From Pirellulaceae bacterium (GTDB lineage Bacteria; Planctomycetota; Planctomycetia; Pirellulales; Pirellulaceae): a stretch of DNA of 33,956 nucleotides. The stretch spans positions 84,675 to 118,630 of the forward strand of contig JAKVCA010000001.1 of assembly GCA_022448315.1 (NCBI GenBank), read 5' to 3'. The notes beneath the pieces were generated by a model, which saw only the letters and a program-made list of their open reading frames with translations, did no database searches and was not told where the DNA came from. Positions 1-33,956 of the stretch are shown here, one piece after another. Numbering within the stretch: position 1 is the first letter of the stretch; each line of letters starts with the position of its first letter. A program made the translations under genes and the position numbers.

Positions 1-165
1 AGCGGCCACTTACAAATCACTTGGCATCGGAGAAACGGACCGATTCAAATGGCCAACCTATTGGATCTTGACGTGGAACCCCATGTTGGAGCACGCAAAA
101 AGCGGTGGACCTCTTTTAGACGACGTCCACCGCAAATTGAAAACTGGGATTTCTGGGATGCTTGA
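1..165 (+). CDS. 3' end of an unidentified gene (partial)
   Basis: Frame 1 is open from the first base to a TGA at 163-165, giving 54 residues with no start in the window. The composition looks like real protein: rich in Arg, Trp and Pro, ending with the residues ENWDFWDA. There is a basic stretch near residues 36-49 (ARKKRW, then several Arg and Pro). No membrane segment is visible and I recognise no family. It converges with the next gene, whose stop is 44 bases away on the other strand. It could be a chance open frame; the residue pattern and the lack of any competing gene here favour a true C-terminus. Confidence 0.45.
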   Translation, partial: SGHLQITWHRRNGPIQMANLLDLDVEPHVGARKKRWTSFRRRPPQIENWDFWDA

Positions 166-208
166 CCGAAATCACTCGGCCACCTCGTCGGTAGGCTCCC
201 ATGGAATC

Positions 209-646
209 CTATCGGTCAGAATCAGCTTCCCCGGAGTTTCCTGTCGTTTTTTTCTCCTCCTGACGCTGGGCTCGGCGTTTTTTCGCTTCGGAAATCCATC
301 GCTTGACTTCGTCCAGTTGCTCCACGCTCAACACGGCTTGGACGGCCTGGTCACGTTCATTCATCTTTTTTTTCAGCTCGTTTTCGATCACTTCGATTTC
401 TTCCGCATACTCCGCCTGAATTTCATAAATCCGCTCTCGTTGCTCAGAACTTACTACTCGCGCGTAATAGAGGGGCAACCTTCGCGATCCTCGTCGAGCT
501 TTGGCTTCCGTTTCCGACTTCTCCTGCAAAAGAGTCGCTTGGCTGACAGGCCCACCACGGCCAACCGCCTCTGGCGGTGGAAAAAGCAGGCCCACCACGG
601 TAAGCAGGGTGGCAGTTCCAAGAACGAACGCCGATTGTTTGGACAT
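209..646 (-). CDS. Small exported protein with charged helical domain
   Basis: This is a 145-residue protein of unknown function. The start at 646 is preferred over upstream in-frame ATGs (up to 736) because a GGAGAAG ribosome binding site lies 5 bases before it and a signal-like segment follows at once (MSKQSAFVLG, then a hydrophobic stretch to about residue 25). The mature part is highly charged. It includes a helical stretch, roughly residues 60-125, with a QRERIYEIQAEYAEEIEVIE-type pattern, and ends in a Lys/Arg/Glu-rich tail. That layout recalls Spy/CpxP-like periplasmic helical proteins common in planctomycetes, but I see no diagnostic motif, so this is only a resemblance. It is last in a minus-strand run after the lipoprotein gene, with a 138-base gap. 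Confidence 0.7.
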   Translation of the reverse strand: MSKQSAFVLGTATLLTVVGLLFPPPEAVGRGGPVSQATLLQEKSETEAKARRGSRRLPLYYARVVSSEQRERIYEIQAEYAEEIEVIENELKKKMNERDQAVQAVLSVEQLDEVKRWISEAKKRRAQRQEEKKTTGNSGEADSDR

Positions 647-784
647 CGTGACTTCTCCATGAACAGATTCATCCTGAGCTGAGTAACCCGACGTTACTCG
701 TCCCATCCATAGGTACCCGTCGTTCTGCGAAGTCACGTCCGTGCCGCAAAATTAATCTTGATTCGCTGAAATTGTCGAAGACCG

Positions 785-2095
785 TTAGCCCTCAGGTGCG
801 TTGGCGGCGGGCAAGAGAACGGGATTCAGGTCACGGTCTTCCGGCTCGAGCCCGATCACTCGGATCACCCCCAGTTCGTTATCGAAGCTGAGGGGCGTCC
901 CTGTGACTTGATGAATCGCTTCGTTCACCGGAAGCTCTAGACTCTGCTGCAGCGCCATTCTCCAAGCGTCGCATCGGGATCGGTCCCGTGCTATCCGCTG
1001 TTGGGCCGTGGTGAAGGCCGCGAACATCATGTCAGCAGCCACTCGGGGAAATTCGGGTTGGTTTCGTTTTTCATCCAACATTGTAAATCGCTCGTTCCAT
1101 GTTTCATTCCGCTCGTAAAACGGTACAGCGCTCATCTCCATGACCTGCCGCATGGTGTCAAGGTAATAGAGTTCATCGACATCAATATTCCGGGTAACCA
1201 CCAACGCTCGATCGAAGCGTTCTCGTCGGGCATCAAGAACCGTGATTTCGTCGTCGGTCAAGAGAGAGAGATACTCGCCACTCCTTACCATTTCATACAC
1301 ATGCATGCCCAGAGCTCGATCGCCTTTCCACGCCTTCCGTTCGTCGGGCCATAACTCAAGGTGTTGATTGAGCAACTCAAGGAGGGTTTCTCGAATTTCC
1401 TCCGTCGATTCCGGGTCTGTGGCAAGTTGTTGCACGCCCTTTAATGCAAACCTTCGGACTTCGACCGCCTGAAGTCGGGGGATCAGTTGCGGCGCTTTAT
1501 CAAGCTTATGAGCGAGACGCAACATCATGATCAAAGGATCGATCCCCCGCTTCGGATGAAAACGGTCAATGGCATCAGCAATCTGTACCAGCTCCATTCG
1601 CGCGAAAACTTCGGTCGCCTTCAACCATTGGAAATCGGTTCCCAAACCATGAGCGAAATCCAGTCGGAATCGGGAATCCGAAGACCGCAGGGCATCTTTC
1701 AACAAAGATCGGGGCTGTCGCTGGTCCCGCAGGAGGCTGTTCAATCCCGGAAGTGCTCTGGCAAAATCAAGATCTCGTTTCGGCCACATCCTCATCAGGC
1801 GAGTATGAAGTGAATTGATCTCATCGATCGAACCGAAACCGCCTTGGAACACGGCCGTCAAATCGTCGGCACCTCGCAGTTGCTCTTCGGCCGCTTGCAT
1901 TTGCTGAGGCAAGCCCTTCTCGGACTGGATTCGGGAAAGTTCGGTCTGCATGGCCTCATCGGGCGACTCGAAGGTTAGTTTCAAAGCCGCGTAAACAGAA
2001 AAGTCCTCGGCATTTTCATCGGCAGGCGGCGATCCACAGCCACCAAGAACCATAAGAAAGAGGGCGGTCGACTTGAAGATTGTCTTTTCGTCCAT
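785..2095 (-). CDS. Hypothetical lipoprotein
   Basis: This 436-residue protein begins MDEKTIFKST and has a hydrophobic segment ending in a lipobox (VLGGC, Cys20). It should be lipid-anchored and act in the periplasm or at a membrane. The start at 2095 is chosen over ATGs at 2107-2116 because GGAGG lies 5 bases upstream. The mature protein looks mainly helical and soluble, with many Arg/Asp/Glu/Leu residues and no second membrane segment or cofactor motif. I do not recognise a family; it is probably a lineage-specific planctomycete protein. It follows fhcB on the same strand after 108 bases, so the two may be co-transcribed, but nothing in its sequence links it to C1 metabolism. Confidence 0.8.
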   Translation of the reverse strand: MDEKTIFKSTALFLMVLGGCGSPPADENAEDFSVYAALKLTFESPDEAMQTELSRIQSEKGLPQQMQAAEEQLRGADDLTAVFQGGFGSIDEINSLHTRLMRMWPKRDLDFARALPGLNSLLRDQRQPRSLLKDALRSSDSRFRLDFAHGLGTDFQWLKATEVFARMELVQIADAIDRFHPKRGIDPLIMMLRLAHKLDKAPQLIPRLQAVEVRRFALKGVQQLATDPESTEEIRETLLELLNQHLELWPDERKAWKGDRALGMHVYEMVRSGEYLSLLTDDEITVLDARRERFDRALVVTRNIDVDELYYLDTMRQVMEMSAVPFYERNETWNERFTMLDEKRNQPEFPRVAADMMFAAFTTAQQRIARDRSRCDAWRMALQQSLELPVNEAIHQVTGTPLSFDNELGVIRVIGLEPEDRDLNPVLLPAANAPEG

Positions 2096-2100
2096 CCGTG

Positions 2101-2105
2101 CCTCC
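2101..2105 (-). promoter_or_regulatory. Ribosome binding site of the lipoprotein gene
   Basis: GGAGG on the minus strand, 5 bases before the ATG at 2095. It decides the start between several in-frame ATGs (2095, 2107, 2113, 2116). Confidence 0.6.
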
Positions 2106-2203
2106 ATACACATCAACGGTGGAAGTTTTGACTTTCATCGTTTCTGCGGGGGTTGAAACTCCGCACCAACTGTTCTTTCCCGACTAGTGACCGATCGGAA
2201 TCC

Positions 2204-3547
2204 TCAGGTCGCAAGTCCAAATTTAAGCTCACGGATTCTTTTTTCAATTCCCTTTAGAATCTCATAGTCGCTGGGATGAGGAGAATCGAATGCAGTACGC
2301 AGGGAAATGGGAACATCGTCCATTCGATATGCTGTTCCAGGAACGTTGATCCCATAAGTCGCCACACTGAAGGCAACGGCCGCACCACGCGTCGTCGGCG
2401 TTTCTTTAGGGTCGAGCGCGATGTAGGGTATGTTTGCCAGATGATTCCGTGCCGGCTGACTGAAGTTTGCTGCCGGATCACTGGCGATGATCATTGCCGC
2501 GTCCGCTTCACCACGTGCCAAAATATCAGACGCCGTGTATTCACCGGGATTGAATCGGGGATAACCACGCCCAAGGTTCACCCCAAAAGGGTACCCGGTC
2601 CGCCAAGTCACCACATTATCCGCTCCCGTGACATTGCCATGACCGCGATTCGGCTTACAAACAAAACGCGTATAGCGGTTCATGTCTCTTGTCAGAGCCA
2701 ATAGTGCTTCGCTGTTTGCGTGTTTTCCCCTCGTCATCGTCAGGCCCATGCCGAAAAAGATCACGCCGAAACGCGCAGCCTTCATCCGAGACATCAAATC
2801 GGTCCACACCTCCAAAGGTTGCCCGGTATCATGCTGGACCTGTTCTGGATCCAGCTCAATGCCTTGGGCCAGAGCACGCAGCACCCATAAGGCTTCAAAG
2901 TCCTTTCGGGGTTGAATCTGGATGAACAGATCCGCCGCTTTTGCGGACTTCGTTTTTCGCACATCAACGATGACGCATGTGCGATCCTTGCGACCGTTGG
3001 GGACAAACATCCCTTTAGGCATCAAGCTGTAACGGGTGAAGTGGCGTGGATGACTCTCCGCCGGGTTCGAACCCCAAAAAACGATCAAGTCGCCCCGATT
3101 CCGAACTTCGCCAAGAGAACATGTCACTTCGCCCACACCCTGAAAGGCCATCCCTGAGGGCCCATGACAGACACTGGTAGTCGTATCAATGTTGCTGCCT
3201 GCCCAATCGGCAATCGATACGGCAACTCGCTGGGATTCGACCGTCGTATCACTTAAGCCGTAAATCAGAGGGTAACGCGAGCGAGCGAGAATCTGTGCTG
3301 CTCGCTCAATGCCTTCATCCACTGACGCGGGCTTTCCTTCAATCAAACAACTGGGTCGATTCTCAATTTCATGGTTGAGAAACCATGCCGTACCAAGCAC
3401 GCAGGCCTTTTTTGCCTTAGTAATGTGCTGACCTTCAACGTGCAGTTCAATGTCGTCGCAAACACAACCACAGAACGTGCAGGTGGCGTCCTTGACGATC
3501 TTCAATTCGGAGGAAGCATCATTTTTGGAGGTAGATTCAGTCGCCAT
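2204..3547 (-). CDS. fhcB: Formylmethanofuran dehydrogenase subunit B-like protein (FhcB/FwdB)
   Basis: This 447-residue protein is similar to the metal/pterin-binding B subunit of formylmethanofuran dehydrogenase. In bacteria the related FhcABCD formyltransferase/hydrolase complex releases formate from formyl-tetrahydromethanopterin during C1 oxidation. Visible marks are an N-terminal cysteine cluster CTFCGCVCDD (Cys23, 26, 28, 30) with Cys49 nearby, the usual place for an Fe-S cluster, and SVCHGPSG with Cys127, near where the Mo/W ligand Cys sits in archaeal FwdB. The molybdopterin-oxidoreductase-like body follows (FWGSNPAESHPRH, IASDPAANF). The start at 3547 (MATEST) is chosen because homology begins about 20 residues later; an open frame continues to 3844 but reads as non-conserved sequence, and no strong ribosome site marks either. 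H4MPT genes are known in planctomycetes, but no fhcA, C, D or mch is adjacent here. Confidence 0.9.
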   Translation of the reverse strand: MATESTSKNDASSELKIVKDATCTFCGCVCDDIELHVEGQHITKAKKACVLGTAWFLNHEIENRPSCLIEGKPASVDEGIERAAQILARSRYPLIYGLSDTTVESQRVAVSIADWAGSNIDTTTSVCHGPSGMAFQGVGEVTCSLGEVRNRGDLIVFWGSNPAESHPRHFTRYSLMPKGMFVPNGRKDRTCVIVDVRKTKSAKAADLFIQIQPRKDFEALWVLRALAQGIELDPEQVQHDTGQPLEVWTDLMSRMKAARFGVIFFGMGLTMTRGKHANSEALLALTRDMNRYTRFVCKPNRGHGNVTGADNVVTWRTGYPFGVNLGRGYPRFNPGEYTASDILARGEADAAMIIASDPAANFSQPARNHLANIPYIALDPKETPTTRGAAVAFSVATYGINVPGTAYRMDDVPISLRTAFDSPHPSDYEILKGIEKRIRELKFGLAT

Positions 3548-3728
3548 GATAGAAACTCTGCACGGAGTCGATGGCTCGCAGACCCACCATCGGAGAACGG
3601 CTCTTTCATTCGGAGTGCCTCCGAACGTCTGCGTACGGATACCGAATCGCTTGATTATAGCTGCTAGCTCGCGGTTCCACGAAGACGAGATTGACTGTTT
3701 AGAGGCGTCGTTAACCGTCAGCGCACTT

Positions 3729-3902
3729 TTAAAGAGGAGTAACAGTCCCGGGCTCGGTGGCTCCGAGACTCCATTCTTCGACGTTTTCCAAAGTGAACTG
3801 CAATGGGTTCCTTGGCTGGGCGACAAACCAATCCGTCTCGGCAAATAAAACCCCCAAGACCATGGAACCCATCAAAAGGAGGGTGACATCAACTCGCTTC
3901 AT
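3729..3902 (-). CDS. Small exported or membrane peptide
   Basis: 57 residues starting MKRVDVTLLLMGSMVLGVLF, a good signal peptide or single membrane anchor, followed by a short polar part (WFVAQPRNPLQFTLENVEEW). The ATG at 3902 is preceded by GAGAAG about 10 bases upstream; an in-frame ATG at 3920 is less likely because the hydrophobic segment would then sit further in. It lies 181 bases upstream of fhcB and 14 bases after the stop of the coding-like frame at 3917-4165, as in a small operon. I recognise no family. The signal-like N-terminus plus spacing argue it is real, but a gene this short could be spurious. Confidence 0.45.
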   Translation of the reverse strand: MKRVDVTLLLMGSMVLGVLFAETDWFVAQPRNPLQFTLENVEEWSLGATEPGTVTPL

Positions 3903-3916
3903 TGTGAAGTTGCTTC

Positions 3917-4165
3917 TCAAATTAGGATCCGCATGAAAATGCCGAGCTCGATCACTCGGCTACCGCGGCGAAGTACGGTGACCTTCGATTTCTCTCCGGG
4001 AGTCGTCAATCGTTGCCAAGCCTGACTTGCCTGAAGTTCACCGGTGCGTTCATGAGAGTCGGGCCTGCGTTCGGACAGCCGGAATTGTGACGCATTGTCT
4101 CGATAAAAACGAGCCCTCGGCTCAAAGTTGATCAGCAGTCTTCCCCAGGATGCTGCATAAGTTCC
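3917..4165 (-). pseudogene. Coding-like frame without a usable start; possible decayed or frameshifted gene
   Basis: 82 codons are open between an in-frame TGA (4166-4168) and a TGA at 3917-3919, with protein-like composition (LLINFEPRARFYRDNASQFR early; TTPGEKSKVTVLRRGSRVIE near the end). The closing part alternates as paired beta strands, as at the end of PDZ-like or other beta domains. The frame has no ATG or GTG except an ATG six codons before the stop, and one late TTG. An ATG with a good GAGGA site 4 bases upstream lies at 4156-4158 in another frame, and a one-base change in the following GGGG run would join it to this frame. It is therefore either a frameshifted small gene, a sequencing or assembly error, or a remnant. 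No family assigned. Confidence 0.35.
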
Positions 4166-4327
4166 TCACGAAACGGCCATCGTCAACCGATGCACAAAGA
4201 ATTGACGGCCAAGAACGGGTCTGTCAGGCTGATGACTCTCGAAAAATCTCTGAAATCAGATGTATCCAGTCCCGATTGCCGAGGCCCGTTCGCCATCGCC
4301 TTATCGTCGCTCCCGTGAAAAAGCATC

Positions 4328-7132
4328 ATGTGGCATCCACTCCCATTCTTGCGATCCGCCCGACCGTGGACCCTCTGCCAACCACTTCGCCTCGCCGTTG
4401 GAGTACAGGTCCTGTGGTGCACGCTCATCTGCTCCGCTTACTCTGATCAAAACGAGAGGTTTTTCGAACGTCATGTGCGTCCCATCCTCATCGATCATTG
4501 TGTGGGCTGCCACGGACCCAATGTTCAGGAAGGTGGTCTGCGGCTTGATACGCGAACAGGTGTGTTTCAGGGCGGAGACTCAGGGCCGGCAGTGATGCCG
4601 GGTCAGGCGGAGAAGAGTCAGCTGATCACTGCGATTCGGCGGACAGAAGATCGGGCCATGCCACCCGAAGAAGCATTGGCACCCAAAGATATTGAGTCAC
4701 TTCGCCAGTGGATTGCGGATGGAGCCTTCTGGCCGTCCGACACGGACCATTCCGACAGCCTGGTCGAACAGCACTGGTCGCTGATACCGATCCGGGAACC
4801 TCGCCTCCCAGTCGACCCTGACTCAAATTGGCCTCACAAGAAAGTCGATGCATTATTGCTGAAGCGACTTGTCGATCAGCAATTGACGCCTTCACCACAG
4901 GTGAACCTACGCACCTTGATCCGCCGTCTCTCCTACGACCTGAAAGGACTACCGCCTGAGTTGGACGAGATCGAACGCGTTCTGGAGGACTCATCGCCCG
5001 ACGCCATTTCTCGGTTGGTGGATCGCTTCATGGCCTCGCCTCGCTACGGAGAACACTGGGCTCGGCACTGGATGGACGTGGCCAGGTATGCTGACAACAA
5101 GGGTTATGTTTTCTTTGAACAGCCTGAGTTTCCATGGGCATTTACTTATCGTGATTATGTCATCCGAGCACTCAATCAGGATCGACCCTATGACCGGTTT
5201 GTCATGGAACAACTGGCGGCGGATAAGCTGGACGATCTGGAATCGCCAGCCGACATGGCAGCGTTGGGTTTCATCACCGTCGGCGGCCACTTTGTCAACA
5301 ACACTCATGACATCATTGATGATCGTATTGATGTGGTGACGCGCGGGCTCATGGGCCTGACCGTGACCTGTGCACGGTGCCATGACCATAAATATGACCC
5401 TATCAGTCAGGCAGACTACTACGCGCTCTATGGTATTTTCCAGAGTTGTTCTGAACCGATTGTTCCCCCTCCCCTAAATCCGGCCACCGCCGCAGCATTG
5501 ACCGACTACAACTCGACTTTGAACGAGCGTCACCAGTCACTGATCGACTTTGTTTCTCAAAAATATGAAACGCTGATTGCGGGTTCGCGGCGTCGCGTCG
5601 ACGAATATCTCATTGCGGTTGATCGTCGTCGCACTCACCCATCGGCCGAAGAATTCATGCTGATTGCGGATCCGGAAGACATCAATCCGGCAATGATCAC
5701 GCGGTGGGAAGCTTACCTTTCTCGCACCGCAAAACCCGCCCATCCGATTTGGGGACCGTGGGCAGTGGCCTTGGAACAGACGCTTCCGCGAGAGCGGCTT
5801 GATCTTGAGTCAACGCCTGCGGAAATTGCGTCGAAATGGAATCCGTTGTTGGTTTCTCGGCTTCAGTCGGACGCTGCGAAGTCGATCGAAGACTTAGCGA
5901 ATCTCTATGGATTGTTATTCCGGGAAATTGACGATGAATGGCAGGCGATCGGAAAAACCCAAGATGCCGCGCCCTTAACGAACGCTGCCCGTGAAGCCTT
6001 ACGAATCGAAATCTACGGCAAAGACACGCCGTCAGACTTACCGCCCAAGCTGGACTGGGGTTTTCTGTCTCTGTTCCCAGATCGCGCAACACAGAACGAG
6101 TACAAGCGGCTACTCAAGTCACTTGAAGAGTGGCTTGTCGATCCTGCCGAAGCTCCCGATCGTGCCATGGCGTTGGTCGACGATGACCAACCTGAGGATG
6201 CTCGGGTTTTTCTCAGGGGAAACCCCAATCAGCTGGGCGAGCGGGTACCACGCCGTTTCCTGCAACTCCTGGACCCAAAGCAGACTGCATTCGAAGAGGG
6301 TAGCGGAAGAAAAGAACTGGCTGAGGCCATCGTGTCTCCGACCAATCCGCTTCCCGACCGTGTCCTTTCCAATCGAATTTGGATGCATCTGATGGGACAG
6401 CCCTTCGTGAATACCCCTGCCGATTTTGGACTTCGAAGCGAGCGTCCCACGCTGTCTCGGGTGATGGATCAAACGGTCGTGGAATTTCGTCGCCGCGGTC
6501 GCAGTCAAAAGGCTCTGATTCGTCATCTGGTTTTGACACGTACTTACCAGCAAGCGAGTCGGCGACGACCCGAGGCGGAAGCGATCGATCCTGAAAACCG
6601 ATTTCGTTGGAGGCAGGAACCCAAGCGGCTTCAATTTGAAGCCATGAGGGACAGCCTGTTGGTTGCAGCCAATCGACTCTCACCGCGGGTGGGTGGACCG
6701 TCTCAGGATCTGATCAACCAACTCGGACATCACCGTACGATTTATGGATTCATCAATCGCCTTGATGTCCCCCCAGTCCTGACCACGTTTGATTTTCCCA
6801 ACCCGGCAGCCACCAGCCCCATGCGGCAACGAACGACGGTGCCGCCGCAAGCTCTGTTTTGGATGAATGAACCTCATATGTTGACCATTGCAGAGGAATT
6901 GGTATCTCGACCTGACATCGTTGATTTGGCGGCCAAGGCGAAACTGGAGAAAGTCGCATTGATCCTCTGGGGTAGAACCGCGACGGATGAGGAGCTTGAA
7001 TGGGCGTTTGACTTTCTCGATGCATCTCCCGAAGACTCTTCGCGTGAAGTCGCTGGGTCCGTTTCTCCTGAAACTTGGCAAGCGCTGATTCACGCACTAC
7101 TGATGAGCAACGAAACTGTTTTTATTGACTGA
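4328..7132 (+). CDS. Planctomycete cytochrome c / DUF1549 / DUF1553 protein (PSD1 type)
   Basis: This is a 934-residue exported protein with the standard three-part layout. A signal segment (about residues 20-38) is followed by a PSCyt1 cytochrome-like domain with CVGCH at 58-62 and a distal Met in the MPPEEAL region. DUF1549 occupies roughly 165-380, with the conserved RRLSYDLKGLPP and HWARHWMDVARYADNKGY stretches, and ends in a second CxxCH (CARCH, 348-352) before DHKYDPIS. DUF1553 occupies roughly 650-900 (LPDRVLSNRIWMHLMGQPF, then FRWRQEPKRLQFEAMRDSLL). An in-frame TGA 12 bases upstream makes 4328 the only ATG start. The enzymatic role of this family is not established; it is thought to act in periplasmic redox or glycan processing. 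The DUF1501 gene follows 39 bases later, as usually seen, so the two probably form an operon. Confidence 0.95.
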   Translation: MWHPLPFLRSARPWTLCQPLRLAVGVQVLWCTLICSAYSDQNERFFERHVRPILIDHCVGCHGPNVQEGGLRLDTRTGVFQGGDSGPAVMPGQAEKSQLITAIRRTEDRAMPPEEALAPKDIESLRQWIADGAFWPSDTDHSDSLVEQHWSLIPIREPRLPVDPDSNWPHKKVDALLLKRLVDQQLTPSPQVNLRTLIRRLSYDLKGLPPELDEIERVLEDSSPDAISRLVDRFMASPRYGEHWARHWMDVARYADNKGYVFFEQPEFPWAFTYRDYVIRALNQDRPYDRFVMEQLAADKLDDLESPADMAALGFITVGGHFVNNTHDIIDDRIDVVTRGLMGLTVTCARCHDHKYDPISQADYYALYGIFQSCSEPIVPPPLNPATAAALTDYNSTLNERHQSLIDFVSQKYETLIAGSRRRVDEYLIAVDRRRTHPSAEEFMLIADPEDINPAMITRWEAYLSRTAKPAHPIWGPWAVALEQTLPRERLDLESTPAEIASKWNPLLVSRLQSDAAKSIEDLANLYGLLFREIDDEWQAIGKTQDAAPLTNAAREALRIEIYGKDTPSDLPPKLDWGFLSLFPDRATQNEYKRLLKSLEEWLVDPAEAPDRAMALVDDDQPEDARVFLRGNPNQLGERVPRRFLQLLDPKQTAFEEGSGRKELAEAIVSPTNPLPDRVLSNRIWMHLMGQPFVNTPADFGLRSERPTLSRVMDQTVVEFRRRGRSQKALIRHLVLTRTYQQASRRRPEAEAIDPENRFRWRQEPKRLQFEAMRDSLLVAANRLSPRVGGPSQDLINQLGHHRTIYGFINRLDVPPVLTTFDFPNPAATSPMRQRTTVPPQALFWMNEPHMLTIAEELVSRPDIVDLAAKAKLEKVALILWGRTATDEELEWAFDFLDASPEDSSREVAGSVSPETWQALIHALLMSNETVFID

Positions 7133-7171
7133 CCATTCCGAGCCTGCAGCGGCGTTGCGAGAGACCCCACC

Positions 7172-8617
7172 ATGAACCCATGCCCTGATGTGACCAGCCC
7201 AACCCAAGTTCCCACAAGTCGCAGGGATTGGCTCAAGCGGAGTGGTACCGGTCTGGGCCTTCTGGGTCTCGGGGGTCTATTGGCCGAAGAAACGGGCGCC
7301 TCACCGCCCGATCCACGGCCGTCTCGCACTGAAGCCATGCCACTGGCGGCCAAATCGCCTCACCACAAAGCCTCAGCGCGAAGTGTGGTTCACCTTTTTA
7401 TGAATGGTGGACCGTCACATGTCGATACATTTGATCCAAAACCCCTGTTGAACAAATACCACGGCAAGCCGCTTCCGGAAAGCCACTTGCGAACGGAACG
7501 AAAAACGGGTGCCGTGATGAAGTCACCCTTCAAATTCCAGCCTCACGGGCAATCGGGAGTGGAAGTCAGTGAGCTGTTTCCCCAAACGGCGAGGTTCGTG
7601 GATGAGATGGCCGTCATCCGGTCCATGCAGTCGGAGGTTCCAAATCATGAACCTTCACTGATGTTGATGAATTGCGGCCACAGTCGACTTCCTCGTCCAA
7701 GTATGGGTTCGTGGGTGACTTATGGCTTGGGAAGCGAAAATCAGAATTTGCCGGGATTCCTTGCCATGTGCCCGGGTGGCTATCCCATCGTATCGACCAA
7801 CAACTGGCGATCCTCGTTTCTTCCAGGGGCGTACCAGGGAACCTACCTGGATACACAGCAGACCGACATCGACAAACTGGTTGCGAATATCCGCAATCCT
7901 AAATGGTCACGAGACGTTCAGGAACGACAACTTGAACTCCTACGTCGCTTGAATCGAAACCACGCAGGAGAACGCGAGAAGGAGGCCGCTTTGGAAGCTC
8001 GTATTCAAGCTTTCGAACTTGCATTCCGCATGCAAATGGAAGCACAAGAAGCATTTGATCTCTCCCGCGAAACGCAGGCGACCCTCGATGCCTACGGCGA
8101 TACTCTTCACGGGCGACAATTGCTACTGACCCGAAGACTTGTTGAAAGGGGTGTTCGCTTCATTCAAGTCTGGTCGGGGGCGGGACAGCCTTGGGATAAT
8201 CATGACAATCTGGAAGCGCAACATCGAAAACTCAGTGGGGATTGGGATCGGCCCATTGGCGCGTTTTTGGCTGACCTCAAGCAACGCGGCCTGCTTGAAA
8301 GTACGCTCGTTATGTGGGGTGGCGAATTCGGGCGAACGCCAGTGGCGGAATTACCCGGATTAAGCGGTCGCGACCACAACCATTATGGGTTTAGTTGTTG
8401 GCTTGCCGGCGGAGGTGTTCGTGGCGGCACGACTTTTGGTGCAACGGATGACTTCGGGTTCCAGGCTCAGGAATCACCGGTTCATGTCAACGATTTGCAT
8501 GCAACGCTGCTCCATCTGCTCGGCTTGGATCATCGGCGATTGACCTATCGCTACGCAGGTCGTGACTTCCGATTAACCGATGTGGGCGGCCGAGTTCTCG
8601 AAGAACTCATCGCCTGA
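7172..8617 (+). CDS. DUF1501 protein, Tat-exported
   Basis: 481 residues with a twin-arginine signal (SRRDWLKRSG at about 16-25, then a Gly/Leu-rich hydrophobic stretch). DUF1501 marks are visible: HLFMNGGPSHVDTFDPKPLL near residues 75-95, the central VRFIQVWSGAGQPWDNHDN, then MWGGEFGRTP, and GRDHNHYGFSCWLAGGGVRG toward the end. The fold is related to the alkaline phosphatase/sulfatase superfamily, and the Asp/His positions fit metal binding, but the substrate is unknown. It follows the PSCyt1/DUF1549/DUF1553 gene after 39 bases; the two families are almost always adjacent in planctomycetes and presumably act together in the periplasm. Tat export would suit a protein that folds, perhaps with cofactor, before transport. 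Confidence 0.95.
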   Translation: MNPCPDVTSPTQVPTSRRDWLKRSGTGLGLLGLGGLLAEETGASPPDPRPSRTEAMPLAAKSPHHKASARSVVHLFMNGGPSHVDTFDPKPLLNKYHGKPLPESHLRTERKTGAVMKSPFKFQPHGQSGVEVSELFPQTARFVDEMAVIRSMQSEVPNHEPSLMLMNCGHSRLPRPSMGSWVTYGLGSENQNLPGFLAMCPGGYPIVSTNNWRSSFLPGAYQGTYLDTQQTDIDKLVANIRNPKWSRDVQERQLELLRRLNRNHAGEREKEAALEARIQAFELAFRMQMEAQEAFDLSRETQATLDAYGDTLHGRQLLLTRRLVERGVRFIQVWSGAGQPWDNHDNLEAQHRKLSGDWDRPIGAFLADLKQRGLLESTLVMWGGEFGRTPVAELPGLSGRDHNHYGFSCWLAGGGVRGGTTFGATDDFGFQAQESPVHVNDLHATLLHLLGLDHRRLTYRYAGRDFRLTDVGGRVLEELIA

Positions 8618-8705
8618 ACCCGCTCGCGCACGAATCGACCCGGCGGCCAATGGGACTGAGGACTGAGACTTCCGCGAGGGTAAAACCGTCGATGTTGAAG
8701 ATCCT

Positions 8706-9263
8706 CTAGAGCAATTGGATGGACCACTGTCGGTCGTCTTGGACCAACCGGATATCATCACGAGAGATTGGATCGGAATCCTCCCAATCAGTCTCTTGGA
8801 CCTCGACGAATTCTGGCAGATCCTCTGACGACCGAGATCGGCTTTTCAGTTCTTGTAACGCGTTGACCATCTCATCCCAGGCACTCTGCCACTCTGGTGA
8901 TTGCGCAATGATGGCCTCCAGTTCGCCACGAACTTCTGAGAGACCTTGAACCTGCCACTCACCCATCATGTTCTGCTGAAAACTGAGCGAACCGGTTTCC
9001 GTCTGAAGTTGCTGGAGTATTGACTCCAGTTGGGCCATCGCATCCGCAAGGTGAATTCGATGTTCGGCCAGATCGCGGTGCGTGTCGTTCAACCCCACGA
9101 AGTTCACCGCGTCGGACTCTTGGGAACTTTCCTTCGAACCTTCCTCTTTGCGAAGAAAGTGGCTGAAATCGATCGCGTCCGCCAGTGACTTTGTTGCCCC
9201 GATCACCACGCCAGTTGCAGCGCTTCCGATTGCGAAACCTGTGTCATAAGGAGTAATCGTCAT
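8706..9263 (-). CDS. Hypothetical protein
   Basis: 185 residues beginning MTITPYDTGFAIGSAATGVV, a Gly/Ala-rich hydrophobic stretch too weak to call a signal peptide. The rest is acidic and probably helical: a Leu/Gln-rich stretch at about 65-100 (LADAMAQLESILQQLQTETG) could form a short coiled coil, and residues 155-175 hold many Asp/Glu. An AGGA lies about 10 bases before the ATG at 9263. It converges with the DUF1501 gene (88 bases between stops). I recognise no family and cannot propose a function. Confidence 0.65.
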   Translation of the reverse strand: MTITPYDTGFAIGSAATGVVIGATKSLADAIDFSHFLRKEEGSKESSQESDAVNFVGLNDTHRDLAEHRIHLADAMAQLESILQQLQTETGSLSFQQNMMGEWQVQGLSEVRGELEAIIAQSPEWQSAWDEMVNALQELKSRSRSSEDLPEFVEVQETDWEDSDPISRDDIRLVQDDRQWSIQLL

Positions 9264-9740
9264 CAGCCGGAATCCTGGAAAAACGAAGTGGGTAAAGATC
9301 CCAAGTTCGGAGAGCCGAGAGAATCGGGTCCTTCATGTCAACTATCGTCATCGTCGTGTTCGATGTCGCGTGGTTTTCACCAAGTGCTAGCGGGATCGCT
9401 CTTATTTCCCTCCTTTTTGGTGGATTGGAGCGGCAACGCTGATTGGTACCTCGCCCTCCCTCGATGGGGATGACGGATCGGTTTTTCTCGATTTTCGCTT
9501 GGCAAATCCGTCCCACCACACAACGATTTAACGGCCCGTGAGGTCGACTCGTCGTGGAAATGCGGATGGATCTTTACGGCTTTTAGCCGGGAGATATTGG
9601 CCGGCCGAAGAAAGTAAATTCGAGCAGCTGATTAGCGACCGTGACACGACCTGATACATTGGTGGGCCGAGATTCTATCTCTTTCTCAAGCACATCCTGC
9701 GAATTTCGCATTCACCCTTCCTCCCTGGAGACTCGAAAAG
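9264..9740 (+). other. 477-base intergenic region, divergent
   Basis: The region separates the minus gene ending upstream from gpx and must hold promoters for both directions, though I cannot point to a convincing -35/-10 pair. The only coding-like stretch is a 38-codon frame from GTG 9538 to TGA 9652-9654 (it contains RLLAGRYWPAEESKFEQLIS). It has no clear ribosome binding site and is too short to call. An 8-base palindrome (ggccggcc) lies at about 9599-9606. Nothing else stands out. Confidence 0.4.
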
Positions 9741-10316
9741 ATGTTGTTTCGCGTAATGACCTTAGCCACTGTGAGCATGGCACTTGTGGGATCCGTTTAT
9801 GGTGCGGACGATCAGAAGAAGGATTCGCCAAAAGCTCTCAAGTACACCATGAAGAACATTGATGGCAAAGACGTGAGCTTGTCAGATTATCAGGGCAAGG
9901 TGATTTTGATTGTGAACGTGGCAAGCCAGTGTGGGTTGACGCCTCAATACAAGGGACTTCAAGCGCTTTACGAAAAGTATAACGACAAGGGTTTGGTCGT
10001 CCTTGGATTCCCCTGCAATCAGTTTGGTAGGCAAGAACCGGGTAGCGACGCTGACATCAAAGCATTTTGCTCAGACAACTACAGCGTTTCTTTCCCGATG
10101 TTCAGCAAGATTGAAGTGAACGGCAAAGAACAAGCTGACTTGTACAAGCACCTGACCAGCCTCGACTTGAAACCCGCAAGCAAAGGCGACATCAAGTGGA
10201 ACTTTGAGAAGTTTGTCATTGATCGAAATGGAGCAGTGGTCGCAAGATTTTCACCACGCACCAGACCAAGTGATGCTGATCTCGTGAAGACGATCGAAAC
10301 GGCTTTGGCTAAATAG
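9741..10316 (+). CDS. Exported glutathione peroxidase family protein (probably thioredoxin-dependent)
   Basis: 191 residues. It reduces peroxides, here probably outside the cytoplasm, because it begins with a signal peptide (MLFRVMTLATVSMALVGSVY, cleavage near residue 22). The catalytic set is complete: peroxidatic Cys64 in NVASQCGLT, Gln94 in FPCNQFG, and Trp153-Asn154 in KWNFEKF. Cys92 and Cys110 (KAFCSDN) match the cysteines of the plant/bacterial type that uses thioredoxin instead of glutathione, so the partner is more likely a thioredoxin-like protein (inference). A GGAGA site sits about 11 bases before the ATG. It appears monocistronic, ending at the terminator at 10343-10373. Confidence 0.93.
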   Translation: MLFRVMTLATVSMALVGSVYGADDQKKDSPKALKYTMKNIDGKDVSLSDYQGKVILIVNVASQCGLTPQYKGLQALYEKYNDKGLVVLGFPCNQFGRQEPGSDADIKAFCSDNYSVSFPMFSKIEVNGKEQADLYKHLTSLDLKPASKGDIKWNFEKFVIDRNGAVVARFSPRTRPSDADLVKTIETALAK

Positions 10317-10342
10317 TCATCGACAGGATGACGGCTAAAAAG

Positions 10343-10373
10343 AAAGGGAGGCCAGTTTTGGCCTCCCTTTTTT
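10343..10373 (+). terminator. Rho-independent terminator, probably bidirectional
   Basis: A perfect 9-bp stem gggaggcca / tggcctccc (10346-10354 with 10359-10367), 4-base loop, extended by AAA/TTT pairs and followed by a run of T on the + strand. Read from the minus strand the hairpin is followed by ctttcttttt, so it can also end the convergent 10415-13549 gene. Confidence 0.88.
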
Positions 10374-10414
10374 GATGTCAATTCAATCTCACAGACACGA
10401 CTTCCGACACAAGA

Positions 10415-13400
10415 CTACCTGAACATTGGATCATTCGGATTTCCTCGCGACAGGAGGTAGGCCAAGAGATCGAGCACCTCGTTCTCATTCAACGTATCCA
10501 GCAAATCCGCAGGCATCAGTGACACCGGAGAAGGCGTCACCTCTTCCACGTCTTCCGCTGCTATCGTCGCGATTTTGCTTGAGTCCTCTGGGTCGATCAG
10601 AATCACCAACTCGTCGTCATTCTCCGATACGATTCGCCCCGTGATCTGGTTACCATCGACGGTCGAGACCACGCTCGCTCGGTATTGGTCCGAAATCACC
10701 TTGTTCGGATCGATCAGCGCTTCGGTAAGATCCTTGATCCCGAATCGTCCGGCAGTTTGCGTCAGATCCGGCCCGGTAGCTCCCCCGTTGCCCGCGAAAC
10801 GATGGCACAACACACAGTTGGCGGATGCAAACGTCCGTTCGCCATTCTTGAAGTCACGTCCTTTCAGTTGTTCTCCGGCGCTTTCCATGACGGCCTTCAA
10901 GGTCCAATCTTGTCCCGGTCCCTGAGGTTTTGGACGTTCCGGTGCGACATAAGGTTTACGAGCACCGAGCGCCTCAACAGCGAGTCGCTCGTTGTCAGTC
11001 GCATTCTCATAGGCCTCCTGGTCAATGTTATTGAGGAAGCCCTGAAAACTCGCTCCACCACTCCAATTTCGTGCTTTATTGAACCATTCGAAGTATTGTT
11101 GCCGTCGTTCAACGGTCCAACCCGCGGTCGCATTTCGAAGCACGAAAGCAAAGTGCATTTGTTGCAGGTCGGGATGGTTAGACAACATGTTTGAGATGGG
11201 TCCACCATACCCTCGGTTTCGAGTAATCAGCTCAGCGAGATCCTCATCGATCTTCTCGCTCTTGGGCTGCTTCATCAATTCAATGGTCTTCGCGACCACG
11301 TTCGGGCTATCGAGGTAAACGAGTAATTGGACCCACTCCCGATTGACTCGATCCGACTCATTGGGAAAGTGCGGTTCCAGGTGGGTTCGGAGACTTTCAA
11401 CCGATGCGTCATCGGGTCGACCAAGTCGGACCAGTGCAAGTTGTGCCGCACGTGCGTACCCGAGTAGCTCGGACTCGTTCAGATCGGCCAAGGGGGTTCC
11501 GATCAACTGCTTGATCACCAGCGGTCGGTCCGATTCATCTCCTTGCCTCGCCAGAGCGATCAAAGCCGATGTTGCCACACGAACCGAAGACTCGCCGACA
11601 ACTTTGTCTCGCCAACTCGCCACCGGTAGATTCTCCAAGGCAACGCGAGCGGCATAACGAATTGCACGATCTTCGTTTCCAAGGTTGGGCCAGATGACCT
11701 TCAGCGCTTCCGCCGTATTTTTGACGTCTCCATGATGCAACGCTTCGAGTTTGTGTCTCAATGCACGCGCTTCGGTGCCGGTCTTTTCCCGCGGGTCCAC
11801 GGCGACGGTTGGGGCATCGCCCTTGTAAGTCACGCGGAACAACTCGGACTGCGTCCCTCGTCCGCCGATCGTGAAGTACATTGCGCCATCACGACCAATC
11901 GCGACGTCAGTCAATGGAAGTGGCGTCCGGGCAACAAACTCTTCCTTGGTCGCCGTGTAAGAGGCCCCTTCCGGTTTGAGGTGAATGGCGTACATGGTTC
12001 CGAAAGTCCAGTCGCATATGTAGAGCGCCTTTTGGTATTTGGCTGGAAACTTCGCTCCGTAACCGAATGCGGCTCCCACAGGGGAACCTGGCCCGATATT
12101 GATGGCGGGCGGAAGCGAATCCTCGTAATACGTCGGCCATTTGCCCGTCCCGCTTCGCCAACCAAATTCACTTCCGCTGGTCGCATGCACAACTCGCGTT
12201 GGACGATACCAGGGTGTTCCCAGGTCCCATTCCATATCGGCATCGTAAGCAAAGAGCTCGCCATCGGCATTGAAGTCCATGTCGTAGGGGTTTCGATAAC
12301 CCACGCTGAGCATTTCCCAGGTTTTTCCGTCCGGATCGGTTTGAGCAATCCACCCGCCAGGTGCCAATTTGCCCCGGGCGTGACCTCTCGCATCCCATTG
12401 ACGTGGCAAGAGATGGTCTTCGCTCCAATTGCTGGGTAGCCGACTGGTATCGAAGTCCCCGGGAGGATCGGTGTGGTTCCCACAAATGACCACGATGTGT
12501 TTTCCATCGGGTGACAATCGTAGCGCGTGAGGACCATGCTCGCCGCCACCACGGAAGTCCTTGAGCTTGACAAGCTCGTCGAACTGGTCATCTCCGTTGG
12601 TATCTCGTGCGCGGTAAAGTCCGCTTCCCGGTCCACCATTTACGGAGAAATAGAGGCTCTCGAATGCAAAGAGCATGCCCTGAGCAGATGTGATCGCCAG
12701 ATCCAGTTTTTCGACCTGGACCTTCTTCATGGATCCGGGTTCAGGCAAAGTAATTCGGCAGATTCCTTTCCCGCCCTGATCACTCGCAAGCAGCCTTCCC
12801 TGCGGATCAAAGGTGATCGAAACCCAGGAGCCAAGTTCGTCTTTAGGTACGGTGAACATCCGCTCCACCTGAAACCCGGGTTGAAGGATGAAAACATCTC
12901 GAGGTGCGGAGCTGGCAACCCCGCCAGCAGTGTCGAGGACATTTCCCCATGGTGAGGCTCCAAGGTCCGCCACCATTTTCGCCGCTTTGGCCCCGTCATC
13001 ACTCTTTTTAAGCGTGACTTTCCACTGACTGTTCGTGACCACCCAGTCAGAGACCTTGCCTTTTTGCAGGAGGGCTAACTTGGCGACAAACCCACCTACA
13101 TTGCCCTCATTACTGACCTCGGCAACGAGCGTGTTTTTGCCCTTCTTCAGCGCCCGACCGAGATTGACCTGTTCGGCCTGTTCCCAGGTATCGCTGCTCG
13201 CAAGTCGCTCCCCGTTCAAGTAAAGCGTCATGCTGTTGTCACAGGTGGCTCGCAACCACCCCTCGCTGGACGGCGCTTCAAAATCGATCGAAAGGCGATA
13301 ATCCTTTGTCACATCATCGCCCCAGATCCACTGAGGCTTTGGACCACTCCCCCAATTGATGTTGGGGGGCACGTTCTTTGCAGGTTCCGCCTGCTGATCC

Positions 13401-13549
13401 GCGACCTGTGAGGCAACGAGTTCTGGCGTCTGACTCCACTGCGCTGAAGCATTGGAAAGACCCATTTCAGAGGTCAACCACGAGGCGGGACCCAATGCCA
13501 GTACAACAGCGAAAATCTTGGTGTAACGGTTTGCGCAACAGCGAGACAT
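10415..13549 (-). CDS. Large exported dehydrogenase-like protein with HEAT-like repeats and C-terminal heme domain (TIGR02603 type)
   Basis: A 1044-residue protein. After a signal peptide (residues 1 to about 37, ending near SNASAQ) comes a jelly-roll, galactose-binding-like domain (about 70-170, with LRATCDNSMTLYLNGERL). A beta-propeller of the membrane-bound dehydrogenase/NHL type follows at about 220-580 (SWVSITFDPQGRLLASDQGG; GGGEHGPHALRLSPDGKHIV). An alpha-helical HEAT-like region spans about 590-860. The C-terminal heme-binding domain has CVLCH at 912-916, GPDLTQ, then IDPNKVISDQYRA and a final YLLSRG. Such proteins are a planctomycete hallmark, probably oxidising sugars or other substrates in the periplasm and passing electrons to the attached c-type heme; the substrate is unknown. 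No clear ribosome site precedes the ATG at 13549. It ends at the shared terminator 10343-10373. Confidence 0.93.
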   Translation of the reverse strand: MSRCCANRYTKIFAVVLALGPASWLTSEMGLSNASAQWSQTPELVASQVADQQAEPAKNVPPNINWGSGPKPQWIWGDDVTKDYRLSIDFEAPSSEGWLRATCDNSMTLYLNGERLASSDTWEQAEQVNLGRALKKGKNTLVAEVSNEGNVGGFVAKLALLQKGKVSDWVVTNSQWKVTLKKSDDGAKAAKMVADLGASPWGNVLDTAGGVASSAPRDVFILQPGFQVERMFTVPKDELGSWVSITFDPQGRLLASDQGGKGICRITLPEPGSMKKVQVEKLDLAITSAQGMLFAFESLYFSVNGGPGSGLYRARDTNGDDQFDELVKLKDFRGGGEHGPHALRLSPDGKHIVVICGNHTDPPGDFDTSRLPSNWSEDHLLPRQWDARGHARGKLAPGGWIAQTDPDGKTWEMLSVGYRNPYDMDFNADGELFAYDADMEWDLGTPWYRPTRVVHATSGSEFGWRSGTGKWPTYYEDSLPPAINIGPGSPVGAAFGYGAKFPAKYQKALYICDWTFGTMYAIHLKPEGASYTATKEEFVARTPLPLTDVAIGRDGAMYFTIGGRGTQSELFRVTYKGDAPTVAVDPREKTGTEARALRHKLEALHHGDVKNTAEALKVIWPNLGNEDRAIRYAARVALENLPVASWRDKVVGESSVRVATSALIALARQGDESDRPLVIKQLIGTPLADLNESELLGYARAAQLALVRLGRPDDASVESLRTHLEPHFPNESDRVNREWVQLLVYLDSPNVVAKTIELMKQPKSEKIDEDLAELITRNRGYGGPISNMLSNHPDLQQMHFAFVLRNATAGWTVERRQQYFEWFNKARNWSGGASFQGFLNNIDQEAYENATDNERLAVEALGARKPYVAPERPKPQGPGQDWTLKAVMESAGEQLKGRDFKNGERTFASANCVLCHRFAGNGGATGPDLTQTAGRFGIKDLTEALIDPNKVISDQYRASVVSTVDGNQITGRIVSENDDELVILIDPEDSSKIATIAAEDVEEVTPSPVSLMPADLLDTLNENEVLDLLAYLLSRGNPNDPMFR

Positions 13550-13769
13550 ATCAAGTTTCTACTTTGAAAACGGAGGAAGAAAAAAAGACGGCAAAGCCCC
13601 GTGATTGTACCCGATCTCCGGGGACAATTGCGAGTTTTAATCCGACCCTCAATCCTTCATGGATTGACTTTCAGATACGGAAAGCCGGATCACATTGGGC
13701 GCGATGAGTTCCAACAACACCACGAAACGAACTTTGAAGAGAGGGAACTGGGTCCAGCCCAACTCCGTT

Positions 13770-13801
13770 ACGGACTCGCGGTGTCACGGACTCGCGGTGT
13801 T
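13770..13801. repeat. 16-bp tandem duplication spanning a stop codon
   Basis: The unit acggactcgcggtgt(c/t) occurs twice head to tail (13770-13785 and 13786-13801), differing only in the last base. On the minus strand it covers the last codons and stop of the 13784-14539 gene. Without the duplication the frame would also end after the same residues, at TAA instead of TGA, so the protein is unchanged. Confidence 0.85.
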
Positions 13802-14539
13802 GATGAGTTCCATGACCAGCTTTCCTTGCTGAACTCGCAGAAGCCGACCGGTTTTATCGAAGTAAAGGTTGTTGTTCAGAGGATCCAAGTGGCATACGAC
13901 TCCCTCAATCACTTGGTCGTTCCATTTGAAGCGTTTCTCTTTACTGACCTCCACCTGAACTGGATTAATTTTCAAGGCCGAATTATGGAACGTCTGAATC
14001 TCAAACTTTGAGCTGGGTTCCAACTCCCAAAAAGAAGTCAGCAGGGCCCAAGAAGCCATCAGGTTACTATCAAAACAGAATACCGATTTCGGTATTTTTA
14101 TTTCCTGATCAAGACGGACCATTCCCGATGCATGCACCGTCACCATGTCGTTCTGAAAGTCGTTCTGGATATTCAGTAGCTTCTCGTCGATCTTGGCTTT
14201 CCGCGAGTAGTTGACCGGATGGCCGTTCTGGGTCGTCAGAAGCCGAGTTTTAAATTCGTACTTCGCCTCATCGTCTGCCAGTTTCACCGTCGAGTTGACA
14301 TCAAAACCATCCTCCACCTTCCCTCGAAGCTGAATCGTAAACTCCTCTGATCCGATGATGGCTCCCTGTTCCTGATATCGAAATACATAAGTGGTCCCAA
14401 GGTCCCACGGAAGATCGTTTTCCACTTGCTGCTGTTGAAACGCATGAATCGGAGAGACCGGAAACAAGCATGCAAAAAGGCCAACCCAAAGGACGCGTGA
14501 TACAGCGGGGATGACATGAAGCTTCTTGGCGGAGTTCAT
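13784..14539 (-). CDS. Exported hypothetical protein, beta-rich
   Basis: About 251 residues from the ATG at 14539 (MNSAKKLHVI), which puts a signal peptide at the very N-terminus (VLWVGLFACLFPVSPIHAF). In-frame ATGs at 14551, 14554, 14566 and 14656 also exist and no ribosome site decides, so the start is uncertain. The mature part alternates hydrophobic and polar residues like a beta-sandwich or barrel (TTYVFRYQEQGAIIGSEEFT; YEFKTRLLTTQNGHPVNYSR), reminiscent of DUF3108/DUF6134-like periplasmic proteins, but I cannot assign a family. Two Cys occur in the mature part (SVFCFDSN, VVCHLDPL). It ends in the 16-bp tandem duplication and lies 234 bases upstream of the 1044-residue protein's start. 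Confidence 0.7.
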   Translation of the reverse strand: MNSAKKLHVIPAVSRVLWVGLFACLFPVSPIHAFQQQQVENDLPWDLGTTYVFRYQEQGAIIGSEEFTIQLRGKVEDGFDVNSTVKLADDEAKYEFKTRLLTTQNGHPVNYSRKAKIDEKLLNIQNDFQNDMVTVHASGMVRLDQEIKIPKSVFCFDSNLMASWALLTSFWELEPSSKFEIQTFHNSALKINPVQVEVSKEKRFKWNDQVIEGVVCHLDPLNNNLYFDKTGRLLRVQQGKLVMELINTASP

Positions 14540-14927
14540 GGATTGAGCGGTCATTGGAAAAAGCATCGAGAACCCGAAATGATGAACGTTACCGAAAGTC
14601 GGAGACAAAAAACGAATGGAATCTTCTGAGGCCTGAGACCGAGTAGGTTTTATCAAGTTTCAACTGCGTAGGCACGGGGTTTGCCGAGAAGGTGGCAATC
14701 TCGAAATCGCCTCAAGAGGGAAAGGCTGGAATGACTCGGATTTAAACTCCCATCTGTTCCTTTAAAAACGCGGCTGTAAACCAGATGAGCCGAGGTGATC
14801 GAGCGGCACGGTTTTCGCTCATGGGTGTGTCCAACATGCCGCTGCACCATCCCACTTCCAACGAATCGCCGTTAAACTGCCACGTCGACGAGGCCTCAAA
14901 TTCCGCACCGCATGAATGGAACTCCGC
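14540..14927 (+). other. 388-base divergent intergenic region
   Basis: The region lies between the minus gene starting near 14539 and the esterase starting at 14928. Short open frames on both strands (such as one at 14653-14850 on the minus strand) have no protein-like composition or ribosome site. It presumably holds both promoters; I see no definite promoter, hairpin or repeat. Confidence 0.4.
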
Positions 14928-15851
14928 ATGAAACTCACCCAACACTTTTCCAGATTCTATCTGTTAGGCACGATGCTCTTTTGGGGTGTCTCGTCGCTCA
15001 TGCAAGCGAATGCAAAGGAGCCACTAGTCCTCGACTTGTGGCCCGACCAACCCCCTGGCGAAAGTCGGAAGCTTGAAGCGGAGCGGGATCTCACCAAACC
15101 GACAGACGGCAAAGTGGCTGGGAAACGGGTGATGCGAATTGGAAACGTTTCGACCCCCACGCTGACGATTTACCACCCGCCAGAAGACATAGCGACGGGA
15201 ACCGCGGTGGTGATCTGCCCGGGTGGCGGTCACCATATTCTGGCTTGGGATCTGGAGGGAACGGAGGTCGCGGAGTGGCTCAATTCTTTGGGCGTTACCG
15301 CAATATTGCTGAAATACCGTGTGCCAGCGCGAAATCCAAAAAAACGGTGGGAAGCCGCTGTTCAAGATGCTCAGCGGGCCGTCAGTACAACACGCGGGCA
15401 GGCGAAAGCTTGGCGAATCCGACCCGACCGAATTGGGATCCTTGGTTTTTCGGCTGGCGGACAGACCGCGGGTTACACGTGTGTTCTACATCGAGATCGA
15501 CAATACGAGGCCATCGACACCACCGATGAAATCTCGTGCCGACCCGATTTCGCCGTTCTGGTTTACCCGGCGTGGCTTATCAAGAAGGACAACTTGACTT
15601 TGGACGATGCGGTGATCGTCGACCAAGAGACGCCACCCATGTTCTTTGCCCATGCCTGGGATGATCCGATTCGAGTCGAAAACAGCTTGCTGATGGCGAC
15701 TGCACTGAAGAAAAATAACGTTCGCTGCGATATCCACATTTACTCGCATGGAGGTCATGGGTACGGGCTTCGGCAGACGGACGATCCATGCACACAATGG
15801 CCCAAATCGTGCGAACTCTGGCTCCAACGAAATGGCTGGCTCGATCCCTGA
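14928..15851 (+). CDS. Exported alpha/beta hydrolase, acetyl xylan esterase-like
   Basis: 307 residues. It is probably a periplasmic carboxylesterase that removes acetyl or similar groups from polysaccharides. A signal peptide runs from residue 1 to about 28 (LLGTMLFWGVSSLMQANA). The hydrolase core shows the oxyanion-loop motif VVICPGGGHH, the nucleophile elbow GFSAGG (Ser175), an Asp in HAWDDPIRVE and the catalytic His in HGGHGYG. The start at 14928 (MKLTQHF) is preferred over the in-frame ATG at 14916 because it gives a normal signal peptide and has GGAAC 4 bases upstream. Family members often stand beside sulfatases and other glycan enzymes, which fits this window; the substrate is inferred. 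Confidence 0.9.
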   Translation: MKLTQHFSRFYLLGTMLFWGVSSLMQANAKEPLVLDLWPDQPPGESRKLEAERDLTKPTDGKVAGKRVMRIGNVSTPTLTIYHPPEDIATGTAVVICPGGGHHILAWDLEGTEVAEWLNSLGVTAILLKYRVPARNPKKRWEAAVQDAQRAVSTTRGQAKAWRIRPDRIGILGFSAGGQTAGYTCVLHRDRQYEAIDTTDEISCRPDFAVLVYPAWLIKKDNLTLDDAVIVDQETPPMFFAHAWDDPIRVENSLLMATALKKNNVRCDIHIYSHGGHGYGLRQTDDPCTQWPKSCELWLQRNGWLDP

Positions 15852-15913
15852 TTGGGTGGAGGACTTTTTGCTAGCACCTGTTTTCGGATTTTCAAGTTTC
15901 GAAAACCTTTGGC

Positions 15914-16130
15914 ATGACTACAGCACGACGAGAAAATATGAGCCTGTGTCAATTACAGCTCAAAGCAGAAGGGCCCATCGAGCACCGTCGTCGAACCGGC
16001 TGATAAGAATTCGACTCGGCAAGAGATCCGACGTCTGTTAGAGTCTCGCAACCTGACCTGTTATGAAACGCCATATTCGGTCTTCCACCAAATGGAACTC
16101 CCGAACCCACGTGTCACTCGAGACACCTGA
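15914..16130 (+). pseudogene. Possible small gene broken by a frameshift
   Basis: Within the 315-base gap after the esterase, a frame from ATG 15914 reads 29 residues (MTTARRENMSLCQLQLKAEG, ending in several Arg) to a TGA at 16001-16003. The +1 frame, open 15942-16130, has no canonical start but reads like protein: DKNSTRQEIRRLLESRNLTC, then YETPYSVFHQMELPNPRVTR, ending DT. A single-base change near 15990-16003 would join them into a basic protein of about 71 residues. The stop lies 37 bases before the next gene's GTG, like an operon partner. It could be a decayed gene, an error in the sequence, or chance. No family recognised. Confidence 0.3.
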
Positions 16131-16152
16131 ATCCACCGATATTCCACGCAAC

Positions 16153-16160
16153 AAGGAGGG
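16153..16160 (+). promoter_or_regulatory. Strong ribosome binding site before a GTG start
   Basis: AAGGAGGG with a 6-base spacer to the GTG at 16167. It fixes the start of the beta-barrel gene, which has no nearby ATG giving a signal peptide. Confidence 0.75.
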
Positions 16161-16166
16161 TGCGTA

Positions 16167-17099
16167 GTGGGTTGGAAAACGTCACTCATATTCTTTTTGT
16201 TCTTCGTAATGGTGCTTCCACGTCAGGTCGCCATGTGCCAGACGATTGCGGTCGACAGCGAGGCATCTTTTGACGCCTTTCAAACCTCCTTTCCGGAACA
16301 GGAAACGCCAGTTCAGCGATACAAGAAGGGTTTCTTTCAGCAATTGGAATTCAGGGGAGGGTTGCTGGTTCCCGCATCGGATGACCTTTCCAGTCGTTAT
16401 TTGGAAACTCGATTAAGCGTCGCGGTTCCGTTGGGTAACTTTGAAAACATCATGGTCGTTTCGCCTTCATTTCGAGTCGATGACCTCGATGTGTCCTTGG
16501 ACTTCGATGTACCGGACCATCTCTACATCGCCGATACGAGCTTCCTATGGCGTAAGGAATGGAACGACCGTTGGAGTTCCATCCTGATATTTACCCCTTC
16601 GGTCCGAACGGATTTCAAAAGCGATGACGCTGGTTTTCGACTATTTGGGCTCGGTCTGGCACAGTGGGAGTGGGTTCCCGACATTCTTCAGATCTCCTTT
16701 GGCGCGGTTTATCTGGGCCGACAGGACCTGCCCACGCTACTTCCTGCGATAGGGCTCGTTTGGACGCCAACGCCGCAGTGGAAATACGATCTTCTTTTTC
16801 CTAGACCGAAAATCTCGTACCAACTCTGGAAAGAAGGGAGCCGCGCCGAGACGTGGGCTTACCTGTCGACGGACCTCGGTGGTAACACTTGGAGTGTGCA
16901 ACGATCCGACGGGACGGACGATGTTCTGTCCATCAAGGATTACCGGATTCAACTTGGTGTTGAACGCATCATCGATGGGGGAGGGGGTCTCTTTTTCGAG
17001 ACTGGCTACGCGTTTCGTCGTCGACTCGAATATGCGACCGGCGGTGAACGCACGGACCTGAGCGGTGCGTGGATCATTCAGGCTGGTCTGAGATTTTAG
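16167..17099 (+). CDS. Outer-membrane beta-barrel-like protein (DUF6268 type)
   Basis: 310 residues starting at GTG 16167 behind an AAGGAGGG ribosome site. A signal peptide covers residues 1 to about 25 (LIFFLFFVMVLPRQVAMC). The body has the alternating pattern of transmembrane beta strands, for example FRGGLLVPASDDLSSRYLET, RLSVAVPL, WSSILIFTPSVRTDF, LQISFGAVYLGR and RIQLGVERI, and it ends in Phe (GLRF), the usual last residue of outer-membrane barrels. The pattern fits DUF6268, a barrel family common in planctomycetes. The function is unknown; a porin or structural role is possible. The gene probably stands alone, apart from the broken small frame just upstream. Confidence 0.85.
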   Translation: MGWKTSLIFFLFFVMVLPRQVAMCQTIAVDSEASFDAFQTSFPEQETPVQRYKKGFFQQLEFRGGLLVPASDDLSSRYLETRLSVAVPLGNFENIMVVSPSFRVDDLDVSLDFDVPDHLYIADTSFLWRKEWNDRWSSILIFTPSVRTDFKSDDAGFRLFGLGLAQWEWVPDILQISFGAVYLGRQDLPTLLPAIGLVWTPTPQWKYDLLFPRPKISYQLWKEGSRAETWAYLSTDLGGNTWSVQRSDGTDDVLSIKDYRIQLGVERIIDGGGGLFFETGYAFRRRLEYATGGERTDLSGAWIIQAGLRF

Positions 17100-17111
17100 T
17101 TGAGTCTCAAT

Positions 17112-17152
17112 ACAAAAAAGCAGCCCCGCAGGATCGTGTCCCGAGGGGCTGC
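17112..17152 (-). terminator. Rho-independent terminator of the fasciclin gene
   Basis: Stem gcagcccc / ggggctgc (17120-17127 with 17145-17152), an interior loop of 17 bases that can pair in part, and a run of T on the minus strand (AAAAAA on +, 17114-17119). Orientation fits the minus gene ending at 17201. On the + strand no T run follows, so it is weaker for the barrel gene. Confidence 0.7.
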
Positions 17153-17200
17153 ATTCATCACCCTTCGTTCCGTCATCGGGCTATTTGAGTCGGAACCGTA

Positions 17201-18373
17201 TCAGAGTTGTTCAGACATCATCGCGTAAGCCCGATCGATTGCGCGTCGATAAATCCAAGCGCGTCGTCCCATGTGATGCTCGTGTTCTGCACTCCGCAAT
17301 GCCGTATTGATCACCGACATGCCTTCGTCTCCCAACGTCTCGGGCATCCGGGTCAGTTCTTGCAACGCAGACTTGTAAACGGAACAGCACTGCGAATGGT
17401 GACGCCGGTTGTACAGACGGGCACCTTGCGAGACCGCATGGTCCAGCATGTCGCAAACTTCGCGGCAGCTCTCTTTCGGATCTTTCGCGGCCGGGAGCAG
17501 GACGGCGTCGATCACATGGACCACGCCATTGCTAGCCTCGACATCCGCCGCCACGATCTTGGATTCATTGACGGTGAGTCCCCCGTCGTATCCGATCATG
17601 ACCGTTTGACCCTGCAGCGTCTTTGCTTCCCCAGCCTTCGCCGCAGCGGCAGAGTCGACCCGACCTGCGAGCACGTGGTACTTGAGAATTGAAGCCAACT
17701 GGTCAAGATTTTCTTTCTTCAACAGCGACTCGACCGTGCCCGCGGGCAGTTTACCAAAGGCCTCATCGGTTGGAGCGAAAACCGTGAAAGGACCCTCGCT
17801 GCCCAGAACTTCGGCCAGACCTGCTGCCTGTGCGGCGGCCAACAGTGTTTTGAAGGTACCTGCTGACTGAGCAACCTCGGGAATCGTTTGGGTTGCCGGC
17901 AGCATGACCTTATCGATCACGTGGATGATGCCATTGGAAGTTTCGATATCGGTTTTGATCAGGTTGGCCCCGTCGACCTGAATTTGACCGCCGGTAACGA
18001 CGAGATCAAGATTTTGCCCGTTCAATGATTTTGCTTGCTGCAGGCCATAAGCATCTTTGGCCGCCACTTTGCCGGAAACCACATGGTAGGTGAGGATCGA
18101 GACAAGTTGGGCTCGATTCTCTTCCTTGAGAAGCGTCTCGACGGTGCCCTCGGGGAGTTGGGCGAAAGCATCGTCCGTAGGAGCAAAAACCGTGAAAGGG
18201 CCTGGGCCTTTCAAGGCATCAACAAGACCTGCCGCTTTGACGGCTGCGACCAACGTGTTGAATTGACCGGCACCCACGGCGGTGTCCACGATATCCTGAC
18301 CTTGGGCCGATACCGCACTCAGACAAAGGCTGAGCGTCAAAACGACGGATTTAAAACTCATTCTCGATCTCAT
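17201..18373 (-). CDS. Exported protein with two fasciclin (FAS1) domains and a Cys/His-rich tail
   Basis: 390 residues: signal peptide ([18 protein letters not shown]), then two FAS1 domains at about 28-160 and 167-298. Each shows the FAS1 marks [13 protein letters not shown] / [32 protein letters not shown], and a closing [13 protein letters not shown] / [16 protein letters not shown]1 domains mediate adhesion or surface interactions, so the protein probably acts in the periplasm or at the surface. The last 90 residues are different: helical, with Cys pairs and His ([28 protein letters not shown]), resembling the four-helix Cys-rich proteins that bind copper. That is inference from pattern only. 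Start: ATG 18373 with GGAAG/GAGAG upstream; ATG 18361 is an alternative. A terminator follows at 17112-17152. Confidence 0.92.
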
Positions 18374-18653
18374 ACTTCCACTCTCTTTCTACCTGGAAAA
18401 CAGGAGCTAACCGCGACATCAACGAGTCACTTGTTAACGGTGAGAGAGGCGGTGAGATTCAGATGTGCCGGGAGTTGGCTGGCCGCCAACTGAAAAACCC
18501 TGTCACCTTGACGTCTTCTCTTCGTGTGCCGTCGATTCACTCGCATCAGCGTGTATTGTTTTCAACCCTGGTGGGAGTCAATCTAACGGTCATCCCGAAT
18601 CGGCATCTCTCCCAAGAGTGTTGCCAGTTCGGGGAAATGGACAAGTCTCAAAT

Positions 18654-21600
18654 TCAGCCTTGATCGTTGGCTTCGGCGAATTTCCCGAGCGACTGCAGAT
18701 AATCGAGCAAATCACCCAAATCCGCAGGACCCAGTCCGTCGACGAGACCTTCCGGCATTACGGAAATCGACTGTTTGGCGCGTTCTTCAATCTCCTCGGG
18801 GGAAAGAACGATTTCCTGACCCTCCGCGTTGCGTAGCGTAATTCTCGTGGCTCCCTCCTCGGTCACGAATCCGGTCACCTGATTTCCGTCTTCAAGGGCA
18901 AAGACTTCGGTCACAAATCCCTGTGCCAAGGTCTTACTTGGCTCCAGAATCGCCTCCGCAAGTTGAGCCCGGTTATACGTTTTTGCAACATTGGGCAAAT
19001 ATGGGCCACGAGGCGCTTCGGATGCCGAAACGGTGTGGCAATTAGCGCAGTTGAGTTTTGCGAACCACAACTGGCCACGTTTTTCGTGCCCCTTGGACTC
19101 TCCAAGCTGTTTCATGACCTCCGAAACTCCCAGTTCCTTGACCGTGGGTCCCTCGGTGGGGATCAAGGGTTGCAGGTTCATTTGCTCAGCAAGCTCGCGG
19201 GCTGAAGCAGCTAGTTTGTCGTTGCTGTTTCCGGTCAGTTGCCAAATTCTAGTTTCCCACTTTGGGTCCTGAGCCAACCGCAAAGCATCCAACCACTTCC
19301 TCTGGCCGGACGCTGCTTCCCAAAGACTTTGCAGCTCGGCATCGACCTTCGCAGAAATCGGCTTCCCGGCCCCAGGCGGGGTCGCGATGGAAAGCAGCAA
19401 GGCAAGAGCGCGAGACGCCGCGGGGGGTTCTGCTTCTACAAGTTTCAACAGTTGAGCTCGATGAGGACGTACCCATTTTGGATCACGGGCGGTCTGCCAA
19501 GTGCTTTGGTAGATCGATGAGTTCAAGTCGGCGAGTCGCTGCAGACCGGCGATCACTGGATCGGAGGATTCTGTTGGCATCCGCCAAAGTGCCAGCGTGG
19601 CCTGAGCCAGTAGAGCGGGTGGACTTTTCTCATTCTCAATGATGGTCTTCAGCAACGGGGCGGCATCGGCATGGGGCTTCGCGTACGCATCGAGGCCCTC
19701 CAGAAAAACGTGTTGGTGCTGGGGTTCCTGTTCCGCTTTGGCGAGTAGAACCTTCAGAATCTCTGGACTTGCAAGCCGATGCCTTTGGAACTGCTTGACC
19801 GCCTCGCGGCTCAACTCGGGATCCGCCAATTTCAATTCAGCAAGGAGGACCGCCAAAATGTTGTCCGATGCGTCCCAGGATTCGGGCTGATAATAAGGCC
19901 CACGTGTATCGGGTCGTGTTCCCCAGCTATCACCCTTCCATTTTCCTTCGACATGAAAGAGTCGAGCCAGAGCAACCATCAGCTGCAATTTTTTGGACGA
20001 TTCAACCGTTGGCAAGACGGCTTCGATTTGAGCAATCAGTGCCGGGTCGTGGATACTCTGGAAAACCTTTAAATATGCCTCTGCTTTTTCGGCAGCCGCG
20101 ATTTCGCGCCAACGCCTGAAGCTGACCTCCCAGAGGCCCATTTCAATCAATGCACGAATCGCCGTATGCGCCACAATGGGGTCTTGGTCGACCACACGTT
20201 CGGACACAAGACCCTCGAGCGAGTCGACTTTGAGTCGGGCAACTGCTCGAATGGCCTCGAGACGAATGCGAGAATCTTCGGCGACAAGGGATCGTTGCAA
20301 GAGTCGGATCGGAGCTGGCTGGCTCATTGCATCGGGCATTTCACACAGGGCACGCAGCACAAAAGGAACGAGCTGGGGATCTTCGGTCAAATCACTGAGT
20401 GGGCTTCGAGCTTCGGGGCCCAACCCCAGTGCGAGGGTAAACACGGCTGCGATACGACTCTCGAGTGATTCGGAGCGATCTGCTGCCAAACGGTTCAGTT
20501 GCTCCGGAACAGAAGTCGCCCAGCCTCGCTGGAGAAGTTCCCGTTGTGCAGCCAGTCGAAGGCGATGGCTTTCGCTCGCCATCATTCCGATCAGCTCATC
20601 TTCAGTGTAATTTTTCCAATCATATTGCTGGGCATCGGGCGCGTTTTCAGGAACCAGTTGCACCACATAACCCACTTCATCGCCGACGTACTTGAAACTG
20701 GCCCCTTTCCAACTCGCCAGATACATGCGGCTATTGGCATCAACATCCAGATCCGTCACTCTTGGTATCTGAACAAAAGGCTCCTGTGAGGCCGTGAACG
20801 TCGCACCCCTTTCAGTCATCTGATGTCGGTAGATCCACCCTCGTCCCCAATCGGCCGTGTAAAGCGCGTCACCGAAACCTTCCGGGAAACCGGGTTCGGC
20901 CACGTAACAGGCACCGCAGCCCGAACCCCCACCATAGTCAGCAAGGGGCTTCACTATTTCCGCTCCAAAATTCTTGTAGAGCGTGGGATACCCATGGTGT
21001 TCAAGTCCGCTGAAATGGTGGAGGCGAATATCCCAACCTCCACCGTCGTTGGTGTTGTCGCGCGTGAATCCATTGAGTCTTGGGTCCAGACCCACTTCCA
21101 GAATATTCCTCGTCCCCCGAGAGTAGATCTCCATGTCGCTCCCGTCCGGCCTGACCCGAACAACCCCGCCTCCCCGGAACTGGAGCTGGCGACCATCGCT
21201 GCCTACGGCATTCATAAAGCCAAAGTCCCCGATGGCGAGGTAAAGCCAACCGTCGATACCAAGCGTCACTCCGTTGGACGTGTGATCTGCTGGCCGGTCC
21301 TTGAATGTGAACGCAAGATCATTGACCAGCACTTCCTGACGTTCCGCGATGCCGTCTCCGTCTTGATCCAGAAACGCACTCAAGTGGGGTGGGTGAAGCA
21401 CGTAGAGGCGATCTCGATCCCAGACGAGGCCCCGTGGTGAATCGACATCAGGAACAAAAAGTTTGACCTCATCGGCCCGTCCGTCTCCATCAAGATCACG
21501 AAGTCGGTAGATGGAGCCGCGTTTGGTTTCTCGATCAAGTGAACCATTTTTGTCGACCGAAACGTATAAAGTGCCCGTTGGAGCCGCAGCGACGAAGACG

Positions 21601-22919
21601 GGGTAGAGAACGGCTGGGGGTCGGGCGAAAAGTGTCGCCTTGAAGCCTTCAGGAATGGAAACTTCGGAGAGGTATTTGCTTTCCTCCTCCTGAAGAACGG
21701 CTTGGGGGTCGACGACTTCAGTCTCGTTGCCATAAACCTCTACTTCCCACAAGCTGCCCCATCCTCCGTTACTGCCGAGAAAAGCGACTCTGACAAGCTG
21801 CACTTCCTGTTCGGGAAACTCGTCCACTGCACCTGCCTGATTGTTGGTGCTGCGATCGACAAGCGTGTTCCACGTTTCGCCATCAAGCGAACCTTCAACC
21901 CTGTAGCGGTAGGTAGTCGCCGGTTGTTCCCATGCAAGACGACAGCCCTGAATTTTGCGTCGTTTTCCCAGATCGATTTGCAGCCATTGTGGAGCGCGAT
22001 CACTCGCCGCGCACCAGCGAGTCGCCGGGTTCCCATCGACCGCATTTTTCGCGAAGTTGTTTTTGTTGCTCTCTTCACTGGAGGCGGTCGTTTTCTTCCC
22101 CTTCGCCAGGTTCACTGGAATCTCCTGAGGCTCGTCAAGGATCAGGTGATCCTCATTGAGTTGGTCACAGGCCCAGAGCGTTCCACGCGTCAACAGGTCA
22201 AGAAACTTGGGATGACTCACCGTTTCATTGTGGTGACCCAACGTTGTGCCAAAGACCCGAGTCCCGTGATATTCGTTGGTCCAGACACAAACCTCCTCAT
22301 TTCCTTTTTCACGATTCTTTGCCGCGGCTAACGGATGCGCCGTGGGCCAGACTTTCTCAATCCAATAGAGTTCACCGGCGGGATTGGCCCACCCGGGACC
22401 CCAGGACTTCATGATCGGATGCTCTGCGTCGCGATTGAGCACCTCGTGCGCATAGTGGGCACCATGCCGTCGAGAGGTGACTCCACAGAACTTGAACCAC
22501 TCATCGGTACCGTCGCGGTAACAATGCATTGCGCAATGAATGACCACGGCCGGGACACCACCTTGATGGGGTTTCAAGATCCGTTGCGTCCATGCGGGAT
22601 CGTCCACGGCAGCAAAACACTCATCGTGAATAATGACGTCATACCCCTCCGCCCATTGAGGATTTTCGTACAGCGGAATCTTGGTATTGGTCGTCGTCCC
22701 ACCTTGTTGAACGACCGTGACCGAAATGTTTGCGCGTGCCTCGAGTCCCTTTTTGATCAGCTGTTTCTGCGCGGAATAGTCGTGGCAGCACCCGCCGGTG
22801 ATCAATAATGCTTTGAGCTGCTTCGATTCTTCACCGTTGGAGGCGATCGTCTGCGTCAAAAGGACCAAGAAGACTCCGATGATGCGGGCGATGGAGAAGA
22901 GGCGTTGGAGTATCGGCAT
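18654..22919 (-). CDS. Giant exported fusion: ThuA, F5/8C, dehydrogenase, HEAT-like and heme domains
   Basis: This 1421-residue protein has five parts in order. A signal peptide (1-27) comes first. A ThuA-like (glutamine-amidotransferase fold) domain spans about 36-255 (ALLITGGCCHDY; VVIHCAMHCYRD; VFGTTLGHHNET). A discoidin/F5/8C domain spans about 268-397 (NAVDGNPATRW; WLQIDLGK). A membrane-bound dehydrogenase-type beta-propeller (TIGR02604-like) spans about 418-790, with DLDGDGRADEV and DQDGDGIAERQ calcium-loop-like motifs. HEAT-like repeats follow to about 1230, then a TIGR02603-like heme domain with CANCH at 1291-1295. It probably binds glycans through F5/8C, oxidises a sugar-type substrate and carries the electron in its own c-type heme; ThuA homologues are tied to trehalose and related sugar metabolism. 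The substrate is unknown. It is apparently monocistronic; the start at 22919 gives a normal signal peptide. Confidence 0.94.
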   Translation of the reverse strand: MPILQRLFSIARIIGVFLVLLTQTIASNGEESKQLKALLITGGCCHDYSAQKQLIKKGLEARANISVTVVQQGGTTTNTKIPLYENPQWAEGYDVIIHDECFAAVDDPAWTQRILKPHQGGVPAVVIHCAMHCYRDGTDEWFKFCGVTSRRHGAHYAHEVLNRDAEHPIMKSWGPGWANPAGELYWIEKVWPTAHPLAAAKNREKGNEEVCVWTNEYHGTRVFGTTLGHHNETVSHPKFLDLLTRGTLWACDQLNEDHLILDEPQEIPVNLAKGKKTTASSEESNKNNFAKNAVDGNPATRWCAASDRAPQWLQIDLGKRRKIQGCRLAWEQPATTYRYRVEGSLDGETWNTLVDRSTNNQAGAVDEFPEQEVQLVRVAFLGSNGGWGSLWEVEVYGNETEVVDPQAVLQEEESKYLSEVSIPEGFKATLFARPPAVLYPVFVAAAPTGTLYVSVDKNGSLDRETKRGSIYRLRDLDGDGRADEVKLFVPDVDSPRGLVWDRDRLYVLHPPHLSAFLDQDGDGIAERQEVLVNDLAFTFKDRPADHTSNGVTLGIDGWLYLAIGDFGFMNAVGSDGRQLQFRGGGVVRVRPDGSDMEIYSRGTRNILEVGLDPRLNGFTRDNTNDGGGWDIRLHHFSGLEHHGYPTLYKNFGAEIVKPLADYGGGSGCGACYVAEPGFPEGFGDALYTADWGRGWIYRHQMTERGATFTASQEPFVQIPRVTDLDVDANSRMYLASWKGASFKYVGDEVGYVVQLVPENAPDAQQYDWKNYTEDELIGMMASESHRLRLAAQRELLQRGWATSVPEQLNRLAADRSESLESRIAAVFTLALGLGPEARSPLSDLTEDPQLVPFVLRALCEMPDAMSQPAPIRLLQRSLVAEDSRIRLEAIRAVARLKVDSLEGLVSERVVDQDPIVAHTAIRALIEMGLWEVSFRRWREIAAAEKAEAYLKVFQSIHDPALIAQIEAVLPTVESSKKLQLMVALARLFHVEGKWKGDSWGTRPDTRGPYYQPESWDASDNILAVLLAELKLADPELSREAVKQFQRHRLASPEILKVLLAKAEQEPQHQHVFLEGLDAYAKPHADAAPLLKTIIENEKSPPALLAQATLALWRMPTESSDPVIAGLQRLADLNSSIYQSTWQTARDPKWVRPHRAQLLKLVEAEPPAASRALALLLSIATPPGAGKPISAKVDAELQSLWEAASGQRKWLDALRLAQDPKWETRIWQLTGNSNDKLAASARELAEQMNLQPLIPTEGPTVKELGVSEVMKQLGESKGHEKRGQLWFAKLNCANCHTVSASEAPRGPYLPNVAKTYNRAQLAEAILEPSKTLAQGFVTEVFALEDGNQVTGFVTEEGATRITLRNAEGQEIVLSPEEIEERAKQSISVMPEGLVDGLGPADLGDLLDYLQSLGKFAEANDQG

Positions 22920-23032
22920 ATCGTGGTGACACTTTTGGCAGGAGAAAAAGGGAAATTCGGTTTTGGATCTTTCCGTGCCCTCAGCCGGATTGACCCAGTC
23001 TCTGATCGGTTTGCAAAGTCTCCGACGCGATT

Positions 23033-23650
23033 TTAACTCAAAAGAAACCGACCGACATGCTTGGCGGCTTCAAGCCAATTTTGCTCGACCGTCCAGCCGG
23101 AAGCTTTTCGAGGTTTGAAGCTATGGTCACCATCAGTCATCCACTGAATCTCGATTTTTTCAGAAAGGGAATAACTCAGGACCTCTTCACGATTCCCCAT
23201 CGGATCTCGCTCCCCTTGAAGGATCAAACAGGGTGTTTTGAGTGTTCTTAAATGGTCGACGCGCAGCTGATCCGGTTTTCCTAACGGATGAAACGGATAG
23301 CCCAAACAGACGAGGCGATCAACTTCGGCCTCGTCGGCGATCAGGCTCGCCACTCGCCCTCCCATGGATTTGCCGCCGATTGCAAGACGATTGGACTTGA
23401 CCGCCTCGATGACGCTTCGCCATGTTTCAATCAATCGCGGTTCTCGATCTGGGGGTCTTTTTTTTCCCGTGTATCGGCGCATTTCCATATATGGGAACTC
23501 GAAACGGATAACTCGAATTCCCTGTTTCGCGAGGGAGCTTGAGATCACTTCCATGAAATCCGTATCCATGGCAGCGCCCGCGCCGTGTGCGAAAATGAAT
23601 GTCGCCTCAGCAGTCGATGGACCGTCCGTGAGCCAAGAGCCTGTTTGCAT
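23033..23650 (-). CDS. Alpha/beta hydrolase, KANL3/Tex30-like
   Basis: 205 residues from ATG 23650 (MQTGSWLTDG); the open frame runs on to 23836, but the extra 62 residues do not look conserved and the family is normally about 210 residues. No signal peptide, so it is cytoplasmic. Motifs: AHGAGAAMDTDFM (21-33) for the oxyanion region, nucleophile GGKSMGGR (Ser95), Asp in LQGERDPMG and His in DGDHSFKPRK. This is the bacterial dienelactone-hydrolase-like group related to KANL3/Tex30; substrates are not known. Its 5' end faces that of the sulfatase gene, with 211 bases between. Confidence 0.88.
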   Translation of the reverse strand: MQTGSWLTDGPSTAEATFIFAHGAGAAMDTDFMEVISSSLAKQGIRVIRFEFPYMEMRRYTGKKRPPDREPRLIETWRSVIEAVKSNRLAIGGKSMGGRVASLIADEAEVDRLVCLGYPFHPLGKPDQLRVDHLRTLKTPCLILQGERDPMGNREEVLSYSLSEKIEIQWMTDGDHSFKPRKASGWTVEQNWLEAAKHVGRFLLS

Positions 23651-23861
23651 CTGCCGTTCTTTATGAAGTTCTGGACCGCGTTTCGCGCAGGCGGTTCGCG
23701 TATCGAGTAAACTGGTCGGGCGAATGTGGGTTCTGATCGTTGCGATGACAAGTCGCGTCAATTCCGCAGCCCACGTCCAAGGATCTATTTTGAGTTCCTT
23801 GAATCGGAAAAGCGATCCCGAAATCGATTTTGTCACCCTCTTTCAATGACGCAAGCCTGCC

Positions 23862-26006
23862 ATGAAACCACCTCGCCGATGGTACCTCGCCCTGTTGACT
23901 TTTGTTTTGACACCCTTTGCCGCTGCGGATGAACGACCCAATATCGTTCTGATCATGGCGGATGACATGGGGTATTCCGATATCGGTTGTTATGGGGGTG
24001 AAGTTCAAACGCCCACGTTGAATCGACTCGCGGAAGGCGGATTGCGTTTCACGCAATTTTACAACACCGGACGATGCTGCCCGACAAGAGCGAGTCTGCT
24101 CACCGGTCTTTATCCTCATCAGGCCGGTGTTGGCTGGATGATGACTGACAATGGTCACGACGGATATCGGGGTGACTTGAATCGTCGGTGCCAGACCATT
24201 GCCGAAGTGTTGAAGGGCTCGGGCTACCAGACGTACATGTCCGGCAAGTGGCACGTCACCAAAAGTATTACGCCGACAGGCGACAAGAGTAATTGGCCGC
24301 GGCAGCGTGGGTTTGATCGATTTTACGGAACCATTCATGGAGCAGGGAGTTTTTACGATCCGAACTCTCTGACCCGTGACAACACTCAGATTGTTCCTGA
24401 TGAATCACCCTATTACTACACGGACGCCATCAGTAACAACGCCATCAAGTTCATCAACGAACATGAAGCCGACCGTCCCTTTTTTCTCTACATGGCGTAT
24501 ACGGCGCCGCACTGGCCCATGCATGCTCTCGAGGAAGACATTGAGAAATACAAAGGTCGATATTCGAAAGGTTGGGATCAACTCCGTAAAGAACGTTACG
24601 ACCGGATGATCGATCTTGGGTTGATTGACTCGGACTGGGCACTGACAGATCGCGACGACGGCATCGAACCTTGGGAGACCATTGAGGAAAAGGCCTGGTA
24701 CGAACGTCGGATGGAGGTTTATGCGGCGATGATCGACCGTATGGACCAGGGGATTGGCCGAGTCGTCTCTACTCTGGAAAACCACGATCTCATGGAAAAT
24801 ACGCTCATCTTTTTCCTCGCGGATAATGGAGGGTGTGCAGAGGAATACGGAAGCCGAGGCGCGGTAAAACCAGACCCCAAGACCGTAGGCATTACGGTCG
24901 CGATGGAGCCGGATGAACTGCAGACCGCCATGCAACCGGATAGAACTCGGGACGGACGACCCGTAAGAACCGGTTTTGGTGTCATGCCCGGCCCCGCGGA
25001 CACCTACATCGCCTACGGAAAACCTTGGGCCAATGCCTCCAACACTCCGTTTCGGCGCTATAAGCACTGGGTTCATGAGGGTGGTATCTCAACACCACTG
25101 ATCGCCCACTGGCCAAAGCAGATCCGAAGACAGGGCGAGCTTGAACACCAACCCGGTCACCTGATCGACATCATGGCCACGTGCATTGATGTGGCCAAGG
25201 CGGACTACCCCAACGAAGTGGATGGGGTCGCCATTCAACCGCCGGAGGGTCGCAGTCTGGCGACGGCATTCCGAGGAGAGACCATCAAGCGCGAAGCCCT
25301 TTTCTGGGAGCATGAAGGGAATCGTGCGGTTCGTCAAGGCAAATGGAAGCTGGTTGCTGCCGGCAAAGATGGCCCTTGGGAACTTTATGATCTGGAAGCT
25401 GATCGTACTGAGTTGCACAATCTCGCGAGTGATCAGCCGGATCGATTGCAGAAAATGAAAGCCACCTGGGAAGCGTACGCGGAACGAACTCAGGTTTATC
25501 CTTTAACTCCTTACTGGAATCGTCCAGCCAAAGAAGAATTGAATCGCAAGCAGAAGCAATTCGAACTTGAAAAAGGGGCCAATCTTGGAAAGACGAAAGC
25601 GCCGGTCATTACGGAAAAAGACGTTCATATTCGCGGTAATTTCAGCTATCGCGGTGCCGACGGCGTTTTGATCGCCCAGGGTGGAACTGCGTGGGGTTAT
25701 GCTTTGTACGTTCGTAAAGGTCGGCTGGAATTTGCAATCCGTCTTTCGGGAGAATTAAAAACCTGGACAGCCGCAGAGATGCTCGAACCGGGTTCCCACT
25801 CGTTGAATCTGGTTTTTCCGGCTCAAGGTTTCCTTACGGTATCCGTTGATGGCAGGAACGTGATCCGCACGAAGACGCCGGGACGACTATCCTCGATGCC
25901 AGCGGACGGCTTGCAGGTCGGACGGGACGCCAATGGACTGGTCGGCCCCTACACGAGCGAAGGGGACTGGAACGGCGATATCGAGTTGATTCTCGACTTG
26001 AAGTAG
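23862..26006 (+). CDS. Exported sulfatase with C-terminal lectin-like domain
   Basis: A 714-residue sulfatase that hydrolyses sulfate esters, probably on algal polysaccharides or other glycans. Signal peptide residues 1-22. Metal site begins with Asp34-Asp35 in IVLIMADDMGYSDIG. The formylglycine motif is CCPTRASLLTG, with Cys72 as the residue to be modified (C-x-P-x-R), followed by YMSGKWHV and later FFLADNGG (metal ligands). The core ends near residue 540. Residues about 590-714 form a beta-rich extension (VHIRGNFSYRGADGVLIAQG; WGYALYVRKGRLEFAIRLSG) like a concanavalin/LamG domain, which may bind the substrate. Many planctomycete sulfatases carry such tails. No maturation enzyme is in the window. 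No clear ribosome binding site precedes ATG 23862. Confidence 0.95.
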   Translation: MKPPRRWYLALLTFVLTPFAAADERPNIVLIMADDMGYSDIGCYGGEVQTPTLNRLAEGGLRFTQFYNTGRCCPTRASLLTGLYPHQAGVGWMMTDNGHDGYRGDLNRRCQTIAEVLKGSGYQTYMSGKWHVTKSITPTGDKSNWPRQRGFDRFYGTIHGAGSFYDPNSLTRDNTQIVPDESPYYYTDAISNNAIKFINEHEADRPFFLYMAYTAPHWPMHALEEDIEKYKGRYSKGWDQLRKERYDRMIDLGLIDSDWALTDRDDGIEPWETIEEKAWYERRMEVYAAMIDRMDQGIGRVVSTLENHDLMENTLIFFLADNGGCAEEYGSRGAVKPDPKTVGITVAMEPDELQTAMQPDRTRDGRPVRTGFGVMPGPADTYIAYGKPWANASNTPFRRYKHWVHEGGISTPLIAHWPKQIRRQGELEHQPGHLIDIMATCIDVAKADYPNEVDGVAIQPPEGRSLATAFRGETIKREALFWEHEGNRAVRQGKWKLVAAGKDGPWELYDLEADRTELHNLASDQPDRLQKMKATWEAYAERTQVYPLTPYWNRPAKEELNRKQKQFELEKGANLGKTKAPVITEKDVHIRGNFSYRGADGVLIAQGGTAWGYALYVRKGRLEFAIRLSGELKTWTAAEMLEPGSHSLNLVFPAQGFLTVSVDGRNVIRTKTPGRLSSMPADGLQVGRDANGLVGPYTSEGDWNGDIELILDLK

Positions 26007-26477
26007 TTCCCCACCGCGGATGTCATGACCTGTAAAGAACTTCTCTCGATCGATTCATCGATCCGTGCGGGCATTTCCGCGTCACAAGGGCGACGCGCCG
26101 CCAAGCTTCGTGAACAGGCTTCCTGAAAAACGCTTTCGCCTGTTCCGAAGACTTTATGTTCGTGATGGATTGCGAAAGTCTTCGCAAACCACATCGCTCG
26201 AAGTCGAGTTTCCTTTTTTGTCTTTGCGGCAACTTCCGGCAACGTTTTATTAACGCCGTGGGTACTCTAAATCATGACTTGATGCCGCGGTGACTTGGGG
26301 TTTCCGGACGTCTCTTTGCTTTCCAAACGACCGGAAGTTTTTTCGACCCAGAGTTTCCATTCGGAAACGCAGCGTAGGTCAACTTCAAAACCGTGGACTG
26401 ATGTCCGTAAGTTCGCCGAATGGCATCTCGACCCTCTCTGGCTGCATCTCATATGCGGAGATGGAAATGAGGACTGG
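26007..26477 (+). other. Intergenic region or uncertain 5' part of the next gene
   Basis: Contents depend on the next gene's start. A 33-codon frame from ATG 26025 to TGA 26124 reads MTCKELLSIDSSIRAGISAS and then a basic end, protein-like but too short to call. A 10-bp inverted repeat lies at 26146-26184. From 26295 on, the frame of the following gene is already open. No promoter identified. Confidence 0.35.
26146..26184. repeat. Perfect 10-bp inverted repeat
   Basis: cgaagacttt (26146-26155) and aaagtcttcg (26175-26184) around a 19-base loop, about 140 bases after the sulfatase stop. No T run follows on either strand, so it is not a typical terminator; it could be an operator or an RNA hairpin. 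Confidence 0.55.
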
Positions 26478-28091
26478 GTGATCAAAGAGCGTGTGTTGAA
26501 GAAACCGCGTGCTGAAGAAAAGGAGCCGCCAATCGATCGCCGTTGTCCGACGAACGCAGCGACACATTCCGTAGTTTGCGTCAATTTGAAAGCGGATCAA
26601 AACTCGTGGCATCGGGACTGGCCCCGGCACCAGCTCGATGAACTGTTGTCCGCCTGCAGTGTCAATCCGCACACGCCCGAAGAGTGGAGTCGCGGCCATC
26701 AACGCTTTCAACGACCCGCCGATGAGTTTGAGATGAAATTTTGGAATCCCGGCTTCAGGGAACCCACGGCGTCTGGATTACTGATCAACTTGACCACCCA
26801 GTCCTGTGTTTTAAGCCACGATCTGCTTCCATGGGTTCGCGGTGTCGTTGCTGTCAAAAGCTTGGTCGGCGATTTCGTGGATGTTCCCTATACGCTACCA
26901 CCCGATTGGCAACTCGAAACGCTCAAAAACGCTTGGTTAGACCTTGAAACCACTGCCGATATAAAAACCCCGGATCCTTGCCCGAGAAACTTTTTGTACT
27001 CGGGCCCCAGCGAGTTTTTTGTAGATCAGCTTGCGGCGATTTTTTCGTCGTCGCCAACGCGACAAGGCGAATGGAAGCCACCTCGCAATTGGCAGTGGTT
27101 TTCCATCGACCCTCCAGAGCCCAACGCGAACCATGGTGTGTCGTTAGCGAAACTGTTTGAGGAATTATGTGGGCGATGGATTCTGGGGCCTCATGGCAAT
27201 GGTGAAGCGTCTCGTCCCGGGGCGTGGCTTGAATCTCATCGACTTTGGATTGAACATGATTTGCACGATCGGCAACTCCAGTGGGTTCGAACAGGCGTTT
27301 GTCCCCCACCGTTGTCCACGCAAGATTCCGCTTACCGATATTCGGGAATGGGCCCGCACGAATCTTGGATTTACCAGGAGTTACTTCACGATTTGGTCCG
27401 ATTCGCTGCGGCCGAAGTGCTTTACCGTCCGAAATCGACTCGGGACGAACGGGTCCGTGAAGTTCACGATCGGCGCGAAACGTGGATGGCGACTTCACCT
27501 TCCAGCATTCCCAGTTCTCATCTTGCAAAAGAGATCGTGGAATATGAGCGTCGTCGGATTCCATGGTCACTGACGACCGAAGAAATTGCCGACCACTGCA
27601 CTTGCGGGTTCTGCCGGTCTCTTGCGTTACAGGTCGAGCCTGTTTTTTTCCACCTTGATTCTGAATCCTCCACAACACGACGGCTCTTTTCAGCGTCCTC
27701 AAATTTCTCGCGTGCAATTTGCCCTGCGTTTTCAGAAAGAGGCCGGCAGAACAAAAAAAGTCTTTTTGGCGACTCTGATTTGGACCTCAGATCGTTGCAG
27801 GCAGAATGTCTCTCGCGAGGTCGGCTCCTTCTCCAGTCCATGGAAAGTATGGAAACCTGCCAACACCATTCATCTCTGATCGTGTTGTCTGACTGGACTC
27901 GCTACCGGCCAACGCAGATCCTGACGTCCCAAGAATGCAGCGTGATTTGCGACCAATTAAATCGCTTGATCAGGGAAGAACTTCCAGTGCATTGCATGGT
28001 TGATTGGGTTCATGAGTCGTTCCAAAACCTCAAGGACTATCTACATGCACATCCATCGGTCGCGCGAAATGGATGCCGTCCGCAACGCTAA
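26478..28091 (+). CDS. Large hypothetical protein with a Cys-rich patch
   Basis: 537 residues from GTG 26478, chosen because GAGG lies 5 bases upstream; the frame is also open back to a TTG at 26295 (598 residues) after a TGA at 26280, and no ATG occurs until well into the protein. It has no signal peptide or membrane segment. It is rich in Trp, Pro and His (WHRDWPRHQLDELL; PPRNWQWFSIDPPEP) and has one striking patch, ADHCTCGFCRSLAL, near residue 395, which could bind a metal. The C-terminus has several more Cys. I recognise no family; it is probably specific to planctomycetes. It lies 113 bases from the convergent lipoate-ligase-family gene. Confidence 0.75.
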   Translation: MIKERVLKKPRAEEKEPPIDRRCPTNAATHSVVCVNLKADQNSWHRDWPRHQLDELLSACSVNPHTPEEWSRGHQRFQRPADEFEMKFWNPGFREPTASGLLINLTTQSCVLSHDLLPWVRGVVAVKSLVGDFVDVPYTLPPDWQLETLKNAWLDLETTADIKTPDPCPRNFLYSGPSEFFVDQLAAIFSSSPTRQGEWKPPRNWQWFSIDPPEPNANHGVSLAKLFEELCGRWILGPHGNGEASRPGAWLESHRLWIEHDLHDRQLQWVRTGVCPPPLSTQDSAYRYSGMGPHESWIYQELLHDLVRFAAAEVLYRPKSTRDERVREVHDRRETWMATSPSSIPSSHLAKEIVEYERRRIPWSLTTEEIADHCTCGFCRSLALQVEPVFFHLDSESSTTRRLFSASSNFSRAICPAFSERGRQNKKSLFGDSDLDLRSLQAECLSRGRLLLQSMESMETCQHHSSLIVLSDWTRYRPTQILTSQECSVICDQLNRLIREELPVHCMVDWVHESFQNLKDYLHAHPSVARNGCRPQR

Positions 28092-28204
28092 AGGCAGGGG
28101 ACGGTTAGAAATCCAGTCATCCGTTTCGAAAACAAACTTCGGTGAACTCGCGGCGAACGGTCTATCCGATTTTCTCATCCTGCATGGCTTGTCTCAGTAC
28201 AGCT

Positions 28205-28924
28205 TTAAAGGCGGCGATGCCATTCTTGTGAATCGTACTTGGTCCGTTGAAGTTCAGCCGACAGACTATGTGGAACGTCGATAAGTTCCTGATCGGCACC
28301 CCAGGACTCGAGAAGAGATTTTTCCAATTGCGAACGTGTGCAGGGAAGGTTGATGACGAAGTCTTCATGCGTTCGATTAAGACGGTATTCCGGTTGCCGG
28401 GGAGGAGTATCCAGGTACCGCTGAATTTTGGAAAGTTCGTAATCGTAGAGCAGTGTTCCGTGGTAAAGGAGGTGCTTTTTTTTGCACCTCAAGCTGTTAC
28501 CCGAAAATTTGCGATCATTCAGTGTTAAATCGCAAGTCCCTTTAGAGACGACGGGAATCGCGAGTGACTTCAGTGCGGTCACTAAATGGTCCATGACATA
28601 TTGGTGAGCCTGATCCAGTTGCCGAAGAAATGGTTTCTGTTCGTAACTCAGAACGACAGCGTACATCAGGCAACCGGGGCCGATCATGACGCTGGCGCCA
28701 CCACTGCTCCGGCGAAGAATGGGAATCCCGTCTCGGTTGCACTGCTCGGTGTGGCTTTCTTCTGCGTACTTGGAGGCTCGCCCCAAGATCAAGGCATCGC
28801 TCGGCGACTCCCACAACCTTAGAGTCTCGTTGGGCCCATCACTCATTTCCGCCGACTCGAGGAGTGCCTCGTCCATGGCGAGATTCGCTTCGGGTGTGTC
28901 GCAGGTTAAACAGAGTCGCTGCAT
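28205..28924 (-). CDS. Lipoate-protein ligase A family protein
   Basis: 239 residues from ATG 28924 (MQRLCLTCDT); the frame is open to 29017, but family homology starts here. This cofactor ligase/transferase family attaches lipoate or octanoate to the lipoyl domains of 2-oxoacid dehydrogenases or glycine cleavage H protein. Key motifs are LILGRASKYAEE, RRSSGGASVMIGPGCLMYAV (71-90, the ligand-binding loop), and CDLTLNDRKFSGNSLR, with the conserved Lys139. The ligand loop ends GPGCLMY instead of the common HDxGNLNY, so its exact substrate (lipoate, octanoate or other) is uncertain. The N-terminal half is complete; the separate C-terminal ligase domain of E. coli LplA is missing, as in LipL/LipM-type transferases. 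Confidence 0.88.
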   Translation of the reverse strand: MQRLCLTCDTPEANLAMDEALLESAEMSDGPNETLRLWESPSDALILGRASKYAEESHTEQCNRDGIPILRRSSGGASVMIGPGCLMYAVVLSYEQKPFLRQLDQAHQYVMDHLVTALKSLAIPVVSKGTCDLTLNDRKFSGNSLRCKKKHLLYHGTLLYDYELSKIQRYLDTPPRQPEYRLNRTHEDFVINLPCTRSQLEKSLLESWGADQELIDVPHSLSAELQRTKYDSQEWHRRL

Positions 28925-29293
28925 GGTATTATTTGGATGGGTAAAAATTGGACGGTCCGTCAATGCCGTTGCAAAGGGTCTGGGTATTGGGTCTTTTAAA
29001 ACGTGGAATGCAGCCACTTTATTGAGTAGGTGAAGTTACTGGCGGCTTCAGCCCTCGGAAAACTCTGGACATTTTGGAATTTCGTAACCCTTTGAATCCC
29101 CGTGAGTTGCACCGCCTCGCCGTTATAACCGGAACCAATTTCGGTTTGCAGTCATCAGGTCGATTCGACAAAATTTACTTGTGGGATTGTATGCGGGCAA
29201 CGAGGCCCGCGGGACTGGTCGATAACAGGCGCGGGATGGAGAGAAGCGTGCTCACTGTTATTCTTGGTACGCAATGAGTTGAGACAATATCCG

Positions 29294-30628
29294 ATGCGAC
29301 GAAATCTCGGACTTTCAATCGTCACTTGCCTTTTAGCCGGCAGTGTGAGTCATGCTCAGGTTCCTGCGACGTCGTATCAAATTGTCGAAAAGACGATTTA
29401 CGAGCAAAAGCCGATCATTACCTACCGTCAGGAAACAGAGTGGGTGACGGAAGAGCAGGAAGTCACGACCTACGAAGACGTTTGGGTCACCGAATACGAG
29501 AATGTGACGTCCTACAAACCGATCTTCGAAACGGAAGAGCGTTACGAGACACGGCGGATCATGAAACCCGTTTGGGAAACACAGAACCAAACGTCTTATG
29601 AAGATGTGATTGAGTACGAAACGGTCACTGAGTCGAGGCAAGAAATTGTCATGGTTCCGAAGCAGATTCGGGAGACGAAGTACCGCGACGAACAACGGGT
29701 TGAACGAGTCCCGGTCACACAAACTTACAATCAACAAGAACGGGTTACGACACTCAAACCGGTGACCACGTACCGACCTCAACTGGTCGATCAAGGTGGA
29801 TACGTGGACCAACTTGCCTATCAACCGGGGCGGGTGAGCAACCGTCTTCAGTGGAACCGTCCTTCTTGGATCTATAATCCCGCAACGGGTACGAACACTT
29901 TCCAACGACGCGGTTTCCAGTGGGTCCCCAGTCAGGCAGCCGGAACTTACCAGGTTCAACGCACCTACGTTCCTAACGTGGTGACCCAACAAGTCCCTGT
30001 GACTCAATATATTCCCGAAACCGTCATCCAACAGCGACCTGTACTTACGACACAGTATGTGGACCAAGTCAAAACGTACCGAGTGCCCTACGACGAGGTG
30101 CGAATGGAGTATGAGCAGCAGTTGGTGGAACGACCGATCACGTATCAAAGACCCAAAACACGTCGAATTGAGCATCAGAAACCTGTTCAGGTTCTGAAAT
30201 GGGTTGAGCAAGAGGTCCAGGTCCCAGTTAAAAATCAGACGGTCAATTACCAACCTGTCGTCCAACAAAAACCTGTCCAAGTCCTGAAGCGGGTCCCTCA
30301 AGTCCAAAAGGTTCAGGTCCAACGGCCCGTGACCCGTTGGGTCAAGCAGGAGACGATGCAGACCGTTCCGAGAACCATCACAATGAGAATTCCGCTGGAC
30401 GCCAATGGTAATCCAATTGAGGTGACCCCGTCTGACCCTGAAACCTCCGAGCCAGAAACGCCGAATGATCCTGCGGATGTTGACATACCGACTGCCGTGG
30501 AAGCCGATCAAGTTCCTTCTTTAACGCCCGAACAGGCGGCCGATGCCATTGATGAAATCGAAGCGGAAGACCCTCCCTTGACCGACCCGCAGATCGAGGA
30601 CGATTCGGCAACCGATGAAGAAACTTGA
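29294..30628 (+). CDS. Exported YTV-like repeat protein
   Basis: 444 residues from ATG 29294 (MRRNLGLSIV); signal peptide to about residue 22. Nearly the whole mature protein to about 380 is made of degenerate short repeats, about 10-20 residues, rich in Tyr, Thr, Val, Gln and Arg, such as YETRRIMKPVWETQNQTSYE, PVTQYIPETVIQQRPVLTTQ and QKPVQVLKWVEQEVQVPV. This resembles the YTV motif family defined in Rhodopirellula baltica. A structural envelope role is inferred; unlike many YTV proteins it is almost free of Cys. The end (about 385-444) is an acidic Pro/Glu/Asp tail. A terminator follows at 30682-30710. Confidence 0.88.
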   Translation: MRRNLGLSIVTCLLAGSVSHAQVPATSYQIVEKTIYEQKPIITYRQETEWVTEEQEVTTYEDVWVTEYENVTSYKPIFETEERYETRRIMKPVWETQNQTSYEDVIEYETVTESRQEIVMVPKQIRETKYRDEQRVERVPVTQTYNQQERVTTLKPVTTYRPQLVDQGGYVDQLAYQPGRVSNRLQWNRPSWIYNPATGTNTFQRRGFQWVPSQAAGTYQVQRTYVPNVVTQQVPVTQYIPETVIQQRPVLTTQYVDQVKTYRVPYDEVRMEYEQQLVERPITYQRPKTRRIEHQKPVQVLKWVEQEVQVPVKNQTVNYQPVVQQKPVQVLKRVPQVQKVQVQRPVTRWVKQETMQTVPRTITMRIPLDANGNPIEVTPSDPETSEPETPNDPADVDIPTAVEADQVPSLTPEQAADAIDEIEAEDPPLTDPQIEDDSATDEET

Positions 30629-30681
30629 AAATAGGCCACTCTGTAGTCGCCAAGGGCCAATGGGTGATCGACGAATAACAC

Positions 30682-30710
30682 AAGCACGACTCAATGGTCG
30701 TGCTTTTTTC
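30682..30710 (+). terminator. Rho-independent terminator after the YTV-like gene
   Basis: Perfect 9-bp stem aagcacgac / gtcgtgctt (30682-30690 with 30697-30705), 6-base loop, then TTTTC. It lies between two convergent genes; on the minus strand the following T run is poor (ttgtgttatt), so it mainly serves the + strand. Confidence 0.88.
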
Positions 30711-30711
30711 G

Positions 30712-31707
30712 TCATGAGCCTGTTTCATCAGAGGGCGGAAACATCATGACCTTGATCGTGTGTTCGCCCTTTCTTTGCGTGACGACCCAGTCAAACAGAT
30801 AGCGAATCGCAGCTCGGCGAACCTCTTGCGCCGTCTCTTCACGCGTTTTTTGACCGGGGAAAATTTGATCGCAGATCACAAGATGAACACCGATGTTCGT
30901 TACCACAGGTGCACTGATCTCAGATACCTTAAGATCGAAAGCCGCTTTTGAAAGTGATTCCGGCAGGGAATCATGTCGTTGGATTCTCCCTTGACCGCCG
31001 CCAAAACGGGCACTCTCAGCCTGAGAGTATTCCTTGACAGCATCTTTAAATGTCAGCTGCTGCAGCTCGATGTTCTGCTTGACCTGACGAAGTAACCCGG
31101 TTGCTTTCTCTGTATCTGATTGACTTGAGTTGGGTGCCAATTTGATAAGGATCTGTCGGATGCTTATCTCTGTTCCATCAAAATGTTGTCGACGTGGCTC
31201 GTAAAATTTGTCAAGGTTCTCCCGAGTCAGGCGTGCGCGCAGGTAGTTATCCCAACTGAGTTTCCACCTCACGCTCATTTCAAACTCGGCTTGGGAAAGT
31301 CCGATTCGGCCCAGAAATACGGTCCAGTCGATTCCTTGGCGATCCAATCTTGTCTGAAGTTGTGAAAGGTAGGCCTTCAGGTCCGTCTCGGTGGCTGCGG
31401 ACTGCTTCTCTTCAAGGTACTTCAGGATGATCTGTCGACCGATCAATTGGTTTAATGCCGTGCGACGCATTTGCTCTTGGATAACGGGAGACAGATTCTC
31501 ATCCTGAGCGATGGCGTTCACAAGTTGCTCGACCTCTCGCCGCGTGATGGAGATGTCGCCATCGATGGTCGCAGCCACAGGTGATTCGACTTCAATCCTT
31601 TCGCTGGATCGGTCCGACTCATCGTCTCCATACAGGTTCCCACTGCCAAGGACGAGAGGCGTGATGCAAATGACAACGATGATCGAGAGACAAGAGCTCA
31701 ATTGCAT
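30712..31707 (-). CDS. Exported parvulin-type peptidyl-prolyl isomerase (SurA/PpiC-like)
   Basis: 331 residues from ATG 31707 (MQLSSCLSII), with AAGGAA just upstream; an in-frame ATG at 31761 is less likely because it would bury the signal peptide. Signal or anchor segment at about 5-27 (IIVVICITPLVL). An N-terminal SurA_N-like helical region follows (EVEQLVNAIAQDENLSPVIQ; LIGRQIILKYLEEK), then a parvulin domain at about 180-290 with the conserved ISIRQILIKL, FKDAVKEYSQAESARFGGGQ and VTNIGVHLVICD. It folds exported proteins by prolyl isomerisation or chaperone action in the periplasm, fitting the large number of exported proteins here. It faces tyrA divergently. Confidence 0.92.
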   Translation of the reverse strand: MQLSSCLSIIVVICITPLVLGSGNLYGDDESDRSSERIEVESPVAATIDGDISITRREVEQLVNAIAQDENLSPVIQEQMRRTALNQLIGRQIILKYLEEKQSAATETDLKAYLSQLQTRLDRQGIDWTVFLGRIGLSQAEFEMSVRWKLSWDNYLRARLTRENLDKFYEPRRQHFDGTEISIRQILIKLAPNSSQSDTEKATGLLRQVKQNIELQQLTFKDAVKEYSQAESARFGGGQGRIQRHDSLPESLSKAAFDLKVSEISAPVVTNIGVHLVICDQIFPGQKTREETAQEVRRAAIRYLFDWVVTQRKGEHTIKVMMFPPSDETGS

Positions 31708-32071
31708 TTCCTTACCTGAAGTGTCAATGGATCTTCGCGGGTCTTGTTTTCGAATTCCCAAATTCTTTGGTTTTCACCTGAGCCTTTTAAAAACCACTCA
31801 ACGTGGCATATGAGCACGAAACTCAACACGCGAAGGCGCTAAAAAAAGCCAGTGTAGGGCATTAGTGGACTCCATATCATTGAACGGTCGCGAATCACCG
31901 GCCCTCTGATTTTGAACGTTTTCAAGACTCTTGCCAACTGATTTAACGCTTTGTGATGCTGTTCTTTCCACAGGTGGGCGTTCTCAGGAATTGATTGCCA
32001 CCTGTCTGAAATTCGGATGGGTTTGTTACAATTCTCTTTTGTCCCCCACCGACACTTGTTTTTGGGAAACC
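31708..32071 (+). other. 364-base divergent intergenic region
   Basis: Between the parvulin gene (minus) and tyrA (+), so it must contain both promoters. The tyrA frame stays open back to a TTG at 31931, but those 47 codons do not look conserved. I see no clear promoter pair, terminator or repeat; a short A-run (31849-31855) is the only distinct feature. Confidence 0.4.
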
Positions 32072-32917
32072 ATGAAACTCTGGAATTCTGTAGTGATTTA
32101 CGGAGTAGGCCTGATCGGCGGATCGATCGGCATGGCGATCCGTCAACGAGGATTGGCCAAAGAAGTCATCGGAGTCGGACGAAATCCATCATCGCTTGAC
32201 CTTGCGATCGAACTTGGTGCAATCGATCGATACAGCGTGGAAATCGAACCGATTCTTGATTCAGCTGATTTGGTCGTGGTGGCGACACCCGTGGGACAGA
32301 TTGTGGACCACATCAGACAGGTTCGAGAGGTTTGCCGTTCGGATTGTTTGATCACGGATGCGGGAAGCACGAAAACTCAGATTGTTCGCCAGATTGAACA
32401 GCAACCTGAAATCAACGGTTGCTACATCGGCAGTCACCCTTTGGCGGGCAGCGAACAATCTGGAGTCGCTGCAGCATCACACGATTTATTGTCAGATCGG
32501 CTGGTCGTCCTGACTCCCACCGAATCCTCACCGTCGGAACCACTGACGGCCCTGCAGAATTTTTGGCAGTCCCTCGGTGCCCGAGTGCAACTGATGTCTC
32601 CTGAAGACCATGACGAAGCGCTTGCTCAGACCAGCCATTTGACACATATCGTAGCGAGCAGCCTGGCGGCGAGTACGCCAGAGGCCTGCCTGCCGTTGGC
32701 GGCAACGGGATGGGAGGATACCACACGTGTTGCCGCCGGCGACGTGAATCTTTGGGCGGAGATCTTGATGCAGAATCGAGGTCAAGTTCAATTGGCATTA
32801 CAAAAATTCCAACAACAGCTTATCGATTTCAATCGGGCAATTAACGACTCAGATATGGGTCGCTTACGCCACCTTTTGACGACAGGAAAACAACGTCGTG
32901 ACTCTGTGGGAAATTGA
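32072..32917 (+). CDS. tyrA: Prephenate (or arogenate) dehydrogenase
   Basis: 281 residues from ATG 32072 (MKLWNSVVIY). It catalyses NAD(P)-dependent oxidative decarboxylation of prephenate or arogenate in tyrosine synthesis, in the cytoplasm. The nucleotide-binding fold starts at once with GVGLIGGSIG (11-20), followed by VVVATPV and DAGSTKTQIV. The substrate-site sequence IGSHPLAGSEQSG and the His-containing ALAQTSHLTH stretch then appear, typical of TyrA. There is no chorismate mutase or ACT domain, so it is the short TyrA form. Its last 20 bases overlap the start of purL, so the two are probably translated from one message. Confidence 0.94.
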   Translation: MKLWNSVVIYGVGLIGGSIGMAIRQRGLAKEVIGVGRNPSSLDLAIELGAIDRYSVEIEPILDSADLVVVATPVGQIVDHIRQVREVCRSDCLITDAGSTKTQIVRQIEQQPEINGCYIGSHPLAGSEQSGVAAASHDLLSDRLVVLTPTESSPSEPLTALQNFWQSLGARVQLMSPEDHDEALAQTSHLTHIVASSLAASTPEACLPLAATGWEDTTRVAAGDVNLWAEILMQNRGQVQLALQKFQQQLIDFNRAINDSDMGRLRHLLTTGKQRRDSVGN

Positions 32918-33956
32918 CATCTACCCGTCGGACAACGAAATCAATCGTGCGGGTCAACGTATCGAGGCCGATGCTCGAGATCTTGGCTGGACTGAGCCTT
33001 TATCGGTCGAAGCCGGACATGGGTACCTTATTCAGGCGAATCTTGATGCCACTCAGATTGAACAATTGACCCATCATCTTTTGTCTGATCGAGTGACGGA
33101 ACGGGCGATCGTGGCGATGGTAGGTGATGCATCATTAGCGGAGCCGCCTCTGGAAGGCGCAAGCCTGATCACGGTGCTACCCAAGCCGGGTGTCACCGAC
33201 CCTGTCGCGCTCAGTCTGATGGGCAGTCTCAAATCTTTCGGTATGGAAGCGCAAGCCTGTTGCACACTTCGCAAATACTGGGTGAATGGACTTGACAATC
33301 CGGATCGCCTGCAGCAGCTCGGTGCACGCTTGGTCGCCAATGAATCCATTGAGCAGATTCTTCTTGGCCCCATTGAACAGGATCATTTACCTCAGGGGTC
33401 CAATTACTCCTTTGAGCTTCAACACGCGCCATTGCGCGCCGCTTCAGACGAAGAGCTCATTGCAATCAGTCGTGATTGGCAGTTGAGCCTGACACTCGTC
33501 GAGATGCAAACCATTCGAGATCATTACGTCGCTCTGAACCGCGATCCCACGGATATTGAGCTCGAAACCATTGCTCAAACGTGGAGTGAACATTGCAGTC
33601 ATAAGACACTTGCTGGACGGATTGCGTACCAAGATGAAAAAACATCCTTGAACTTTGACAACATGCTGAAGGAGACGATTTTTGAAGCAACACAGCAGAT
33701 TCGCCGAGATCTCGGCAAGGATGACTGGTGTGTAAGCGTTTTCAAAGACAACGCAGGAATCGTCAAATTTACCGAAGACTACAACGTCGCTTTCAAGGTA
33801 GAGACTCACAATCGACCGTCGGCAATTGAACCTTATGGTGGGGCCAATACCGGAATCGGTGGAGTGATTCGCGATACCTTGGGCACAGGTCTGGGCGCCA
33901 AGCCGATTTGCAACACCGATGTCTTTTGCTTTGCCCCTCCAGAAACACCAAATGAA
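32898..33956 (+). CDS. purL: Phosphoribosylformylglycinamidine synthase, PurS-PurL fusion (5' part)
   Basis: 353 codons open to the window edge; the gene continues beyond it. It makes FGAM from FGAR, ATP and glutamine/ammonia, step 4 of purine synthesis. The start is GTG 32898: a TGA at 32877-32879 upstream in frame leaves no other canonical start, and it overlaps tyrA by 20 bases. Residues up to about 165 contain a PurS-like part (LITVLPKPGVTDPVALSLMG, then RLVANESIEQILLG), fused ahead of the PurL catalytic part. PurL marks are TIAQTWSEHCSHKTL (about 222-236) with its conserved His, and KVETHNRPSAIEPYGGANTG followed by IGGVIRD, part of the ATP/FGAR site. The glutaminase (PurQ) is not in the visible part. 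Confidence 0.93.
   Translation, partial: MTLWEIDIYPSDNEINRAGQRIEADARDLGWTEPLSVEAGHGYLIQANLDATQIEQLTHHLLSDRVTERAIVAMVGDASLAEPPLEGASLITVLPKPGVTDPVALSLMGSLKSFGMEAQACCTLRKYWVNGLDNPDRLQQLGARLVANESIEQILLGPIEQDHLPQGSNYSFELQHAPLRAASDEELIAISRDWQLSLTLVEMQTIRDHYVALNRDPTDIELETIAQTWSEHCSHKTLAGRIAYQDEKTSLNFDNMLKETIFEATQQIRRDLGKDDWCVSVFKDNAGIVKFTEDYNVAFKVETHNRPSAIEPYGGANTGIGGVIRDTLGTGLGAKPICNTDVFCFAPPETPNE

Follow-up and report, generated by a model that had tools for sequence, protein, structure and literature searches.

A planctomycete fwdB gene that probably encodes the catalytic subunit of a tungsten- or molybdenum-dependent formylmethanofuran dehydrogenase

In the usual account, archaeal formylmethanofuran dehydrogenase, a redox enzyme with tungsten or molybdenum, is separate from the bacterial hydrolase complex, which has no such cofactor (PMC10100899; statements from the papers cited here refer to excerpts of them). 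In the archaeal enzyme the metal, Mo or W, is bound through bis-PGD and through a cysteine of the B subunit that can be replaced by selenocysteine; the A subunit belongs to the amidohydrolases, has a binuclear metal site, and either attaches formate to methanofuran or releases it (PMC11656701). FwdABD is counted as the catalytic subcomplex in PMC7325909. The FhcB subunit of the hydrolase complex is described as a cofactor-free scaffold (PMC10100899, Table 1).

Besides archaeal Fwd, two bacterial cases are already known. Planctomycete P2 from Porphyra carries a selenocysteine (Sec) form of FmdB in an fmdD-B-A-C operon (Kim et al. 2016, PMC4807772) and, according to the same paper, holds Sec and Cys forms together; glycine forms are reported there in three planctomycetes. 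The excerpted section of that paper on FmdB makes no mention of a redox/hydrolase contrast, of aldehyde:ferredoxin oxidoreductase (AOR) or of single A and C genes. The second case is a Fwd-like fwdDBA-ftr-fwdC operon in Hakuba actinobacteria, whose B subunit has an N-terminal cluster and a catalytic cysteine, Cys118, named as such in PMC7325909. A survey places 149 bacterial representatives under FwdB (PMC10100899), PMC7331816 speaks of bacterial FwdB being absent, and fwdD is stated not to be present in Planctomycetes in PMC5020050.

The gene described here lies in a stretch of 33,956 nucleotides (the window; contig 1, 84675-118630) of a Pirellulaceae genome (G000) that comprises 5.03 Mb in 126 contigs and is 97% complete. 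Its features are as follows.

2204..3547, minus strand: fwdB (fhcB-like) coding sequence of 447 amino acids, with ATG at 3547, stop codon at 2204-2206 and an intact reading frame
3401..3481, minus strand: codons of five N-terminal cysteines of the [4Fe-4S] type (Cys23, 26, 28, 30 and 49), with codon positions counted from the start ATG
3158..3169, minus strand: codons of Cys127-His128-Gly129-Pro130, the W/Mo ligand stretch (SVCHGPSG), with Cys127 equivalent to Cys118 of 5t5i_B by alignment
2633..2647, minus strand: codons of Arg301-Gly-His-Gly-Asn305, an active-site-like RGHxN stretch, with Arg301 equivalent to Arg288 of 5t5i_B by alignment

Several relatives align from residue 1, which fits the ATG at 3547 as the start. 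The protein scored 495.7 bits against TIGR03129 (E 8e-149, curated cut-off 327.8), although this cut-off is also passed by group-C copies (see below) and does not separate the types of B subunit. Its best solved relatives were FwdB chains, 9sfi_Q (4.8e-118) and 5t5i_B (1.9e-116); the latter value and the TIGR03129 score exclude a chance match. The FhcB chain 6s6y_B, which we take to come from the Methylorubrum formyltransferase/hydrolase complex, was the sixth-ranked solved chain and, by match score, a distant homologue (5.3e-18 over 361 amino acids). Counted on the pairwise alignment, Cys127, His128 and Arg301 fall on residues 118, 119 and 288 of 5t5i_B, presumably its catalytic positions. 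The original prediction had read Cys23, 26, 28, 30, 49 and 127 in this gene, and all lie at exactly those residues; the archaeal alignment proposed along with it put Cys127 on residue 118 of 5t5i_B, with the RGHxN stretch kept. A structure model built from a 12-row alignment was poor (mean pLDDT 58.8), and none of the evidence rests on it. A contig from another assembly (L073, PBMS01000038.1) was 99.3% identical over 9547 bases, with two differences in fwdB, both silent. This record is titled 'Euryarchaeota archaeon isolate SP207' and is probably mislabelled, the remaining named kin being planctomycetes.

On sequence evidence, we put at roughly 0.8 the probability that the product of the window gene is not a cofactor-free FhcB scaffold but the catalytic B subunit of a true Fwd-type formylmethanofuran dehydrogenase with a W- or Mo-bis-pterin cofactor, and that this subunit is joined by FwdD, FwdA and FwdC in an enzyme that most likely runs oxidatively. 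The archaeal FwdB/FmdB proteins compared (5t5i_B, 9sfi_Q, 8rja_B, 9sw6_J and 7bkb_H) match the window protein in length, in the N-terminal cysteines, in HGP directly after a Cys or Sec ligand, and in the RGHxN stretch. Separate FwdD, FwdA and FwdC are common to archaeal Fwd and the window genome, but the window gene is bacterial, its genes are unlinked, and a second B copy without RGHxN is found in the same genome. The Hakuba operon is Fwd-like and bacterial, with the N-terminal cluster and ligand cysteine also seen in the window protein; it belongs to another phylum, two H4MPT synthesis genes were not observed there, and a second B copy is not mentioned in the excerpt of PMC7325909. FhcB of the hydrolase complex is described as cofactor-free (PMC10100899, Table 1), whereas the ligand and RGHxN stretches of the window gene are intact.

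A TIGR03129 search covered 392 genomes of this phylum, and 311 of them gave some match. Most low-scoring matches were long frames, taken as large molybdopterin enzymes, and the B family was counted only above 130 bits. This left 45 genomes, first sorted into 17 window-type and 28 other. The B sequence was read in 13 of these 28 and later also in G079, which carries the RGHGN stretch and is an 18th window-type genome; 14 of the final 27 were typed by score alone, as were the second copies in G257, G087, G315 and G365. The 34 distinct B proteins read fall into four groups.

Group A: cysteine ligand, 8 genomes, the window's included
Group B: selenocysteine ligand, 9 genomes
Group C: 12 copies with a variable ligand (Cys in 6, Gly in 5, Ser in 1)
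Group D: 5 copies in which a gap of four residues spans the ligand stretch

All five N-terminal cysteines occur in every one of the 34 planctomycete B proteins read, including 17/17 of the other types and the five that lack the ligand stretch. The suggestion that they set the window protein apart did not hold, and we rejected them as a discriminating feature. Nor does the ligand cysteine alone prove anything, since Cys127 is found in 6 of the 12 group-C copies. His303 and Asn305 of the RGHxN stretch are present in 17/17 proteins of groups A and B, as in archaeal FwdB, versus 0/17 of groups C and D. The original prediction had named two kinds of counter-evidence, cysteines kept in hydrolase-type proteins and pterin-binding residues lost here. 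The first was found in part, with the Fe-S cysteines in 17/17 other-type copies and Cys127 in half of group C; loss of RGHxN was found in the other types and not here.

A tree placed the five archaeal FwdB and the 17 window-type proteins on one side and the 17 other planctomycete B proteins on the other, with support of 100/100; its root is unknown and two archaeal rows are long branches. The second B copy of the window's own genome falls on the other-type side of this split. The five archaeal FwdB share 87 invariant columns; window-type proteins keep 65-71 of these, group C 51-60 and group D 38-41. In a tree without archaea, one group-C row (L050) adjoined groups A and B (88/86), and it did not when archaea were added. 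L050 is the second B copy of G307; it keeps CHGP and has a long branch (0.98 and 1.03), and the FwdA of that genome is of the Sec clade only. By analogy with FhcB as described in the excerpt of PMC10100899, a group-C copy may be a hydrolase scaffold.

The group-B relatives bear on the nature of the ligand position. Each of the nine genes has one in-frame UGA, always at the codon of Cys127 (SHTSL-U-HGPTE). In 9/9, a SECIS-like 7-bp hairpin with loop AGUU starts 18 nt past the UGA, and it pairs in 63/63 cells, versus 29-57% with the 3' side slid. Among the nine genes all variation in the hairpin was one-sided, without any double compensatory change. Column shuffles reached the same covariation score, and covariation was dropped as support for the hairpin. 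These Sec-type relatives and P2 belong to the same family and share the D-B-A-C order, the glycine forms reported in PMC4807772 agree with group C, and the window copy differs from P2 FmdB in having Cys in place of Sec. For tRNA-Sec, only scores above 65 bits were counted, because weak matches occurred in all 14 control genomes (5 over the model cut-off); G061 (50.6 bits) and G369 (48.2 bits) pass that cut-off. Above 65 bits, tRNA-Sec was found in 8/9 Sec-type genomes (all but G343, an assembly 62% complete), in 3/8 Cys-type genomes including the window's own, and in 0/3 others tested. The tRNA-Sec of the window genome (contig 72, L174:7315-7410, anticodon tca), also called as tRNA-Sec by ARAGORN, is present although its FwdB has cysteine.

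FwdD completes the pterin site. A FwdD profile gave 18 strong matches in the 392 genomes (at least 158 bits; the next 38 bits), in the 17 genomes of groups A and B and in G281. FwdD is present in 17/18 genomes with window-type FwdB versus 0/27 with other B types only (Fisher p 9e-13, run on 17/17 versus 0/28 with G079 still among the 28). The contig of G079 starts inside fwdB, so fwdD is out of view there; G281 has fwdD without fwdB, on a contig that ends soon after ftr and fwdD. In the window genome, FwdD is a separate short ORF on contig 34 (L046:10016-10399) that scored 48.4 bits against PF01568 and matched solved FwdD chains (up to 8.7e-16); in the NCBIfam FwdD model it scored 69.4 bits, under that model's cut-off of 175. 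An FhcB type would be marked by the lack of FwdD in the genome; in the window's own genome FwdD is present. The occurrence of FwdD here contradicts the statement on Planctomycetes in the excerpt of PMC5020050.

The window gene had originally been called an orphan. Locally this is correct; genome-wide it is not, as the search suggested at the time found fhcA, fhcC, fhcD and mch on other contigs. A genome-wide profile search placed fhcA on contig 83 (709.4 bits), fhcC on contig 37 (245.7 bits), two copies of fhcD on contigs 37 and 64 (376.5 and 303.4 bits) and mch on contig 35 (365.7 bits). The second B gene, on contig 49 (407.8 bits), encodes a protein with 45% identity to the window protein in which the RGHxN stretch is absent. 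The fhcC gene is flanked, on the opposite strand, by a MobA-like gene, which at 133.3 bits falls short of its model's cut-off of 205, and by a MoeA-type fusion gene, which at 665.3 bits exceeds its cut-off of 534. Among the genes scanned beside fhcA, both fhcD copies and the second fhcB, no C1 partner was found except a 5-formyltetrahydrofolate cyclo-ligase gene beside the second fhcD. There (contig 64, L012:21-2791), the second fhcD follows amidohydrolase-family and cyclo-ligase genes, as if joining the H4MPT and folate C1 carriers.

Because fwdB in this genome is unlinked to the partners found, operon evidence was taken from relatives. A scan of named contigs confirmed 434 relatives, and among the best 80 of these, that is the closest, the ligand is Cys in 80/80 and fwdD lies within the available flank in 64/80. 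Neighbours were then counted by ORF clustering, as raw counts, in 94 loci (the best 80 of 434 relatives plus 14 regions): FwdA 41, AOR 30, FwdC 20, MoeA-like 20, MoaD-like carrier 16, Ftr 15, MobA-like 14 and DinB-like 14. AOR and MobA were named from examples, FwdA, FwdC and Ftr from members named by other searches, and DinB by eye; both MoaD-like examples fall below curated cut-offs, as do the two MoeA-like examples, apart from a single domain model whose cut-off one of the two passes. Where the fwdB ORF was in the tiling, the strand was that of fwdB for FwdD in 41/41, FwdA in 38/38, Ftr in 14/14, AOR in 22/28 and MobA-like genes in 1/13. Six Sec-type loci carry D, B, A and C together. By genome type (26 genomes), AOR occurs in 8/8 Cys-type, 0/9 Sec-type and 3/9 other genomes. 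The AOR gene of the window genome is on contig 53 (L173:2359-4251), and in G291 a MoaD-like ORF, AOR and fwdD are consecutive, apart from fwdB. In G079 the row fwdB-fwdA-ftr-fwdC is continued directly by two genes (L175:4065-5155), the first for a 7Fe ferredoxin and the second for a ferredoxin-NADP reductase of the FprA type. In 98 stretches scanned with a strict motif, a 7Fe-type ferredoxin was seen in 2, one of them the G079 locus with its ferredoxin/FprA link.

The proposal that the protein binds a metal pterin and an Fe-S cluster and makes the complex a redox enzyme emerges as the best reading of these sequences. The reason first given for it, the cysteines, is weak; the case lies in the RGHxN stretch, selenocysteine at the ligand in nine relatives, FwdD and the grouping with archaea. 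The cofactor would be loaded into FwdB and the FwdD of contig 34, which together would form the pterin-binding redox unit. Assembled with single-copy FwdA, of the amidohydrolase type, and FwdC, this unit would make up a core coupling formyl-methanofuran hydrolysis to formate oxidation, with electrons leaving through [4Fe-4S]. Both mch and ftr are present in the genome and one relative, G079, shows the FprA link, which speaks for the oxidative direction; formyl-H4MPT would most likely be converted through formyl-methanofuran and formate to CO2, with low-potential electrons passed to a ferredoxin as the probable acceptor.

The same redox enzyme might instead run reductively, making formyl-methanofuran from CO2 and reduced ferredoxin as a C1 supply, as in methanogens. 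Archaeal relatives do so, and the AOR neighbours in 30 of the 94 loci (best 80 of 434 relatives plus 14 regions) could supply reduced ferredoxin. Several indirect points make this unlikely: mch and fhcD are in the genome, as expected for formaldehyde oxidation, and FprA downstream in one relative, G079, fits oxidation with NADP+. Judging from its kin, we take the window organism to be an aerobe. In an aerobe a reaction at -0.53 V, the potential given for it in the excerpt of PMC11656701, would be hard to drive.

Another reading would make the FwdB/FwdD pair a free-standing formate dehydrogenase, apart from FwdA and FwdC. FwdBD resembles formate dehydrogenase, fwdD and fwdB are the only named genes within the available flank in 11 loci, and both genes are unlinked to A and C in the window genome. 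Relatives nevertheless speak for a joint complex and render this reading quite improbable, with fwdA near fwdB in 41 and fwdC in 20 of the 94 loci, fwdA and fwdB sharing a strand in all 38 cases that could be scored, the six Sec-type loci holding all of D, B, A and C, and each of the 26 genomes searched keeping a single A (split in two in G148) and a single C. That the window protein is an FhcB-type scaffold without a metal pterin is very improbable: FhcB is stated to lack Mo/W-bisPGD and to serve as a scaffold (Wells 2023, PMC10100899), and group-C copies do hold the N-terminal cysteines and, in 6/12, Cys127, but His303 and Asn305 (17/17 versus 0/17), the archaeal grouping, FwdD in 17/18 window-type genomes and selenocysteine at the ligand of nine relatives, a costly residue of no use in a scaffold, argue against it.

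A Fwd-type dehydrogenase in this bacterium would share its cell with a second B protein. Eight genomes (G000, G291, G257, G087, G315, G365, G307 and G266) hold a group A or B copy together with a further B-family copy. Over the cut-off, FwdA is single in 25/26 genomes (it is in two pieces in G148) and FwdC in 26/26. G291 and G307 are single-contig genomes with two B genes each, yet they have one FwdA and one FwdC. In a tree of 25 FwdA (G148 left out), the six genomes with a Cys-type and a further B are intermixed with nine that lack window-type B (5 changes; as low in 216/500 shuffles), and a separate clade (100/100) unites the FwdA of seven Sec-type genomes, among them G307. The FwdA of G266 lies outside the Sec clade and not beside the Sec fwdB, which ends at a contig end, so that G266 may have a second FwdA missing from the assembly. 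A second fhcD over the cut-off was found in 10/26 genomes; the idea that this extra FhcD (Ftr) specifically serves the second B was rejected, as G257, G365, G315, G266 and G307 each combine two B genes with a single D.

Copy number and phylogeny lead us to infer that a single A/C core may serve both B types. The presence of an apparently redox-type FwdB and a hydrolase-type B in the window's own bacterium suggests two exchangeable forms of one enzyme. More tentatively, and with somewhat less than even odds, the one FwdA/FwdC core could accept two B modules: a redox FwdB with FwdD (Cys or Sec, W or Mo), taking the formyl group to CO2 with electrons to ferredoxin, and a hydrolase FhcB stopping at formate. 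The cell would swap B for energy capture versus plain detoxification, and the same circuit might take in tungsten enzymes, AOR together with a MoaD-like carrier. In the open-licence literature, we found no account of one A/C core with two B types, of the FwdD co-occurrence or of the AOR link.

Both B types around an apparent single A/C core would place the two enzyme forms side by side in one phylum, and the origin of the hydrolase form would become testable through subunit swapping. These data would also imply that one-carbon oxidation in planctomycetes involves tungsten or molybdenum and, among some of the relatives, selenium as well.
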